Source of the DNA: Bacteroidia bacterium
GTDB lineage: Bacteria > Bacteroidota > Bacteroidia > NS11-12g > UBA9320
Direction: 5' to 3'
Assembly (NCBI GenBank): GCA_020849295.1
Contig: JADLGN010000005.1
Coordinates: 186,001-250,000, forward strand
Length of the DNA stretch: 64,000 nt
In this document: one piece after another, positions 1-64,000 of the stretch
Layout: every line of letters begins with the position of its first letter
Numbering within the stretch: position 1 is the first letter of the stretch
The notes under the pieces: model-generated
Databases searched by the model: none
What the model was told of the DNA's origin: nothing
Seen by the model: only the letters and a program-made list of their open reading frames with translations
Position numbers and translations under genes: made by a program

Positions 1-1938
1 AGTCACAACATCACCAGTATTAGGACGGCGATTGTCTGCTTCAAAATCAAGTTCGGCTTTAGTATGTGGTGTAACAACTACTACTTTCTTAGTAATACTG
101 CTTGAACCCATACATGTGGTTGCAGTTAATTTTACATCATAAGTATTATCTGTTTGAATTGAATAATCTAGATCTTTTGAATATCCAACCTCACCAAAAC
201 CTGGCTCAATTTCCCATACATAATCAGTTTTACCTAACACATGTTGTGAAGTGTTTACATAAGTATATGTGTTAGGATTATATAAAGTATCAGGAATTAC
301 AAAATCAGCAATTGGAGCATTTATTGGACCTTTTTCAGTTGTCCAAGAAGCTATAAATCCTGAGTCATTTCCAGAACTATTTGTAGTAAATAATACATAC
401 ATTGCACCAGAATTTGCAACTATAGGAGTAGTTTTAGAAGGTGCATTACCAAGTGTAAAGCCAGATCCTGTATGTAATGGTGTACCTGTAGCATCTGTAC
501 CGTCATAAATTCTTAAAATATCACCTGCTGCTACTTTAAACTGGCTGAATGTTAATGAAATTTTCTTTGCACCGCAAGGTATTATTGTAGCATAGTCAAC
601 ACGATTGTTAGAATAGTTTCCTGTTCTTCCGCCATCATCTATTAAATTACCATTTGATTCATAAATTGGAATAACTGTACCAGCACCCAAATTATTATCT
701 TTAAATGGAGTAACTCTTACATACTTTGGTTTACATAATAAGTTTGAAGGACCTTTACTGTTTGATGTTTGCAAGCAAACGGTATAATCGCCTGTCATAT
801 TGAAAAATACAGGAGGATTTGCATTAGAAAATGGATCATTTCCTACAAGATTTGAATTGTAAATTTCAACATCTGTTCTTGTATTTGCAGAGTCAATAGG
901 GTCATACATATACCAACTCCAGTATGTAGGTCCGTTTGTAGATAAATCAATAAAGTTTACCGTACCAAATTTTTCTACTTCATTAGTATTTGAAGCAAAA
1001 TCAACTACAGGAGGATTTGATGGAGATTTAATATTTATACATTTCAAAACTGAATCGCGTCCTAAGCAGTTTTGGCTTTTTAAACGAACACAATTATTAC
1101 CAGGTGTATTAAATATATGTGTAGCATTAGTTGTAAAATATTCTGTTGTACCATCATCATTTACATCCCACTCGTGTGAAATATACCCAGTTTGATTATT
1201 GTTTGTCATTTTTACAGGTGTTCCTTCATACGCAGTACTTGGCATATAAAACCCTGCTGATAGACTTGTAGGATTAGCTAAATTAATTGTATAATCTTCG
1301 CACTCTCCATAATACCAGCTATAGCTTGAAGACAAACATGCTTGTCCTGAATTTAATTGATAATACTGGTAAGATGACATTACTCTCATTCTACTTTGTC
1401 CTGGTGATACACCACATGGAACTGTAAAATTGTTACTTGCCAAAGCTCCACCACCAGCAGAAGGTGCTCCGTTTGCTACTGAAGACCAACCTGTTGACAT
1501 AAACTCGGAAGATTGAAATACATTATCTCTGTTCAAATCTATCCAGCAATAGAAATAAACTTGATAAGAGTAAGAGTAAGTAGAACTTCCGTAAGAAGAA
1601 CTTGCTTCAAGAGTGTACTTACTTCCACTTGATAATGTAAAAGATGGCTTACTTGACATTAATGAGTAACCATTTCCTGATGAGCCAGGTGTACCAGATA
1701 AACCATAAGTACATCCGTCGGCACCATGTTCGTAAAGAATGCTTCCGGAAACATCTTTCACTCTCAATCTTTCGATTGGCCAATACCAATAGCCGCTGTA
1801 ATAACATCCGTAATAGGAGTTTGCCACACAATATGGCGCTTGTGCTTTAGTTTGGTTAAAGGTAGATGTACCGGCCAAACTTAGTAAAATTAGGAGTAAT
1901 CCTAATAAGTTGTTTTTAAAAGTAAATTTGTTTGACAT
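1..1938 (-). CDS. Large secreted modular surface protein (GEVED, PKD, CUB), 3' end outside window
   Basis: The minus-strand frame is open from the ATG at 1938 to the window edge, giving 646 codons without a stop, so the C-terminus is missing. Residues 1-34 form a signal peptide ending near KAQA. About 120-225 resemble a GEVED domain (CWIDLNRDN early, GECEDYTINL late). About 226-305 and 310-410 look like PKD-type beta-sandwich modules (HEWDVNDDG). About 415-535 resemble a CUB domain (IPCGAKKISL, LRIYDGTD, FTTNSSGNDSGF). A further PKD-like module follows. Proteins of this build in Bacteroidota are usually cell-surface adhesins or matrix proteins exported by T9SS; the expected C-terminal sorting domain lies beyond base 1, so T9SS export is inferred. 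No catalytic domain is visible. Confidence 0.85.
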   Translation of the reverse strand, partial: MSNKFTFKNNLLGLLLILLSLAGTSTFNQTKAQAPYCVANSYYGCYYSGYWYWPIERLRVKDVSGSILYEHGADGCTYGLSGTPGSSGNGYSLMSSKPSFTLSSGSKYTLEASSSYGSSTYSYSYQVYFYCWIDLNRDNVFQSSEFMSTGWSSVANGAPSAGGGALASNNFTVPCGVSPGQSRMRVMSSYQYYQLNSGQACLSSSYSWYYGECEDYTINLANPTSLSAGFYMPSTAYEGTPVKMTNNNQTGYISHEWDVNDDGTTEYFTTNATHIFNTPGNNCVRLKSQNCLGRDSVLKCINIKSPSNPPVVDFASNTNEVEKFGTVNFIDLSTNGPTYWSWYMYDPIDSANTRTDVEIYNSNLVGNDPFSNANPPVFFNMTGDYTVCLQTSNSKGPSNLLCKPKYVRVTPFKDNNLGAGTVIPIYESNGNLIDDGGRTGNYSNNRVDYATIIPCGAKKISLTFSQFKVAAGDILRIYDGTDATGTPLHTGSGFTLGNAPSKTTPIVANSGAMYVLFTTNSSGNDSGFIASWTTEKGPINAPIADFVIPDTLYNPNTYTYVNTSQHVLGKTDYVWEIEPGFGEVGYSKDLDYSIQTDNTYDVKLTATTCMGSSSITKKVVVVTPHTKAELDFEADNRRPNTGDVVT

Positions 1939-1980
1939 ATTCGTTTTTTATTAAATTTTAAAATATTTCATTAGAGTTTT

Positions 1981-2013
1981 CAAACATAAGAAAACTATCA
2001 ATATATTTGACAA
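1981..2013 (-). promoter_or_regulatory. Predicted promoter of the surface-protein gene
   Basis: Read on the minus strand, TTG (2013-2011) is followed after 22 bases by TATGTTTG (1988-1981), matching the Bacteroidota -33/-7 pattern TTG...TAnnTTTG. The -7 box lies about 42 bases ahead of the ATG at 1938. Confidence 0.4.
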
Positions 2014-2110
2014 CTTTCTTTTATTTGGTTTCAAAATTTTTTCAAAATTATTGAATCAAAAATTTAAGTGTTTGATTTTCAATATAAATTTAAAATTTTA
2101 TGACATTAAT

Positions 2111-5100
2111 ATGATATTCAATCAAGCTCAAATTGAAGCAATAAGCACTATTGATGGTCCTTTAATGGTAATTGCTGGACCAGGTACGGGTAAAACAACT
2201 ATATTAACTCAGCGGATTTTAAGCATTCTTCAATCTGATATGCAACCTGAGAATATCCTTTGTCTTACTTTTACCGATGCTGCAGCCAATGTTATGAGAA
2301 AAAGACTTATTGAACTCATTGGAAGCAATGCTCACAGAGTAGAAATATGTACATTTCATTCATTTTGTCAAAAAGTAATTACAGAATATAAAAATGAAAT
2401 GAAAATACAATCTTTAGAGCCTGTAAGTAAGCTTGAACAGGTCAGATTTTATAACTCAATTATTGATAATTTAGATGAAAATAATTCGTTGCATAATTAC
2501 AAATCTCCTTATTCTGTTCGTAATGATTTAATATTTTTAAATAGTTTTCTTAAACAAGAAAATTATGACAAAGAAAAAATTTTTGAATTAGCTGAAGTTT
2601 ACATTGAAAAAATGAAATCTCATGATTCAATGTATTATAAGAAAAAATCCGGCAATAATAATGTAGGAGATTTTAATGAGAAAAAATTTGAAAAGAGTAA
2701 AAACATTTATAATAAGATAAAAGATGCAACCAATATTTGCTATGAATACAGAAATATATTAGCTGAACAAGGCAGATACGAATTAGATGATATGATTTTA
2801 TGGGTTATCAATTTGTTCAAAGCAAATAGTGATATATTATTAGACTATCAGGAAAGATACCAATATATAATGGTAGATGAATTTCAAGACAACAATAAAA
2901 TCCAATTTGAACTTACTCTTTTACTGGCTTCATACTGGGACAATCCAAACCTAATGATAGTAGGTGATGACGACCAGTCTATATATCGTTTTCAGGGAGC
3001 AAATGTTGAAAATTTAAAAGATTTCAGAAATACTTTTGCTGATTCACTTAAAGAAATTTTGTTAGTTGAAAATTATCGTTCATCACAAATAATATTAAAT
3101 GCAGCTGAGAACTTAATTGCAAAAAATTCTTCAAGGCTTTTGCAAAATAAAAAACTAGAATCAAGAAGTTTACGATTAAAATCTGATACTAAAATTGAAA
3201 TAGTTGAATGTAATAATAAATTTTATGAAGCAACTTTTGTAGTTGAAGAAATTGAGAAACTTCAAAAAGCAGGTGTAAAACTAAATGAAATTGCTATAAT
3301 TTATAGAAAGAACAAGGAATCTATTGACTTTGAAAAATTATTAATTAAGAAAAATATACCATACTACCTTAAAAAGAAAAGTAACATTTTTGAAGAGAAA
3401 TTAATAAAAGATATTGTAACCATAATGAATTACATATATCTTGAATCAAAAGAACCTAACAGCGGACAACATTTACTATTCGGAATTTTACATTTTGATT
3501 TTTGGAAAATAGACTCTTACGACTTAGCAAAACTTGCTTATTATATTAAAAATAATAACCTTTTATGGCGAAACGCATTAAATTCTTTTAAAACAAACAA
3601 TGAATTAGCCGAGTTAGTGTCAAAAGAATCATTTGATAAACTGACATTATTCATTTCAGATATTGAATATTTGATTACACAATCATTTAATGTGCCATTG
3701 ATAAATCTGGCAGAGAAAATAATTACCAGAGCTGGTATTCTTTCTAATATATTAAATTCTGATTCAAAGAAATTTTATTTAGAAATTCTAAATACTTTTT
3801 TTGAATTTTTGAAAGATGAATTTCGCAATAATCCTAAAGCAGATTATGCATATTTCATTAATTTACTTGAATTGATTATTAAAGAAAAAATTGATATTGA
3901 AACTGCTGAAATTTTTGAAAAAAAAGAGGCTGTAAATTTAACTACGGCACATTCAAGTAAAGGTCTTGAATTTGAAGCTGTATTTGTAATAGGAAATAAT
4001 AAAGAAATTTGGGATGATAAAACAAAAGATAAATATTTTGGATTGAAAGATATTCTTAATATTTCTGATGAAAACTCAATAAATGAAGAAAAACGCAGAT
4101 TATTTTATGTTGCTTGTACCAGAGCCAAATCATATCTTTACTTATCGTATTGCAATACAGATACCTCTAAGTCTGGTAAATCATTAAATGAATCGTTGTT
4201 TATTTCTGAAATTTCTGAATCAGAATCTGTAATACGAACAAAATTTGATGATAAATATGATAATGCTATAGAATCTGTAATTGCTAATTTGCAGATTGAT
4301 GAGTCTTTTCACGGATTCAAAACTCTTGAAAGTGAATTATTAAATCAATTTACAGAAAATTATATTTTAAGTGCTACTCACCTCGATGATTACCTTGAAT
4401 GTCCGGTAAAATTTTATTACAAATATGTTTTAAAAATTCCAACTTTACCTAGTATTTACATTATATTTGGAAATGCTGTTCATAAAGCTTTGGAATTGTT
4501 TTTTGACAAAATGCTAAAAAGTGACTCTAAACAATATCCTGATATTGAACAATTGATTTTTGGTTTTAAAAATGAAATGAGTAAAAATCGGCATTTTCTA
4601 TCACAAACTGAATTTGACAATTTTTTAAATTATGGCATTAATATCGTATTCCCTTCATTATACAATAATTTTATTTATGAATGGGAATCAAATAAAAAAA
4701 TTATTACTGAAAACAACATTAGAAATGTAGTTGTAAATAATGTACCAATAAAAGGAAAAATTGATTTTATGCAGATTTTAGATAACAACTTGGTAAAAGT
4801 TATTGATTTTAAAACCGGCAAATTCAATAGCAATAAATCAAAATATCATGCCCCACCTGACTCTTTCAATGAGAATAAAAGAAGTAAAAAGGAAAATTTA
4901 TACGGAGGAAAATACTGGCGACAAATTGTATTTTACTATTTATTAATAAACAACAATAAACTTAATAATTACAAAGTATTGGAAGGAGAAATAATATATG
5001 TAGAACAAAATCAAAAAAAAGAATTTGACAGGTTTAAAATATTTTTGAGCCAGGAAGAAATATTATTTGTTGAAAAACTAATATCTGAAGTTTATGGTAG

Positions 5101-5227
5101 AATTAAAAACCATGAGTTCAATGTTGGATGTAATGAAAAGGACTGCGAATGGTGCAACTTTAACAAAAATTATATTAATAATGCATCAAATAATTACGAA
5201 AGTTTACTAATTGAAGAAGAAGATTGA
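2111..5227 (+). CDS. UvrD/PcrA-type superfamily 1 helicase fused to PD-(D/E)XK nuclease
   Basis: ATP-dependent DNA helicase with a C-terminal RecB-like nuclease, probably acting in double-strand break repair or DNA processing. Helicase motifs are in order: Walker A GPGTGKTT near the N-terminus, VDEFQD (Walker B), GDDDQSIYRFQGA, ENYRSS, TTAHSSKGLEFE and RRLFYVACTRAK. The last third holds ATHLDDYLECPVKFYYK, GKIDFMQ and VIDFKTGK, the GxxD...DxK core of the nuclease, then a Cys cluster (GCNEKDCEWCNF). With the earlier ECP cysteine this gives four Cys that could bind an Fe-S cluster, as in AddB and Cas4 nucleases. I start at 2111 (MIFNQAQIEAI), the normal beginning of this family; the frame is open back to an ATG at 2051. 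Length is about 1,038 aa. It stands alone, with no AddA or AddB partner alongside. Confidence 0.88.
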   Translation: MIFNQAQIEAISTIDGPLMVIAGPGTGKTTILTQRILSILQSDMQPENILCLTFTDAAANVMRKRLIELIGSNAHRVEICTFHSFCQKVITEYKNEMKIQSLEPVSKLEQVRFYNSIIDNLDENNSLHNYKSPYSVRNDLIFLNSFLKQENYDKEKIFELAEVYIEKMKSHDSMYYKKKSGNNNVGDFNEKKFEKSKNIYNKIKDATNICYEYRNILAEQGRYELDDMILWVINLFKANSDILLDYQERYQYIMVDEFQDNNKIQFELTLLLASYWDNPNLMIVGDDDQSIYRFQGANVENLKDFRNTFADSLKEILLVENYRSSQIILNAAENLIAKNSSRLLQNKKLESRSLRLKSDTKIEIVECNNKFYEATFVVEEIEKLQKAGVKLNEIAIIYRKNKESIDFEKLLIKKNIPYYLKKKSNIFEEKLIKDIVTIMNYIYLESKEPNSGQHLLFGILHFDFWKIDSYDLAKLAYYIKNNNLLWRNALNSFKTNNELAELVSKESFDKLTLFISDIEYLITQSFNVPLINLAEKIITRAGILSNILNSDSKKFYLEILNTFFEFLKDEFRNNPKADYAYFINLLELIIKEKIDIETAEIFEKKEAVNLTTAHSSKGLEFEAVFVIGNNKEIWDDKTKDKYFGLKDILNISDENSINEEKRRLFYVACTRAKSYLYLSYCNTDTSKSGKSLNESLFISEISESESVIRTKFDDKYDNAIESVIANLQIDESFHGFKTLESELLNQFTENYILSATHLDDYLECPVKFYYKYVLKIPTLPSIYIIFGNAVHKALELFFDKMLKSDSKQYPDIEQLIFGFKNEMSKNRHFLSQTEFDNFLNYGINIVFPSLYNNFIYEWESNKKIITENNIRNVVVNNVPIKGKIDFMQILDNNLVKVIDFKTGKFNSNKSKYHAPPDSFNENKRSKKENLYGGKYWRQIVFYYLLINNNKLNNYKVLEGEIIYVEQNQKKEFDRFKIFLSQEEILFVEKLISEVYGRIKNHEFNVGCNEKDCEWCNFNKNYINNASNNYESLLIEEED

Positions 5228-5235
5228 TAAGAAAT

Positions 5236-5904
5236 TTAAATATGATTTTCTATGGTTTGTTCTGTTGAATTATTTTCAATACTATTTTCTTCTATAGTGT
5301 CTTTTTTTTCGTGTTCAAAAAACTTCTTTTGAAAAATAATAATTGCAATAACTCCTGCGCTAATACTTGCATCTGAAATATTAAATACAGGGCGAAAAAA
5401 TGTGAAACTTTCGCCAGCCCAAAAAGGAAACCACGAAGGATAGTGTGTTTCAATTATCGGAAAATAAAACATATCAACTACCCTGCCGAGAAAGTATTTT
5501 CCCTTTTCATCATAGGTAACTATATCACTATACCAAACCCCATAAAACAGACTATCTATAATATTTCCGATTGCACCTGCAAGAATAAGAGAAATGCAAA
5601 TAATCAAACCTATATGGGCATTTTTGAAAATTTGCTTTATAAGATACCAAATTATCCCCGCTACTGCAAGCAACCTAAAACCAGTAAGAATAAATTTGCC
5701 AGATTTACCACCTATTTCTAAGCCAAAAGCCATTCCATTGTTTTCGGTAAAATGAAGGAAAAACCAATTTCCAATCATTCTTTTGGTTTGTCCTAAATAC
5801 ATGTTGTGTAATACCCAATTTTTTAGATATTGGTCAACAAACAACACAGTTGCCAAAACAAAAATTGAAATCAGCCAGTATTTGGTTGTTTTTGAAAATT
5901 TCAA
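5236..5904 (-). CDS. lspA: Lipoprotein signal peptidase (signal peptidase II)
   Basis: Inner-membrane aspartyl protease that cleaves prolipoprotein signal peptides ahead of the lipidated Cys. At 222 aa it is longer than the roughly 165-aa E. coli form, as is usual for Bacteroidota because of an insertion between the catalytic helices (about 130-170). Four hydrophobic segments are visible. The catalytic aspartates lie in GAIGNIIDS and FNISDASIS, and FTENNGMAFG is the conserved early loop. The tail is charged and probably cytoplasmic. It is the last gene of an ileS-dksA-lspA operon, 4 bases after the preceding stop. The window encodes several lipoproteins that would be its substrates. Confidence 0.95.
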   Translation of the reverse strand: MKFSKTTKYWLISIFVLATVLFVDQYLKNWVLHNMYLGQTKRMIGNWFFLHFTENNGMAFGLEIGGKSGKFILTGFRLLAVAGIIWYLIKQIFKNAHIGLIICISLILAGAIGNIIDSLFYGVWYSDIVTYDEKGKYFLGRVVDMFYFPIIETHYPSWFPFWAGESFTFFRPVFNISDASISAGVIAIIIFQKKFFEHEKKDTIEENSIENNSTEQTIENHI

Positions 5905-5908
5905 GCTA

Positions 5909-6289
5909 TTATTTGTACTGTTTTAATTTGGCTTCCATGCTCTGCGTGGTATGCGGCACAGCCATAAGTCTTTCTTTGGGTATCAATTTTCCGGTAACTT
6001 TACAAATACCATAAGTTTTGTTTTCTATTCTTAGCAAAGCATGTTCGAGATTGTCAATAAACTTTTTTTGTCTTGATGCAAGTTGCGAAATATTTTCTTT
6101 GAGCAATGTAGAATTACCATCTTCCATTGTCTTGTAAACACTTCCTGTATCGTCAGTACCATTTGAGTTATTTCCTGATTCTATCAAATCTTTTAACTCA
6201 GATTTTGCTGATTCAAGTTTTTTTAAAATCACTTCTTTAAAATCCTGAAGTTCTTCATCTGTATAATAAGTTTTTTCTTTTTGTTCCAT
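5909..6289 (-). CDS. DksA/TraR-family protein without a zinc-finger cysteine set
   Basis: A 126-aa protein with an N-terminal coiled coil (about 10-95) and a C-terminal zinc-finger-like region, in the family of RNA-polymerase secondary-channel factors. The C-terminal stretch YGICKVTGKLIPKERL keeps the family shape but has only one Cys where DksA has four, so zinc binding is unlikely. I recall this degenerate form as common in Bacteroidota, so it is probably functional. It sits between ileS and lspA with 4-base gaps on both sides and is almost certainly co-transcribed. By family it may tune transcription with ppGpp or otherwise; this is inference. Confidence 0.85.
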   Translation of the reverse strand: MEQKEKTYYTDEELQDFKEVILKKLESAKSELKDLIESGNNSNGTDDTGSVYKTMEDGNSTLLKENISQLASRQKKFIDNLEHALLRIENKTYGICKVTGKLIPKERLMAVPHTTQSMEAKLKQYK

Positions 6290-6293
6290 TTTT

Positions 6294-9200
6294 TTATACC
6301 TTATTAATTGATAATTGTATTTCTATTCCGTTTATTTCTATTGTTTCTCCAACTACTGAAATGTGGGAATCTATTTTATTGGCCAAAATTTCGGTGCAAA
6401 TATATGTTTTGTATTTAGAAATGGCACTATCAATGTCATTTTGTTGATTAATAGTTACAATTATTCTGTCGTCAACTTTAAATCCTTTGTCTTTTCTAAG
6501 ATTTTGAATTTTATTTACAATTTCTCTGGCTAAGCCTTCTAAGTACAATTCTGTACTGATTTTTAAATCTAAAGCTACTGTTAGGCTTCCATTTACAGCT
6601 ACTTGCCATCCTTCAATATCTTTTGTAATAATTTCAATATCTTCTAATAGCAATTCAAAATTATTATCGCCAAGTTCAAGTTTGATTTTTCCTTCTTGTT
6701 CAAGATTTTTAATTTGTTTTTCGGTAAAATTCGATATCAAATTTCCTAAATCTTTCATTTTGGCACCCGCTTTTGGTCCAAGTTTTTTGAAATCAGGTTT
6801 TGCAGTTTTAATAATTATAGAACTTTCGCCATCATATAGAAATTTTATTTCTCTTACATTCACTTCACTCAATATTAATTCTTTAACATTATTTATTCTT
6901 TCTTCAAAATTTTTATTAAGTACAGGAATTAAAATTGTTTGCAAAGGTTGTCTTACTTTAATTTTCTCTTTTTTGCGAATTGCAAGTATCATACTGCAAA
7001 TTTCCTGAGCAAGGTTCATACTTTCGATAAGATTACTGTCTATTAATGAATTGTCAGCTATTGGAAAGTTGCATAAATGAACTGAATTTATTTTATTATT
7101 TTTTTCTGAGCTGTGATTTAAGTTTTTGTACAACCAGTCTGCAAAAAACGGTGCAATAGGACTCATCAACACACTTACGGTTTCAAGGCATTTATAAAGA
7201 GTTTCGAAAGCAGATTTTTTGTCATCACCTGCTTCACTTTTCCAGAAACGCCTTCTTGACAACCTCACAAACCAATTGCTAAGATTGTCGTTTACAAAAT
7301 CCTGAATTGCTCTTGTTGCAAGATGTGGTTCATAATTATCAAAATAGTTTTTTGTTTCAGAAATAAGCTTATTGAGTTCTGCAATTATCCATTTGTCAAG
7401 TTCAGATAAATTTTTATAAGAAACCAAATCATTTTGGTTAAAAACAAACTTGTCAAGATTGGCATATAGTGAAAAAAACGAGTAGGTATTGTACAATGTT
7501 CCAAAAAACTTGCGTTGAGTTTCGGCAAGTCCTTCAATGTCAAACTTCAGGTTTTCCCAAGGTGCTGCATTTCCTATCAAATACCAACGTGTAGCATCAG
7601 CTCCGTATTTTTCTATTGTTATAAATGGATCAACGGTGTTGCCAAGCCTTTTACTCATTTTATTACCGTTTTTGTCTAATACAAGTCCATTTGCTACAAC
7701 ATTTTTGAATGCAACCGAATCAAAAAGCATAACAGCAATAGCATGAAGCGTAAAAAACCATCCACGTGTTTGGTCAACGCCTTCTGCAATAAAATCAGCC
7801 GGAAAAACCCCTTTTACATTAAGTTCATTATTTTTCTTGTTTAAAATATTTACTAAACCCCATTGAGCATAAGGCATAGCACCACTGTCAAACCAAACAT
7901 CAATCAAATCAGTTTCGCGTTTCATTGCTTTTCCTGATTTTGAAACAAGTATTATATTGTCAACGTAAGGGCGATGAAGGTCAATGCCATGTCCGCTTTC
8001 GAGAATATTTGCATCAATAAACCCAGCGTCAATTGATTTTTGAACTTCATTTTTCAACTCTTCAATAGAGCCAATACAAATTTCTTCTTTGCCATCTTCT
8101 GTTCGCCAAATTGGCAATGGAGTACCCCAATATCTACTACGGCTGAGGTTCCAGTCAACAAGGTTTTCGAGCCAGTTGCCAAAACGCCCCTCGCCTGTAT
8201 GTTCGGGTTTCCAATTTATAGTTTTATTCAGATTTATTAAATTTTCTTTTATTGCAGTAGTCTTTATAAACCAACTTTCTAAAGGATAATAAAGCACCGG
8301 TTTATCAGTACGCCAGCAGTGAGGGTAGCTGTGTTCGTATTTTTCAACTTTAAAAGCCTTATTTTCCTCTTTAAGTTTTATGGCAAGTTCTACATCAACA
8401 GATTTTTCGGGTGGGTTTGTATAATATTCGTTTTTAACAAATTTACCTGCAAATTCACCCATTATATTTATAAATTTTCCTTGCAAATCAACAAGAGGAA
8501 CAAGTTTGTCTTCGTCATTTTTTACAAGCATAGCTGGTACATTTGCTTTTTTGGCTACACGGGCATCATCAGCCCCAAAAGTGGGTGCAATATGTACAAT
8601 ACCTGTACCTTCTGCTGTACTTACAAAATCTCCTTCTATTACTTGAAAAGCATTTTCGCGATTTTCAAATGGCGTGGCAAATGGTAATAGTTGCTCATAT
8701 TTTATTCCTTTAAGGTCTTTACCTTTTATTTCACTTAATATTAAAAAGGGAATTTTTTTATCTCCGGCATTATAATCTTCAATTTTAAGCGATGAATCTT
8801 CTTCTTTAAAAAATTTAGAAAGTAACTCTTTTGCAAGTACTACATTTATGGGTTTAAATGTGTATTGATTAAAGGTTTTTACAACAACGTAATTTATTGA
8901 CTTGCCAACTGCAAGGGCTGTGTTTGAGGGCAAAGTCCACGGTGTGGTAGTCCATGCCAAAAAGAAAACTTCGCCATCAATATTTGAAAGAATTGATGCG
9001 GAATTCTTTATTACTTTAAACTGAGCAACGAGTGTAGTATCTTTTACATTTCTGTATGTACCTGGCTGATTGAGTTCATGGCTGCTAAGCCCTGTACCGG
9101 CTGCAGGAGAGTAAGGTTGTATTGTATATCCTTTATATAAATAGCCTTTATTGTAAATTTCTTTTAGTAAAAACCAAACAGTTTCGATATAGCTGTTTTC

Positions 9201-9674
9201 ATAAGTCACGTAAGGGTTTTGGAGGTCAACCCAATACCCGATTTTTTGGGTGAGGTCGTCCCATACACTTTTAAACTTCATTACATCTTTGCGACACTCT
9301 GCATTATAATCTTCAATGCTTATTTTTTTGCCTATGTCTTCTTTAGTAATGCCAAGTTTTTTTTCTACTTGCAGTTCTATAGGCAAGCCATGGGTGTCCC
9401 ATCCTGCTTTGCGGTTTACCTTAAATCCTTCAAGCGTTTTGAATCTGCAAAACAAATCTTTGATAGTGCGACTCATAACGTGATGTATGCCGGGCATTCC
9501 ATTTGCCGAGGGAGGTCCTTCATAAAAAACAAACTCTTTAGCACCTTCTCTGTTTTCAATAGTTTTTTTGAAAATATCATTTTTTTCCCAGAATTCTGCA
9601 ATATCCCTTTCGAACTTAGGAAAATCTGCTTGTACATATTCAGGATATAATTTTACTTCTTGCTTGCCTTGCAC
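6294..9674 (-). CDS. ileS: Isoleucyl-tRNA synthetase
   Basis: Charges tRNA-Ile with isoleucine in the cytoplasm. At 1,126 aa it matches the long IleRS type. The HIGH-equivalent is in NGMPGIHHVMSRTIKD near residues 57-72, followed by GWDTHGLPIELQVEKKLG. The CP1 editing domain is present (AWTTTPWTLPSNTAL, GTGIVHIAPTFGADD). The KMSKR loop (GNKMSKRLGN) is near residue 670, and the anticodon-binding region ends without the C-terminal zinc finger of the E. coli type. These traits fit IleRS type 2, the eukaryote-like form often tolerant of mupirocin; tolerance here is inference. It is first in the operon with the dksA-like gene and lspA. Confidence 0.96.
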   Translation of the reverse strand: MQGKQEVKLYPEYVQADFPKFERDIAEFWEKNDIFKKTIENREGAKEFVFYEGPPSANGMPGIHHVMSRTIKDLFCRFKTLEGFKVNRKAGWDTHGLPIELQVEKKLGITKEDIGKKISIEDYNAECRKDVMKFKSVWDDLTQKIGYWVDLQNPYVTYENSYIETVWFLLKEIYNKGYLYKGYTIQPYSPAAGTGLSSHELNQPGTYRNVKDTTLVAQFKVIKNSASILSNIDGEVFFLAWTTTPWTLPSNTALAVGKSINYVVVKTFNQYTFKPINVVLAKELLSKFFKEEDSSLKIEDYNAGDKKIPFLILSEIKGKDLKGIKYEQLLPFATPFENRENAFQVIEGDFVSTAEGTGIVHIAPTFGADDARVAKKANVPAMLVKNDEDKLVPLVDLQGKFINIMGEFAGKFVKNEYYTNPPEKSVDVELAIKLKEENKAFKVEKYEHSYPHCWRTDKPVLYYPLESWFIKTTAIKENLINLNKTINWKPEHTGEGRFGNWLENLVDWNLSRSRYWGTPLPIWRTEDGKEEICIGSIEELKNEVQKSIDAGFIDANILESGHGIDLHRPYVDNIILVSKSGKAMKRETDLIDVWFDSGAMPYAQWGLVNILNKKNNELNVKGVFPADFIAEGVDQTRGWFFTLHAIAVMLFDSVAFKNVVANGLVLDKNGNKMSKRLGNTVDPFITIEKYGADATRWYLIGNAAPWENLKFDIEGLAETQRKFFGTLYNTYSFFSLYANLDKFVFNQNDLVSYKNLSELDKWIIAELNKLISETKNYFDNYEPHLATRAIQDFVNDNLSNWFVRLSRRRFWKSEAGDDKKSAFETLYKCLETVSVLMSPIAPFFADWLYKNLNHSSEKNNKINSVHLCNFPIADNSLIDSNLIESMNLAQEICSMILAIRKKEKIKVRQPLQTILIPVLNKNFEERINNVKELILSEVNVREIKFLYDGESSIIIKTAKPDFKKLGPKAGAKMKDLGNLISNFTEKQIKNLEQEGKIKLELGDNNFELLLEDIEIITKDIEGWQVAVNGSLTVALDLKISTELYLEGLAREIVNKIQNLRKDKGFKVDDRIIVTINQQNDIDSAISKYKTYICTEILANKIDSHISVVGETIEINGIEIQLSINKV

Positions 9675-9789
9675 AGTTCTTTAATAAAAAGGTGCGAAGA
9701 TAAGAATTTTTGATAATTAAAATTTATTCAAAAAACCTTAGTGAATTATATTTAGTTTCTACTCTGATTAAACTAATGTATGAGGTAAT

Positions 9790-10219
9790 TTACTCAAGCA
9801 TCAATTTATAATTTATTGTTTGATTGTTTTTAGGATTTATAATTCTTAAAAAATATATTCCTCTTGAGCATTGAGAAGTATTAATATCTATACTTTGAGT
9901 TGTAATAAATGATGATATTTGTTTTCCATACATGTCATTTAAATAAATTATAAGTTCATCATTATTACTTTGAGGTATATCTACAAAAAACCTATCATTT
10001 ACAGGATTAGGATAAATAGTAATTTTATTTAACAAATTAAAGTTTATATTATCAGTTTTGAGGTGTATTATATTTTCAAATGTATCAGTTCCGCACAGAT
10101 TCGTTACAAAAAGTATTGCTATTTATAATTATGAAATTGCTTAATTCCGAAACCTGTCCGTTTAGCAAAAAATTATTATTATCAAATTTCAACTCAGGGA
10201 TTAATTTCTGTAAATTCAT
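9790..10219 (-). pseudogene. Decayed T9SS-sorted secreted protein remnant (frameshifted)
   Basis: The 3' part encodes a clear T9SS type A sorting domain (ITIYPNPVNDRFF, MYGKQISSF, SRGIYFLRI), preceded in the same frame by LFVTNLCGTDTFEN, which looks like the end of a PKD-like module. That frame is stopped at about 10117. A different frame, from ATG 10219, carries NLQKLIPELKFDNNNFLLNG and reads into the same region, ending in a stop just past it. The two frames meet at the CTTTTTG run near 10103-10110, suggesting a frameshift in an already truncated gene. No signal peptide remains. Only a TTG is available as start for the intact 81-aa end, so I call it a remnant. Confidence 0.55.
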
Positions 10220-10341
10220 ACCCTTGCTGGTATAGATTATTGCTACAAATTAATTGTAATTGTTTAAAAAATAATAACATTAATGCAACTTATATTCATT
10301 GCAAAGAGTGGATACGAAACAAGGCGGGGTATTTACAGTAT

Positions 10342-10977
10342 TTATCTTGTAGTCTCTACTGCTTCATATACTACAAGTAAATGTGCAAAATCAGAGCCCC
10401 AATTATCATTTTCTTCAAAATATAGATATTCTAAAATTGTAGGATGTTTTTTTGAATAGCCTAATGCAGGGATAAAGTATTCGGTATAATTTTGATGTTT
10501 TATTGAGAACAAACTATCTTTATAATCCAATGATATAATCCAGGTACTTGTTGCCATTTTATCTGCATAATTCATAAAAAGCATAAGTAAACCTTGTGCA
10601 TTTACAAACAAAGCCTTTTTCGTAATCAAATACTGCATACATTCTTCTGTAGTTTCCTTGTTATTAAGAGGCACAAGTTTAATATTATATTTTTTGCCGG
10701 GTATAAAATTGTTTGAAGATTTAGAAAAGTTTCTATCGGTAAAAGCACCAATTATACTTACTGTAGATGAGTATTTTGCAACAAATGTATCTATTATAGT
10801 ATTAAAATTATAGTCATTAGGTACTGTAATAGTAAATTCTATTGAAGGATCACCAAATTTAATTCCGGTTTTTTTTAAAATTAACTTTGGATTATCTGTA
10901 ATTCGGTTTTTTGGAGTAAAACAACTTAAAAATATTATACTGATACTGAAAATAAATAAGTAAATTCTTGTTTTCAT
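10342..10977 (-). CDS. Putative lipoprotein of unknown function
   Basis: A 211-aa protein with a lipoprotein signal: short basic start MKTR, hydrophobic core, then lipobox IIFLSC with Cys19. I do not recognise the mature domain. It contains a segment around 45-75 that looks like alternating beta strands (SIEFTITVPNDYNFN) and no catalytic motif. It lies downstream of a strong palindromic terminator that separates it from the 301-aa secreted protein gene, so it probably has its own promoter. It belongs to the accessory patch of exported proteins between ileS and the WG-repeat gene. Confidence 0.7.
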   Translation of the reverse strand: MKTRIYLFIFSISIIFLSCFTPKNRITDNPKLILKKTGIKFGDPSIEFTITVPNDYNFNTIIDTFVAKYSSTVSIIGAFTDRNFSKSSNNFIPGKKYNIKLVPLNNKETTEECMQYLITKKALFVNAQGLLMLFMNYADKMATSTWIISLDYKDSLFSIKHQNYTEYFIPALGYSKKHPTILEYLYFEENDNWGSDFAHLLVVYEAVETTR

Positions 10978-10996
10978 TCTTTTAACAAAAATAAAT

Positions 10997-11028
10997 AAGG
11001 CAAAATATTTTTAAAAATATTTTGCCTT
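10997..11028 (-). terminator. Perfect 16-bp-arm palindrome, likely terminator
   Basis: A perfect 32-bp inverted repeat (arms begin AAGGCAAAATATTTTT) sits 27 bases after the stop of the 301-aa gene. On the minus strand it is followed by a T-rich tract (TTATTTATTTTTG), consistent with intrinsic termination of that gene. The symmetry would let it work in both directions. Confidence 0.65.
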
Positions 11029-11055
11029 TTATCTGATAAGTTATATGTAACTATA

Positions 11056-11961
11056 TTATCGAATAATAAGTTTTTCTTTTTTAAGTAGAGAACCATACGA
11101 ATCTTGAATTTCAATAATATATATACCTGATTCAATATTTTTTAGAGATATATTATTTTCAGTATTTGTAAAATTTTCATTAATAATAATTTTACCATTT
11201 ATATCAAATATTTTAACAATATGTCTAAAATTTAAATTTTTAATGGGCACTTGGAATGTAATTTTTAGTTCATCAGAATTTTTATTTAATGGATTTGGGT
11301 AAATTTTTATTTTTATTTCATCTGATGAAAAAAATTCTTTATCTTCTTCAATTCCTAAATTTCTTTTGAATAAAGAATTTAAATCACTTTCTAACTCACT
11401 TATTGAAAGGTTTACTGAATACCCTCCATTTTCATTTTGATTATTTATAAACAGAGTATCATTTGTATAAACTAATGGAAACACCTTTATTTCTAATCTA
11501 TTATTAATGTTGTCAAAATAAAATTTGTAAGCCCACCCGTTTGTATTCCATGTTACCGGAATTTGAAAATAATGGGCAATAACAGAAATATTGGTATCTA
11601 ATTTTGAATATGCTCGAAACCGACCAGTAACTAATTCATCACATGCTACAAATAGATTACTATTTTCATACAAGCAATTTGCTTCTTTTGCTAAATCAAT
11701 TCTATTTTGATTTGCAAATCCTTCAAGTTGATATGATGTACAAGTCACTTGATGATTATTACCATTTGCATCCTTACACCAGTACTGATTCAAACAAGGG
11801 TTTGTAGTTTGTTCTGAAATCCAAGATGTACCACCTCCACACGCAGTTGGTAATGTTAATTTAGCGAAATAAGTAATTTTTGGTCTTGAATAAGTAATAC
11901 TTGTAATAAATAATGCTAATATAAAAAATAGTGATTTTAAAATTTGAATAGTTTTTTTCAT
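11056..11961 (-). CDS. Secreted protein with C-terminal T9SS sorting domain
   Basis: A 301-aa protein with signal peptide (MKKTIQILKSLFFILALF, cut near TYS) and a T9SS type A domain at about 215-301 (KIKIYPNPLN, VKIFDINGKII, IESGIYIIEI), so it should cross the outer membrane by the type IX system. The middle (30-205) is unrecognised. It has an early Cys-rich stretch (ACGGGTSWISEQTTNPC, YWCKDANGN, VTC) suggesting disulfides. The first 13 coding bases and about 315 bases upstream are nearly identical to the start region of the 143-aa secreted gene at 13587-14018, so the two share a duplicated leader. Confidence 0.8.
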   Translation of the reverse strand: MKKTIQILKSLFFILALFITSITYSRPKITYFAKLTLPTACGGGTSWISEQTTNPCLNQYWCKDANGNNHQVTCTSYQLEGFANQNRIDLAKEANCLYENSNLFVACDELVTGRFRAYSKLDTNISVIAHYFQIPVTWNTNGWAYKFYFDNINNRLEIKVFPLVYTNDTLFINNQNENGGYSVNLSISELESDLNSLFKRNLGIEEDKEFFSSDEIKIKIYPNPLNKNSDELKITFQVPIKNLNFRHIVKIFDINGKIIINENFTNTENNISLKNIESGIYIIEIQDSYGSLLKKEKLIIR

Positions 11962-12276
11962 TGTATATAATTTTTTTTTAAAAAAGTTTATGCCTACTAA
12001 ACTGGGGTATCGGCACTCCCATAAGTTAGTTTAATGTTCATAACAGCAAAGTTATTTTTTTTCATGTAATTTTTAATTGTGATTGGTTCTTTAATTTGTA
12101 CCTCCTTTCTTTTATTTAATTTGTTAATTTTATAATTATCACTGCATATATATATATATACCTTACAAACCAAATATTTTTACAAAATATTTTATAAAAC
12201 ATTGAAAAACAATACCAATAATTTTTCTTGCCTTTTTAGGAGTAGATTATAAAGGGTAAATTATCTGTTGGTTGGT
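11948..12276 (-). repeat. 330-bp duplicated leader, copy 1
   Basis: This 329-base block runs from codon 5 of the 301-aa secreted gene through its whole upstream region and is about 98% identical to 14005-14335. Differences I see are a TA-run length change (15 against 17 bases), two changes near 12051-12060, and single changes near 12119 and 12230. On the minus strand it holds a purine-rich AAAGGAGGT, a 22-codon frame (12065-11997) and an imperfect hairpin (CTAA..CT..GGG with CCC..AG..TTAG). It fills most of the 375-base gap between genes. The function is unknown; a promoter plus 5' leader is the simplest reading. Confidence 0.85.
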
Positions 12277-12336
12277 GGTTAGTTGTTTAGACTCGAGTAA
12301 AACTTGAAGTAAAGTAAGTAAAAACTAATTTCATAT

Positions 12337-13569
12337 TTATAAATTTGATTTTAAAATATAGTATTTAAGTTTATAAGTTTCCCAGTTATTTACATCAGGC
12401 ATTATAAATTCACTTAATGTTTTACCTATTAAACTATCATACATATCATAGCCATATACAAAAAAATAAGGTAATGAAATATTAAAATTCATATGATATA
12501 ATTCAACAGGGAAATCTTCATTCTTAACAATTTTATTATTAAATTTATTGAAGATTTTTAAATTTGAATCAATGTTTGAAAAGAGATTGTTTGTAAAATC
12601 GAAATATGAAAATACATATTCAAAGTTTTTTTCATTTGTTTTTTTTGTAATTATAAATCCAATTCTTGAATTATTAATAAAAAAACATTTTTTAATAAAA
12701 TTAATTGTATCAAGTTTAAAATAGGTACTTAATCTGTCGCCTGTAAAATTTCCAGGATAGAGATTCTTTATAGATATTTCAGTTTTTGAATCTATAATTT
12801 TGAAATTAAAATTAATATTTGTTTTTAAATCAAATCTAACTGTATCTAGTGACTCGATATCAAAAATAGTAATTATAAATTTTGTTGGAGAGGTGATTAA
12901 TATTTTTTTATCATAATAATCAATATATTTAGTACTTCCGTAATTAATGAAACATTGTTCGAAATCAGGCAATAAAAAATATTTTTTTAATTTTAATTTA
13001 TTATTATATATATATAAACCTATTGTATCTATTTTTTTGCTAATTACACATTGTTTACTAATATTAATTTTTCCAAATCCTGCATAATATTTTCCAATAT
13101 GATAAAAATATTTAAAAGATTCATCAAATTTTTTATAAATATCAATTATGCTCTTAATATAAATTTTAGAATTTCTTATTTTAAAAGAAATTAATACTTT
13201 ATTTTCAACAAATACATCAAATTCATCTTTATTTATTTCGTATGAATTATTAATTTTTAATGCACCATTTTTAATGTATTGTTTTAAAATATCTGGATAT
13301 TCAATTTCAAATGTTGATTCTACTACGTTTTTTTCATCAAACTCAATTTTATGTATTTTAAAATGAGTTTTTTTTTGGTTACTTCCAATTATTATTTGTC
13401 CTTGAAAAAAAGTGCTCTTAAAACTTGTTATATAATTTTCATATACAAATGGTGAATTTGTATTGAAATTGTTTAAAAGGTTTGTGTGTAATAAATTAAA
13501 CGAAAGTTGACCTTTAGCCTGGCTAAAAAAAAATATAATAATTCCGATCAAAAGTGTCAACTTTCGCAT
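12337..13569 (-). CDS. Hypothetical secreted protein, very Asn/Lys/Ile/Phe-rich
   Basis: A 410-aa protein with a signal peptide (MRKLTLLIGIIIFFFSQAKGQ). I do not recognise a domain. The mature part looks like repeated short beta strands, possibly a beta-propeller, but no clear repeat can be pinned down by eye. Its coding sequence is even more AT-rich than the core genes around it, fitting an accessory gene. It starts 17 bases after the stop of the 143-aa secreted gene on the same strand, so the two are probably co-transcribed from the copy-2 leader. No T9SS domain and no lipobox are seen. Confidence 0.65.
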   Translation of the reverse strand: MRKLTLLIGIIIFFFSQAKGQLSFNLLHTNLLNNFNTNSPFVYENYITSFKSTFFQGQIIIGSNQKKTHFKIHKIEFDEKNVVESTFEIEYPDILKQYIKNGALKINNSYEINKDEFDVFVENKVLISFKIRNSKIYIKSIIDIYKKFDESFKYFYHIGKYYAGFGKINISKQCVISKKIDTIGLYIYNNKLKLKKYFLLPDFEQCFINYGSTKYIDYYDKKILITSPTKFIITIFDIESLDTVRFDLKTNINFNFKIIDSKTEISIKNLYPGNFTGDRLSTYFKLDTINFIKKCFFINNSRIGFIITKKTNEKNFEYVFSYFDFTNNLFSNIDSNLKIFNKFNNKIVKNEDFPVELYHMNFNISLPYFFVYGYDMYDSLIGKTLSEFIMPDVNNWETYKLKYYILKSNL

Positions 13570-13586
13570 TTGAATTTAAAAATAAT

Positions 13587-14018
13587 TTAATAGTCGTTTC
13601 TGTCTAATGTCATTTCAACTTGGTTTGATGAATTGATAGACCATGTAGCAGTATAATGTCTAACAAAATTTTCACCACTAACTTGAACATTTAAAGTTAT
13701 TGAACCAGAATTTGTTCCTTGGTTAATTTCAACATCAGCTTGTGAAAATAATGAATTTGCAGCAAGTATGTCGTTCTCGTCTAAATTTCCAGGATCACCA
13801 CCAGGTGCAATACTTGAAGGACAAACCTCACATGTTGAAGAACATTCACAATTAATAACTCTTAAAATATCACCATTTGCAAGAGTGTAATCTGTAATTG
13901 TAGAAGAAAATCCTTCACAAGACTGATTAATAGGGTAATACCTAAAAATTATTGTTTTAGCATTTGATGTTAAAAATAAGAAGACTAAAAATAAAGATAG
14001 AATAATAGTTTTTTTCAT
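13587..14018 (-). CDS. Small Cys-rich secreted protein of unknown function
   Basis: A 143-aa protein with a signal peptide (MKKTIILSLFLVFLFLTSNA). The mature part has a Cys cluster (INCECSSTCEVCPSS) near residues 55-67 and a C-terminal half rich in alternating polar and hydrophobic residues ending LDRNDY, suggesting a small beta-sheet domain. No family recognised and no T9SS domain. It is first of a two-gene unit with the 410-aa protein and is preceded by copy 2 of the duplicated leader, which it shares with the 301-aa T9SS protein. Confidence 0.7.
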   Translation of the reverse strand: MKKTIILSLFLVFLFLTSNAKTIIFRYYPINQSCEGFSSTITDYTLANGDILRVINCECSSTCEVCPSSIAPGGDPGNLDENDILAANSLFSQADVEINQGTNSGSITLNVQVSGENFVRHYTATWSINSSNQVEMTLDRNDY

Positions 14019-14335
14019 TGTATATAATTTTTTTTTAAAAAAGTTTATGCCTACTAAACTGGGGTATCGGCACTCCCATAAGTTAGTTTAATGTTCATAA
14101 CAGCAAAGTCAATTTTTTTCATGTAATTTTTAATTGTGATTGGTTCTTTAATTTGTACCTCCTTTATTTTATTTAATTTGTTAATTTTATAATTATCACT
14201 GCATATATATATATATATACCTTACAAACCAAATATTTTTACAAAATATTTTATAAAACATTGAAAAACAATACCAATAATTTTTCTTACCTTTTTAGGA
14301 GTAGATTATAAAGGGTAAATTATCTGTTGGTTGGT
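14005..14335 (-). repeat. 330-bp duplicated leader, copy 2
   Basis: A 331-base near-identical partner of 11948-12276, placed the same way: it ends a few codons into the 143-aa gene (MKKTI shared) and extends upstream. The 22-codon frame is kept (14122-14054), with two codons different from copy 1 and no indel. The match stops sharply at GGTTGGT. The two copies are direct repeats about 2.06 kb apart and flank the 143-aa and 410-aa genes, so recombination between them could delete or amplify that pair. Confidence 0.85.
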
Positions 14336-14534
14336 AATATTTTTAAAAATATCTATCATACCCGCCACAGGTATCTGCCAAGAGCCACTTTGCAGTATAG
14401 CTGAGGCGAGACATTGGCTGGGAAGTTTATTTGTTTGTTTATTTTGGAGTGAGACTCGGGTTGGAAGAAAAGTAATTCTTTAACTTATAATCTAATCATA
14501 ATTGTAGAACAATGCTTTTCTTTTACCATTATTG
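14336..14534. other. Intergenic stretch with a GC-richer core
   Basis: No gene seen. Bases 14358-14430 are clearly richer in G+C than the surroundings (CCCGCCACAGGTATCTGCC, GCTGAGGCGAGACATTGGC) and could be a worn intergenic repeat element, but I find no second copy in the window. Confidence 0.3.
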
Positions 14535-14744
14535 CAAAAAAAGTAAAACCGAATGCAAGAAAAGTAAAATAGATTATAAAAAAAGTATAACCCAATGCAA
14601 AAAAAGTATAACCCAATGTAAAAAAAGTAAAATCGAATGCAAAAAAAGTATAACCCAATGTAAAAAAAGTAAAATCGAATGAAAGAAAAGTAAAATCAAT
14701 TATAAAAAAAGTAAAACCCAATGTAAGAAAAAGAAAAAATATTG
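14535..14744. repeat. Tandem array A, ten 21-bp units
   Basis: Ten consecutive 21-base units of the form (C/T)AAAAAAAGTAAAAYCSAATG cover 14535-14744. Units differ at a few positions, alternating between GTAAAA and GTATAA and between CCCAATG and TCGAATG. There are no unique spacers. As 21 is a multiple of three, the minus strand stays open across the array with a heptapeptide repeat (FTFFALGY-like), which explains the long but implausible ORF there. Confidence 0.9.
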
Positions 14745-14870
14745 ATGCTCGATGTAGCAAAATGAAGGCTCGATGTAGCCAAATGAATGCTCGATGCAGC
14801 CAAATGAAGGTTTGATGTAGCCAAATGAATGCTCGATGCAGCCAAATGAATGCTCGATGTAGTTAAATGA
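14745..14870. repeat. Tandem array B, six 21-bp units
   Basis: Six units of the form ATGCTCGATGYAGCCAAATGA cover 14745-14870. They begin exactly where array A ends and keep the same 21-base register, though the unit sequence is unrelated. Variation among units is low (ATG/AGG at the start, TGTAG/TGCAG inside, GTTAA in the last unit). The remaining bases to the next gene end at 14941 show nothing further. Confidence 0.9.
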
Positions 14871-14940
14871 AGCCAATCAAGGATTCAATCGGGTGTTCAA
14901 TACTTCCGGATGGTGATTTTATAAAGAAAGATTAAACAAA

Positions 14941-15657
14941 TTACATCTTTTTGTTTTTAAAAAGGTTGTATCTTAGAGCAAAGCCAATTGAAGCAAGCCT
15001 GCCTTCTTCATCTCTGTAATTGTCTTTTGTATAAGTATTCGGATTCAAATATCTGTTCAATTCATAATAATCATTTTTAAGTACTAGTAAACGAAGATAT
15101 GCCTTCGTAGAAAATCTGTTGCCAACCCACTGCAGATAAGGGGTAAAACCCAAATTTACATCCCATTTTACTTTCTCATATTCAGGGATATCTTGTCCTA
15201 CTGTATATTTTCTTGAGTCTGTTCTTAATATTGCGGTATTCCAGTCGGCACCCATATAAACCCCCATTATCTTCTTTTTATCAATTATTTTTTTTGCATA
15301 ACCTATAGCAAAAGAAGAAACTTTGAATTTTATATCGCGGTGTACAAGAGATTTTGTATTATCAACTCCTTCGGCAAAACCATAAGATTTGTTTATAGTA
15401 ATATCAAAATCAAACATAGATTTTCTAAAATAAACATCAGAATAAAAAGTAAAACCTCTGTAAACATTGGGCTTGCTCATTTTTGCCGATAGGTAAGAAC
15501 GGGTTTCATTATATCTGTCAAGCACAAAATTCATCCCCTTGTTTGACAAGTGGTAGCCAACATTATATCCAAATCCTACATTACCGCCTTGAGCATTAAT
15601 ATATTTAGGAATAGAAAATAATATAATAAAAGAAATTATCAGTGTTCTATTTTTCAT
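14941..15657 (-). CDS. Outer-membrane beta-barrel protein, function unknown
   Basis: A 238-aa protein with a signal peptide (MKNRTLIISFIILFSIPKYINAQ) and a mature part made of alternating hydrophobic strands with aromatic girdle residues (FGYNVGYHLS, RGFTFYSDVYF, MGVYMGADW, SIGFALRYNLF), ending in aromatic-rich strands as small 8- to 10-strand barrels do. No specific family recognised and no catalytic motif seen. It is a single gene with its own predicted promoter, divergent from the WG-repeat gene. Its product would sit in the outer membrane. Confidence 0.75.
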   Translation of the reverse strand: MKNRTLIISFIILFSIPKYINAQGGNVGFGYNVGYHLSNKGMNFVLDRYNETRSYLSAKMSKPNVYRGFTFYSDVYFRKSMFDFDITINKSYGFAEGVDNTKSLVHRDIKFKVSSFAIGYAKKIIDKKKIMGVYMGADWNTAILRTDSRKYTVGQDIPEYEKVKWDVNLGFTPYLQWVGNRFSTKAYLRLLVLKNDYYELNRYLNPNTYTKDNYRDEEGRLASIGFALRYNLFKNKKM

Positions 15658-15690
15658 ATTTTTATAGGGTAAATATTTTTTTTAAAAAAT

Positions 15691-15719
15691 CAAAAGTAAA
15701 GAAAAATATAGATTTTCAA
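15691..15719 (-). promoter_or_regulatory. Predicted promoter of the 238-aa barrel gene
   Basis: On the minus strand TTG (15719-15717) is followed after 18 bases by TACTTTTG (15698-15691), a full match to the TAnnTTTG -7 box with normal spacing. It lies about 33 bases ahead of the ATG at 15657. Confidence 0.5.
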
Positions 15720-15761
15720 TTATTGAATTTGTTTTAATATTGCTGCAATTTTTATAAAAAT

Positions 15762-16970
15762 TTGAAAATTAAAGCATTTTTTATCATTCAATTTTGTGTT
15801 TTCAATATTCAACTTTGGGCACAAAACCAATGGTACAGGGTAGATGAACCCGGTAGCAAAATTTGTTTTTTTGTTGATACTTCGGCAAGTGTTTGCAAAA
15901 TAGGTACTCATCTTAAAACCATCATAACCTACAGTTTTACAGAAAATCTTATTTGCATAAATTTCAAAAAAGATTATGATTTAACAGACAAATGGGGTTG
16001 CCTCAACGATAACGGCGATACTATAATCAATGGAAAATATCTTGAGCCTTTTTCTTTTTATAATGGTATAGCAAAAGTATCGGTCGAAGAAATTATTGAC
16101 AATAAAAGTGGCGAACTTACAGGTTATTATTGCAAATACATTGATAAAAAAGGAAATGAAATTTGTGATAAAAAATTTGAATCAGAATTCAGTTACGATA
16201 TGCTTGGCGATTGGGCTGTATGCAAATCAGGGAACTTCTGGTATATTTTATCAAAAAGAGGAAAATTAAAAGAACTATCTGTTGACTACGAATTTGTGTC
16301 GCCCTTTAGCGATGGTCTTGCTTGCTGCAAGAGAATTAATCAATATACTGCATACATTGATACCACTACATTTTCGGTGTTTGAAACATCAAACCAAAAC
16401 TTTATAGGCAATTTTACAAATGGATTTGCTCAATACTCGAGTATAGATGGCAAATTTGGCTTTATAAACAAAAAAGGCAAACCTGTAACCCAATGCATTT
16501 TTCAAAAGACCAAATCTTTCAGCCAAAACTTTGCGGCAGTAAAGCTGTACGACAAATGGGGATTTATTGATAATACAGGTAAAATTATTATAAAACCTGT
16601 TTTTGACGATGTACACTCCTATAGTGAAGAATTAGCAGGCGTAAAAATTAATGACAAATGGGGTTATACCGATAAAAGCGGAAAGATAGTTATACAAAAT
16701 AAATTTTCTGAAATAAAAGATTTTTATTCAAACATAGCTGCAGCAAAAGACACAAACGACAGATGGGGATATATTAACAAAAATGGTGAATGGCTAATCA
16801 AACCTCAGTTTGTTGATGCCGACAATTTTGATGCTAATGGATTTGCAATTGTACTATATACAGACCGTAATAGTTTTAAAAAGGGTATATTAAAACAAGA
16901 ACAAAAAGCTTTGATAAGCAAAAACGGCAAGATTGTATGGTACTCGGGAGAAAAACCGGTTTTGAAATAA
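15762..16970 (+). CDS. Secreted WG-repeat protein
   Basis: A 402-aa protein. The only start that yields the signal peptide (KIKAFFIIQFCVFNIQLWAQ) is TTG at 15762, as the frame is closed upstream without an ATG. The mature protein carries at least five WG repeats, each a strand-turn-strand unit with a Trp-Gly or Phe-Gly pair followed by GKxxIxPxFDxxxxFxxxxAxV: KWGCLND, KFGFINKKGK, KWGFIDNTGK, KWGYTDKSGK, RWGYINKNGE. By family these are periplasmic or surface binding proteins of unknown ligand. It ends 10 bases before the convergent exporter gene. Confidence 0.85.
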   Translation: MKIKAFFIIQFCVFNIQLWAQNQWYRVDEPGSKICFFVDTSASVCKIGTHLKTIITYSFTENLICINFKKDYDLTDKWGCLNDNGDTIINGKYLEPFSFYNGIAKVSVEEIIDNKSGELTGYYCKYIDKKGNEICDKKFESEFSYDMLGDWAVCKSGNFWYILSKRGKLKELSVDYEFVSPFSDGLACCKRINQYTAYIDTTTFSVFETSNQNFIGNFTNGFAQYSSIDGKFGFINKKGKPVTQCIFQKTKSFSQNFAAVKLYDKWGFIDNTGKIIIKPVFDDVHSYSEELAGVKINDKWGYTDKSGKIVIQNKFSEIKDFYSNIAAAKDTNDRWGYINKNGEWLIKPQFVDADNFDANGFAIVLYTDRNSFKKGILKQEQKALISKNGKIVWYSGEKPVLK

Positions 16971-16980
16971 AAGTATTTTT

Positions 16981-19323
16981 TCACTCAAAGCTATCTAAAT
17001 CAACAAGGCTTATTTCTCCTCGTTTTTTAGCTCTTGCCACATCGTAGCTATGAAGTAAGGCTGGCAATAATATTAGATTTGAAAGCAATGCAAGAATTAG
17101 ATTTATGCTTGTAAGAATTCCGAGCATGATAGTACCTCCGAATGATGAAAATGCAAATATCAAAAACCCGAAAAACAGCACTACAGCCGAATAAATCATA
17201 CTTACCCCCGATTCTTTAAGAGCATTGGCTACCGAAATCGGAATGTTATATTTATTCTTTTTGAGTTCCTGACGGTATTTGGCAAGAAAATGAATACTAT
17301 AATCAACCGCAATACCGTATGCAATTGAAAAAACAATAATTGTACTTGGTTTAAAGTTTATTCCGAAATATCCCATAATAGCTACTGTCATTACCATGGG
17401 AATTATATTTGGGATAAATGAAATAATTATCATTCGCCAGTTAAAAAAAATAAAAGCCATAATTAGTGAATTAGCTAATAATGCAAAAATTACACTTTGA
17501 AAAAGGTCGTCAAACAGATACTTATTTCCTTCAAGAAATACCAGGCTATTGCCTGTGGTTATTATATTATAATCTTTGGGTGAAAATATTGAGTATGCTA
17601 TTTTTTTAACACTATCGTTTATTTCTTTAATCCTAACAGAGCCAATATCTGCCATCTGAAAACTTATCCTCGCTTTGCTGTATGAGCTATCTACCAAATT
17701 ATGAAGAAATTTTCCTTTATTTTTGTCATTCGGCATTTTTGACATAATATTACCCAAATCCAAAATGTTCGGTATTAGAAATCTACTCGAATCGCCTTCG
17801 TAAAAAGATTGATTTGCAAAACGTATTACCTTGGCAAGTGATACTGATTGAGAAAATTCAGGCATTACAGAAATTTTTCTTTCGAGTAAATCAATTTTTT
17901 GAAGTGTTCTTATATTTTTTATTCCATCTGAAGTTTTGGTATCTATCATTATTTCATAAGGCATTAGTCCTTTTACGTTTTTTTCAAAAAATTTCAAATC
18001 AACGTACAAAGGGTCTTTTTTAGAAATATCATCAACCATATACCCTACTGATGAAATTATAAAGCAACCTATTATTGAAATTATACTTATAATAAATGTA
18101 ACAGTATATATTATTCTTCTTTTGCGAGTAACTATTTTTACAAGTGCATCAACTATTATTTGCAAATATTTATTATCAAGATGCCTGGTTTGCTTATGTG
18201 ATGGAGGTGGAAGATAACTGAAAATAACAGGTATTAATATCATTGAAATAGCATAAACTGCCATTATAGCCCAAAATGAAACTATACCAAATTCACATAA
18301 AGATTTACTCCCTGAAAAATAAAATACTCCAAATCCGAAAGCAGTTGTAAGATTAATAAAAAATATAGCTGCACCTACTTTAGAAATTACACGTTGAAGT
18401 GCTTTTATTTTGTTTTTGTGTTGTCTGTACTCATCGTGATATTTATTTAATAAGTATATACAATTTGTAATTCCAATAACAACCATAAGAGGAGGCATAA
18501 GTCCAGTAAATACTGAAATATTATATCCTAAAGTTGCATTTATTCCTAAAGTCCAGAAAACACCAGCCACTACTACAATTTGAGCAAAAAGCAAAGTAAA
18601 AAATGATCTGAAGAAAAACAACATTATTAATGATGTAATTGCAAATGAGTATATAGTAAAATAAACTAACTCATGTTCAATTTTCTTAGAATATTGTGTT
18701 CTTATAAATGGCAATCCCGAAAAATGAGGTTCTATTCCATTTCTTTCACACACTGTTCTAACTTCTTTTTCTATATAATCAGTAAACTTTATGCGATTGC
18801 GGCTGTTTACAATTTCAGGGACCATTGTAATAGCTATAATGGTAAAATCTCCTCTCTTATTAAATATTAAACCTTGATAAAATTTGAGTGTATGTACCTT
18901 AGCTAATAGTGTATCAAGTTCTTCTTGGGTTTTTGGTTTGGTTTTAAATATTTTTTCTTCTTTAAATAAGTTAGTAGAATCGTTTATAACCAAATTGTGA
19001 ATATTTGCAATTGAAAGTAAACGCTTAGCTCCTTCTGTTTTTTCAAGTTTGTTTGTAAGTTCATACCACTCATTAAAAAAACTAAGTTCTTTTAATTTTT
19101 GGGTTTTAATACCAATTACTATTACGTTTCCATCATCTCCAAACTGCTGTTTGAAATTTTTGTATGCAACTAAAATTGAATCGTCTTCGGGAATAAATGT
19201 GGCATTGTCATAAGCCAATTTACTTTTGGTTGATTGAAAAGCCATAAAAGCTGTAGAAACAATAAGTATAATCAAAAACCAAAGTCGGTTTCGCAATACA
19301 ATATTTGCAATCTTTTCCCACAT
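16981..19323 (-). CDS. RND-superfamily (MMPL-type) exporter
   Basis: A 780-aa inner-membrane transporter with the duplicated RND layout: one TM segment at about 10-30, a periplasmic loop to about 215, five TM segments (about 215-370), a further TM at about 400, a second loop, then a final TM bundle (about 610-765). Conserved features include the start DNATFIPEDD and FSIAYGIAVDYSIHFLAKYR in the second half, typical of MMPL/SSD proteins. By family it probably exports lipids or hydrophobic compounds using proton motive force; the substrate cannot be told. It lacks an adjacent membrane-fusion protein or TolC, arguing against a tripartite drug pump. It appears monocistronic. Confidence 0.85.
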   Translation of the reverse strand: MWEKIANIVLRNRLWFLIILIVSTAFMAFQSTKSKLAYDNATFIPEDDSILVAYKNFKQQFGDDGNVIVIGIKTQKLKELSFFNEWYELTNKLEKTEGAKRLLSIANIHNLVINDSTNLFKEEKIFKTKPKTQEELDTLLAKVHTLKFYQGLIFNKRGDFTIIAITMVPEIVNSRNRIKFTDYIEKEVRTVCERNGIEPHFSGLPFIRTQYSKKIEHELVYFTIYSFAITSLIMLFFFRSFFTLLFAQIVVVAGVFWTLGINATLGYNISVFTGLMPPLMVVIGITNCIYLLNKYHDEYRQHKNKIKALQRVISKVGAAIFFINLTTAFGFGVFYFSGSKSLCEFGIVSFWAIMAVYAISMILIPVIFSYLPPPSHKQTRHLDNKYLQIIVDALVKIVTRKRRIIYTVTFIISIISIIGCFIISSVGYMVDDISKKDPLYVDLKFFEKNVKGLMPYEIMIDTKTSDGIKNIRTLQKIDLLERKISVMPEFSQSVSLAKVIRFANQSFYEGDSSRFLIPNILDLGNIMSKMPNDKNKGKFLHNLVDSSYSKARISFQMADIGSVRIKEINDSVKKIAYSIFSPKDYNIITTGNSLVFLEGNKYLFDDLFQSVIFALLANSLIMAFIFFNWRMIIISFIPNIIPMVMTVAIMGYFGINFKPSTIIVFSIAYGIAVDYSIHFLAKYRQELKKNKYNIPISVANALKESGVSMIYSAVVLFFGFLIFAFSSFGGTIMLGILTSINLILALLSNLILLPALLHSYDVARAKKRGEISLVDLDSFE

Positions 19324-19438
19324 ATATAAAAGCCCGCAAATGTAATAATTACTGCATTACAGAAAAATACTTATTTTTTGCATTGTAATTATACTTATGA
19401 TTTTTTTTAATAAAGCTAAAAAAAAATAGTAATTAAAC

Positions 19439-22207
19439 TTATTCTATTACCAGATTTATTATTCTGCCTTTAACAAAAATGAATTTTTTTATTGATTTGC
19501 CATCTACCCATTTTTTTATTTTTTCATCTGATAAAACTATTGGTTCAATATCTGCTTGGATAGCATTTTTGTGAAATTGAATAAGAGTTCTTGTTTTGCC
19601 ATTTACAGAAACTGGATAATTAAAAGTATCATCTAATAAATATTTTTCATCAATTTCAGGATATTCACAGTTAAAAACTGAATCTTGTTTCCCTGCTTTA
19701 TGCCAAAATTCCTGAGCAATAAATGGAGCAAACGGACTTAAAATTATAAAATACTTTTCAAAAATCTCAGTGCTTTTGCATTTTTGAGATTGCAGTTCGT
19801 TAAAGCATATCATAAAATTACTTATACATGTGTTTAACGAAAGTTTTTCAATATCGTCTGATATTTTTTTAATAGTTCTGTTAATTGTTTTAAGAGATTC
19901 TTCACATGGTTTTGATTCATCAGGTATATATTTTCCGTTTTCATCAATACAATAGCTCCAAAGTCTTTTCAAAAAACGACTTACTCCGTCAATTCCCTTT
20001 GTGTTCCATGGTTTGTCCATTTCTATTGGACCTAAAAACATTTCGTACATTCTAAATGTATCTGCACCGTATTTAGCTATTATTTCGTCAGGATTTACAA
20101 CATTTCTAAGTCTTTTGCTCATTTTGGTTATAGCTTTTTCGAATGTAAATGTATTATTACTTTTTAAAAACTTAAAATCTTTGAATTGTATAAATTCATT
20201 ACAAAATGATGTTATTCCGTTTTCTTCAAATGTTTCTTCATCGCTTACATACTCATTAGGTACTTTAAATTGAAGCAAATTGCTTTTGTCAATAGGTAAG
20301 TTGTTGCTATATGCTTCCCTTTTTTCTTGATTATAATAAAAATAAAAAACTTCACCACCTATCATACCTTGGTTTACAAGTTTCTTAAAAGGTTCATCAA
20401 AACTTATATAACCTAAATCAAACATTACTTTACACCACATTCGCGAATAGAGTAAATGCCCGACAGCGTGCTCGGCTCCACCAATATATAAATCAACCTG
20501 ATTCCAATAGTCTGAATTTTTTTTTGAACAAAATTCGCTTTCATTATGTGGGTCAAGATATCGCAAATAATACCAACTACTGCCTGCATAGCCCGGCATA
20601 GTATCAGTTTCTCTTTCAAAACCGCCTGGTAGATTTACCCAGTTTTCTATTGCAGACAATGGTGATTTGCCGTCGCCTGTAGGTTTGTAACTATTTACCT
20701 GCGGCAAAGTAATTGGCAAATCTTCTAAAGAATAAGCATATTCAAGTCCATTTTTATAATAAATAGGGAATGGCTCGCCCCAATAGCGTTGACGGCTAAA
20801 TCCGGCATCACGCATTCTAAAATTTATTTTTCGGCAACCAATCCCTCTTTTTTCTACTTCGCAAATAACCTTATTCTTAGCATCGTTTATATTTAAGCCA
20901 TTCAAAGAAATAATTTCGCTCTTTGAGTTTGTAATAATACCTGATTTTTCTTCATAAGCTTGAAAACTTACATCTGTATTTTCGAAAATATTAATAATTT
21001 CAATGCCGAATTTTTTTGCAAACGTATGGTCGCGACTATCTCCGCAAGGCACAGCCATAATAGCGCCGGTTCCATAACCTGTTAATACATATTCGGAAAT
21101 ATAAACTGGTAATTTTTTGTTTGAAAAAGGATGGATACAATAAGCTCCAGTAAAAACACCGCTAATATCTTTTATTTCTGATTTGCGCTCAAGTTCTGAG
21201 CGAGTTTTGCAATAATTTATATAATCTGCTACTTCTTTTGATTTTTGTGGAATTGTAATTTTTTCGGCAATAGCATGTTCGGGGGCTAATACCATAAATG
21301 AAACTCCAAAAATTGTATCGGGTCTTGTAGTATAAACTTTTATTATATCATCTTGCAACAAATCAATTTTAAAATCAATTTCAGCACCTTCGCTTCTGCC
21401 AATCCAATTGCGTTGCATTTCTTTAAGGCTTTCGGCAAAATCAACCGTTTCTAATCCTTGCAAAAGTCTATCTGCATATTTTGTTATCCTTAAAAACCAC
21501 TGGCTCATCAATTTTCTTTCAACAAGATGACCACCACGTTCTGACAATCCATTTACAACTTCATCATTTGCCAAAACTGTTCCTAATGCCTGACACCAAT
21601 TTATATATGACTCAGATTTGTACGCAAGTCGGTATTTAGATATTTCGTTTTGTTTTTCTAATTCTGTAAGTTCATTCCAAGGTTTTTCATAGCTGTTTTT
21701 CTTTCCCTTTTCAAATTGTAAAATCAGAGATTCTATAGGTTCTGCTTTATTTGTATCATCACTATACCAACTATTGTATAACTTAAGAAAAAACCATTGT
21801 GTCCATTTGTAATACTTTGGGTCGCAAGTTTTTATTTCACGACTCCAGTCATAACAAAAACCAATATTCTTGAGTTGACTTTTATATCGCTCAATATTAT
21901 TGTTAGTAGTTTCGGCAGGGTGTTTTCCTGTTTCTATGGCATATTGCTCTGCCGGCAGCCCAAATGCATCAAATCCCATTGGATGCAATACATTAAATCC
22001 TTTTAGCCTTTTATATCTTGCAAATATATCGCTTGCTATGTAGCCCAAAGGATGACCTACATGCAAACCTGCTCCGCTTGGATATGGAAACATATCGAGT
22101 ACATAGTACTTTGGTTTACTTAATTCTTCTGAAACAGCATATTGCGAATGACATTGCCAATGTTCACTCCATTTTTTTTCTATTTCACTAAAATTGTATT
22201 CGCTCAT
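19439..22207 (-). CDS. leuS: Leucyl-tRNA synthetase
   Basis: Charges tRNA-Leu. I start at ATG 22207 (MSEYNFSEIEKKWSEHWQ), since the 11 extra codons upstream are hydrophobic and unlike LeuRS; the predicted -7 box would fall inside them. The HIGH motif is FPYPSGAGLHVGHPLGY near residue 42-58. The CP1 editing domain is present (TTRPDTIFGVSFMVLAPEH, GTGAIMAVPCGDSRD). The KMSKR loop (ITKMSKRLRN) is near residue 695. The C-terminal tRNA-binding domain ends FVKGRIINLVIE, the usual end of bacterial LeuRS. Length is 922 aa. It is divergent from the saccharopine dehydrogenase gene. Confidence 0.96.
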   Translation of the reverse strand: MSEYNFSEIEKKWSEHWQCHSQYAVSEELSKPKYYVLDMFPYPSGAGLHVGHPLGYIASDIFARYKRLKGFNVLHPMGFDAFGLPAEQYAIETGKHPAETTNNNIERYKSQLKNIGFCYDWSREIKTCDPKYYKWTQWFFLKLYNSWYSDDTNKAEPIESLILQFEKGKKNSYEKPWNELTELEKQNEISKYRLAYKSESYINWCQALGTVLANDEVVNGLSERGGHLVERKLMSQWFLRITKYADRLLQGLETVDFAESLKEMQRNWIGRSEGAEIDFKIDLLQDDIIKVYTTRPDTIFGVSFMVLAPEHAIAEKITIPQKSKEVADYINYCKTRSELERKSEIKDISGVFTGAYCIHPFSNKKLPVYISEYVLTGYGTGAIMAVPCGDSRDHTFAKKFGIEIINIFENTDVSFQAYEEKSGIITNSKSEIISLNGLNINDAKNKVICEVEKRGIGCRKINFRMRDAGFSRQRYWGEPFPIYYKNGLEYAYSLEDLPITLPQVNSYKPTGDGKSPLSAIENWVNLPGGFERETDTMPGYAGSSWYYLRYLDPHNESEFCSKKNSDYWNQVDLYIGGAEHAVGHLLYSRMWCKVMFDLGYISFDEPFKKLVNQGMIGGEVFYFYYNQEKREAYSNNLPIDKSNLLQFKVPNEYVSDEETFEENGITSFCNEFIQFKDFKFLKSNNTFTFEKAITKMSKRLRNVVNPDEIIAKYGADTFRMYEMFLGPIEMDKPWNTKGIDGVSRFLKRLWSYCIDENGKYIPDESKPCEESLKTINRTIKKISDDIEKLSLNTCISNFMICFNELQSQKCKSTEIFEKYFIILSPFAPFIAQEFWHKAGKQDSVFNCEYPEIDEKYLLDDTFNYPVSVNGKTRTLIQFHKNAIQADIEPIVLSDEKIKKWVDGKSIKKFIFVKGRIINLVIE

Positions 22208-22215
22208 GCGGTTTG

Positions 22216-22242
22216 CAAAAATAATTATAATACACAACACAA
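22216..22242 (-). promoter_or_regulatory. Predicted leuS promoter
   Basis: On the minus strand TTG (22242-22240) is followed after 16 bases by TATTTTTG (22223-22216), only 8 bases from the leuS ATG, implying a very short or absent leader. On the plus strand TAAATTTG at 22281-22288 is a matching -7 box for the divergent gene starting at 22294, so this intergenic region seems to hold back-to-back promoters. Confidence 0.4.
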
Positions 22243-22293
22243 AAAGAGGGAATTTTGATTTTTAAAAGGTAATGGTTCTTTAAATTTGCAGCA

Positions 22294-23631
22294 ATGGATA
22301 AAAGTATTTTATTAATAGGTGCAGGTCTTTCTACAACACATCTTATTGAATATCTTGCTTCGCAAGGTAAAATGTATGGCTGGTCAATTACAATAGCCGA
22401 CTGTAATGAATTGCTTGCAAAATCAAAATCTGTTTTCTCAAATACTTCCTCTTTAAAACTTGACATAAACGAGATAGAACAACTAACTGATTCAATAAAA
22501 AATCATGATTTGGTGATAAGTATGTTGCCTCCATCTCTTCATTTAAATGTAGCTAAAATCTGCTTGGAATACAAAAAAAACTTGCTTACTGCATCGTATT
22601 TAACTGATGAAATGAAGGCTTTGGATAGAGAAATAAAAAATGCAGGTTTAATATTTTTAAATGAAATTGGGCTTGACCCCGGTATTGACCACCTAACAGC
22701 AATGAATATAATAGACAGATTAAAATCTGAAGGAAATTATATTAGAGAATTTGAAAGTTTTACTGGCGGACTTGTTGCACCTGAATACGAAAATAATCCA
22801 TGGCAATATAAATTTACATGGAACCCAAAAAATGTTGTACTTGCAGGACAGGGAGGTGCTGTAAAATTTTTACAGGAAGGACAATACAAATATATTCCAT
22901 ATCATAAAATTTTCAGACGAACTGAAATTATTGAAATTGACAATTATGGAAAATTTGAAGGATATGCAAACAGAGATTCGCTTAAATATATAGAAACGTA
23001 TGGATTACATGATATAAAAACTATGTTTCGTGGAACATTGAGGCGCCCTGGTTTTTGCAAAGCATGGGATGCTTTTGTTAGCCTTGGTGCTACAGATGAC
23101 AGCTACATAATTGAAAATTCTGAAAACATGACTTATCGCGAATTTATTAATACTTTTTTGGCTTATCATCCAACAGATTCTGTAGAAATAAAATTGAAAT
23201 ATTACCTTCATATTGACCAAGACGAACAAGAACTTTGGGAAAAACTTGAATGGCTTGATATTTTTAAACCAATAAAAATTGGATTAAAAAGTGCAAGTCC
23301 GGCTCAAATTCTGCAAAGTATTCTCGAAAGGAAATGGGCTATTGGCAAAGACGAAAAAGATATGATTGTAATGTGGCACAAATTTGTTTACTACAAAAAT
23401 GAACAAAGAAATGAACTCCATAGTTCTGTGGTGGTAAAAGGTGAAAACCGCCAACATACATCAATGAGCAAAACTGTAGGCTTGCCATTGGGTATTGCTG
23501 CAAAATTAATTTTACAAAATAAAATTGCTTCTAAAGGAGCTTTAATTCCTGTTTTGCCTGAATTTTATATTCCTATACTTGCAGAATTAAAAAATTATGG
23601 AATAGAGTGTAATGAAAAAATCATTACTTGA
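22294..23631 (+). CDS. Saccharopine dehydrogenase family protein
   Basis: A 445-aa NAD(P)-dependent oxidoreductase. The N-terminus has a Rossmann loop (ILLIGAGLSTTHLIEYLA), then SMLPPSLHLNVAKICLE and LNEIGLDPGIDHLTAMN, the conserved substrate-domain segment of saccharopine dehydrogenases. Later segments TFRGTLRRPGFC-like (MFRGTLRRPGFCKAWD) are typical of the L-glutamate-forming / reductase-like branch. It probably interconverts saccharopine and amino-acid semialdehyde in lysine metabolism; no other lysine gene is nearby, so the direction is not evident. It overlaps the convergent DUF4249 gene by 8 bases. Confidence 0.88.
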   Translation: MDKSILLIGAGLSTTHLIEYLASQGKMYGWSITIADCNELLAKSKSVFSNTSSLKLDINEIEQLTDSIKNHDLVISMLPPSLHLNVAKICLEYKKNLLTASYLTDEMKALDREIKNAGLIFLNEIGLDPGIDHLTAMNIIDRLKSEGNYIREFESFTGGLVAPEYENNPWQYKFTWNPKNVVLAGQGGAVKFLQEGQYKYIPYHKIFRRTEIIEIDNYGKFEGYANRDSLKYIETYGLHDIKTMFRGTLRRPGFCKAWDAFVSLGATDDSYIIENSENMTYREFINTFLAYHPTDSVEIKLKYYLHIDQDEQELWEKLEWLDIFKPIKIGLKSASPAQILQSILERKWAIGKDEKDMIVMWHKFVYYKNEQRNELHSSVVVKGENRQHTSMSKTVGLPLGIAAKLILQNKIASKGALIPVLPEFYIPILAELKNYGIECNEKIIT

Positions 23632-24586
23632 TTACCCAAATTGTATCTGTTCTATGATACTGTGATGCCATAAGACCAAGCCCTCCTTGAACATTTGAAA
23701 ATAAATTAATAGGATTGTAATATGAAGTCCCAAAAATTGCATTGTTTTTATTTTCTGTACTAAAAAATTTATAGTAATCTTCTGAAATTTTAATACAGTT
23801 AATAACAGCAAATCTTTTATTACATACTAAAATATTTCTAATAATGTTATCATTTTTTGTTTTGCCCGATGGAATAAAAATGTTGCTTGAAACAGAATTA
23901 GCAATAAAAAAAATAAAGGTTTTAAGCTTTCCATTAAACAATACATCATTTACAGGAAAAGTATAGTTTTGTTGTCCGTTTTGATATGAAGTAATTAAAT
24001 TGTAATTAAGACTTGGTTCATCAAATTTGTCAAATTTTTTTATATACAGATAATTAGAATCTATGACTTTGTCAAATAAAGAATCATAAAGAATGCCGTA
24101 ATTATATATTTTCAAATCAAATCTGTAAGCATCAAAATTATTTAGATTATCTTCTATTGAATATTTTAATTGGGCACTTTCTCCTTTACTTAATTCTATT
24201 GTAGGTTCCTTAGTTTTAATATATGTTTGAGTGTTAGCCAAAATATTAAACTCTGGGCTTACAATTTCAATTTTATATGTGCTGTTTGGCAATGCATTAA
24301 TATTAAAATCAAATGTTTGGGGTATTGAAGAAATATTTACTGAATTTAGTTTTTTAATTAAGTTCTCTTCTTTGTAAAGTAAAATATTAGCTATTATGCC
24401 GGATAATGTATCACTAGGTTTTACACCCTTATTTACAGCAATAGTTGCTTTAATACTGCTATCAATATTCAGTATTGACCATAAAACAATTTTACCCTTA
24501 TATCCACTATTGCTTATTTCGAGCTCTTTAATACATGAACTCAAAACAATGGCTGCAATAATTATAATACTAAAATGAAATTTCAT
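23624..24586 (-). CDS. DUF4249-family lipoprotein
   Basis: A 320-aa protein with a lipoprotein signal (IIAAIVLSSC, Cys18) and the DUF4249 start pattern: a short Ig-like strand set (GKIVLWSILNIDSSIKATI, LPNSTYKIEIVSPEF). Proteins of this family in Bacteroidota are regularly encoded directly after TonB-dependent receptors and are thought to be surface partners, in the way SusD serves SusC; the substrate is unknown. It overlaps the end of the receptor gene by 17 bases, so translation is probably coupled. It is last in the sigma-FecR-receptor operon. Confidence 0.85.
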   Translation of the reverse strand: MKFHFSIIIIAAIVLSSCIKELEISNSGYKGKIVLWSILNIDSSIKATIAVNKGVKPSDTLSGIIANILLYKEENLIKKLNSVNISSIPQTFDFNINALPNSTYKIEIVSPEFNILANTQTYIKTKEPTIELSKGESAQLKYSIEDNLNNFDAYRFDLKIYNYGILYDSLFDKVIDSNYLYIKKFDKFDEPSLNYNLITSYQNGQQNYTFPVNDVLFNGKLKTFIFFIANSVSSNIFIPSGKTKNDNIIRNILVCNKRFAVINCIKISEDYYKFFSTENKNNAIFGTSYYNPINLFSNVQGGLGLMASQYHRTDTIWVIK

Positions 24587-27209
24587 AATTTATATATGGG
24601 ATTAATGGCATTAGCCCTACTTCATAAAATTTTAAATTTGTTTGATTTGAAACTAAAAAATAGTTAGTTGTAATAAAAACAGGATTCAAATGACTGTATA
24701 TATTATATGCACCAATATTTATAGTTCTCTTACGGCTTTTATATATTTTAGACTTGCATAATGATACGTCCATTCTGTGATATGATGACATTCTCACATT
24801 GTTTCTTTCGGTAAATTCGTAATAATTTTTATTTCCAATTGTATATACAGAAGTTGGTATAGTAACAGGATTGCCAGAAGTAAAAATCCAACTTAATGAC
24901 ACAAACCACTTATTTTTTATAGAAGGAAATTTGATATAAGCTGTTACTTGATGTCTTCTGTCGTATTTAAATGGAAATGTTTTTCCACCATTAATATCTT
25001 TAAAATTTCTATCAGATTTTGATAATGCATACCCAAACCATCCTTTAATTTTTCCGCTTTGCTTTTCTATTAATATTTCTGCCCCACGTGCTGTGCCATT
25101 TCCAATATAAAATGACTTATCCCAATCATATCCGCCAAATACAAAGTATTTTCCTTCTTTAAGTTCAACCAAATTGTACATTTTTTTATAATATGTTTCA
25201 ACCGAAAACCTATATTTATTGTTAATAGTATAAAAAAAAGAAGCAGTAATTTGGTCTGAAATCTGTGGTTTTAATACATCAGTTACAGGAATCCAAATAT
25301 CAATAGGCAAACCAATACTGTTGTTTGGCAAAATTTGCAGGTTTTGCTGCATTCTTGAATAAGTTGTATTGAAAAATAGTTTCTTTGAAAAAGCTATGTT
25401 AGCACTTGTTCTGGGTTGAACATTTATGTAGTTTTTATTTTTTACATTAATCAAATTAAAACTACATCCCAATTTTAGGTTTATCCTTTTATTAATTTTA
25501 ATATTATCTTCAACAAAAGCGTTTGTCTCAAGCGAGTATATGTTTCTGTCGCCTATAGAAGTATCATAATTTTGTTCATTAAATTTTGATAGATAATCAA
25601 GAGTACCGGTATTGAATTTATGATAAATTAAATCTATTCCACCTATAATATTATGTTTATTATTTAAATTAATTTCTAATACACTATTGAAAAAATAATC
25701 AGCATTACCGCTGGTTTGCTTATATAAAACTGACGAAATATTTTTAAACGGTTGTTGTTTTGTTTCCCAAGTTATTTCATCTTCAAATTTTGTTTTATAT
25801 TGTGTAATTCCTATTGCATTTGTCATAAAAATTTTATCTGTAAGAATTCTATCCCACCTTATACTTGACATGTTTGTATTCCAAAGTAATTGTTTATTTT
25901 GCTCACGTTTTTCAAGATTTTCTATTGAATCTGCAAATGTTTGTTTTTCGGTAATTTTTCCTCTGTCAACTCCCTTAAAAAAATTAACTGTTATCTTATC
26001 TCGGCTACCTATTTTATAATTTGCTTTAGCATTAAAATCATAAAAATAATACCAACCTGAATAATTGTTCAATGATTTTCGATTTGAGAAATATTGAAAC
26101 GGCTGATAAAATGCATCAAAATATGTTCTGCGAAATGCAATAATAAAAGATGATTTATTTTTAATAATTGGTCCTTCGAGTGTAATAGATGAAAGAAATA
26201 ATCCCAAATTTATGTTCCCGGAAAGCTTGTAATAATTTCCATCTTTAAGTTTAACATCTAAAATAGATGATAATCTCCCATTATGTTTTGATGAGAATCC
26301 TCCTTTTATTAATTCGATTGAATTTACTGCACATGGATTTATTATTGAAAACAATCCAAAAACATGAACTATATTATAAACAGGCACCCCATCAATTAAA
26401 ATAAGATTTTGGTCTGTACTACCTCCTCTTACATTCAAACCGCCCGAACTCTCGCCCGAGCTTTGTACTCCCGGAAGTATTTGTACAGATCTAAGCACAT
26501 CAGGTTCTCCTAAAAATGATGGAATTTCTTTTATTGCTTTATTATTATAGGAAAATGAATTTGGTTTTTGTTCGTATTTTGATTGTTTTTCGTCAGTTAT
26601 ATCTATTTCTTTAAGGTTTGTGTTTGGTTCAAGTTTGATTATTTTAAAAGAATTTGACTTGTTATGGCTTTTTTCTATATAATTGCTAAATCCTATATAT
26701 TTTACTTCAAGTAATATGGAGTCTCCTGGCAGTGTAATTGTGAAAAACCCAAAGTCATTTGTAAATGTCCCTTTTTTATTTAATCTGCAATAAACGCTTG
26801 CACCTATTAATTTTTCGCCGCTTGATTTGTCAATAATGTATCCCGAAATTGTATAGTTTGTATTTGATTTCTTTTTTACTTGTTTTAATATTATCGAATT
26901 CCCTCCAAAGTATTTAAACTCTACATTGTATGGACTCAGCAATTTTATTAGAATTTCTGATAATTTTTCATTCTCGGCATTAAAACTTGGTATTTTTTCA
27001 TTTCTGAAAATTGAAGATTTATAATTAAACGATACTTTTACCTTTGATTGCAGTTGCTTTAAAATTTCGGGGACAGTCTTTTCAGTTGTATTAATTGAAA
27101 TTATTTTATCTAGTGGATTATTATTTTGTCCATAAGATTTTTCACTTTTAAATAAAGTAAAAAAAAGAAGAGTAACAATGAAAATATGATTACAATGGTG
27201 AAAATTCAC
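24570..27209 (-). CDS. TonB-dependent receptor with N-terminal STN-like and carboxypeptidase-like domains
   Basis: An 879-aa outer-membrane importer. After a signal peptide (to about 28) comes an STN-like domain (about 35-110: EILKQLQSKVKVSFNY, LIKLLSPYNVEF), as found in receptors that signal to FecR. A carboxypeptidase-like regulatory domain follows (about 125-205: ISGYIIDKSSGEKLIGASVYC). The plug domain is at about 220-330 (DVLRSVQILPGVQ, GGLNVRGGSTDQNLILIDGVPVYN, split here), then a 22-strand barrel ending YINYEISF. The STN-like domain together with upstream fecR and sigma genes indicates a cell-surface signalling receptor. The nutrient is not evident; there is no SusD or glycosidase nearby. 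Confidence 0.92.
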   Translation of the reverse strand: MNFHHCNHIFIVTLLFFTLFKSEKSYGQNNNPLDKIISINTTEKTVPEILKQLQSKVKVSFNYKSSIFRNEKIPSFNAENEKLSEILIKLLSPYNVEFKYFGGNSIILKQVKKKSNTNYTISGYIIDKSSGEKLIGASVYCRLNKKGTFTNDFGFFTITLPGDSILLEVKYIGFSNYIEKSHNKSNSFKIIKLEPNTNLKEIDITDEKQSKYEQKPNSFSYNNKAIKEIPSFLGEPDVLRSVQILPGVQSSGESSGGLNVRGGSTDQNLILIDGVPVYNIVHVFGLFSIINPCAVNSIELIKGGFSSKHNGRLSSILDVKLKDGNYYKLSGNINLGLFLSSITLEGPIIKNKSSFIIAFRRTYFDAFYQPFQYFSNRKSLNNYSGWYYFYDFNAKANYKIGSRDKITVNFFKGVDRGKITEKQTFADSIENLEKREQNKQLLWNTNMSSIRWDRILTDKIFMTNAIGITQYKTKFEDEITWETKQQPFKNISSVLYKQTSGNADYFFNSVLEINLNNKHNIIGGIDLIYHKFNTGTLDYLSKFNEQNYDTSIGDRNIYSLETNAFVEDNIKINKRINLKLGCSFNLINVKNKNYINVQPRTSANIAFSKKLFFNTTYSRMQQNLQILPNNSIGLPIDIWIPVTDVLKPQISDQITASFFYTINNKYRFSVETYYKKMYNLVELKEGKYFVFGGYDWDKSFYIGNGTARGAEILIEKQSGKIKGWFGYALSKSDRNFKDINGGKTFPFKYDRRHQVTAYIKFPSIKNKWFVSLSWIFTSGNPVTIPTSVYTIGNKNYYEFTERNNVRMSSYHRMDVSLCKSKIYKSRKRTINIGAYNIYSHLNPVFITTNYFLVSNQTNLKFYEVGLMPLIPYINYEISF

Positions 27210-27218
27210 CTTGTAAAA

Positions 27219-28199
27219 TTAATGATTTAAAAAATATTTTGATTTATTTTTCGAAATGTTCGATTCAGTTACACTTTCTAAAAGTTTTAATGAATTTTCA
27301 AGATTCATACCTTCAAATGAAACAGTGTATTTTTCGTCTTTTTTATTGTCAGGTATAATTAATGTAATATTATATCTTATTTGTAGTTTTTCAGCAATTA
27401 TCTGTAATTTAACATCTTTAAATATGAGTTTATTCTCCCAAAATTTTACATCATTACTTTGTATTTTGCTTATTTTTATTTTGTCTGTATTTGTATTAAA
27501 TATTAGTTTTTCGCCAGGTGTTAATTCATTTGAGTTTTTATTAGATATAAAATTAACCTTCCCTTCGTAAAGACTAATTTCTACTTTGTTTTTATCATTT
27601 TTTGCTTTAAAAATTGTGCCTAAAACTTTAATAAATGTATTGTTTGATTTGGCTATAAAAGGTTTCGATTTTTCTTTTGCAATTTCAAAATATGCTTCTC
27701 CTTTTATTTCTACTAGTCGATTTTTGATATTAAAATCTTTATCTACTGTTAATTTTGAATTTTGATTTAATGTAATAACACTGCCGTCAGAAAGTGCAAT
27801 ATCAATAATTTCATTGTTTGATGTTGTAAATGTTTTTCCAATATTAAATTTATTAAAATCTTTAATACTATTGCCTTTGTAAAACAAAAACCATGCAGTA
27901 ACAATAAGTAAAACTGATGCTGCAGCATACTTTAATAAGTTAAAATACGAAAAATTAAACTTCTTATTTTGTTCTAATGTAATTGATTTGTTAAGAGACT
28001 CCCAGTTTAGTTCTGTAGCGGGGTTTACTTTATATATATCAGAACTTAAAAAATCAACATTTATTTTTTGCAATATTTCTAATTCGCTTTTCCAAAATTT
28101 ATCTTCTGAGATTAATTTTTCAATAAAAATAATTTCAGAAGATGATGCTTCTCCATCTGCATATTTAATAAGTAAATTATAAATTTCGTTTTTGTTCAT
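27219..28199 (-). CDS. FecR-type anti-sigma factor
   Basis: A 326-aa single-pass membrane protein. The N-terminal cytoplasmic part (1-85: YNLLIKYADGEASSSEIIFIEKLI) would bind the ECF sigma factor, one TM segment follows (about 88-108: LKYAAASVLLIVTAWFLFY), then the periplasmic FecR domain (about 115-220: GSVITLNQNSKL, VEIKGEAYFEIAK, FIKVLGTIF) and a C-terminal STN-like interaction domain ending NHF-like residues. By family it senses the loaded TonB receptor and controls the sigma factor. It lies 9 bases ahead of the receptor gene and directly after the 51-aa ORF, whose stop abuts its ATG. Confidence 0.92.
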   Translation of the reverse strand: MNKNEIYNLLIKYADGEASSSEIIFIEKLISEDKFWKSELEILQKINVDFLSSDIYKVNPATELNWESLNKSITLEQNKKFNFSYFNLLKYAAASVLLIVTAWFLFYKGNSIKDFNKFNIGKTFTTSNNEIIDIALSDGSVITLNQNSKLTVDKDFNIKNRLVEIKGEAYFEIAKEKSKPFIAKSNNTFIKVLGTIFKAKNDKNKVEISLYEGKVNFISNKNSNELTPGEKLIFNTNTDKIKISKIQSNDVKFWENKLIFKDVKLQIIAEKLQIRYNITLIIPDNKKDEKYTVSFEGMNLENSLKLLESVTESNISKNKSKYFLNH

Positions 28200-28355
28200 T
28201 TATTTACTTGCCAAAGCAAGTGATTGCTCAATATGATTATAAAATAATTTGTTGTATTGATTTTCATTAAGCCAAATCTTTACATATTGTTTTTCTTCAT
28301 TATTGCACTTATTCAAGATATAGCGTGCTATTATGTTTCCTTCTGCAAATTCCAT
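28200..28355 (-). CDS. 51-aa ORF resembling a FecR N-terminal domain
   Basis: Reading from ATG at 28355 to TAA at 28200 gives a 51-aa protein (start MEFAEGNIIARYILNKCNN, end QSLALASK). Its pattern ARYILxxxxNEEKQYVKIWL, followed by a spaced FYNHIEQSL, resembles the sigma-binding N-terminal segment of FecR proteins, but it stops before any TM segment. Its stop TAA is immediately followed by the fecR ATG, which suggests translational coupling. It is too short for most gene callers. It could be a free sigma-binding peptide or a remnant of a duplicated fecR start. No homology search could be run. Confidence 0.55.
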   Translation of the reverse strand: MEFAEGNIIARYILNKCNNEEKQYVKIWLNENQYNKLFYNHIEQSLALASK

Positions 28356-28424
28356 TTTTTCTTTTTTTACCTACACACTTTTACACAAATAATTGAATTT
28401 ACCACTAAAATATTTTTAAAATTT

Positions 28425-28958
28425 TTATAAATTTTCCACTAAAGAACTAATTATCAGAAATAAAAATATAAAATAATTTTTTCTTAAAAACTTCAATGCG
28501 TTGGCAATTTGGTTTTCTACTGTTTTTATTGAAATTTCAAGAGTTTCGGCTATTTCTTTATAGCTCATATTCTCAAAGCGGCTTAAAATAAAAACTTCGC
28601 GACATTTTTCAGGCAATTTATTTATAAGTTTGTCAATTTTTTCAGCAGATTGTCGGCTTTCTATTATGTCAATTGGTGTATTATTTTCTAAAAAAACATT
28701 TTCCATAAATCCATCACTTTCACTTAAAAAACTTTTTTCTCTTGAAAGTTTATTATAGCATCGGTTTTTAATGGCTTTTAGCAAATATGGTTTGGGATTG
28801 GGCGGTAATATCAAAGTTTGTTTTTTCTCCCATAAATTTTTAAATAATTCTTGAACTATATCTATTGAATCATGTTCATTTTTAAGATAAAAATTTGCAA
28901 ATTTTACCAGCAAAGGTTGATAGGTTTTGTATAATATTTCAAATTGTATTATATCCAA
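28425..28958 (-). CDS. ECF-family RNA polymerase sigma factor
   Basis: A 177-aa sigma-70 relative of the Bacteroidota FecI-like group. Region 2 lies at about 5-75 (FEILYKTYQPLLVKFANFYL, IVQELFKNLWEKK, KPYLLKAIKNRCYN) and region 4 at about 115-160 (LPEKCREVFILSRFENMSYKEIAETL, split here; ISIKTVENQIANALKFLR). It has no region 3. The frame has TTG at 28958 as its only sensible start, giving DIIQFEILYKTY at once. It ends in a hydrophobic tail (YFIFLFLIISSLVENL) not needed for DNA binding. It heads an operon with the 51-aa ORF, fecR, TonB receptor and DUF4249 and should turn that operon on when the receptor is loaded. Confidence 0.9.
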   Translation of the reverse strand: MDIIQFEILYKTYQPLLVKFANFYLKNEHDSIDIVQELFKNLWEKKQTLILPPNPKPYLLKAIKNRCYNKLSREKSFLSESDGFMENVFLENNTPIDIIESRQSAEKIDKLINKLPEKCREVFILSRFENMSYKEIAETLEISIKTVENQIANALKFLRKNYFIFLFLIISSLVENL

Positions 28959-28976
28959 TTGTTAAACAAAATCAGA

Positions 28977-29009
28977 CAAAATTATATTATAATGTAATGT
29001 CATTACAAA
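28977..29009 (-). promoter_or_regulatory. Sigma-gene promoter with an embedded palindrome (possible operator)
   Basis: On the minus strand TTTG (29009-29006), 21 bases, then TAATTTTG (28984-28977) fit a primary-sigma promoter of this phylum, about 18 bases ahead of the TTG start. A perfect 7-bp inverted repeat with one central base, TGTAATGACATTACA (29007-28993), covers the -33 element and the spacer, where a repressor or other regulator could bind. No such regulator gene is adjacent. Confidence 0.45.
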
Positions 29010-29049
29010 TTATAGTTTAAACTTATTTTATTGTTGACGAATTGAATAT

Positions 29050-29385
29050 TTAATTTTCAAATAAATTTTCAATTTTGAAATATTCAACTATATGGCTTTT
29101 TATAAAATTTTCTTGTTCTTTTAGTGGCATATTGGGTATTTTTTTTAATAATTCCCATTGTGACCAACCTCGTTCATCAACACTTTTTTGTACATAATAA
29201 CCAGAATAACTCAATACTTTGCACATTGCTATATGTAGAAGTTCTGTTTTCTCTTCTTTATTAAATTTACTTCTAATTTCACCCGTTTCTCTTACACCAA
29301 TGAGAAACAAAACACCATTTATATCTGGCTTTTTGTTAAATTTTACAAAAATCTCATTTTCTACTTTTTCCCAGTTTTCTACCAT
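29050..29385 (-). CDS. Conserved-looking hypothetical protein
   Basis: A 111-aa soluble protein without signal peptide or TM segment. It has a compact alpha/beta look (INGVLFLIGVRETG, ELLHIAMCKVLSYSGYYV, DERGWSQWELLKKIP). I have the impression of a small family conserved in Bacteroidota, but I cannot name a function. It stands alone between the sigma operon and radA, 38 bases after the radA stop side and on the same strand. Confidence 0.65.
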   Translation of the reverse strand: MVENWEKVENEIFVKFNKKPDINGVLFLIGVRETGEIRSKFNKEEKTELLHIAMCKVLSYSGYYVQKSVDERGWSQWELLKKIPNMPLKEQENFIKSHIVEYFKIENLFEN

Positions 29386-29423
29386 TTTGTTTGAAATGCA
29401 AAATTAATTATAAAAAACATTAG

Positions 29424-30791
29424 TTACATCCATACAAAATCAAGACATTCCTCGATTTTTGAAATAGGTATGACTTCTATTTTTGATTTTTGTAAACCCT
29501 TTTGGTTATATTTAGAGATTATGATTGATTTAAATCCTAATTTCTCTGCTTCTGATATTCTTTGTTCAATTTTTCCAACAGCTCTTACTTCGCCGCTAAG
29601 ACCGATTTCGGCTGCAAATACATAACCTGTATTTACAATTTGATTGTGAAAAGATGAAAGAATTGAAACAGCTATTCCAAGGTCAAGAGCCGGATCGTCA
29701 AGTTTTATACCCCCTGCTATATTTACAAATACATCTTGTGTATTAAGATAAAAACCGCATCTTTTTTCTAAAACTGCAAGTAACATATTTAGTCTTCTAA
29801 GATCAAATCCGTTTGAATTGCGTTGTGGTGTTCCATATACTGCACTGCTTACAAGAGCCTGAGTTTCTACAAGCAAAGGGCGAATACCTTCTAATGCTGC
29901 CGAAATAGAAATTCCTGAAAGTGGTTCTTGTCTTTGAGTAATAAGAATTTCACTTGGGTTTGACACTTCTCTTAATCCTGAATTTATCATTTCATAAATT
30001 CCAATTTCGGCAGCAGAACCAAATCTGTTTTTGGTTGCTCTCAATATTCTATATGTATGATGCCTATCGCCTTCAAATTGAAGAACTGTATCAACCATGT
30101 GTTCCAATATTTTTGGTCCAGCTATAACCCCATCTTTTGTAATATGACCAATCAAAAAAACAGGAGTATTTGTTTCTTTAGAAAATCGCAATAACTCAGA
30201 AGTACATTCTCTAATCTGTGAAATACTACCTGGGGCAGAATCTATTGAGTTTGTATATAGTGTTTGAACAGAATCAACAATTACAACTTCAGGGTTTATT
30301 TCATTTATTACCTGAAAAATCAAATTGAGGTCGGGGACAGAAAAAATATAACATTCATCATTCTTTATCTCAAGTCTTTCTGCTCTCATTTTTATTTGAG
30401 TTTCACTTTCTTCACCAGAAAGGTAAAGTACTTTTTTATTGATTTTCACAGCCATTTGAAGCAATAATGTACTCTTGCCAATGCCAGGCTCTCCTCCTAT
30501 TAATACCAAACTTCCCAAAACTATTCCTCCTCCCAAAACTCTGTTCAGTTCGTTGTCATTTGTAATTATTCTTATATCACTTGATGAATTTATTTCAGAA
30601 AATTTTTTGGGTTTTAATTTAATATTTCTTTCACTATCTGCTTTTTTTTTCCATTGTGGTACATTTTTATCTTTTACTACAATTTCTTCATCGAAAGTAT
30701 TCCACATATTGCACGATGGACATTTTCCTATCCATTTTGGTGCTGATACTCCACAGTTTCTACAATAAAACATTGATTTGGCTTTAGTCAT
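29424..30791 (-). CDS. radA: DNA repair protein RadA (Sms)
   Basis: A 455-aa RecA-like ATPase that drives branch migration during recombination. Domains in order: C4 zinc finger (YCRNCGVSAPKWIGKCPSC, residues 9-27), RecA-type ATPase with Walker A GGEPGIGKST (about 90-99) and the RadA-specific KNRFG motif (ATKNRFGSAAE, about 250), then a C-terminal Lon-protease-like domain (about 290-455: DPALDLGIAVSILSSF, AEIGLSGEVRAVGKIEQRI split here) lacking proteolytic residues. It overlaps the upstream rlmB-type gene by 4 bases, so the two are translationally coupled. Confidence 0.96.
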   Translation of the reverse strand: MTKAKSMFYCRNCGVSAPKWIGKCPSCNMWNTFDEEIVVKDKNVPQWKKKADSERNIKLKPKKFSEINSSSDIRIITNDNELNRVLGGGIVLGSLVLIGGEPGIGKSTLLLQMAVKINKKVLYLSGEESETQIKMRAERLEIKNDECYIFSVPDLNLIFQVINEINPEVVIVDSVQTLYTNSIDSAPGSISQIRECTSELLRFSKETNTPVFLIGHITKDGVIAGPKILEHMVDTVLQFEGDRHHTYRILRATKNRFGSAAEIGIYEMINSGLREVSNPSEILITQRQEPLSGISISAALEGIRPLLVETQALVSSAVYGTPQRNSNGFDLRRLNMLLAVLEKRCGFYLNTQDVFVNIAGGIKLDDPALDLGIAVSILSSFHNQIVNTGYVFAAEIGLSGEVRAVGKIEQRISEAEKLGFKSIIISKYNQKGLQKSKIEVIPISKIEECLDFVWM

Positions 30792-31528
30792 TTTATTATT
30801 GAACTTGTATTAAAAGTTTGCTTACGGGCCTCATAAAAAAATATTCCTGCAGCTACTGAAACATTTAGCGAGCTTACACTTCCAAAAACAGGTATTTTCA
30901 AAAGTTTATCTGCAATTTTAAGAACTACTTTTGACAATCCTGCTTCTTCAGAGCCGAGTACTATAGCTAAAGGTCCGCTCATATCTGTATTAAAAGCTAT
31001 ATCTTTAGCTTTTTCAGTACATCCTATTATAGTCATTCCATATTCTTTCATTTTTTCGAGAGTTACTGGCAATGATTGAACCTTGCAAACCGGAATTTTT
31101 AATAATGCTCCTGCACTTGTTTTAATTGCATCTGGAGTTACTGTTGCCGAATTATTTTCAGGAATTACAATTGCATTGATTCCTAAAAATTCTGCCGAAC
31201 GTGCAATAGCTCCAAAATTTCTCACATCGGTAATTCCATCGAGAACTGCAATTACTGGGTCTTGTCTTTTTTCAAACAAACTTATAATAATTTCTTCAAA
31301 ATTCTGGTATTCAACAGGTGCAATAAATCCAACAATACCTTGATGATTTTTTTTTGTAATTCGGTCAAGTTTTGATAATGGAACTGTTTTGAATAAAATA
31401 TTTTGATTTTTAAAAGTATTTAACAATTCTCCCGAAAATCCTTGTTTTACTAATATTTTATCAAAATTTTTTCCTGCATCAATTGCTTCTTCTATTGCCC
31501 TTATTCCAAAAATCAAATTATTTTCCAT
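30788..31528 (-). CDS. rlmB: TrmH/SpoU-family 23S rRNA (guanosine-2'-O-)methyltransferase
   Basis: A 246-aa SAM-dependent ribose methyltransferase with a trefoil-knot fold. The N-terminal substrate domain (1-75: IFGIRAIEEAIDAGK) is followed by the three SpoU motifs: RNFGAIARSAEFLG, VLGSEEAGLSK and IPVFGSVSSLNVSVAAGIFFYEA. By family it methylates the Gm2251-equivalent in 23S rRNA, though closely related paralogues modify other sites, so the symbol is a best guess. It is first of a two-gene unit with radA. Confidence 0.85.
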   Translation of the reverse strand: MENNLIFGIRAIEEAIDAGKNFDKILVKQGFSGELLNTFKNQNILFKTVPLSKLDRITKKNHQGIVGFIAPVEYQNFEEIIISLFEKRQDPVIAVLDGITDVRNFGAIARSAEFLGINAIVIPENNSATVTPDAIKTSAGALLKIPVCKVQSLPVTLEKMKEYGMTIIGCTEKAKDIAFNTDMSGPLAIVLGSEEAGLSKVVLKIADKLLKIPVFGSVSSLNVSVAAGIFFYEARKQTFNTSSIIK

Positions 31529-31543
31529 TCTTATTTTTAATGT

Positions 31544-31580
31544 AAAAAACCCACCCGGTAGTTTTCGGAGTGGGTTTTGT
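31544..31580 (-). terminator. Intrinsic terminator after the DUF2723 gene
   Basis: Hairpin with stem AAAACCCAC / GTGGGTTTT plus inner CCG/CGG pairs around a short loop, flanked by a T-run on each strand. On the minus strand it follows the DUF2723 stop by about 20 bases and ends in TTTTTT; on the plus strand it ends in GTTTTTTTT. Confidence 0.75.
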
Positions 31581-31599
31581 TTTTTTTAATTTTTATCGG

Positions 31600-34500
31600 T
31601 TATCTGCTAAGTGTATTATATAAACTATTGTATTTATCGCCAAGTTTTTTATTTCCATTTTCGGTGGCTTTTTTAGCACATTCCTGAATATACTGAAGTG
31701 CTTCTGGCAATTTTTCGCTTACAAATTTTGCTTTTGAGCCGGTATATTGCTTATAAAACTTAACCTGTTGCTCGCAGTCCTTAATCATTTCTTTCATTAG
31801 TTTTTCAGCTTTATTTTTTTCGCCGGCAAGGTAGTATGTGTCTATATAGTAATATCTCAGTCTTAAGTCCATCGGCATAATAGCTTCTGGTATTACTTTT
31901 TGGCTGTAATCAAGAAGATAAACTGCTTTTTGATTTTCTTTTTGCTCAAAAACATAACTGCGTGCTAACTGTACAAATAATATTCTTAAGTTTTTGGGTA
32001 CAAGTGTAGCTTTTTCATCAAGATTCATTTTCAGATTTTTGTCCATATTTCCCCAGTCAAATTGCTTAGTTAGTTTGTTATAAAGTAAATCTGCATCTAT
32101 TAATCCCATTCTATCTTTACTACTTTTTATAGGTACCAATCTGTATGTAAGCCCTTCAAGACGAAAATATTCGTCAAGATTTAAATAAGCTGACGAACCC
32201 GTAGTAGTTGTAAAATATATTGGTCTTTTCCAGCCTTGTTTGGCATTTTGTGCTATAATATCCATAACTACCAACGTTCCTTTATAAATTGAATTTGCAC
32301 CTATATTAAATGTGATTTTATCGACTATAGAATCGGTAGATTTTACAATACCACTTTTTATACATTCATCTTTATTCACGTGTATTATAAAATTTTTAAC
32401 CGGCATAAAATTCATCGGTTCACGTCCACCTGCAGTAGTCATATCTGATTCTTTATCGCTAGTCATAAAATCTATAACTTCATCAAGATTATAAAATTGA
32501 TTTTGGTCAAATTGACCATTATCAAAAAAGTAAGTTAGCTCTCTTTTGCCTTCTACTAATTTTTCGGCAGAGATTGATAATGGCAATGGTTCTGATTCGT
32601 AAACTTTTCTTCTAAGAGCATTTATATACCAATCTGTCCCAAGCAAACTTAAATTTATTATTCTTACGTCTGTTCTTATTCCTTCTACGTTTTGAGCATA
32701 CCAAAGGGGATAAGTATCATTGTCTCCATTTGTAAAAAGAACGGCATTTTTTTCGCAACTGTTAAGATAATTTTTTGCAAATGACAGCCCAAGATATCTG
32801 TTTGAACGGTCGTGGTCATCCCAGTTATTTTTTGCCATAATAGTAGGCACTGCTATTAAGCATACTATTGTAATTATTGATATCAGAGCTGTATTATTTA
32901 TTTTCAACTTTTTACTTAAGTAATCATACAAAAACAAAACTCCCAAACCTATCCATATACAAAAAGTTTGGAAAGAACCTTCCATTGAGTAATCTCTTTC
33001 TCTTGGTTCATAAGGAGGCTGATTTAGGTAAACGATAATTAACAACCCTGTAAAAAGAAACAAAGCCATTACAACATTTGCATCAAATTTTCGAGTTTTA
33101 TACTGATACATCATACCTAATATTCCGAGAATAAATGGGAGGAAATAATATGTATTTCTTGCTTTGTTTATTTTAAATGAATCAGGCAAATTGTTTTGTG
33201 GTCCAATAAGCATATTATCAATAAACCCAATTCCACTTATCCAATTGCCATCCCAAGGGTCGCCTGTCATACCCTGCATATCATTTTGTCTGCCTACAAA
33301 ATTCCACATAAAATACCTCACATACATATATCCAACCTGATATTTTATAAAAAACCACATATTTTGTCCAAAAGTGGGTTTTTTGCCTTCTTTTGCACCA
33401 CTCCACATCTGATAACCTTGTGTTCCGCCTTCTTTTTGCATATCGCCCATACGAGGAAATACTGTGCAATATTTGGGGTCCCAAACAGGCTCTATTTTAT
33501 TGCCTATTTCTTCATATTTATCTTTTCCTTTTCTGTACTGCATAGAACCTTCTTCGGTTGAAATATAATTTGCATTATAATAAGGACCGTACAGTAATGG
33601 TCTGTCGCCGTATTGTTCGCGATTAATATAGCTTGTAAGTGTGTAGGCATCTTCAGGATTGTTCATGTCAATTGCAGGATCGGCAAGTGATCTTATAACA
33701 ACCATTCCATAAGATGAATATCCAAGCATGATAAACAACAGACAATTAAGTGAAAGATTTGCTATTGAATGATTGTGCTTATAGGTATAATAAATAAAAT
33801 ATGAAATAGCACCTAAAAGTAAAAACATAAAAAACATTAAACCTGAATTAAAAGGCATACTCAATGAATTTACAAATATTCTGTCGAAAAATGCGCCAAC
33901 CTTTGGTACGCCTGGTAAAATTACTGATTGAATAACCCCTAATGCTCCAATTCCAATTGCACTTGAAATATATAAACCTTTGCGGCTATATTTATATTTG
34001 TTAAAATAATAGTAATAAACAACTGCAGGTATTACAAGTAAGTTAAGTAAGTGCAAACCTACTGCTAAACCTAGAGAATATGCAATTAATATAAGCCACC
34101 TGTCAGCCCCAGGTTCGTCTTTTACTCTCTCCCATTTTAAAATAAACCAAAATGATAAAGCAGTAAAAAAAGATGAAGAAGCATAAACTTCTGCCTCTAC
34201 AGCACTAAACCAAAATGAATCCATAAATGTTAAACTCAAAGCTCCTACAAGACCACTTCCAATTATTGCAATACTTTTTGAAGTTTCAATCTCCTGTAGG
34301 TTTAGTGCTATACCAAGAATTTTTTTTGCAAAATGTACAATAATCCAAAAAGTAAACATAACTGTTAATGCACTTGCAACTACACTAAGCATATTTACCC
34401 ATAAAGCAACTTTTGTTACATCGTCTCCGGCAAAAAGAGAAAAAACTCGTCCAAGCATTAAAAACAAAGGAGCCCCTGGCGGATGTACTACTTGAAGCCT

Positions 34501-34632
34501 ATATGATGCAGATACAAACTCTCCACAATCCCATAAACTAACCGAAGGTTCTACTGTAAGACTAAAAACAAATAATGATATTGCAAAAGTCAACCATCCA
34601 AAAATGTTGTTTAATAAACTAAATTTTTTCAT
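31600..34632 (-). CDS. DUF2723 membrane protein (putative GT-C type transferase) with helical C-terminal region
   Basis: A 1,010-aa inner-membrane protein. The first half has about 12 TM segments; the first periplasmic loop carries the DUF2723 signature SLWDCGEFVSASYRLQV then HPPGAPLFLMLGR, with acidic Asp/Glu as in lipid-phosphate-sugar-dependent GT-C enzymes. A second membrane bundle (about 490-600) contains PPYEPRERDYSMEGSF. The soluble rest starts with FTNGDNDTYPLWYAQNVEG and ends in helices at about 890-1010 that look TPR-like. By family it is suspected to transfer sugars to exported proteins or lipids; this is unproven. It is monocistronic with its own terminator. Confidence 0.85.
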   Translation of the reverse strand: MKKFSLLNNIFGWLTFAISLFVFSLTVEPSVSLWDCGEFVSASYRLQVVHPPGAPLFLMLGRVFSLFAGDDVTKVALWVNMLSVVASALTVMFTFWIIVHFAKKILGIALNLQEIETSKSIAIIGSGLVGALSLTFMDSFWFSAVEAEVYASSSFFTALSFWFILKWERVKDEPGADRWLILIAYSLGLAVGLHLLNLLVIPAVVYYYYFNKYKYSRKGLYISSAIGIGALGVIQSVILPGVPKVGAFFDRIFVNSLSMPFNSGLMFFMFLLLGAISYFIYYTYKHNHSIANLSLNCLLFIMLGYSSYGMVVIRSLADPAIDMNNPEDAYTLTSYINREQYGDRPLLYGPYYNANYISTEEGSMQYRKGKDKYEEIGNKIEPVWDPKYCTVFPRMGDMQKEGGTQGYQMWSGAKEGKKPTFGQNMWFFIKYQVGYMYVRYFMWNFVGRQNDMQGMTGDPWDGNWISGIGFIDNMLIGPQNNLPDSFKINKARNTYYFLPFILGILGMMYQYKTRKFDANVVMALFLFTGLLIIVYLNQPPYEPRERDYSMEGSFQTFCIWIGLGVLFLYDYLSKKLKINNTALISIITIVCLIAVPTIMAKNNWDDHDRSNRYLGLSFAKNYLNSCEKNAVLFTNGDNDTYPLWYAQNVEGIRTDVRIINLSLLGTDWYINALRRKVYESEPLPLSISAEKLVEGKRELTYFFDNGQFDQNQFYNLDEVIDFMTSDKESDMTTAGGREPMNFMPVKNFIIHVNKDECIKSGIVKSTDSIVDKITFNIGANSIYKGTLVVMDIIAQNAKQGWKRPIYFTTTTGSSAYLNLDEYFRLEGLTYRLVPIKSSKDRMGLIDADLLYNKLTKQFDWGNMDKNLKMNLDEKATLVPKNLRILFVQLARSYVFEQKENQKAVYLLDYSQKVIPEAIMPMDLRLRYYYIDTYYLAGEKNKAEKLMKEMIKDCEQQVKFYKQYTGSKAKFVSEKLPEALQYIQECAKKATENGNKKLGDKYNSLYNTLSR

Positions 34633-34730
34633 GTTTTAAAAAGAGGTAGCGAAAATAAGTAAGATTTACATTTAAATTTCAAAAGTAGTTAGAAATAGAT
34701 AAAAAAAATTAAATAGAATACTTTTTGCAA

Positions 34731-34754
34731 TTTGTAATTATAAAACTATATTTG
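34731..34754 (+). promoter_or_regulatory. Predicted promoter of rimP-nusA-infB
   Basis: TTTG (34731-34734) and TATATTTG (34747-34754) form a short-spaced -33/-7 pair (12 bases apart; TTTTTG at 34721-34726 with a 20-base spacer is a better-spaced alternative). A start near 34761 would put the hairpin at 34776-34800 inside a leader of about 48 bases. Confidence 0.45.
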
Positions 34755-34775
34755 CAGCGAATTTGTGAACGTTTT

Positions 34776-34800
34776 AGAGGGGATAAAAATCCCCTTTTTT
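34776..34800 (+). terminator. Terminator-like hairpin in the rimP leader (possible attenuator)
   Basis: AGAGGGGAT AAAA ATCCCCTTTTTT: a stem of six strong pairs (GGGGAT/ATCCCC) extended by A-T and G-T pairs, a 4-base loop and a run of six T. It lies between the predicted rimP promoter and the ATG at 34809. The only upstream gene is divergent, so this hairpin can only act on the rimP transcript itself. Confidence 0.7.
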
Positions 34801-34808
34801 ATTGCAGA

Positions 34809-35270
34809 ATGGAAAGGCTCTCAACAAAATTAAAAACTTGGACTTCAGATTTCTTAGAGAATTCTGAAGAATTTTTAATTGACATTGAAAGTAAGCCGCC
34901 AAACAGCAAGTATAAAATTGTAATTGATGGTATTAAGCCGGTTTCGATATATCGTTGTTCTGAACTAAGCAGACATTTATCAAAACTGATTGATGAAGAC
35001 AAGGAAATAGAAGACAACAAAGGTTTTACACTCGAAGTTTCTTCGCCTGGAGCTGAGAAACCTTTAAAGTTTTTGAATCAATATTTTAAACATATCGGTA
35101 GAAAACTTGAAGTTGAAAAAAAAGATAAAACAAAAATTACAGGAGTTTTAAAAAGTATTGAATCTTCTGAATTAGTAATAGAAAAGAATGTTTCAAAAAA
35201 AGAAACAACAGAAGAAAAAATAGAATTTAATAATATAGAAAAAGCAATAGTTATAATAACATTTAAATAA
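34809..35270 (+). CDS. rimP: Ribosome maturation factor RimP
   Basis: Needed for 30S subunit maturation. Starting at ATG 34809 (MERLSTKLKTWTSDFL) gives 153 aa, the usual RimP length; the open frame further upstream runs through the hairpin and is not coding. The N-terminal domain has SRHLSKLIDEDKEIEDN and GFTLEVSSPGAEKPLK (the conserved LEVSSPG motif). The C-terminal SH3-like domain includes YFKHIGRKLEVEKK and ITGVLKSIESSELVIE. It leads the rimP-nusA-infB operon, 9 bases before nusA. Confidence 0.93.
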   Translation: MERLSTKLKTWTSDFLENSEEFLIDIESKPPNSKYKIVIDGIKPVSIYRCSELSRHLSKLIDEDKEIEDNKGFTLEVSSPGAEKPLKFLNQYFKHIGRKLEVEKKDKTKITGVLKSIESSELVIEKNVSKKETTEEKIEFNNIEKAIVIITFK

Positions 35271-35279
35271 AAATAAGAA

Positions 35280-36518
35280 ATGAGCTTAGGAATTGGATTA
35301 GTTGAGTCGTTTTCAGAATTTAAAGAATTTAAAAACATTGACCGCAGCACAATGATGCGTGTAATGGAAGATGTTTTCAGAAGCATGCTCAAAAGAAGAT
35401 TTGGAGATGACAGTAGTTTTGATGTGATAGTAAACGACAAAACAGGTGATGTTGAAATTTTTCAACGCCGATTGATAGTTGATGATGGCGAAGTAGAAGA
35501 TCCTAATACTGAAATATCTATTACAGATGCCAAAAAAATTGAAGCTGACTTGGGGCTTAACGAAGAAACTTACGAAGAAATTACAATGGAAGTATTTGGA
35601 CGCAGATCTATTCTTGCAGCCAGACAAACTTTGATTTCGAGAGTATTGGAACTTGAAAAAGACGAATTTTACAAAAAATATAAAGACCGAGTGGGCGAAA
35701 TTATTAATGGAGAAGTATATCAGATTTGGAAAAAAGAATTAATGATTTTAGACGATGAGGGCAATGAACTTATTTTGCCAAAATCAGAAATGATACCAAG
35801 AGATTTTTATAAAAAAGGTGATTCTATAAAAGCAGTAGTACTACGAGTTGAAGCAAATAATACTTCTCCAAGAATCGTACTATCAAGAACTGCACCTATA
35901 TTTCTTGAAAGGTTATTTGAAATGGAAGTACCTGAAATACTCGATGGGCTAATTACAATAAAAAATGTAGTAAGAGAACCCGGAGAAAGGGCAAAAGTGG
36001 CTGTTGAAAGTTATGATGATCGCATAGACCCTGTTGGTGCTTGCGTTGGAATGAAAGGTTCAAGAATTCATGGGATTGTTAGAGAATTGAGAAATGAAAA
36101 TATTGATGTAATAAATTATACAACCAATCTTTCATTATACATTTCTAGAGCACTTAATCCTGCAAAAATTTCATCATTAAATATTGATGAAGCTAATAAG
36201 AAAATTGCAGTTTATTTGCCTTCAGACCAGGTTTCTCTTGCTATTGGCAAAGGAGGTTTTAATATTAAGCTTGCCGGCAAACTTGCAGGATACGAAATTG
36301 ATGTTTACAGAGAAGATACAAGTGAAGAATTTGACGTTGATCTAGAAGAATTTAATGACGAAATTGACGATTGGATTATTGACGAATTAAAATCTATCGG
36401 GCTTGATACTGCAAAAAGTGTTCTTGCGGTATCAAATGATGACCTAGTTAGAAGAACTGAACTTGAAGAAGAAACAATAGTTGAAATAAAAAGAATTTTA
36501 GAAGCAGAGTTTAATTAA
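35280..36518 (+). CDS. nusA: Transcription termination/antitermination factor NusA
   Basis: A 412-aa RNA-polymerase-bound factor that stimulates pausing and intrinsic termination. Domains: N-terminal RNAP-binding domain (1-130), S1 domain (about 135-200: GEIINGEVYQIWKKEL, ILPKSEMIPRDFYKKGD), two KH domains (about 230-350: DPVGACVGMKGSRIHGIV, SLAIGKGGFNIKLAGKLAGYEI split here), and a short helix-hairpin-helix tail (LKSIGLDTAKSVLAVSNDD). The C-terminal acidic repeats of E. coli NusA are absent, as in most bacteria. Because NusA promotes termination at hairpins with a U-tract, the hairpin ahead of rimP could give it feedback control over its own operon. Confidence 0.96.
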   Translation: MSLGIGLVESFSEFKEFKNIDRSTMMRVMEDVFRSMLKRRFGDDSSFDVIVNDKTGDVEIFQRRLIVDDGEVEDPNTEISITDAKKIEADLGLNEETYEEITMEVFGRRSILAARQTLISRVLELEKDEFYKKYKDRVGEIINGEVYQIWKKELMILDDEGNELILPKSEMIPRDFYKKGDSIKAVVLRVEANNTSPRIVLSRTAPIFLERLFEMEVPEILDGLITIKNVVREPGERAKVAVESYDDRIDPVGACVGMKGSRIHGIVRELRNENIDVINYTTNLSLYISRALNPAKISSLNIDEANKKIAVYLPSDQVSLAIGKGGFNIKLAGKLAGYEIDVYREDTSEEFDVDLEEFNDEIDDWIIDELKSIGLDTAKSVLAVSNDDLVRRTELEEETIVEIKRILEAEFN

Positions 36519-36675
36519 TATCTGAATTATTTATTTTAAAATAAAATATCTATATTCAGCAATATTATTTTGATTATGAAAAATAATTTATAATACATAA
36601 GGACAATGGCAGAATAGTAATGGCAATGCGTCCTTCTGTTTTTTTTAAAAAATTTATAAAGGTACAACACAGAAG

Positions 36676-39474
36676 ATGCAAGAAGAAAAAAAATACAGAA
36701 TAGTACAGGTTGCTAAAGAACTTAGTGTAGGTTATCATACATTGATAGAACACCTGCAAAAAAAAGGAATTACCTACGAAACCACCTTAAACCCAAATTC
36801 AAAAATAGACCAAACTGCTTATGAAATTTTACTAAAAGATTTTCATTCTGACAAAAAAGCAAAGGAACAATCAAAGAATTTAGATGTTCTTGCTAAAAAA
36901 AGCCGAGAAATTATCACAACGCCAAAACCTCCCGTTTCTAAGCCAATTACAGAAGAAAAAGAAGAATCTGTAATGTTAATTAAAAACCTAATAACAAATA
37001 ACAAACCCTTACCTAATTCACCAAAAGAAGACGTTGTAAAAACAGAATCAATTGAAGAAAATGTAAAAATTAAAGCTCCAAAAGTAGTTGGTCGTATTGA
37101 TTTAGATGCCAAAAAAACTAAAGCAAAAACTGAAAAAAGCGAAGAAAAACCGATAGAAACAGAAAAGCCAATTGAGGAACAAAAAGAAACAAAAGATGAA
37201 GTAAACACAGCTCCGATTGAAGAGCAAATTGTTACTGTTATTACTGAAGAAATTAAAATAGAAGAAATACCAGAGGCAGAAAGCAAAAATGAAAGTGAAA
37301 ATGCAGTTGAAGAAATAAATATAATTAAAGCAAATGCCCCAAAACTACAGGGATTGTTAGTAAAAGGAAAAATAGAATTACCAGAACAAATAGTAAGAAA
37401 GAAAGTTGTAAACGAAGATATTCAAAAGAAAAAACGCAAAAGAAAACACACTCCCGAAAAAATTGACACAAAGTCAATAAATACTCAATTTACAAAAAGA
37501 CCCGAAACAAAACCTGACAAACAATTCCAGAATATAAAACCAAAGAAAGAAGATATTAGCTCTAAAGAAATTCAAGAGCAGATGAAACAAACATTTTCAA
37601 AACTTGGTTCGCAAAAAGGAAATGTACAAGGCGGAAAAATAAGACAAAAAGCTAAAAAGGATAAAAAAGAAAAGTTCTTAAGCTATAAAGAAGAACAGGA
37701 AATACAAAAGGAGATTGAGAGTAAAAAAATACAAGTTACAGAATTTGTTACTGCCAATGAATTAGCTTCTTTGATGAATGTAAAAGTTACTGAAATTATA
37801 AATACATGTTTTTCACTTGGCATGATGATTTCAATAAACCAAAGACTTGATAAAGAAATAATAACATTACTTGCAGAAAATTTTGGCTATGAAGTAAATT
37901 TTGTTTCTGCAGAAGAAATTGAAGATATAGAAGAAGAGGCTACGGATGATGAAAAAGACTTAAAAGAAAGACCCCCAATTGTTACTATAATGGGCCATGT
38001 TGACCACGGAAAAACCTCATTACTTGACTATATAAGAAATACAAATGTAATAGCTGGCGAAGCAGGAGGAATTACACAACACGTAGCAGCTTATGAAGTA
38101 AGCTTAAAGGGTGGTAAAAAAATAACATTTATTGATACCCCAGGTCACGAAGCATTTACTGCAATGAGAGCCAGAGGAGCCAAAGTAACAGATATTGTAA
38201 TTATTGTAATTGCTGCTGACGATAGTGTGATGCCTCAAACAAAAGAAGCAATTGCCCACGCACAGGCTGCTGGTGTACCTATTATTTTTGCATTTAACAA
38301 AATAGACAAAGAAGGAGCTAATGCAGACAAAGTGAGAGAGCAATTATCAGCAATGAACATACTTGTAGAGGAATGGGGAGGAAAATATCAAACTCAGGAA
38401 ATTTCTGCCAAAAAGGGTTTAAATATTGATTTGCTGCTTGAAAAAGTTTTGCTTGAAGCAGAATTACTCGAACTAAAAGCAAATCCTAACAAGCGAGCAA
38501 AGGGTACTATAATGGAAACCCATGTTGACAAAGGGAAAGGAGTAGTTGCAACATTGCTAGTGCAAGAAGGTACTTTAAAAGTTGGAGATTTTGTACTTGC
38601 AGGAAGCAATTACGGACGTATAAGAGCCTTGTTAAACGAAAGAGGACAACGAATTCAAAAAGCGGGACCATCAACTCCTATCAGCGTATTAGGTTTCCAA
38701 GGGACACCTGCTGCCGGTGATATATTTATTAAATATGAAGACGAACAATCGGCTAAAGAAATTGCCAATAAGCGATCTCAATTACAACGTGAACAAGGTA
38801 TAAGAGCTACCAAACATATTACTCTTGAAGAAATAGGGCGAAGACTTGCTGTTGGTTCATTCAAAGAATTGAAACTTATTGTAAAAGCTGATGTTGACGG
38901 GTCAGTTGAAGCATTGTGTGATTCGCTATTAAAGTTATCAAAAGACGAAGTTCAGGTTTCGGTTATTCATAAAGGAGTTGGTCAAATTTCAGAATCTGAC
39001 GTATTGCTTGCCTCTGCATCTGATGCTATTATTATAGGATTTCAGGTAAGACCTGCACAAAATGCTAAGAAAATTGCCGAAGAAGAAGAAATAGAAATAA
39101 AAACTTATTCTGTAATTTATCAAGCAATAGAAGAAGTAAAAGCAGCAATTGATGGTATGTTGTCACCTGAAATAATTGAAGAAATTACATCTAATATTGA
39201 AGTAAGAGAAGTATTTAAAATAACAAAAGTTGGTATTGTTGCCGGTTGTTATGTACTTGATGGAAAGGTTGAAAGAAATAATAAACTCAGAATAATTAGA
39301 GACGGCGTAGTGATTCACGATGGAGAAATAGCAGCTTTAAAGAGATTTAAAGATGATGTAAAAGATGTAATGAAGGGCTATGAGTGTGGTATTCAGGTAA
39401 AAAATTATATTGATATAAGAATTGGCGATTACTTTGAAACCTATAAAAAAACAGAAGTAAAACGCAATTCATAA
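36676..39474 (+). CDS. infB: Translation initiation factor IF-2
   Basis: A 932-aa GTPase that brings fMet-tRNA to the 30S subunit. A short IF2-N helix domain (about 8-50) is followed by a long Lys/Glu-rich linker (50-340) typical of Bacteroidota, a second IF2-N domain (about 350-400), then the GTPase: G1 [10 protein letters not shown]3 DTPGHEAF, G4 NKID, G5 SAKKG, and domains II-IV ending GDYFETYKK. It is 157 bases after nusA. That gap holds a weak hairpin (AAGGAC/GTCCTT, 36599-36635) followed by eight T. It ends immediately before rlmN, with which it shares reading frame. Confidence 0.96.
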
Positions 39475-39486
39475 TTAATTATTTCT

Positions 39487-40527
39487 ATTAAAAAAAAAGA
39501 TATAAGAGAATTTTCGTTACAAGATATAATTGAATATCTAAAATCATGTAACGAACCACTTTTCAGAGCAAAACAAATTTATCAATGGATTTGGGAAAAA
39601 CATATTTCAAATTTTTCTCAAATGAGTAATATTCCCAAAAATTTAAGAGAGAAATTAATTGAAGATTTTGAGCTTAAACCTGCTATAATTCATAACTACG
39701 AAAAAAGTAATGATGGAACAATAAAAGTAGCTTTCAAACTCTACGATGGTAATATTGTAGAAGGAGTAATTATACCATCTGCAGACAGAATTACTGCATG
39801 TGTAAGCAGTCAGGTGGGTTGTAGTTTGAATTGCAGTTTTTGTGCCACCGGATATTTACAGTATAAGAGAAACCTATTGGCAGGAGAAATTTATGACCAA
39901 GTATTTTTATTAAAAAATTTATCAATTGAAAATTACGGAATACCTCTTTCAAACATAGTATATATGGGCATGGGCGAGCCCTTGTTAAATTATTCTAATG
40001 TATTAAAAAGTGTTGAACATATTACAAGTCCACAAGGTTTAGGTATGAGTCCACAACGTATTACCATAAGTACTTCAGGTATTGCAAAAATGATAAAAAA
40101 ACTTGGTGACGATGATGTAAAATTCAATCTTGCACTTTCATTACACTATGCAGATAATGAAAAAAGAACATCGGTAATGCCAATAAATCAATCTAACAAT
40201 CTTGATATGCTTTCGGAAGCACTTGATTATTTTTATAAAAAAACCGGCACAAGAGTAACGCTTGAGTATTGTATGATTGCAGACCTTAACGACAGCGAAA
40301 CTGATGCATTAAATCTTGTAAAGTTTGCTCGTCTTGTAAAGTGTAAAATTAATCTTATAGAATATAATCCTATTGAAAATGCTCAATATAAACCAAGTTC
40401 TAAATCAAAAACCGATAATTTTATTAAAATTTTAGAACAGAACAAACTTATTGTAAATTTGAGAAGAAGCCGAGGAAAAGATATAAATGCAGCATGTGGG
40501 CAATTGGCAAATAAATTGATTAATTAA
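39487..40527 (+). CDS. rlmN: Dual-specificity 23S rRNA/tRNA adenine-C2 methyltransferase RlmN, non-ATG start
   Basis: Radical-SAM enzyme that methylates A2503 of 23S rRNA and A37 of tRNAs. Core: CVSSQVGCSLNCSFCATGY (methyl-carrying Cys and the CxxxCxxC iron-sulfur site), YMGMGEPLLNY, SLHYADNEKR and C-terminal catalytic Cys in DINAACGQLANKL. The first in-frame ATG is 39622 (301 aa), but the frame upstream clearly codes for the RlmN N-terminal domain: KKKDIREFSLQDIIEYLK, EPLFRAKQIYQWIWEK. That domain needs a start between the infB stop (39472) and the A-run at 39490. Only ATT codons (39478, 39481, 39487) exist there. I use 39487, giving 346 aa, the normal length. Confidence 0.9.
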   Translation: MKKKDIREFSLQDIIEYLKSCNEPLFRAKQIYQWIWEKHISNFSQMSNIPKNLREKLIEDFELKPAIIHNYEKSNDGTIKVAFKLYDGNIVEGVIIPSADRITACVSSQVGCSLNCSFCATGYLQYKRNLLAGEIYDQVFLLKNLSIENYGIPLSNIVYMGMGEPLLNYSNVLKSVEHITSPQGLGMSPQRITISTSGIAKMIKKLGDDDVKFNLALSLHYADNEKRTSVMPINQSNNLDMLSEALDYFYKKTGTRVTLEYCMIADLNDSETDALNLVKFARLVKCKINLIEYNPIENAQYKPSSKSKTDNFIKILEQNKLIVNLRRSRGKDINAACGQLANKLIN

Positions 40528-40533
40528 AAAAAA

Positions 40534-41427
40534 ATGAATATTCTAAATTTCTTATTATATTATTTGCTAATCATACCTTTGTCAATATTGCCATTCAAGG
40601 TTCTTTATTTGTTATCTGATTTTATTTACTTTTTGCTTTACAAAGTATTTGGATACAGAAAAAAAGTAGTTAGAAAGAACTTACAAAATTCATTTCCACA
40701 CAAAACGCAAAAAGAACTTATTAAAATAGAAAGCGAATTTTACCATCACTTTTGTGATATAATAATTGAAAGCATAAAACTATTTACTATTTCAGAAAAA
40801 CAACTAATGGCAAGAGTAAAATATGAAAATCGCGAATTGATAAACAGTTTTTTTGATAAAAAACAGAGTGTAATATTTTGCGGTGGTCATTATAATAACT
40901 GGGAAATGTTAGGTGCAATAATTCAAAAATACATACCGCATACAGCCATTGGAATATATGCACCGCTCAATAACAAATATTTTAATTCAAAATTTATTGA
41001 AAGCCGAACTAAATTTGGCTTAAAACTATTAGCAATGAAAAAAGTGAAAGAGGGTTTTGAAATTAATAAAAATAAAATAAGTGCTACTTTTTTTGCAAGC
41101 GACCAATCGCCTACATACAGTAAAAATATTCATTGGACTATTTTTTTACAACAAAAAACTGCTGTATTTACAGGTGCCGAACATTATGCAAAATCATATA
41201 ATTATCCTGTTATTTATGGATATATCAATAAAATTAATAGAGGTTATTATGAATTTAAAACAGAAATTATATGTGTAAATCCTGCAGAACTAAAAAAAGG
41301 CGAAATCACAGAAATTCATACTCGATTGTTAGAAAAACAAATTAATGAAAATCCTTCATATTGGCTGTGGACTCATAATCGCTGGAAAAGAAAAATGACA
41401 GAAAGCGAAAAACTATGGGAACCTTAG
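40534..41427 (+). CDS. LpxL/HtrB-family lipid A acyltransferase-like protein
   Basis: A 297-aa inner-membrane acyltransferase of the lysophospholipid / lipid A acyltransferase family. It has an N-terminal TM segment (about 5-40), RKKVVRKNLQNSFPHKT (the usual NL..sFP motif), and the catalytic H-x4-E motif in CGGHYNNWEMLGA near residue 125. The ending PSYWLWTHNRWK is the family's conserved C-terminal signature. It probably adds a secondary acyl chain to lipid A or, in some Bacteroidota, to another envelope lipid. It is 6 bases after rlmN and likely co-transcribed. Confidence 0.88.
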   Translation: MNILNFLLYYLLIIPLSILPFKVLYLLSDFIYFLLYKVFGYRKKVVRKNLQNSFPHKTQKELIKIESEFYHHFCDIIIESIKLFTISEKQLMARVKYENRELINSFFDKKQSVIFCGGHYNNWEMLGAIIQKYIPHTAIGIYAPLNNKYFNSKFIESRTKFGLKLLAMKKVKEGFEINKNKISATFFASDQSPTYSKNIHWTIFLQQKTAVFTGAEHYAKSYNYPVIYGYINKINRGYYEFKTEIICVNPAELKKGEITEIHTRLLEKQINENPSYWLWTHNRWKRKMTESEKLWEP

Positions 41428-41429
41428 TT

Positions 41430-42206
41430 CTATAACTTTTGCAAATCAATCTCAATATAATAAGGGCAATGATCGCTTTGCATTTCAAAAGGTAAAATTT
41501 CAGCCTTTGTTATTAAATGTGATAAATCATTATTAACAGAAATATAGTCTATCCGCCAGCCCTTATTTTTGCTTCGTGCGTTGGCTCTGAAACTCCACCA
41601 TGTATATTGATGCAACAAGTCTGAATGTATAAGCCTAAAACTATCAGTAAAACCACTTTTAAAAAAAGCACTCATCCACTCTCTTTCTTCTGGCAAAAAA
41701 CCGGTACTGTTTTTATTCCCAATCGGGTCATGTATATCTATAGACTGATGACAAATATTATAATCTCCACAAATAATCAGGTTTTTTAATTCATTTTTTA
41801 ATTTTTGAATATAATGATAAAAATAATCAAGAAAATTCATTTTTACTTCCTGCCTCATGTCTCCCGAGCTACCAGAAGGAAAATATACACTTATTAATGA
41901 AAATTTTGCAAAATCTGTTCTTATAATTCTGCCTTCTGAATCGTACAAAGGATGATTGCAACCTGTAACAATATTTTGAGGGTTAATTTTAGTGAGAATT
42001 CCGGTTCCGCTATACCCTTTTTTTACAGCACTATACCAATAGCATTTGTATCCAAGATATTCAAACAAGCTATTATCAATTTGTTCTGGGAGTGCCTTTA
42101 TTTCTTGCAAACAAACTAAATCAGGATTTTGTTTTTCGAGCATACCCAACAAATTTTTTGAAAGTGCTGCTCTTATTCCATTTACATTGTACGTTAGAAT
42201 TTTCAA
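41430..42206 (-). CDS. xth: Exodeoxyribonuclease III (AP endonuclease)
   Basis: A 258-aa base-excision-repair nuclease. Catalytic motifs: TYNVNGIRAAL (start), CLQEIKA (metal-binding Glu), GDYNICHQSIDIHDP (Asp/Asn pair), NARSKNKGWRIDYISVN, and the terminal SDHCPYYIEI (catalytic Asp-His). Length and order match the ExoA/XthA family. It begins 6 bases downstream of the Rieske-like lipoprotein stop and ends 2 bases from the convergent acyltransferase stop. Confidence 0.95.
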   Translation of the reverse strand: MKILTYNVNGIRAALSKNLLGMLEKQNPDLVCLQEIKALPEQIDNSLFEYLGYKCYWYSAVKKGYSGTGILTKINPQNIVTGCNHPLYDSEGRIIRTDFAKFSLISVYFPSGSSGDMRQEVKMNFLDYFYHYIQKLKNELKNLIICGDYNICHQSIDIHDPIGNKNSTGFLPEEREWMSAFFKSGFTDSFRLIHSDLLHQYTWWSFRANARSKNKGWRIDYISVNNDLSHLITKAEILPFEMQSDHCPYYIEIDLQKL

Positions 42207-42212
42207 TGTCTA

Positions 42213-42665
42213 TTAATTAGTTACGTAAATTATTGAACCGTTTTGATGAGTATTATATTGCCTAAGATTATAAACTGCAGGACCATGCGAAACTTCTCCT
42301 CCCATCATAAATCTGCTTTCGCAGCAAGTTTCCCATTTGTTATTTTTCATAATACCACATCTTAGTGTAAGTGTTGTGCTGTCAACTGATATTTTTGAAC
42401 ATGTTTTATCAGGTTCAAAACTGCATGAACGCTCTAGTGTTATAAAATTATCATCAAAATTATGAACCAAAATAACTCCTCTATTGCCTCCTTCATGATA
42501 AATATATGTCCCGGGTGTTTTCAAATAATAATACTGAGGCAAATCAGTATTAATTGTAAAATTTACAAGACCTTCAGGTATATAGTAATTATTGTCATTA
42601 GGAGAATCTTTACAAGAGATAAAACCAATTGAAATAAGAAAAATAATAATTATTAACCGAATCAT
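42213..42665 (-). CDS. Rieske-fold-like lipoprotein lacking the His ligands
   Basis: A 150-aa lipoprotein (lipobox SIGFISC, Cys18). The mature part follows the pattern of small Rieske-like proteins: RGVILVHNFDDNFITLERSC, CSKISVDSTTLTLRC, CCESRFMMGGEVSHGPAVYNLRQY, ending GSIIYVTN. The CxH...CxxH pattern that binds the 2Fe-2S cluster is not kept: the cysteines remain but no His pair is seen, so it probably carries no Rieske cluster and may use disulfides instead. It is followed by exonuclease III and its function is unknown. Confidence 0.7.
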   Translation of the reverse strand: MIRLIIIIFLISIGFISCKDSPNDNNYYIPEGLVNFTINTDLPQYYYLKTPGTYIYHEGGNRGVILVHNFDDNFITLERSCSFEPDKTCSKISVDSTTLTLRCGIMKNNKWETCCESRFMMGGEVSHGPAVYNLRQYNTHQNGSIIYVTN

Positions 42666-42714
42666 TTTTTTTTAAAGATTTCAAAAATAATATTAAGAAA
42701 AACAATATGAGTTG

Positions 42715-42722
42715 TAATTTTG
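42715..42722 (+). promoter_or_regulatory. Predicted -7 element of the superoxide dismutase gene
   Basis: TAATTTTG matches TAnnTTTG and lies 39 bases ahead of the ATG at 42762. No convincing TTG -33 element is seen at the usual distance, so the call is weak. Confidence 0.3.
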
Positions 42723-42761
42723 TTTAATAATAAATCAAACAAAAATAAATCAGAAAAAATC

Positions 42762-43370
42762 ATGGCACATCAACTTCCTCAGTTATCTTATTTATACAAT
42801 TCATTAGAGCCATATATTGACTCAAGAACAATGGAAATTCATCACAGCAAGCATCATAATGCTTATGTTACCAACTTAAACAATGCGATAGCCGGCACAG
42901 ATGCCGAAAATTTAAGTATTGAAGAATTGTGTAAAAATATAAGCAAATATCCTGTAGCTGTAAGAAATAATGGCGGCGGACATTTTAATCATTCTCTGTT
43001 TTGGAAAATTATGAGTCCTAATGGAGGAGGTATGCCACATGGAAAATTACTTGATGCTATTATCTCAAATTTTGGAAGTTTTGAAAATTTTAAAGAAAAA
43101 TTTAATGCTGCAGCAACTACAAGATTTGGTTCAGGCTGGGCATGGCTTTGCGTAAAAAGTGACAAATCGTTTGCAGTATGCAGTTCTCCAAATCAAGATA
43201 ACCCACTTATGGATATTTCAGAATGTCCTGGTACGCCAATTCTTGGACTTGACGTTTGGGAACATGCATATTACTTAAATTATCAAAATCGCCGTCCTGA
43301 TTATATTTCAGCATTCTGGAATGTAATAAATTGGGCTGAAGTATCTCGTTTGTTTGAGTCAGCTCAATAA
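42762..43370 (+). CDS. sodB: Superoxide dismutase, Fe/Mn family
   Basis: A 202-aa cytoplasmic enzyme that converts superoxide to oxygen and hydrogen peroxide. I start at ATG 42762 ([20 protein letters not shown]); the open frame before it begins with a TTG inside the promoter region. Metal ligands are His in [12 protein letters not shown], His in [10 protein letters not shown], and Asp and His in [27 protein letters not shown] is also conserved. The metal (Fe, Mn or either) cannot be decided by eye, so the symbol is tentative. Confidence 0.92.
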
Positions 43371-43446
43371 TCAATTTAAAATTCTGTCTTTAGTAATCAT
43401 GACAGAAAAATACTTAAAAAATTAAATTACTTTTGCCGTAATTTTT

Positions 43447-44541
43447 ATGACGGAATCTCAAACTTTAAAACATGTACCATTAAATGATTTGCATATATCA
43501 ATAGGTGGAAAAATGGTACCATTTGCAGGTTTTAATATGCCTGTTCAGTACAGTGGTTTAATACCCGAACATCTTTGTGTAAGAAGTAATGTAGGAATAT
43601 TTGATGTTTCTCACATGGGCGAATTTTTGATTTCAGGCGAAAATGCCTTAGAACTTATCCAAAAAGTTACAAGTAATGATGCGTCAGTACTTGTAGATGG
43701 TAAAATTCAATACTCATGTTTGCCAAATGACACTGGAGGAATAGTAGATGATTTGCTTGTTTACAAAATAAAAAATAATGAATACTTTTTGGTTGTTAAT
43801 GCTGGAAATATTGACAAAGACTGGAGTTGGATAAATAAACACAATAATGCTAATGTTCAAATGAAAAATTTGAGTGACTCAATGAGTTTATTTGCTATTC
43901 AAGGACCTAATGCAATTAAAGTAATTCAAAAACTTACAGAAATCAATTTATTGGAAATTGAATATTATTCATTTAGAATAGGTACTTTAGCAGGAATTGA
44001 CGAAATAATAATATCAAATACAGGTTATACAGGTGCCGGAGGTTTTGAAATATATATGAAAAATGAAAATGCTGAATATGTATGGAATAAAATAATGGAA
44101 GCCGGAAAAGAATTCGGTATTTTACCATGTGGACTTGGAGCAAGAGATACATTAAGACTTGAAAAAGGATTTTGCCTATACGGACACGATATTGATGATA
44201 CAACCTCGCCAATTGAAGCAGGTTTGGGCTGGATAACTAAATTTAATAAAGAATTTATAAATAGCCAATTTCATAAAAGTATTAAAGAAAATAAACCTTC
44301 AAAAAAACTTGTCGGATTTAAGATGATTGACCGTGGAATTCCTCGCCAACATTACTTAATAACAGATGGAAAAGGAAATAAAATAGGCGAAGTAACCAGT
44401 GGAACTCAAAGCCCTTCACTAAATATTGCAATAGGAATGGGTTATGTAAAAAGCGAATTTTCTAAAGAAGAAACAGAAATCTATATTGAAATAAGAGGCA
44501 AAGAACTAAAAGCACAGGTTTTAAAAATTCCTTTTATTTAA
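43447..44541 (+). CDS. gcvT: Aminomethyltransferase (glycine cleavage T protein)
   Basis: A 364-aa folate-dependent enzyme of the glycine cleavage system. It matches GcvT from start (LNDLHISIGGKMVPFAGFNMPVQY, split here) to end: NVGIFDVSHMGEF, SCLPNDTGGIVDDLLVY, YTGAGGFEIYM, LGARDTLRLEKGFCLYGHDID, IGEVTSGTQSPSLNIAIGMGYV. The other glycine cleavage genes (gcvH, gcvP) are not in the window, so the system is scattered. TACTTTTG at 43428-43435 is a good -7 box 11 bases ahead of the ATG. Confidence 0.95.
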   Translation: MTESQTLKHVPLNDLHISIGGKMVPFAGFNMPVQYSGLIPEHLCVRSNVGIFDVSHMGEFLISGENALELIQKVTSNDASVLVDGKIQYSCLPNDTGGIVDDLLVYKIKNNEYFLVVNAGNIDKDWSWINKHNNANVQMKNLSDSMSLFAIQGPNAIKVIQKLTEINLLEIEYYSFRIGTLAGIDEIIISNTGYTGAGGFEIYMKNENAEYVWNKIMEAGKEFGILPCGLGARDTLRLEKGFCLYGHDIDDTTSPIEAGLGWITKFNKEFINSQFHKSIKENKPSKKLVGFKMIDRGIPRQHYLITDGKGNKIGEVTSGTQSPSLNIAIGMGYVKSEFSKEETEIYIEIRGKELKAQVLKIPFI

Positions 44542-44550
44542 AATAATAAA

Positions 44551-45498
44551 ATGCAAAACAGAATTACTGAATTATTCGGAATAAAATATCCAATAATACA
44601 GGCTGGGATGATATGGTGCAGCGGATGGGAGCTTGCGTCAGCAGTTAGCAATGCAGGCGGACTGGGAATTATAGGTGCAGGAAGTATGTATCCAGAAATT
44701 TTGCTTGAGCATGTAAAAAAATGTAAAGCAGCCACAGACAAACCATTTGCAGTAAATTTACCCCTACTTTACCCTGATATAGACAAACATGTGCAGACAC
44801 TGATAAATGAAGGTGTAAAAATTGCCTTTACATCTGCCGGAAATCCTGCAACATATACCTCAATTTTAAAACAAAACGGTATTAAAGTAGTACACGTTGT
44901 AGCAAATGAAAAATTTGCAATAAAATCAGAACAATGTGGAGTAGATGCAATTGTAGCCGAAGGTTTTGAAGCAGGAGGTCATAATGGAAGAGAAGAAACA
45001 ACAACAATGTGCCTTATACCACAAATTGTAAATTCAGTAAAAATTCCAGTAATAGCTGCCGGTGGAATAGGTACAGGTAAAACAATGCTTGCAGCAATGG
45101 TTCTTGGAGCTGAGGCAGTACAAATAGGCAGTCGCTTTGTTCTTAGTTATGAATCTTCTGCTCATATTAATTTTAAAAATGCTATTTTACAAGCTAAAGA
45201 CGGCAGTACAGAACTTTCATTAAAAAAACTAACTCCTGTAAGATTACTAAAAAATTCATTTTACGAAAAAGTAAAAAATGCCGAACAAAGTGGAGCAACG
45301 ATAGATGAGTTGCAACTATTGCTTGGCAGAGGCAGAGCAAAAAAGGGTATGTTTGAGGGTAATCTTGAAGAAGGCGAACTCGAAATAGGTCAAATAAGTT
45401 CTTACATTAAAGATATTCTGCCAGCATCTCAAATCATTAATAATATTGTAAATGAATACAATGAAGCTCTTTTGTGTTTGCAAAACAAATTCATCTAA
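44551..45498 (+). CDS. FMN-dependent FabK / nitronate monooxygenase-like protein
   Basis: A 315-aa TIM-barrel flavoprotein. PIIQAGMIWCSGWELASAVSNAGGLGIIGAG is the family start (given in parts: PIIQAGM, GGLGIIGAG). Later come PFAVNLPLLYP, VDAIVAEGFEAGGHNG (the substrate/FMN loop with His) and VIAAGGIGTGKTMLAAMVLGAEAVQIGSRF, in pieces AAGGIGTG and GAEAVQIGSRF. It could be an enoyl-ACP reductase of the FabK type or a nitronate monooxygenase; the two are hard to separate by eye. It follows gcvT by 9 bases and is followed by the M16 protease after 7, so the three are probably one operon. Confidence 0.85.
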   Translation: MQNRITELFGIKYPIIQAGMIWCSGWELASAVSNAGGLGIIGAGSMYPEILLEHVKKCKAATDKPFAVNLPLLYPDIDKHVQTLINEGVKIAFTSAGNPATYTSILKQNGIKVVHVVANEKFAIKSEQCGVDAIVAEGFEAGGHNGREETTTMCLIPQIVNSVKIPVIAAGGIGTGKTMLAAMVLGAEAVQIGSRFVLSYESSAHINFKNAILQAKDGSTELSLKKLTPVRLLKNSFYEKVKNAEQSGATIDELQLLLGRGRAKKGMFEGNLEEGELEIGQISSYIKDILPASQIINNIVNEYNEALLCLQNKFI

Positions 45499-45505
45499 AA
45501 AGTAA

Positions 45506-46735
45506 ATGAGTTTTCAAATAGAAGAATTTAGCAATGGGATACGTCTTGCTTATAAAAAAGCTGCGAATACCCAAATTTCACATATTGGCGTAACATTCAA
45601 TATTGGCAGCCGCGATGAAAATAATCAACAAATTGGGTTAGCTCATATTTTGGAACACATGCTTTTTAAAGGGACAAAAAAACACAACTGGCAGTATATA
45701 ATAAACAGTATAGAAATGGCAGGTGGCGAAATGAATGCTTTTACAACCAAAGAAAAAACTTGCGTTTATGCTTCACTTATTAGCAATAAAACCTCTATGG
45801 CAATAGAACTTTTGGCTGATATTTCTCTCAACTCGGTATTTCCATTAAGTGAACTTGAAAAAGAAAAAAAGGTAATAATTGATGAAATTGATATGTATGC
45901 TGACAATCCTGAAGAAATGATTGTTGACGATTTTTACGAAAATATTTTCATCAATCATCCGCTTGGCACAAATATACTTGGCGAAAGAAAAAAAATATTG
46001 AATTACTCAAGAAATGATATTTTGCAATTTGCTGCAAAACTTAATAAGTTTGGTCAAATTGTAATTTCATATTGCGGACCATTGGAATTTGAAAAAGTAA
46101 GAAGTTTATGTATTAGATATTTTAATATTCAGGTTTTTGAAAAAGAAACACTAATTAGAAATACTCCAATAGCAGTTAATCCATTTAAAATTACAAAAAA
46201 AACAACAAACCATCAATGTCATATAGTAATTGGCAATACTGCTTATCACATGTTTCATAAAAACCGAACTGCATTAATGTTGCTTGCCAATATGCTTGGA
46301 GGTCCTGCACTAAATTCTATTTTAAACATTTCTCTTCGCGAAAAATATGGAATTACCTATGGAGTTGAAGCAGCCTACAATTATTTTTCAGATATAGGCT
46401 TGTTTTATATACAGTGGACATCAGACAAACAAAATCTTGAAAAATCAATAAAAATAGTAAAAACAGAACTAGAAAAATTTACTTTAAAACTAATTTCCGA
46501 AAACAAACTTCAGCAATATAAAACTCAGTTTAAGGGACAACTTATAATGGCAGAAGAAAGTAATCAAGGGCTAATGATTATGATGGGAAGAAGTCTTCTC
46601 GATTACAACGATATAGAAACCATAGAAAGAATATTAAACGAAATTGATGAAATAACGCCTCAAACTATTAAAGAAATAGCAGTTGAAATATTTCAGGAAT
46701 CAAAATTAAGTACAATTATTTATGAGTCTGAATAA
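45506..46735 (+). CDS. M16-family zinc metallopeptidase
   Basis: A 409-aa pitrilysin/processing-peptidase-like protein. The inverted zinc motif HxxEH is in GLAHILEHMLFKGT (residues about 50-63), and the third ligand Glu is in KKVIIDEIDMYADNPEEM. The second half (about 210-409) is the inactive partner domain (LLANMLGGPALNSILNISLREKYG). No signal peptide is visible, so it is either cytoplasmic or exported by an unclear route. It may degrade peptides; the substrate is unknown. It is last of the gcvT unit. Confidence 0.9.
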   Translation: MSFQIEEFSNGIRLAYKKAANTQISHIGVTFNIGSRDENNQQIGLAHILEHMLFKGTKKHNWQYIINSIEMAGGEMNAFTTKEKTCVYASLISNKTSMAIELLADISLNSVFPLSELEKEKKVIIDEIDMYADNPEEMIVDDFYENIFINHPLGTNILGERKKILNYSRNDILQFAAKLNKFGQIVISYCGPLEFEKVRSLCIRYFNIQVFEKETLIRNTPIAVNPFKITKKTTNHQCHIVIGNTAYHMFHKNRTALMLLANMLGGPALNSILNISLREKYGITYGVEAAYNYFSDIGLFYIQWTSDKQNLEKSIKIVKTELEKFTLKLISENKLQQYKTQFKGQLIMAEESNQGLMIMMGRSLLDYNDIETIERILNEIDEITPQTIKEIAVEIFQESKLSTIIYESE

Positions 46736-46921
46736 ATAAAATTTCTATTTAATATTTTTACAAAAATCCATTCTTTTCATTTTTATACTTAATGAAAACG
46801 AAGTTGTTCAAAGTATGTAGTTTGGTATAATTTAAGAGAGAAATAAAAAATAAAACATTTCGTTTTATTAAAAAAAAAATGTTAATTGCATAACTTTTTA
46901 AAAAATAAAAACAAAATTGAT

Positions 46922-47827
46922 ATGAAATATCGTATTATTTTCTTGTTGGTAATAATGTTTGTTATTTCTGATATTTCTTATTCTCAAAGGTGGAGACGTG
47001 AAAGCACACTTGATATGGGAATATTTGCAGGCGGCAGCAACTATAGAGGAGAACTTGTAAATTTTAAATTTTTTGAACCACGAGGAACTCATTTTGCAGC
47101 CGGACTTGTAACAAGATACAATATAGGACAAAGATATACTTTTAAACTTGCAGCAACCAGAGGAAGCCTAAGCGGAGACGATAATTGGTATGCTGACAAA
47201 GAAGAAAACAGACTTAGAAACCTCCATTTTAAAAGCATTTTATGGGATTTTAACGGTGGAGTAGATATTAATCTTAGGCTTTTAGACCGTCGTCAAAAAA
47301 GAGGTTTTGTCCCATATTTTACTACTGGAATTTCAGTTTTTAAATTTAATCCTACTGCACAGTTTTTTTATAATGTAAATAGCCCTCACAACAATGGCAC
47401 TAATGGATATACTACCCTTGCAAGCCGTCATGAAGAATGGGTAAACTTGCAACCACTAAGTACTGAAGGACAAAAAACAGCAGAATATAATGATTTGAAA
47501 AGATATAGTCTTACACAACTTGCTGTTCCGATAGGTTTAGGGGTGAAAACATATATGAATACAAGATGGATGATTACCCTTGAATATGCAGTAAGAAAAA
47601 CATTTACTGACTATATTGACGATGTAAGCGGAAAATATGCAGAAAACTTTTATATAGAAAGTCAGTACGGACCAATAGCATCAGCTATGGCAGACCCGGG
47701 TGACGTTTTGCATGAGGCAGGTACACTAAGAGGAAACCCTAAAAATAAAGATTGGTATTCAATATTTGGAATTAGCCTAACTTATAGAGTAATACAAAAT
47801 AAAGTAAAGTGTTTTCAATTCAGGTAA
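46922..47827 (+). CDS. DUF6089-family outer-membrane protein, copy 1
   Basis: A 301-aa protein starting at ATG 46922 (MKYRIIFLLVIMFVISDISYSQ, signal peptide). The mature part starts DMGIFAGGSNYRGELVNFKF, the family's opening, with later strands VTRYNIGQRYTFKLAATRG, FTTGISVFKFNPTAQF, MITLEYAVRKTFTDYIDDVSG and a final GISLTYRV. It is a small beta barrel of unknown role. In Bacteroidota such genes usually precede uppS and bamA, as here, suggesting a role in outer-membrane assembly. The two copies are about equally long but clearly diverged. Confidence 0.85.
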   Translation: MKYRIIFLLVIMFVISDISYSQRWRRESTLDMGIFAGGSNYRGELVNFKFFEPRGTHFAAGLVTRYNIGQRYTFKLAATRGSLSGDDNWYADKEENRLRNLHFKSILWDFNGGVDINLRLLDRRQKRGFVPYFTTGISVFKFNPTAQFFYNVNSPHNNGTNGYTTLASRHEEWVNLQPLSTEGQKTAEYNDLKRYSLTQLAVPIGLGVKTYMNTRWMITLEYAVRKTFTDYIDDVSGKYAENFYIESQYGPIASAMADPGDVLHEAGTLRGNPKNKDWYSIFGISLTYRVIQNKVKCFQFR

Positions 47828-47927
47828 AATATTTTACAACTATACATTCCTAAAAATTTATATTTTTGCACTTTTAAAGAAAAAAATGCTTGTAACATTA
47901 GTTGCTTTGCACACGTTATTATCTTAA

Positions 47928-48767
47928 ATGTATCCACGACTTACTAAAATATTAATCTTATTTACAATTTTTTTTGTAACTAAAAATAGTACTGCACAAA
48001 AATGGGAAGTTGGCGGTTTGCTTGGTGCATCAAATTACAATGGCGATCTTGCACGTGAAATAGTATTAAAAGAAACTCATCTTGCAGGCGGTATTTATGC
48101 CAGGTATAATATTGGAAAATACTTTTCTATCAAGTCTGCTTTAAGCATAGGAACAATAAGTGGAAATGATAAAAATTTTAAAGAAAACAAATATCGAAAT
48201 TTAAGTTTTAAATCAAACATTACTGAAATTTCATCAAATATGGAATTCAATTTTCGCCCATTTGGTTCACAAGTTCGCACAGAAAATTTTACACCATTCC
48301 TATCATTAGGTATAGCTGGTTTCAGGTTTAATCCAAAAGCAAAATACAATGGAGATATTTTTGAACTCCACAGCTTACACACCGAAGGACAATCTAACAA
48401 AGAAATGTATAAACTATTTCAGCTTGCAGTTCCGTTTGGCTTAGGATTTAAATGGGAAATAAACGACAATCTTATAGTTGGATATGAATTTTTGTACAGA
48501 AAAACTTTCACAGATTATTTAGATGATGTAAGTAAAAGATATCCTGATATGGCAGAGCAGAAAAAAAGTTATGGAAGTGTATCGGCAGCATTGTCAGACA
48601 GATCAGTAGAAGTAGATGGTATTACTCAACCACTAAGCACTCAAAACGATATGAGAGGCGATCCCGGATTGAAAGATTGGTACATGTTTTCATTGTTTTC
48701 ATTCACATATAGATTTACACCAATAGTTTGCTGGCCAAATAAACCACCTGTAATATGGGAATATTAG
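47928..48767 (+). CDS. DUF6089-family outer-membrane protein, copy 2
   Basis: A 279-aa paralogue of the preceding gene with a signal peptide ([24 protein letters not shown]). It shares [22 protein letters not shown] at the start (in parts GASNYNGDL), [33 protein letters not shown] and [16 protein letters not shown]. Its last 13 bases overlap uppS, so translation is probably coupled. TATTTTTG at 47861-47868 could be a -7 box between the two paralogues. Confidence 0.85.
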
Positions 48768-49498
48768 AAAAAATAGATAATAGTAAACTTCCCATACATA
48801 TAGCAATAATAATGGATGGAAATGGACGATGGGCAAAAAAGCGTGGATTTTTACGAATACTCGGACATGAAAACGGGGTAAAATCAGTAAGAGAATCATG
48901 CGAGGCATGTGCTGAACTTGGTGTAAAATTTCTTACACTTTATGCTTTTAGTACCGAAAATTGGAACCGCCCAAAAGACGAGGTAAATGCATTAATGAAT
49001 TTGCTTGTAAAAACAATAAAAGCTGAAACACCTACATTACTAAAAAATAATATCAGATTGCAAACAATAGGTGATTTTGAAAAATTACCCGAAAATTGCC
49101 AAATAGAATTAAAAAAAATAATAAAAGAAACAGAACACAACAATCGTACAACTTTAGTTCTGGCTTTAAGTTATAGTTCAAAATGGGATATTGTAAACTC
49201 TGTTAAGAAAATTGCAGAAAAAGTAAAAAATAATGAAATTTCATTAGATGATATAAATGATGAAATGATAAATAATTCGCTAACAACAGGACCTTTTCCA
49301 CATCCTGAGTTACTAATAAGAACAAGCGGAGAACTTCGCTTAAGCAATTTTTTACTTTGGGAACTTGCATACAGCGAATTTTATTTTACAGATACACTTT
49401 GGCCTGATTTTAGAAAAAACGACCTTTACAAAGCTATATTAGATTACCAAAACAGAGAAAGAAGATTTGGAAAAACAAGTGAACAAATATCAAATTAA
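48755..49498 (+). CDS. uppS: Isoprenyl transferase (undecaprenyl diphosphate synthase)
   Basis: A 247-aa cis-prenyltransferase making the C55 carrier for peptidoglycan and other surface glycans. Signature motifs: [15 protein letters not shown] (catalytic Asp, diphosphate binding), [25 protein letters not shown], and [23 protein letters not shown], in parts [11 protein letters not shown] and [10 protein letters not shown]. It overlaps the DUF6089 copy-2 gene and the bamA gene on either side, forming a compact envelope operon. Confidence 0.96.
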
Positions 49499-52025
49499 TA
49501 TTAAATCGAGTTTTACAACAATCCTTTTGATTGTAGTAAGTATTATAACGTTAAATAATACTGCTTTTTCACAGACAAATGATTCAAACTACATAAATTT
49601 AAATTATTTAAATCCCAACAAATACCAAATCGGCAAAATTACAGTAAGCGGTTCGCAGTATATGGACAAAAACGTAATTGTACTTATTTCGGGCTTATCT
49701 ACTGGACAAATAATAAGCGTACCCGGCGAAGAATTGCGCAAAGCACTTGAAATATTATGGAAACAAGAATTATTTTCTGATGTAAAAATATATTGTACCT
49801 CGTTAAAAGAAAATATAATTGACCTTGAAATTTACCTTAAAGAAAGACCTCGTTTGTCAAAATATTCAATTAGAGGCTTGAGAAAAAGTGAAACAAAAAA
49901 CGTAAAAGATGAAATTGGTTTTGAATCAGACCAGATTATTACTGATAATTTGATTAACAAAACAAGCAATCAAGTAAAAAACTATTTTTATAAAAAAGGA
50001 TTTTTTAATACCAAGGTTTTTATTACAACAGAAGATGACAAGCAAAAAACGGGAAGAAAAATAATGCGAATTTATGTTGACAAGGGAAAACGTGTAAAAT
50101 TATATAATATAAATGTAATAGGTAACGAAAAAGTGAGTGACAGAAAACTGATTTCTGTAATTAAAAAGCCAAAACCTAAGAAAAATAAAATAAACATTTT
50201 TGCATCATCAAAATTTATTGAAGAAACTTATGAAGAAGAAAAACAAAAAATAATATCAAAATATGCTAATTTAGGATATAGAGATGCTATGATAATTGGC
50301 GATTCTATATATAAAATTAAGCCAAACCTGCTCAATATAGATATCTATGTAAAAGAAGGTAAAAGATATTATTTCAGAAATATAACATACAATGGAAATA
50401 CAAAATATACTGATGTAGAACTATCAAAATTACTTGGCATTAAAAAAGGCGAAATATACAATCAATCAAAACTTGACAGTAGATTAAATATGAGTGCTGA
50501 CGGATATGATATTTCGAGTTTATATATGGACGACGGGTATTTGTTTTTCAATATAAATCCAGTAGAAACAAATGTAGAAAATGACTCAATAGACCTTGAA
50601 ATAAGAATATACGAGGGTAAGCAAGCTACAATTAATAAAGTAATTGTATCCGGTAACGACAAAACCAGCGACCATGTAATACTAAGACAACTTAGAACTG
50701 TACCAGGCGATAAATTCAGCCGTGCCAATATTCAGCGGTCAATTAGAGAATTGGCACAATTAAATTATTTTGACCCAGAGAAACTTGGCGTAAATCCAAT
50801 TCCAAATCCACAAAACGGAACTGTTGACATTGAGTATAAAGTAGTAGAAAAACCATCAGACCAAATAGAAGCATCAGGAGGTTGGGGCGGAATGGGTGGT
50901 TTTATTGGTACTGTCGGATTAAGTCTTAATAATTTTTCGACAAAACGAATGTTCAAAAAAGGAGCTTGGGATCCTATCCCGGCAGGTGACGGGCAAAAAG
51001 TATCATTAAGAGTTCAAAGTAACGGACTCGGATATCGCACATATAATTTCTCATTTAACGAACCTTGGCTTGGAGGCAAAAAGCCTAATTCATTCAGTTT
51101 TACAATTTTTCATTCACTTCAAACAAACTTGTATATCGGAGGTTTTACCAAAAAAGACGAACAATATCAATATCTAAGAACAACCGGTGTTATGCTATCT
51201 CTTGGAAAATATTTAAAATGGCCAGATGATTATTTTACCATTAGCAATAGCATAAACTATCAAAGATACAATTTTAAAGATAAAGGATATTTTGGTTTTG
51301 GAGGAGAAACAGGGCTTGGATATTCTAAAGGCTACTCAAACAATATAAATTTACAAACCACTCTTTCGCGAAATTCAACCGACCAGCCAATATTTCCTAT
51401 GGGAGGTTCATCGTTTACTTTAACTACACAATTTACTCCGCCTTATTCATTGATAAATGGAAAAGACTACAGTAAAATATCAATGGAAGATAAATTTCGA
51501 TGGCTTGAATATTATAAATGGAAAATAGAAGCAACATGGTTTCATAAAGTTGTAGGAAAACTTGTGTTAGCTACTTCATTCAAATTTGGATTTCTTAATT
51601 ACTACAACAAAAATGTTGGATACTCACCATTCGAAAGATTTAAACTCGGAGGAACAGGCCTTGTTGGCTGGAATTTGTATGGTTCTGAAGTAATAGCAAT
51701 GCGTGGATACGATCAGTTTACAAAAGGGAGCGGAGCTGTAAACTATGACAAATATACAATTGAGCTAAGATATCCTATAAGTTTAAACCCTTCTGCTACT
51801 GTATATATTCACACTTTTATAGAAGGTGGAAATGCATTTTACTCATTAAAAGATTATAACCCCTTTAAAATATATAGAACAGCCGGAACCGGAGTTAGGT
51901 TCTTTCTGCCAATGTTTGGTTTACTTGGGCTTGATTGCGGCTGGAAATTTGACAATGCCCCATTTAATGAAACTATTTCGCAAAAGAAATTTTTATTCCA
52001 ATTTTTCTTAGGTCCTCAATTTTAA
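49479..52025 (+). CDS. bamA: Outer-membrane assembly factor BamA (Omp85)
   Basis: About 848 aa. It inserts beta-barrel proteins into the outer membrane. The signal peptide ([16 protein letters not shown] ... FSQ) is followed by five POTRA domains (about 45-460; for example [21 protein letters not shown] split here, [21 protein letters not shown]-like [19 protein letters not shown]). The Omp85 barrel follows, with [22 protein letters not shown] near residue 730 and a terminal FQFFLGPQF ending in Phe. No ATG is available: GTG 49479 gives [12 protein letters not shown], while TTG 49467 adds four residues; both lie inside uppS. The ompH/skp genes that often follow are absent here. Confidence 0.95.
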
Positions 52026-52231
52026 TTCAAAATAAGACAAATTTTAAACGCTTTTGAAATAATATTCATATAAAGGAATATAGTTTTTAACAGAATTTTA
52101 TTCTATTAATATTATTGTTTTCTCATTTTTAGAAATTTTACTTTCTGAATTTTAACTATTTAGATTTTTTTCAAAATTTTCATTATTAATAAATGCAAAA
52201 AAATAGCTAACATTGCATATAATAAAAAAAG
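52026..52231. other. Intergenic region bamA to response regulator
   Basis: About 206 very AT-rich bases with no ORF, terminator hairpin or promoter that I can support. Confidence 0.3.
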
Positions 52232-53575
52232 ATGGATAAGTTAAAAGTTTATATCGTAGAAGACGATCCATTATATGGTAAAATTATTCAATACAATTTA
52301 TCATTAAATCCGGATATTGAAGCAAAACTATTTTCAAATGCTAATGATTTTCTAAATAAACTTGAAGAAAATCCTGATTTGATTACACTTGACTATTCAT
52401 TGCCTGATATGACAGGCGAAGAAGTATTAAAAAGAATAAAAAAGTATAATCCAAATATTCCTGTGGTGATAGTTTCGGGGCAAGAAAACCTCAAAACAGC
52501 TATTAAACTATTAAAAGATGGAGCTTATGACTATCTTACAAAAGATGAAGAAACAAAAGACAGAATCTGGAATATTATAAAAAATATCAGAGAAAATCTG
52601 GATTTAAAAGAAGAAATTTCTAATTTGAAAGACCAAATTTCAAAACAGTTTGATCTATCAAAAACAGTTATTGGTATAAGCCCCGTAATGAAAAAAGTAT
52701 ATTCGTTAGTAGAAAAAGCTGTAAACTCATCAATTACAGTTTCACTTACAGGCGAAACAGGTGTAGGGAAAGAGGTAATTGCAAAAGCAATTCATTATAA
52801 TTCAAAACTTAAAAACAAACCTTTTGTAAGTGTAAATATTACTGCTATTCCAAAAGATTTGATAGAATCAGAGCTTTTTGGTCATGAGAAAGGCTCGTTT
52901 ACGGGAGCTATAGCACGCAGAGTAGGCAAATTTGAAGAAGCAGACGGCGGTACTTTATTTTTAGATGAAATTGGCGAAATGGATATAAATATGCAATCGA
53001 AACTATTGCGTGTTTTACAAGAAAAAGAAATTACGAGAGTTGGGGGAAATGGTATTATAAAAATTACATGTCGCATAATAGCCGCTACACACCGCGACCT
53101 TGCCGAAGAAGTTAGGAAAGGTAATTTCAGAGAAGATTTATATTATAGATTGCTTGGCTTACCTATACCCATTCCTCCTTTGAGAATGAGAGGAAATGAT
53201 ATTTTATTACTTGCTAAACATTTTATAAATGAATATTGTAAAGAAAATGATGTAAATAAAATTTCTATTACACCTGAAACAAATCAAAAACTTTTGAAAT
53301 ACGAATGGCCGGGTAATGTAAGAGAATTAAAAGCTGTAATTGAATTAGCATGTGTAATGTGTGAAAATAATTCTATAGTTCCGGATGATATTCAGTTTAG
53401 CAAAAACTACTCTATTGACAGTTTGCTTGCAAAAGAAATGCCTTTGAGAGATTACTCTAATAATATTATCAAACATTACTTATTAAAATACAATGACGAT
53501 GTAATTTTAGTTTCGAAAAAACTTAAAATTGGCAAATCTACTATATACAGGATGTTACAAAAAAAAACAATTTAA
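52232..53575 (+). CDS. Sigma-54-dependent response regulator (NtrC family)
   Basis: A 447-aa transcription activator. The receiver domain (1-120) has the acidic pair EDD, phospho-acceptor Asp54 (ITLDYSLPDM) and Lys in YDYLTKDEE. The AAA+ domain (about 145-385) has Walker A GETGVGKE, the sigma-54 contact loop as GSFTGA in place of the usual GAFTGA, and Walker B GGTLFLDEIGEM. A Fis-type HTH ends the protein (VSKKLKIGKSTIYRMLQ). It should activate promoters of the -24/-12 type on phosphorylation. No histidine kinase is adjacent; a separate Hpt protein gene follows after 22 bases. Confidence 0.94.
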   Translation: MDKLKVYIVEDDPLYGKIIQYNLSLNPDIEAKLFSNANDFLNKLEENPDLITLDYSLPDMTGEEVLKRIKKYNPNIPVVIVSGQENLKTAIKLLKDGAYDYLTKDEETKDRIWNIIKNIRENLDLKEEISNLKDQISKQFDLSKTVIGISPVMKKVYSLVEKAVNSSITVSLTGETGVGKEVIAKAIHYNSKLKNKPFVSVNITAIPKDLIESELFGHEKGSFTGAIARRVGKFEEADGGTLFLDEIGEMDINMQSKLLRVLQEKEITRVGGNGIIKITCRIIAATHRDLAEEVRKGNFREDLYYRLLGLPIPIPPLRMRGNDILLLAKHFINEYCKENDVNKISITPETNQKLLKYEWPGNVRELKAVIELACVMCENNSIVPDDIQFSKNYSIDSLLAKEMPLRDYSNNIIKHYLLKYNDDVILVSKKLKIGKSTIYRMLQKKTI

Positions 53576-53597
53576 TTTCTATATTTAAAAAAAATAA

Positions 53598-53936
53598 ATG
53601 AGTGACAAATTATACAATCTTGAGCAAATTAATTTAATGGCAGAAGGCGACAACGAGTTTGTAAAGTCAATGGTTAATATGTTTATTGAAATTGCACCTG
53701 ATCTCATAGTCAAAATTAAAAATGGATTAGTAAGTGGCAATTATGACGAAATAAAAGCTTCAGCACATAAACTAAAACCTTCTATTGATATGATGGGTAT
53801 TGCAACTTTAAAAAACGAAATAAGGGAGATTGAAAAACTTGCAATTGAAAGAACTGACCAATACACTTTAAACAATAAAATAAAACATTTAGACGATACT
53901 TTAACTCAAGTTATTGCTCAGCTAAAATTACTTTAG
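53598..53936 (+). CDS. Stand-alone Hpt (histidine phosphotransfer) domain protein
   Basis: A 112-aa four-helix phosphorelay protein. His57 lies in ASAHKLKPSIDMMG, matching the Hpt pattern HxLKxS, with downstream helix LKNEIREIEKLAI. The short spacing to the sigma-54 response regulator suggests it relays phosphate from a hybrid kinase elsewhere to that regulator. It overlaps the convergent pdxJ stop by 9 bases. Confidence 0.87.
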   Translation: MSDKLYNLEQINLMAEGDNEFVKSMVNMFIEIAPDLIVKIKNGLVSGNYDEIKASAHKLKPSIDMMGIATLKNEIREIEKLAIERTDQYTLNNKIKHLDDTLTQVIAQLKLL

Positions 53937-54641
53937 CTTATGTTTATACATTTGAATTGTGTTATGAAGTCCAAAATATAAACTGTCGCATATCAGTGCA
54001 TGACCTATTGAAACCTCTTCAAGATTTCTTATGTTTTTATTAAAATAATTTAAGTTATCTAAGTTTAAATCATGACCAGCATTTATTCCTATCCCCAATT
54101 TAGTTGCAGCTTTAGAAGCATTTATGTACGGAGAAATTGCATTTAATTTGTCGTATTCAAAATTATCTGCATACATTTCGGTATAAAGTTCTATACGGTC
54201 AGTTTCTGTTTCTTTGGCACCATATACTTGTTCTTCAATTGGGTCTAAAAAAATCGAAACTCTAATACCTGCTGTTTTTAATTTTCTGATTATTTCTTTA
54301 AGAAATTCTTTATTTTTTAAAGTATCCCAGCCGGCATTACTGGTCAAAGCGTTATCATCATCAGGCACAAGAGTTACCTGAGTAGGTTTAATTTTTAAAA
54401 CCAAATCCATAAAATTTGGATGAGGGTTGCCTTCAATATTAAATTCAGTGTAAACTACATCTTTTAATTTTAAAACATCTTCATATTTTATGTGTCTTTG
54501 GTCGGGTCGTGGATGAACTGTAATTCCATCTGCACCATACGCCTGGCAATCTATTGCCGCCTTTATTACATCGGGCAATTTACCACCTCTTGAATTACGC
54601 AAAGTTGCTATTTTGTTAATATTTACACTCAATTTTGTCAT
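53928..54641 (-). CDS. pdxJ: Pyridoxine 5'-phosphate synthase
   Basis: A 237-aa TIM-barrel enzyme that condenses 1-deoxyxylulose 5-phosphate and 3-amino-2-oxopropyl phosphate to vitamin B6 phosphate. Signature start LSVNINKIATLRNSRGG, then GADGITVHPRPDQRHI (phosphate and His), VTLVPDD and RVSIFLDP, ending GHALICDSLYFGL. It is last of the minus-strand cluster with the M23 peptidase, 21 bases after the helix-hairpin-helix protein gene. Confidence 0.95.
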   Translation of the reverse strand: MTKLSVNINKIATLRNSRGGKLPDVIKAAIDCQAYGADGITVHPRPDQRHIKYEDVLKLKDVVYTEFNIEGNPHPNFMDLVLKIKPTQVTLVPDDDNALTSNAGWDTLKNKEFLKEIIRKLKTAGIRVSIFLDPIEEQVYGAKETETDRIELYTEMYADNFEYDKLNAISPYINASKAATKLGIGINAGHDLNLDNLNYFNKNIRNLEEVSIGHALICDSLYFGLHNTIQMYKHKLK

Positions 54642-54662
54642 AACAAAACTCTCATTGCAAAT

Positions 54663-56708
54663 CTAATTAAATGAATATTGAATTAGTATTGAATGTTCAT
54701 TTATTTTATCAGAATTTATAATTGAATAGCCACTACCAATGCTACTTTTGTTGTAATATTTCAAAATTGAATATTTGTACTGGCACGCATATTTCCCATA
54801 ATTAAGTTTTGCCATTACATAGTATTTAATTCCAGAATTATAAAATGACGGCACAGACCAAGTATATAATAAATCATTTTCAACAGCATAAATTCTTGCA
54901 TTATAATCGTCAATATTAAAAAATGTAATTCTTGAGTTAACAGAAATTGGAAAATTTATAGTTTTAAAACTAATGTCGGCAAACATCAAGTTGCCTTTGT
55001 TTATTACTCCTAAAGGAGATTTATATTTTGCAAATTCAACTCTGAACTTTGCAGTTACGCTTTTAGAAAAAACTTTTTCAGCGTGTATTCTTAAGCTTGA
55101 TTTATCTGCATAATTAAGATTATTATAGTTGCCTTCATCTGAGTTTTCTAACTTTGATTTTTTTCTAAATCTTATATAGATTATACTTTTTTTGTCTGGG
55201 ATATATTTTAATTCTGTAAAAAAATCTTCGCCTTTGGTTTGTCCATCAGTATTATAAGAATAAAATGGAAATTTAAATAAATCTACAAATCCTGAAATCT
55301 GCAATTTTCTTTTAGGAAATAATATTATACCCCAATAAACTCCTTGTTCATTTACTGAGTTTGTATTTTCTGAAAAAGAATTTGAGTGATTCCAGATATA
55401 GTTTTTTGAATAATTTCGATATACAGTTGAAAAATCGGCAAAATTGCCAAAACTGATATTCGCACCGCAAATTATTCCTTTAGATATATTTGACGAAATT
55501 GCTGCTTCGCCATAAAAATTTATGTTTTTATTATAAAAATCCCAATTTACACCAGTTTTAAAAAAAGACTTTTGTGTGTAGTAATTTTTATTATATAAAT
55601 ATTTGCCCTGTTCCTCTTCATATTTATTTTGGGCATAAATAGAGCTTATTCCGAATCTGTAATTATTATTTGAGTATGTAATATTTTGTGCTGCTATAAT
55701 TTCAGAATTTTTATTTTTACCGGATATTTCAACTGAATTTCTGTGATAACCACTTTCGTTAAATGATTTTATTAATATATTTTCTCGTGAGTTGAATATT
55801 GTATCTAATACAACATCATTATTTTTTGCAGAAATCATAAAACACACTTCCGTTTTAGCAAAACTTAATACTATTGCTGTTCCTCTCAAAAAATCTATTT
55901 CATTAAAAGAACTATATTGTCTTATACCCGAATTGCTTTTTTTAATATTTGTAATCATCGCATTTTTACCTGTATTAAAGCCACCAGATATAACAAGCCC
56001 TTGTCCAAAATCTGCTTTATAATCTCCAATAATTAATGTTTTGAGTTTTTTAAAATTATTTAATAGAATAAAAGCCGAGTAAAAATCAAAACCTTGCTTG
56101 TTGCTTCCGCTAAAAAATTCTTCGCCGGCATCTTTTTCGGCGTTAATACCAATAATTAAACTATTTTTATAATTAGATTTAAATTTTATTCTGTTCAATA
56201 TTGGCGAGCCTTTATAGCTATATTTATTACCCGAACTGTCTAAATACAATAAGCTACGAGGATGTGAAATTTTAGTATAAATACATAAATTTTTATTTGA
56301 TTTTATAAAAGCACTTTTAAAATTCAATGATTCATTATTACTACTTATTTCAACAAATGAAATCAATTTGTTTATTGTTTCTATAGTTATTGAATCTACA
56401 CATTGAAGCTCATAATATGATAAAAAATCGCCAAACTCTTTTCGATGATTTAGTATTGATTTTATTTGTTCAAAATTCAGAAAACCTAATTTAAACAGTT
56501 GATAAGGAGAAGCTGTATTGATGTTTATTTTTTGTTTTTTTTCTGAGTTTAAAAATTCATATAGTTCATTAAAATCAACATCCATGTCAGAATTTTCAAT
56601 ATATTTTTCCAAAATTTTCATTTGTTCATCATCAGTTTGTGCTAATATTTGATGAGAAATAAGAATAATTAACAAAACAAATAAATTTTTAAAGCGATTA
56701 TTTTTCAT
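54663..56708 (-). CDS. Secreted helix-hairpin-helix protein with predicted outer-membrane barrel
   Basis: About 681 aa, starting at ATG 56708 (MKNNRFKNLFVLLIILISHQILAQ, signal peptide); a further ATG upstream lies inside the previous gene. A ComEA-like helix-hairpin-helix region follows (about 60-125: KININTASPYQLFKLGFLNF, NHRKEFGDFLSYYEL). The rest (150-681) is long alternating beta structure with aromatic strands ending SILIQYSFN, as in outer-membrane barrels. Helix-hairpin-helix motifs usually contact DNA, so a role in DNA binding or uptake at the surface is possible but unproven. The gene overlaps the preceding PorQ-like gene by 11 bases. Confidence 0.8.
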   Translation of the reverse strand: MKNNRFKNLFVLLIILISHQILAQTDDEQMKILEKYIENSDMDVDFNELYEFLNSEKKQKININTASPYQLFKLGFLNFEQIKSILNHRKEFGDFLSYYELQCVDSITIETINKLISFVEISSNNESLNFKSAFIKSNKNLCIYTKISHPRSLLYLDSSGNKYSYKGSPILNRIKFKSNYKNSLIIGINAEKDAGEEFFSGSNKQGFDFYSAFILLNNFKKLKTLIIGDYKADFGQGLVISGGFNTGKNAMITNIKKSNSGIRQYSSFNEIDFLRGTAIVLSFAKTEVCFMISAKNNDVVLDTIFNSRENILIKSFNESGYHRNSVEISGKNKNSEIIAAQNITYSNNNYRFGISSIYAQNKYEEEQGKYLYNKNYYTQKSFFKTGVNWDFYNKNINFYGEAAISSNISKGIICGANISFGNFADFSTVYRNYSKNYIWNHSNSFSENTNSVNEQGVYWGIILFPKRKLQISGFVDLFKFPFYSYNTDGQTKGEDFFTELKYIPDKKSIIYIRFRKKSKLENSDEGNYNNLNYADKSSLRIHAEKVFSKSVTAKFRVEFAKYKSPLGVINKGNLMFADISFKTINFPISVNSRITFFNIDDYNARIYAVENDLLYTWSVPSFYNSGIKYYVMAKLNYGKYACQYKYSILKYYNKSSIGSGYSIINSDKINEHSILIQYSFN

Positions 56709-57528
56709 TTTGCTTAAAAAAACTAAAGCCTGCCGCACTGCTGTTGTTTAAATATGGATGAGAAGAAAAAGAAACTGAAACAATTGTTTTCTTTGAAATA
56801 AAACTAAACCCGATACTTACATTGCTTGGCTTTGCAAAAAATCCAATATAAAAATTCATACTTTTATTTGCAGAATAGTTTATACAAAACCTTGGCACTC
56901 CTTTTCCATTGGCTGTTTGACTCCATTCTGCACCTATTCTTATTGGATAATTTGTTTTATAAAAAATTGATGAGTTTATTAAAAAAGGCAATTTATCATC
57001 TGAAAATTCTGAAATAAATAGTTTTGCAGGATTTATCAATTGAAAAGCAATATCAAATTCTTTATTCAATTCAGTATAAAAGCCCAATTCAAGGGTTAAT
57101 TTATTTTTTATTTTTAGATTTTCATCAGGCAGTTGCAGCCTGTAATAATCAAGGCTAACGCCGGCTCCAGTATTTTTTGATATTTTATTGGCAAAACTCA
57201 ATTTTAGCAAACTCTCATTATAATATTGGTTCCCAAAAAAGCTGAAACCCAATCCTAAAGTTTGTTTCTTTTTAATTTTTTTTGAAGCTGCCAAACTCAC
57301 CATGCTCAATTGCGAAATAAAATAAGACGATTTTACTGATAATGAAATTATATCGCTTTTTGAAAGTGCTAAACAACCCTGATGATTGTATGCTGCATAA
57401 GGATCTTTTAAAATTGATGATATATTTCCGCTTGCATGTGAAATAGGTCCTTGAACTGAGGGGAAAAGTACCGCATTTGCTTTTAATGAAGCAAAGAGTA
57501 AAATAAAAATAGTTTGTTTCATAAGCAT
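56698..57528 (-). CDS. Outer-membrane barrel protein resembling the PorV/PorQ group
   Basis: A 276-aa protein with a signal peptide (MLMKQTIFILLFASLKANA). The mature start PISHASGNISSILKDPYAAYNHQGCLAL is reminiscent of PorV/PorQ and FadL-like barrels, in which an early loop follows NPA-type residues. Later strands such as LGLGFSFFGNQYYNE, GAGVSLDYYRL, IRIGAEWS and FYIGFFAKPSNVSIGFSF are barrel-like. It may act with the overlapping helix-hairpin-helix protein. Assignment to PorQ itself is not claimed. Confidence 0.7.
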   Translation of the reverse strand: MLMKQTIFILLFASLKANAVLFPSVQGPISHASGNISSILKDPYAAYNHQGCLALSKSDIISLSVKSSYFISQLSMVSLAASKKIKKKQTLGLGFSFFGNQYYNESLLKLSFANKISKNTGAGVSLDYYRLQLPDENLKIKNKLTLELGFYTELNKEFDIAFQLINPAKLFISEFSDDKLPFLINSSIFYKTNYPIRIGAEWSQTANGKGVPRFCINYSANKSMNFYIGFFAKPSNVSIGFSFISKKTIVSVSFSSHPYLNNSSAAGFSFFKQNEK

Positions 57529-57581
57529 TTTATTTCATAAAAACTCAATAAATTTTTATGCAATTAAAACAAATTATTCAA

Positions 57582-57914
57582 TTAATTTATATCTTTTTTA
57601 ATTTCTACCAAAAACTGCCTTACTTTTTTAAGTGATTCAAGTATAAGCAAATTTTTTTCGTTATTTTTTCTGTTGTTTTTGATTTGTTCTTTGGCGCCGT
57701 TTAGAGTATATCCTTTATCTTTTGTAAGAAAATATATTAGTTTTAGCGATTTAATATCTTGCTTTGTAAACTGTCGGTTTCCTTTTCTGTTTTTTTGTGG
57801 TTTAATTATATCAAATTCTTTCTCCCAAAATCTTATTAAAGACGGGTTAACATTAAGCATTTCGCTTACTTCACTTATAGAATAAAACAGTTTGTCAAAT
57901 TTTGAATCATCCAT
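57582..57914 (-). CDS. MerR-family transcriptional regulator
   Basis: A 110-aa regulator. The N-terminal winged helix-turn-helix (YSISEVSEMLNVNPSLIRFWEKEF) is followed by NRKGNRQFTKQDIKSLKLIYFL, then a coiled-coil dimerisation helix (LTKDKGYTLNGAKEQIKN). No effector-binding domain and no metal-binding Cys are present. Its ATG overlaps the last base of the M23 peptidase stop (TAATG), so the two are translationally coupled. The target is unknown. Confidence 0.88.
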   Translation of the reverse strand: MDDSKFDKLFYSISEVSEMLNVNPSLIRFWEKEFDIIKPQKNRKGNRQFTKQDIKSLKLIYFLTKDKGYTLNGAKEQIKNNRKNNEKNLLILESLKKVRQFLVEIKKDIN

Positions 57915-58885
57915 TAATCGAAAGATTGATTATAAGTGCTTGAAAGTTTAAGTATAGCTTCATATTGTTCGGGGGTCAAATCGTTGTAATAATAATTTGC
58001 AGGATTTACAGGTTTTTTATTTTTTATTACTTCGTAATGAAGATGGGGTCCGGTACTTTTACCTGTATTTCCCACAAGTCCAATTGCTTGACCTCGCTTT
58101 ACTTTTTGTCCTTTTTTAACTTTGAATTTGCTTAGATGTGCATATCTGGTTTTGTATCCAAAACCATGATTAATTACAATATTATTGCCATATCCCCACT
58201 GCCTAGATTCTATCAATTCTACAACTCCATCTCCGGTTGCAATTACAGGAGTCCCTACGGGAGAAGTAAAATCCATACCTTCATGAAATTTTCCGGTTCT
58301 GTATATTGGGTCTATTCTATATCCATAACCTGACGCAACGTGTTTTAAATTTTTATTTGCCACCGGCTGGATAGCAGGAATACTAGAAAGCATATTATGT
58401 TTTTCACGGGCAAGTTTTGATAAATCATCATAAGACTTGCTTTGAACATACATTCGACGGTTTAATTTATCTAATGATTTATGAAGTTTAATTATTTCAT
58501 CGGCATTGTTGTAGTTTTTCAATGACTTATACTTGTCAACTCCTCCTGTTCCTGCATTTCTTACTGAAACATCAATTGGTTCTGCTCCAAAAATTTCACG
58601 ATAAATTTTATCATCGCGTTCCTCAAGACTTGCCAATATTTTTTCAGCTTTTTTAGCTTTATCACTTAATAATTCAAGTTGAATTTTTTTATTAGAAATT
58701 TCTCTTTTCAATAATTTTTCTTTAGGCGAGTCAAGTAAACTATATGCTATTGTAAGAAATACAAATCCTGCTACTGCCGAAGCTGATAAAAAACCGAAAA
58801 TTCTTAGTATTTTTACCCATATACTTGTTTTTACATGCACATATTGCAAGTTTGCAGGGTCAAATCTATACTTGATTTTCTTCAT
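57914..58885 (-). CDS. M23-family peptidase (cell-wall endopeptidase type)
   Basis: A 323-aa protein with a cytoplasmic N-terminal tail, a TM helix at about 28-50 (FGFLSASAVAGFVFLTIAY), a coiled coil (55-95 and 130-165), and a C-terminal LytM domain. Zinc ligands are seen in FHEGMDFTSPVGTP (HxxxD) and GPHLHYEVI (HxH). By family it cuts peptidoglycan cross-bridges at the periplasmic face. It heads an operon with MerR, the two outer-membrane proteins and pdxJ. All key residues are present, so it should be active rather than a degenerate activator. Confidence 0.92.
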   Translation of the reverse strand: MKKIKYRFDPANLQYVHVKTSIWVKILRIFGFLSASAVAGFVFLTIAYSLLDSPKEKLLKREISNKKIQLELLSDKAKKAEKILASLEERDDKIYREIFGAEPIDVSVRNAGTGGVDKYKSLKNYNNADEIIKLHKSLDKLNRRMYVQSKSYDDLSKLAREKHNMLSSIPAIQPVANKNLKHVASGYGYRIDPIYRTGKFHEGMDFTSPVGTPVIATGDGVVELIESRQWGYGNNIVINHGFGYKTRYAHLSKFKVKKGQKVKRGQAIGLVGNTGKSTGPHLHYEVIKNKKPVNPANYYYNDLTPEQYEAILKLSSTYNQSFD

Positions 58886-58972
58886 CAGACTTTACTTTTT
58901 TGATTACTTTTGCTGAAAAAACTAAGTAAATGCAAATTTATAATTTTTGTCAAATACTTAAAGTAATTATAG

Positions 58973-61603
58973 ATGAAATCATCAGAAATAAGACAGAAAT
59001 ATTTTGACTTTTTTGCTTCTAAAGGTCATTTGATAGTACCTTCTGCTCCAATAGTAGTAAAAAACGACCCTACACTATTATTTACAAATGCCGGTATGAA
59101 CCAATTTAAGGATATTTTTCTTGGTACAGGTAATGCAGAACACAAAAGAATTGCCGATTCGCAAAAATGCCTACGAGTATCAGGAAAACATAATGACTTA
59201 GAAGAAGTTGGAATTGATACATACCACCATACTATGTTCGAAATGCTTGGCAACTGGAGTTTTGGTGATTATTTTAAAAAAGAAGCTATTGAATGGGCTT
59301 GGGAGTTGCTAACTGAAATTTATAAACTTGATAAAAACAGACTTTATGTAACTGTTTTTGAAGGAAACGAAAAGGATAATCTTCAATACGACACCGAATC
59401 AAAAGAACATTGGTCAAAGTTTATTGATAAATCAAGAATACTAAACGGAAGTAAAAAGGATAATTTTTGGGAAATGGGCGATACTGGTCCTTGCGGACCG
59501 TGCAGCGAAATACATTACGACCTTAGAACAGATACCGAACGATTTGAAATAGACGGGAAAATGTTAGTAAATAAAGACCATCCTCAGGTTATTGAAATTT
59601 GGAATCTGGTTTTTATGCAATACAACCGAAAAGCAGACGGAAGCCTTGAAATATTGCCTGAAAAGCATGTGGACACAGGAATGGGTTTTGAAAGACTTGT
59701 AAGATGTATTAATAACAATTGGTCAAACTACGATACCGATATTTTTCAAGATACTATTTCAGAACTTGAAATAATTTCGGGTAAAAGATATCGCGAATCT
59801 GAAAAAACAGATATAGCTTTTAGAGTAATTGCTGACCATATAAGAGCTATTTCATTTGCGATAGCTGATGGCCAATTGCCTTCAAACAATGGTGCAGGCT
59901 ATGTTATCAGAAGAATTTTAAGAAGGGCTATAAGATACGGCTACAGTTCACTTGATTTTAAACAACCCGAAATTTACAAACTTGTAATGCCATTATCAGA
60001 AAAGTTCAAACTTGTATTTCACGAACTTTCACTTCAGGCAGATTTTGTGAGTAAAGTAATTTTTGAAGAAGAAAAATCATTTTTAAATACTTTGACAAGA
60101 GGCCTTGAAATACTAAATGACTTGTTTAAAAAAAGTAAAAATAACATTATTAATGGGGAAAATGCTTTTGAGCTTTATGACACCTATGGTTTCCCTTTTG
60201 ACCTTACAAAATTAATAGCCTCTGAATTTAATTTTACGGTAGATGAAACAGAATTTAACAATGAACTAAATAAACAAAAAAATCGCAGCCGAAAAGATGC
60301 AGAGAAAACCACAAGCGACTGGACAATTTTAATTGAAAGCGATTCGCAGGAATTTGTCGGATATAATACTTTTGAAACAGAAGTGAAAATTTGTCGTTTC
60401 AGAACGGTAGATTCAAAAGGGGAAAAAATTATTCATGCAGTTTTCAATACTACTCCATTTTATGCAGAAGGTGGAGGACAAGTGGGTGATAAAGGTATAT
60501 TAACAGGAACTGAAAACAATGAAATAATTAAAATTCTTGACACTATAAAAGAAAATAACCTAGTAATTCATACACTTGATAAATTGCCTGTTTTAGCAGT
60601 TCAAAGTTTTCATGCAGCAATAGATAAAAAAAGAAGGCAGAATATTACAAAAAATCATTCGGCTACACATTTGCTTAATGGAGCATTAAAACAAATTTTA
60701 GGCAGCCATGTATCGCAAAAAGGCTCACTTGTAGAGTCTGATAGACTAAGGTTCGATTTTTCGCATATTTCAAAAATAAGCGATAACGAATTGCATAAGA
60801 TTGAAAAAGTTGTCAATTCAAAAATAAGAGAAAACATAAAACTTGATGAAAAACTGAATGTGCCGATTGATGAAGCCCGCAAAATGGGTGCTGCTGCTGT
60901 TTTTGGCGAAAAATACGGAGATTTTGTAAGAGTAATTTCTTTTGACCCTGCATTTTCTATGGAACTTTGCGGAGGTACTCATGTAAACAACACTTCTGAA
61001 ATAGGATTTTTTAAAATTACAAGTGAATCGTCGGTTGCTGCTGGAGTTAGAAGGATTGAAGCAATTACCGGAAATTTTGCTGACGAATATTTATCAAAAA
61101 AATTGACTTTGCTTGATAGTGTTAATGAAATATTATCCAACCCGCCTGATTTACTCAAATATTTGAACCAGATAATTGCAGAAAATAATATTTTAAATAA
61201 AAAATTAGAAAAATTAGAGTCTAATGATTTGATTAACCTTAAATTAAAACTAATAAGTAAAGTAAGTACAATAAATGATGTAAATACTATTATTGAAAAT
61301 ATAGAAATACCAAATACCGAAAGACTAAAAGACTTGTGTTTTCAACTGAAAAATGAAGTTAAAAATTTATTTGGGGTTTTGGCTTGTATAATAAATGAAA
61401 AACCCATGATTTCAATAATAATAAGTGATAATTTGATTACAAAACATAACTGGAATGCCGGAAATCTTATAAAATTACTTGCTAAAGAAATTGACGGTGG
61501 TGGCGGTGGGCAGCCATTTTATGCAACTGCTGGCGGTAAAAAACCAGAAGGATTAAATAATGTACTTAAGTTAGCCATAGATTTTGTCAATAGTAATTCA
61601 TAG
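58973..61603 (+). CDS. alaS: Alanyl-tRNA synthetase
   Basis: An 876-aa class II synthetase charging tRNA-Ala. Start MKSSEIRQKYFDFFASKGHL is the standard beginning. The catalytic core has FTNAGMNQFKDIFLG and GMGFERLVR. The editing domain has zinc ligands HSATHLL and CGGTHVNNTSEIG. A C-terminal C-Ala domain ends with GGGGGQPFYATAGGKK. Lengths and order match the family. It is divergent from the M23 gene (87 bases) and followed by a DUF2461 gene. Confidence 0.96.
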   Translation: MKSSEIRQKYFDFFASKGHLIVPSAPIVVKNDPTLLFTNAGMNQFKDIFLGTGNAEHKRIADSQKCLRVSGKHNDLEEVGIDTYHHTMFEMLGNWSFGDYFKKEAIEWAWELLTEIYKLDKNRLYVTVFEGNEKDNLQYDTESKEHWSKFIDKSRILNGSKKDNFWEMGDTGPCGPCSEIHYDLRTDTERFEIDGKMLVNKDHPQVIEIWNLVFMQYNRKADGSLEILPEKHVDTGMGFERLVRCINNNWSNYDTDIFQDTISELEIISGKRYRESEKTDIAFRVIADHIRAISFAIADGQLPSNNGAGYVIRRILRRAIRYGYSSLDFKQPEIYKLVMPLSEKFKLVFHELSLQADFVSKVIFEEEKSFLNTLTRGLEILNDLFKKSKNNIINGENAFELYDTYGFPFDLTKLIASEFNFTVDETEFNNELNKQKNRSRKDAEKTTSDWTILIESDSQEFVGYNTFETEVKICRFRTVDSKGEKIIHAVFNTTPFYAEGGGQVGDKGILTGTENNEIIKILDTIKENNLVIHTLDKLPVLAVQSFHAAIDKKRRQNITKNHSATHLLNGALKQILGSHVSQKGSLVESDRLRFDFSHISKISDNELHKIEKVVNSKIRENIKLDEKLNVPIDEARKMGAAAVFGEKYGDFVRVISFDPAFSMELCGGTHVNNTSEIGFFKITSESSVAAGVRRIEAITGNFADEYLSKKLTLLDSVNEILSNPPDLLKYLNQIIAENNILNKKLEKLESNDLINLKLKLISKVSTINDVNTIIENIEIPNTERLKDLCFQLKNEVKNLFGVLACIINEKPMISIIISDNLITKHNWNAGNLIKLLAKEIDGGGGGQPFYATAGGKKPEGLNNVLKLAIDFVNSNS

Positions 61604-61623
61604 TATATAATTTTAAAATATTT

Positions 61624-62307
61624 ATGCAATATCTTACAGAAAAATATAAAGAATTTTTTAAAGAACTTGCAGCAAACAATAATTCAGAATGGTTTAATAA
61701 TAACAGAAAAAGATATGAAAATGATGTAAAAGCTCCTTTCTATAAATTGGTAGCTGATGTGTTAAGTGAATTTTCAAAAATTGACAAAAACCTAAGTGAA
61801 ACCAAATTTTCAGATTGTATTTTCAGAATAAACCGCGATATAAGATTCAGCAAAGATAAAACACCCTACAAACTGCAAATGTCGGCTGCTATTGCCCCGG
61901 GTGGTAGAAAAAATATGAGTTACCCTGGCTTTTATTTTGAAATAAATCCAATTGATATAAATATTTATTCAGGAATATATTTAGCAGATAAAAACCAACT
62001 TGAAGCTATTAGAAAACATATTTCTGCAAATCTTCCCTTATTTGAAAAGCTAATCAATTCATCTGATTTTATTGAAAAATTCAATGGTGAAATTTTAGGA
62101 GAAAAACAAAAAAGAATAGACTCTAAATATAAAACAGCAGCACAAAAACAAGCAATTATTTTTAATAAACAGTTTTATTTTAAAAAAACTTTAGACGAAA
62201 AATTTATCACAAAAAACAATTTACCTGCAATATATAAAGAATATTACAATACATCTACCCCAATATGTAACTTTTTATATAAAGCAATAAAAAATGGATC
62301 AAAATAG
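61624..62307 (+). CDS. DUF2461 domain protein
   Basis: A 227-aa protein matching the DUF2461 pattern: FKELAANNNSEWFNNNRKRYEN at the start (in parts NNSEWFNNNRKRYE), FRINRDIRFSKDKTPYKLQMSA in the middle, and PGFYFEINPIDINIYSGIYLA. No signal peptide. The family's function is unknown. It lies 20 bases after alaS and overlaps the next gene by 14 bases, so the three are probably one transcript. Confidence 0.85.
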   Translation: MQYLTEKYKEFFKELAANNNSEWFNNNRKRYENDVKAPFYKLVADVLSEFSKIDKNLSETKFSDCIFRINRDIRFSKDKTPYKLQMSAAIAPGGRKNMSYPGFYFEINPIDINIYSGIYLADKNQLEAIRKHISANLPLFEKLINSSDFIEKFNGEILGEKQKRIDSKYKTAAQKQAIIFNKQFYFKKTLDEKFITKNNLPAIYKEYYNTSTPICNFLYKAIKNGSK

Positions 62308-63148
62308 TGTAAACAGCATAAATAAAGCAATATCAGTAATGCTGATTGTATTTGGAATAATTATGCTGTTTATAGCGATTCCTCTCATTTTTGAAAAAAA
62401 CAGAGACAGTATTATTAATACAATGACTTTTTTAAGTTTTTTAAGTAGTCTATTATTTATAGTAGGCGGAATTCAGTTTTTTAAAAAAACTAAGCTAAAA
62501 GAAAAAGCTGTTAGAGATTATCAGACGAGCATTTATGAGCAACTTGCCAATAAGAACAATAAAGTTATAGATGATACTAAAACTGAAAACATAAGCATAG
62601 AGCAACCATCTAAAACTAATGAAACCGATACATATACACCTGATGTAATAGCTCACTGGTATTACACCAATGCCGAATGGAAAAATATGACCAAAGAAGA
62701 ACGTGAAAGAAGGATAAAAGAAGGACTATGGCTGAGCCCATTGATAGGAGTTTTGGGAACCATACTTCTTATATTTACAAAAAATGCAGATATAATTACT
62801 GCATTTGTAATATCATTTTCTATGGGTATTTTAATCTCTATTCTAAAAATTTTTATCAATAACAGTGTGTTTAAATCATGTAAAGAAAACAATATAGTAT
62901 TTACAACTAATGCTCTGGTAATAAACGGAAAATTTAAAACAATAAATGATTTGGACATACATTTAGAATATTTAAAATTTGTAAAACTTGGCTTCGATAA
63001 TTTTATTGAGTTTTCATTACAATGGCAAGTAAGAGGAGGAGTTACAAACGACCAGTTCAGAATATTAATACCTGAAAAATATAAAGCTGAAGCAAAAAAA
63101 ATATTTGATTATTATGGAAATAAAGGAGTAAAAATCGAAAATTTTTAA
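62294..63148 (+). CDS. Membrane protein of unknown function
   Basis: A 284-aa protein with four hydrophobic segments: about 12-33 (AISVMLIVFGIIMLFIAIPL), 41-60 (MTFLSFLSSLLFIVGGIQFF), 153-170 (LIGVLGTILLIFTKNA) and 175-195. The soluble parts contain YYTNAEWKNMTKEERERR and a C-terminal domain ending AKKIFDYYGNKGVKIENF. Family not recognised. Overlap with the DUF2461 gene suggests coupled expression. No catalytic motif. Confidence 0.7.
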   Translation: MDQNSVNSINKAISVMLIVFGIIMLFIAIPLIFEKNRDSIINTMTFLSFLSSLLFIVGGIQFFKKTKLKEKAVRDYQTSIYEQLANKNNKVIDDTKTENISIEQPSKTNETDTYTPDVIAHWYYTNAEWKNMTKEERERRIKEGLWLSPLIGVLGTILLIFTKNADIITAFVISFSMGILISILKIFINNSVFKSCKENNIVFTTNALVINGKFKTINDLDIHLEYLKFVKLGFDNFIEFSLQWQVRGGVTNDQFRILIPEKYKAEAKKIFDYYGNKGVKIENF

Positions 63149-63239
63149 TATTATTTTTTTATTAAACTCCCAAAAGGAATTTATGTTTTAAAAATTATTT
63201 CAAATAAAAATACTACTTTTGTATGTAAAATTATGATTG

Positions 63240-63271
63240 AGTAAAAAAAATCTTTTTTTACTTTTTTTTCT
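63240..63271 (+). terminator. A/T-only hairpin with T-run, likely terminator
   Basis: Ten-base arms AGTAAAAAAA / TTTTTTTACT with a three-base loop, then TTTTTTTT. It lies 92 bases after the membrane-protein stop and 54 bases before the next ATG. All but two stem pairs are A-T, so stability is modest. TACTTTTG at 63214-63221 just before it could be a -7 box of the downstream gene, in which case the hairpin would sit in that gene's leader. Confidence 0.4.
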
Positions 63272-63325
63272 TTCTTGCTTATTCAAAAACAAACATCTAA
63301 GTTTGAAATACTAAAATATCATTAT

Positions 63326-63841
63326 ATGAAAACTTCAAACTTCAAACTTCAAACTTCAAACTTCAAACTTCAAACATTTGTTGTATTATTAATTTTTCTA
63401 CCGGGTATATCATTTAAGTCCAAAGCCCAGTCGTCGTGTTGTCATATAGTTACTACAAGTGAAGTAGATTGCAATATAGTTATGAATATTAAATGTAATG
63501 GCGTTTTATTAAATTGTTCTGATCCTAAAAACAACAATATCAGCGTGCCTCCTCCATTATTTTATGGAAAATGCCAAGGTGGATTAATGTTTTCCATTCA
63601 ACCTGGGATAAAGGCATATCCATCAGTAACTACAACAACTTTTGACTCTACTCTATGCCTTTGTGATATTGAGATAGAACTAATCGGCATAGGATTTAAT
63701 TTAAACGGAAAAACAATTTTTAATTCTTCGCATACATCTGAACACCTTGATACAATAGACGCATGTTGCCCAGGTGGAATTGATGTATTATATGACCCTG
63801 TTAATTGTACTTTATTAATAACTGCTCCAACTTGCCCATAA
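63326..63841 (+). CDS. Cys-rich secreted protein with heptamer repeat in signal-peptide region
   Basis: A 171-aa protein from ATG 63326. Residues 3-16 are encoded by six perfect CTTCAAA repeats (SNFKLQTSNFKLQT), then a hydrophobic core (FVVLLIFLPGISF) and cut site near KAQ. The mature part has about 13 Cys (SSCCHIVTTSEVDC, CNGVLLNC, LCLCDIEIEL, DACCPGG, VNC, TCP) and no recognised family. The frame is also open back to TTG 63275, but the ATG is placed properly for a signal peptide. A change in repeat number would shift the frame and stop the protein, so expression could switch on and off. Confidence 0.75.
   Translation: MKTSNFKLQTSNFKLQTFVVLLIFLPGISFKSKAQSSCCHIVTTSEVDCNIVMNIKCNGVLLNCSDPKNNNISVPPPLFYGKCQGGLMFSIQPGIKAYPSVTTTTFDSTLCLCDIEIELIGIGFNLNGKTIFNSSHTSEHLDTIDACCPGGIDVLYDPVNCTLLITAPTCP
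63333..63374 (+). repeat. Six perfect CTTCAAA heptamers inside a coding region
   Basis: Six uninterrupted 7-base units start five bases after the A of the codon following ATG 63326. Seven is not a multiple of three, so gain or loss of one unit by slippage changes the reading frame of the secreted protein. Confidence 0.95.
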
Positions 63842-63847
63842 TGAATT

Positions 63848-64000
63848 ATGAGAAAAATTAAACACTTAAAAAAAACTTGCTTTGTTTTATTTACATTAAT
63901 TTCATTTAATGGATTTGCACAACAATTAACTGATTATTTTACTTATTATATAAGCGATACATCAAAAAAAAGACAAAATATTTATTATAATTCTGATAGT
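63848..64000 (+). CDS. Start of a secreted protein gene, cut by the window edge
   Basis: From ATG 63848 the frame is open for 51 codons to the window end. It begins with a clear signal peptide (MRKIKHLKKTCFVLFTLISF, cut near GFAQQ). The visible mature part (LTDYFTYYISDTSKK) is too short to assign. It starts 6 bases after the preceding Cys-rich protein stop, so the two are probably co-transcribed. Confidence 0.7.
   Translation, partial: MRKIKHLKKTCFVLFTLISFNGFAQQLTDYFTYYISDTSKKRQNIYYNSDS

Follow-up and report, generated by a model that had tools for sequence, protein, structure and literature searches.

The window analysed here, a stretch of 64,000 nucleotides from a Bacteroidia bacterium (contig JADLGN010000005.1 of assembly GCA_020849295.1), contains two copies of a leader of ~330 bp. 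Copy A lies ahead of a gene for a 301-aa secreted protein, and copy B ahead of the genes for a 143-aa secreted protein and its 410-aa partner (Table 1). The initial annotation had described a ~98% identical block in front of two unrelated secreted-protein genes, and our alignment agrees with this. The two copies differ by 4 substitutions and a 2-bp TA indel over ~330 columns, and the sequence outside both block edges is unrelated. The shared part stops after ATGAAAAAAACTATT, which is codon 5 (MKKTI) of both downstream genes, and past this point the coding parts differ. An independent repeat search returned the block as two segments with 99% identity each (11947-12160/14004-14217 and 12146-12276/14205-14335), split by the TA indel. 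While the duplication as such stands, its orientation had to be corrected, as the block and both genes are located on the minus strand.

Table 1. Features of the two leader copies and their downstream genes in the window
Feature	Position	Strand	Remark
301-aa secreted protein gene	11056..11961	minus	Por_Secre_tail (type IX secretion tail); behind copy A
Leader copy A	11947..12276	minus	ahead of 301-aa gene; repeat search and alignment
DUF805b-like H-type pseudoknot, copy A	11991..12020	minus	pattern match and covariation
22-codon frame, copy A	11997-12065	minus	judged incidental
37-mer, copy A	12072..12108	minus	also present unchanged in copy B and in the third copy
Extended SD AGAAAGGAGGT, copy A	12100..12110	minus	duplex with 16S tail, -17.7 kcal/mol
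TA tract, copy A	12147..12160	minus	7 units; presumed promoter spacer
AT palindrome AAATATTTTGTAAAAATATTTG with TTTG, copy A	12171..12192	minus	candidate operator / -33 region
410-aa secreted protein gene	12337..13569	minus	partner of 143-aa gene
143-aa secreted protein gene	13587..14018	minus	homologues in G000 C5, G003, G006
Leader copy B	14004..14335	minus	ahead of 143-aa and 410-aa genes; repeat search and alignment
DUF805b-like H-type pseudoknot, copy B	14048..14077	minus	pattern match and covariation
22-codon frame, copy B	14054..14122	minus	judged incidental
37-mer, copy B	14129..14165	minus	also present unchanged in copy A and in the third copy
Extended SD AAAGGAGGT, copy B	14157..14165	minus	duplex with 16S tail, -13.4 kcal/mol
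TA tract, copy B	14204..14219	minus	8 units
AT palindrome, copy B	14230..14251	minus	

A common regulatory input had also been proposed, with the lack of other copies as the mark of a chance duplication. Searching the organism's own genome (2.68 Mb, 55 contigs), we found a third leader copy of 80% identity (C32:1552-1766), located upstream of two genes, one for a secreted protein of 153 aa and one for a PKD/Por_Secre_tail protein of 1359 aa. All three copies share an exact 37-mer, AAAGGAGGTACAAATTAAAGAACCAATCACAATTAAA; the rest of the third copy is ~80% identical, and the part of A and B behind the 37-mer, including the pseudoknot described below, is absent there. The third copy, together with congener leaders that are built in the same way and precede genes with signal peptides, supports the common input. 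Outside the own genome, most matches from a BLAST search of 197 relatives with the leader were AT-rich and due to chance, and the exact 23-mer of the Shine-Dalgarno (SD) core was not found in other contigs of GTDB r220 or in IMG/VR, searches from which this genome's own records were possibly left out; the core is thus lineage-specific. Alternatively, A and B might be alike merely through their youth, as products of a segmental duplication or gene conversion that has no function; the 98-99% identity and the sharp edges are in keeping with this. We nevertheless regard it as quite unlikely, given that the 37-mer core is unchanged in the diverged third copy, that congeners have leaders of the same build and that the covarying pseudoknot type occurs in unrelated genomes. 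Hence, with a third copy diverged to 80% and same-build leaders before congener signal-peptide genes, the repeat is real and more than a chance or segmental duplication.

At its upstream end the leader resembles a promoter. Alignment revealed a constant order of elements, namely the palindrome AAATATTTT-nn-AAAAATATTTG with TTTG, the TA tract, AATTATAAAAT and then the SD, in the leaders of this genome and in four of five leaders from the congener G001, the fifth being looser. Within the window the AT palindrome is found in copies A and B only (0 in shuffles), and congener leaders as well as the third copy contain a similar block. Other leaders hold TA tracts of 5, 5, 13, 8 and 10 units, and one further leader is without a tract of four or more units. 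This suggests a predicted promoter in which the length of the TA tract is variable. Phase-variable promoters with TA repeats are known, for example the fimbrial hif promoters of Haemophilus. The putative leader promoter is similar in its TA repeat, which differs by one unit between A and B and ranges from 5 to 13 units among paralogous leaders, a likeness that concerns variation between leaders only.

The most surprising part of the finding lies further downstream. Ribosomes of Bacteroidia normally hide the anti-SD and ignore SD signals, rpsU being the known exception with a strong SD. In the leaders, ~140 nt upstream of the start codon, AGAAAGGAGGU is complementary to the 3' tail of 16S rRNA, and a nearby start codon is mostly absent. 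This complementarity is 9 nt long in copy B, 11 nt in the third copy as well as in copy A, and reaches 12 nt at most among the leaders, with computed duplex energies of -13.4 to -20.9 kcal/mol as compared to -1.5 kcal/mol at the start region of this genome's rpsU. The genome contains 31 occurrences of AAAGGAGGT, and among the 30 inspected only the three leader copies lie outside long open frames. In seven genomes of the genus, AGAAAGGAGGT gave 15 matches against 2 for the reversed control: nine are in leaders of signal-peptide genes (signal peptides judged by eye), four are antisense at the 3' ends of 16S rRNA genes, from which the 16S tail reads GGACCACCTCCTTTCT, and two are in ORFs. Class-wide, about 120 matches stand against about 108 for the reversed control in 395 genomes, with the inspected sites mostly in ORFs; without such enrichment, the extended SD is a property of this genus. 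No SD was seen at rpsU in this genus, whose bS21 retains Tyr54. With an anti-SD that is normally sequestered in Bacteroidia and an rpsU that is here without an SD, one would not expect these leaders to carry an extended SD.

Two known systems bear on this site. In Flavobacterium johnsoniae, mutation of bS21 Tyr54 raises translation from reporters with a strong SD, and the extended SD of rpsU is usable by ribosomes free of bS21 (PMC9976891). The leader SD resembles that of rpsU in its 9-12 nt of complementarity to the 16S tail, in a computed duplex energy below -13 kcal/mol (the energy model may differ from that in PMC9976891) and in a lineage bS21 with Tyr54. However, it is not located at rpsU, which here has no SD, its distance to the start codon is ~140 nt or more, and it stands before secreted-protein genes, usually without a start codon nearby. 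STAB-SD sites in cry3A-type 5' UTRs of Bacillus, where the bound 30S subunit protects the mRNA (PMC4113751), likewise are SD-like 5' UTR sites far from the start codon, and the leader SD too could bind the 16S tail without initiation; its host, though, belongs to a different phylum in which the anti-SD is normally sequestered. Alternatively, the extended SD might start a short leader frame, possibly read by bS21-free ribosomes, whose translation is coupled to that of the main gene. In two congener leaders a TTG or GTG follows the SD at 8-9 nt, which would fit such coupling, as would the use of the F. johnsoniae rpsU SD by bS21-free ribosomes (PMC9976891). As 8 of 10 leaders have no ATG, GTG or TTG 3-13 nt behind the SD, and the frames differ between copies, we consider it unlikely.

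Closer to the gene start, where an imperfect hairpin had been noted, a structured element is indeed predicted; it is better described as an H-type pseudoknot. In both window copies its 30 nt allow the pairs 1-16, 2-15 and 3-14 (stem 1) and 6-30, 7-29, 8-28 and 9-27 (stem 2), so that the 5' strand of stem 2 sits in the loop of stem 1, as in an H-type pseudoknot. It ends ~29 nt before the start codon in A and B, with a mode of 21 nt elsewhere. A simple terminator or hairpin was rejected, because the plain MFE fold of the leader, which cannot detect a pseudoknot, was no better than that of shuffles, and a hammerhead-like reading of CUGANGA fails on the G after N, which relatives do not conserve.

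An Rfam scan of the window gave no family at the gathering threshold, and DUF805b RNA did not appear even at E <= 10. The link to this RNA (RF02914, clan CL00115), whose Rfam model contains stem 1 only, came from the leaders of 143-aa homologues in two congeners (L096/L125 and L097/L124). These leaders share GGGGAAGCTGAARACC-N-AGAGTARGCA, and score 38.5 bits (L124) and 32.6 bits (L125) at a cut-off of 35.6. At the corresponding place, and in register, the window copies read GGGAGTGCCGATACCC-N6-AGTAGGCA, and the congener leader L120, with GGGATAGCCGATGCCC-N6-AGTAGGCA, links the window type to the DUF805b type. With DUF805b RNA the window copies share the order of letters GG...GCYGA...CC...AGTARGCA, stem 1 and the position shortly before start codons, and homologous congener leaders match its model. 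They differ in having GCCGAT...CCC and TTAGTAGGCA rather than GCYGAAAACC and AGAGTARGCA, in an inner G-C pair that takes the place of outer pairs, and in scoring below the model threshold. The window pseudoknot looks like an unrecognised diverged variant of DUF805b RNA.

The pattern common to both types, GGGNNNGCYGANNNCC-N6-AGTARGCA, matches twice in the window (0 in 100 shuffles), four times in the genome and 42 times in 395 Bacteroidia genomes, as compared to 0 for the reversed control. The letters GA after stem 2 and the 3' AGTARGCA in register are present in the window copies and in none of the shuffles. Two other loci of the genome hold the pseudoknot without the SD. Both stems are supported by covariation. 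Among distinct sequences of the 395-genome set the free Y9/R27 pair is C-G in 20, T-A in 13, T-G in 2 and C-A in 4 (Fisher p = 3e-5, and 6e-5 without the own genus). When stem 2 was left free in viral contigs, 90 sites were obtained, of which 97-98% form the pairs 7-29, 8-28 and 9-27 (78-92% on average in shuffles), a figure uncorrected for relatedness and including a few sites from an earlier, narrower scan; the stem types include GCC/GGC, GCU/AGC, GUC/GAC, GGC/GCC and CGG/CCG. When stem 1 was left free, pairs 1-16 and 2-15 were formed in all 55 new sites, as A-U, G-C or C-G.

DUF805b-like motifs mostly end 15-25 nt before a start codon, and small translational riboswitches are likewise compact pseudoknots near the start codon. 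One may thus read the element as a ligand-binding riboswitch for these genes, which would agree with a compact covarying pseudoknot and with its conserved unpaired letters. The genes behind the motif are, however, very diverse, ranging from phage genes to peptide precursors, with no common pathway, which makes a riboswitch improbable in our view.

The pseudoknot also accounts for the conserved letters in the 22-codon frame that the initial annotation had found retained in both copies. The 3' end of this frame, GGG AGT GCC GAT ACC CCA GTT TAG (GSADTPV), consists of pseudoknot letters. Although the frame is open in A and B, as a functional leader peptide would have it, both A/B differences inside it alter amino acids, the third copy is without it and the congener leader L120 reads the element in another frame. 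We therefore judge the frame incidental and hold a leader peptide to be extremely improbable.

The downstream genes add to the history of the block. The 143-aa protein has no Pfam family, and its predicted structure (pLDDT 77; 64 for the 410-aa protein) gave no confident match in the PDB (best E 0.005, TM <= 0.39). In congeners the 143-aa and 410-aa pair is found at unrelated loci, its neighbor being feoB-like in G006 and groEL-like in G003 (names from our reading of the translations), and both pairs carry leaders with SD and DUF805b motif. A related 137-aa and 410-aa pair is present in this genome (C5:117-1768), with neither SD nor pseudoknot seen in the 116 nt before it. In G001 the orthologue of the 301-aa gene is preceded by an SD leader of the type seen in congeners (L121), and no SD leader was seen in G003. 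In two congeners the 143-aa gene leaders already combine the SD with the DUF805b pseudoknot, so that the association in copy B is probably the older one, and A probably arose from B only recently, through duplication or gene conversion. One might also propose a role in recombination, in which the ~330-bp direct repeats on either side of the 143-aa and 410-aa pair would permit its exchange, loss or amplification. Such a role is compatible with our preferred explanation, and the pair's unrelated congener loci would accord with it, but in the single assembled state no deletion or amplification is seen and expression explains the SD and pseudoknot content better, so that we deem it very unlikely.

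Altogether, the leader carries, at the level of sequence, a promoter-like block, an extended SD and a DUF805b-type pseudoknot. These parts are separable, as the third copy has the promoter block and SD without the pseudoknot and two loci have the pseudoknot without the SD. We thus favor, as a reasonably probable explanation, that the repeat is a compound expression leader for a small regulon of secreted proteins, composed of a promoter, a site for 30S capture or mRNA stabilization and a pseudoknot for translation control. The palindrome would place the leader genes under common transcriptional control, and changes in TA tract length may alter promoter strength. The extended SD could capture 30S subunits with a free anti-SD. 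Such capture might protect the mRNA in the manner of the Bacillus STAB-SD, or load ribosomes that move on to the start codon. Just outside the 30S footprint, the pseudoknot would control initiation. A more specific version, to which we assign a low probability, is a surface-protein regulon set by ribosome composition: the full-length SD would recruit only 30S subunits with an exposed anti-SD, i.e. without bS21, and the pseudoknot would pass them to the start codon.

In summary, what is new here is a combination of known kinds of elements, plus a diverged variant. The sequence definition of DUF805b RNA is widened and a pseudoknot is supported by covariation of two stems, which points to a compact 5' UTR element that is common to Bacteroidota chromosomes and phage contigs. 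A screen limited to start regions would miss SDs at such a distance. If the regulon is indeed set by ribosome composition, these leaders would form a second natural class of targets of bS21-lacking ribosomes beside rpsU, and DUF805b RNA would gain a first function. The leader family offers a concrete place to test roles of the exposed anti-SD beyond the making of bS21.

Leader copy B and the third leader copy, the one on contig C32 of the same genome, each have an array of 21-bp imperfect tandem repeats directly upstream; these repeats register as periods 42 and 63 too. The two arrays have the 21-bp period in common, yet their unit sequences are unlike, and no such array was found upstream of leader copy A. 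Contig C32 also carries near-identical PKD/secretion-tail coding sequence at two places, which sets it among the repeated secreted-protein genes. Within the window, an 81-aa ORF is probably the leftover of a larger gene.

Repeat arrays, secretion-tail sequences and the fourth pseudoknot copy
Feature	Sequence	Position	Remark
21-bp array before copy B	window	14533-14872	
21-bp array before third copy	L031 (C32)	1093-1395	
PKD/secretion-tail coding	L031 (C32)	1-784	contig start
PKD/secretion-tail coding	L031 (C32)	5640-6437	
81-aa ORF	window	9790-10035	Por_Secre_tail (type IX secretion) over nearly its whole length; 50 bits
Fourth pseudoknot copy	L275 (C12)	134-163	

The genome holds a fourth copy of the pseudoknot, followed by a small reading frame that stops within a few codons (MKIKSII-stop); such a frame may represent a gene of this kind in decay. 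In the congener G001, three leaders with the extended Shine-Dalgarno sequence (L107, L119, L121) show AAGCTGACTTGGAGGCTAAATAAGTC where the DUF805b-type element would stand, and this sequence could form a different H-type pseudoknot by AGCU/GGCU and GACUU/AAGUC pairing.

The DUF805b-type pseudoknot is common in viral contigs of IMG/VR (L217-L235 and L321-L465 among the matches listed), where, again among the matches listed, ParB-like genes of about 250 aa often follow it. Elsewhere, small proteins of two similar halves lie behind such elements (L126, L133, L149, L153, L176, L181, L185, L190, L194, L197, L247, L252); by eye, the stretches that combine the two resemble integron gene cassettes, and some of these cassette-like stretches contain the attC-like letters AACGTTAG. 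At other loci (L128, L141, L142, L156, L177, L182, L188, L189, L212, L214), the elements stand ahead of short peptides that bear a GG-type motif and look like precursors of secreted or modified peptides.

Follow-up and report, generated by a model that had tools for sequence, protein, structure and literature searches.

Does the short ORF between a sigma factor gene and a fecR-like gene encode a protein, and if so, what does it share with the FecR encoded next to it? The question is raised by the window analysed here, a stretch of 64,000 nt from a Bacteroidia bacterium, in which a 51-codon ORF follows the gene of an ECF sigma factor and runs directly into fecR. An earlier note had proposed that the product resembles the sigma-binding N-terminal end of FecR and, as a soluble protein unconnected to the receptor signal, could form a second layer of control on the sigma factor.

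Layout of the locus

The genes and segments concerned are the following.

28425..28958, minus strand: ECF sigma factor, 177 aa, the presumed target (TIGR02985, 157.5 bits against a cut-off of 126.4)
28200..28355 including the stop codon, minus strand: small ORF, 51 aa, a putative free-standing FecR-type anti-sigma domain (helices 1-3), based on the ORF, conservation, profile, dN/dS, model and W28
27219..28199, minus strand: fecR-like membrane regulator, 326 aa (PF04773 at 123-216, PF16344 at 257-319)
28056..28187, minus strand: degenerate helices 1-3 of the sigma-binding domain of FecR itself, about residues 5-48 (limits by eye)
27981..28022, minus strand: retained FecR helix-4 segment, about residues 60-73, with W66 (from the alignment; limits by eye)
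24570..27209, minus strand: TonB-dependent receptor, 879 aa, the presumed signal receptor (STN-like, CarbopepD_reg_2 and Plug)
23624..24586, minus strand: DUF4249 protein (PF14054), overlapping the end of the receptor gene on the same strand

The small ORF (28355..28200, minus strand) consists of an ATG start, 51 codons and a TAA. The sigma gene lies upstream at a gap of 69 nt, and base 28199 opens fecR, so the TAA abuts the fecR ATG just as the earlier note had it. The STN-like score of the receptor, 27.0 bits, is slightly below its cut-off of 28.4. In a genome-wide search the fecR of the window was the sole PF04773 match, and its sigma factor is the single one above the TIGR02985 cut-off found in the genome.

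Conservation of the small ORF

As 39 ORFs of at least 40 aa overlap the 10 kb listed around the small ORF, its length by itself says little, and it is conservation that raises it above chance. A six-frame search of 38 genomes of the window's family detected it in all seven genomes of the genus. In the six genus relatives it is 55-88% identical across the full ORF, and the adjoining FecR is 37-54% identical in the same six. All 30 loci of the family that carry the small ORF have it between an ECF sigma gene and fecR, in the order sigma, small ORF, FecR, with an open frame of 49-52 aa; in one of them, G036, the sigma gene is truncated by the contig end. When the sister family is included the frame is open in 30 + 58 loci, which bears out the conservation of the reading frame by which the earlier note would have its proposal judged.

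Of 11 pairs examined, 10 gave a usable dS for the small ORF, with dN/dS of 0-0.15; for FecR codons 2-76 it was 0.11-0.45 (10 pairs). In all nine pairs where both were defined the small ORF had the lower value, a sign of stronger purifying selection than on the FecR N-terminus. In the pair that includes the window's own gene the small-ORF dS was 2.9, which is near saturation. Residues N7, E21 and W28 are invariant in 66 aligned small proteins. The small ORF thus looks like a real, strongly conserved protein-coding gene; its translation, its binding to sigma and its joint action with FecR we infer from the sequence comparisons.

Similarity to the sigma-binding domain of FecR

A profile-profile comparison of the small proteins with FecR N-termini gave a probability of 98.75% (E 1.5e-16, 44 columns), and among 50 column-shuffled control profiles the maximum was 15.7%. 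The proposed likeness to the N-terminal sigma-binding region of FecR is thereby supported, as is the lack of a membrane anchor, for the 51 aa contain no long hydrophobic stretch by eye. The profile of 30 small proteins matched 82 of 395 genomes of the phylum, for the most part close to the beginning of frames some 300-430 aa long, and all 29 phylum loci fetched beyond the window's own were N-termini of frames that also hold the periplasmic part of FecR. The wider profile matched the window genome at one further place (G000 C31, E 1.7e-5), in a 544-aa frame, menD by eye; this match was taken as chance, and weak matches of the wider profile were for that reason left uncounted.

Pfam and NCBIfam gave no model match for the small protein, PF04773 included, and a sequence search of the PDB with its profile returned five weak matches to unrelated proteins (E at least 0.12). 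With E. coli FecR alone no significant profile match was obtained (best probability 6.5%), so mutant data from E. coli are carried over here through an alignment that is collinear but weak. In this alignment, W28 is placed opposite W39 of E. coli FecR, and if the two correspond, residues 1-51 of the small protein are roughly residues 12-62 of E. coli FecR.

The predicted structure (pLDDT 88.8, pTM 0.68) has helices at 2-6, 8-13, 19-31 and 33-50. A Foldseek search of the PDB (350,542 chains) listed 11 chains, of which 10, from four entries, are anti-sigma chains (RslA, RsiW, MucA) as judged from entry title and chain length. Their VIA Z against the model was 4.7-5.3, and Foldseek probabilities reached 0.54 with every E-value 2.6 or worse; with no Foldseek E below 1 and Z in that range, the fold evidence agrees with an anti-sigma domain and is not decisive.

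With regard to class, the zinc-binding anti-sigma (ZAS) motif is H-x3-C-x2-C. The small protein, in which C17 is the only Cys and H41 the only His, has no such motif. The marks of a full FecR, a membrane anchor and a periplasmic PF04773 domain, are also absent from it, and it is the next gene that has the domain. Profile similarity and the helix-2 Trp agree with a FecR-type (AS243) domain, and the sigma-gene linkage of that type is seen in 30/30 loci of the window family but in only 2/58 of the sister family. Helix 4 is absent from the chain, since the model ends with helix 33-50 and the helix-4 segment sits in FecR.

The FecR beside the small gene

We then considered what the adjoining FecR has kept. 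The comparison covers 111 of the 113 FecR places of the order, with G094 and L055 left out; L055 (G034 C40) has the small gene and is counted among the 30 family loci, and is omitted from the counts of FecR domain, Trp and helix 4. In the sister family none of the 58 FecR behind a small gene has a whole domain of its own (32 without a match, 26 matching with the end only). Of the 19 FecR of that family without a small gene, 15 have the full domain and an adjacent sigma gene, and 4 have none. In the window family, 27 of the 29 FecR with a small gene match the canonical profile over most of its length, one over the first half and one not at all. These matches are weak (E 0.04 to 4e-8); between the profile of the window-family FecR and the canonical profile the alignment spans 75 columns. 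The helices 1-3 region of the window's own FecR matches weakly (E 0.003) and has neither the hallmark Trp nor the Asn. Five FecR of the window family have no small gene; four of them match, three at 7e-13 to 1e-15 and one at 8e-7, and one does not.

The helix-2 Trp, W28 in the window, is found in all small proteins (30/30 in the window family and 58/58 in the sister family, 88/88). It occurs in 0/29 window-family FecR beside a small gene, where no Trp stands within a few columns either, and in 19/19 order FecR that have the full domain and no small gene; a further 5 of the 24 order FecR without a small gene are without the full domain. The helix-3 Asn is present in 30/30 window-family and 17/58 sister-family small proteins and in 1/29 FecR beside the gene. 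The helix-4 Trp, on the other hand, is retained in FecR beside the small gene in 27/29 cases in the window family and 54/58 in the sister family. From this pattern of Trp and domain, with the helix-4 Trp kept, the sigma-binding bundle looks to have been moved to a soluble subunit. The missing hallmark Trp of the one family (0/29) and the missing whole domain of the other (0/58) are at odds with a second layer of control next to an ordinary FecR. That reading was probably too modest, and the small protein seems instead to be the principal sigma-binding module, transferred out of FecR. Thirteen columns of the canonical domain (54-66) are covered both by the small proteins and by the truncated FecR of the sister family, hence a duplication followed by loss fits better than a clean cut.

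Elsewhere in the phylum, the helix-2 Trp was present in 29/29 FecR found via the small-protein profile, a count that is biased by the way the loci were found. In a sample chosen by the FecR domain, 14 of 29 had a recognised canonical anti-sigma domain, several of them being close relatives, and 13 of the 14 had the Trp (by eye). The other 15 of the 29 (L241-L269) have varied N-termini with no recognisable canonical domain and no small gene, so loss of the domain from FecR need not demand a separate partner. We also considered whether a split FecR with a small partner that has diverged is common in Bacteroidota, and rejected this, as none of the 11 loci inspected among these 15 showed a domain-like upstream ORF by eye (ORFs of at least 35 aa; for L248 and L259, which have no nearby sigma gene, about 600 nt upstream). 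Within the order, FecR of genus g19 (L161, which begins at the contig start, L168 and L170) have neither a small gene upstream nor a domain of their own, and carry a tandem repeat around 'EAASNDAAWERMKAAI' in which the helix-4 segment is repeated.

Distribution of the stand-alone gene

The analysis covered 108 genomes of the order, which fall in two families. The profile initially matched 89 of them; the match in G058 was removed, being the N-terminal end of a canonical FecR frame, and G082 was added. This leaves 89 genomes with a stand-alone small gene, 30 of the 38 of the window family and 59 of the 70 of the sister family. Of the 108 genomes, 96 have a PF04773 match. The small gene is present in 89 of these 96 and in none of the 12 genomes without a FecR match; those with FecR and no small gene are G026, G044, G050, G058, G065, G066 and G067. 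Small gene and fecR lie very close together in the sister family, with gaps of -14 to 24 nt and a median of 4 nt.

Outside the order, no convincing stand-alone copy was found in the samples of phylum and class (395 genomes each, with at most 17 and 16 candidates per genome scored, respectively), and at that depth rare copies could be missed. The two samples overlap and include order members. The class search also matched some short frames, 34, 94 and 103 aa in length, at E 0.002 to 0.01. The 29 phylum FecR loci that were picked solely by the FecR domain, each from a different genome, show no separate small domain upstream. The same small ORF between sigma and fecR genes, for which the earlier note suggested looking in other Bacteroidota, is present in the window family (30/30 loci) and was not seen in the phylum sample (0/29).

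Three metagenome-assembled genomes labelled Chitinophaga pinensis (L140, L141 and L143) fall in the window genus, whose genomes are of 2.0-3.3 Mb. As the type strain of C. pinensis has a much larger genome, the three seem to be mislabelled.

The presumed sigma partner

Of the 58 pairs of small gene and fecR in the sister family, 56 have no sigma gene nearby. We found exactly one sigma factor above the TIGR02985 cut-off in each of 12 genomes with a single FecR. It adjoins the small gene in the window genome, G063 and G064 and lies elsewhere in the other nine. In eight of these nine the unlinked sigma gene is beside a RecQ helicase (Pfam RQC, HRDC and RecQ zinc-binding), at the sister-family loci L210, L212, L213, L214, L218, L219, L220 and L221; the ninth adjoins a class II tRNA synthetase. 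This one-to-one presence suggests the unlinked TIGR02985 sigma factor as a candidate partner of the sister-family small protein.

One AlphaFold model was made of sigma, small protein and FecR(1-80) as a single read-through chain; 42 of 60 alignment rows were kept, the FecR-only rows being dropped as they had aligned onto the small protein. The model (pTM 0.39) has good local helices and no confident interface, and with such a pTM we make no statement on a complex of the three. Its best 50 of 243 Foldseek matches were mainly sigma factors, as expected. A read-through alignment of the sister genus was discarded, as MAFFT had placed the sigma rows badly.

The C-terminal end of the window's sigma factor is hydrophobic (NYFIFLFLIISSLVENL; 28428-28478, minus strand), and inspection by eye showed comparable tails at 5 of the 7 loci of the genus and on several sigma factors of the sister family; such a tail could touch the membrane. 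In part of the sister family (L126, L127, L130 and others) fecR is followed, by eye, not by the gene of a receptor-like STN protein but by the start of a long secreted-looking protein ('PNVGQ...'), hence the signal input may differ there.

A probable FecR in two pieces

We consider it probable, from the comparisons above, that the small protein, as a FecR-type anti-sigma domain in detached form, binds the neighbouring ECF sigma factor and forms the soluble half of a two-piece FecR. Its bundle of helices 1-3, the one that meets sigma region 4 in class I anti-sigma factors, would bind the sigma factor in the cytoplasm, and FecR would retain the membrane anchor, the periplasmic part that receives the signal and the helix-4 segment, which in class I anti-sigma factors contacts sigma region 2. 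A receptor signal passed on by FecR would then change how the complex of small protein and sigma factor is held at the membrane, and the sigma-bound form may be either inactive, as with an anti-sigma factor, or active, as with the pro-sigma fragment 1-59 of E. coli FecR. According to passages of PMC7406223, class I anti-sigma factors have a bundle of helices 1-3 joined by a flexible linker to helix 4, with helix 1 in contact with region 4 of the sigma factor and helix 4 with region 2; the FecR group is there described as aligning poorly with the other groups. The division seen here falls near that linker, with helices 1-3 in the small protein and helix 4 and the rest in FecR. We tentatively suggest, as a possibility with somewhat less than an even chance, a bipartite clamp in which the soluble small protein sits on sigma region 4 and FecR helix 4 on region 2.

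Several known systems resemble this arrangement in part. The E. coli FecI-FecR-FecA system likewise has an ECF sigma factor, a FecR with a periplasmic domain and a TonB-dependent receptor in a row, and in passages of PMC9249621 a soluble N-terminal piece of FecR is the sigma-interacting unit: 1-59 is the smallest inducing fragment, FecI interacts with residues 9-59, and the W39R change gives an induction-negative FecR. There, however, FecR itself contains the piece, which RseP cleavage releases (passages of PMC8144685), while here it is a gene of its own and the window's FecR is without the hallmark residues. Canonical Bacteroidota FecR, with the sigma gene followed directly by fecR, have the same domain ('YL.G.C...E....WL..s..N') but at the N-terminus of FecR itself. 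The predicted helix bundle of the small protein resembles, at the modest scores given above, those of class I RslA, RsiW and MucA, from which it differs in having neither helix 4 nor, with its one Cys, the zinc motif. IutY of Pseudomonas putida, as passages of PMC9249621 present it, is also a rearranged FecI/FecR-like system, but one in which sigma factor and regulator are fused in one chain, whereas here the regulator is divided. In the titles, abstract openings and passages covered by our literature search, which left subscription journals mostly outside, a separately encoded FecR anti-sigma domain is not described.

Several other explanations share part of this evidence. The small protein may be an autonomous soluble pro-sigma factor, an always-free equivalent of FecR 1-59 that binds the sigma factor and is needed for its activity, with FecR now a modulator or acting on something else. 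The E. coli fragments 1-59 and 1-85 do activate fec genes without a signal, the soluble 1-85 constitutively (passages of PMC9249621 and PMC8144685), and the small protein would cover much the same residues if W28 is W39; yet the alignment with E. coli is weak, and neither the close position beside fecR in the sister family nor the absence of the gene from the 12 genomes without a FecR match is explained, hence we regard this as unlikely, though worth keeping in mind. The view of the earlier note, an extra, receptor-independent soluble anti-sigma factor on top of a working FecR, gains from the 27 of 29 window-family FecR that still match the domain over its length and from the 75 aligned profile columns, and for the same reason FecR in this family may bind the sigma factor in another way. 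Those FecR nevertheless lack the hallmark Trp throughout and all but one lack the Asn, and behind the small gene of the sister family no whole domain is left, which makes an extra layer a rather poor prospect.

A partner other than a sigma factor, e.g. the cytoplasmic tail of FecR or a protease, would suit the 56 sister-family pairs that have no sigma gene nearby. It sits badly with the homology to sigma-binding domains, the likeness to anti-sigma structures and the one TIGR02985 sigma factor per genome in the 12 genomes, and we hold it to be quite improbable. That the small ORF is the N-terminal remnant of a broken fecR duplicate, decaying without function, is hardly credible: the 13-column overlap would suit such an origin, but the low dN/dS, the open frames of both families and the invariant N7, E21 and W28 contradict decay.

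If a clamp in two pieces is the true reading, signalling would proceed without intramembrane cleavage of the sigma-bound domain, since FecR and its soluble half would only have to separate; the split arrangement would be fixed across most of the order, and in one branch the sigma gene would have been relocated beside recQ. More generally, a conserved small gene can go unnoticed at FecR loci when a length cut-off, Pfam or NCBIfam is relied on. The N-terminal piece of FecR both holds the sigma factor and is needed for its activity, and how it does so is hard to dissect as long as it belongs to a membrane protein. In the loci described here it is set apart as a gene of its own with the membrane part beside it, and the roles of the pieces may therefore be tested separately.
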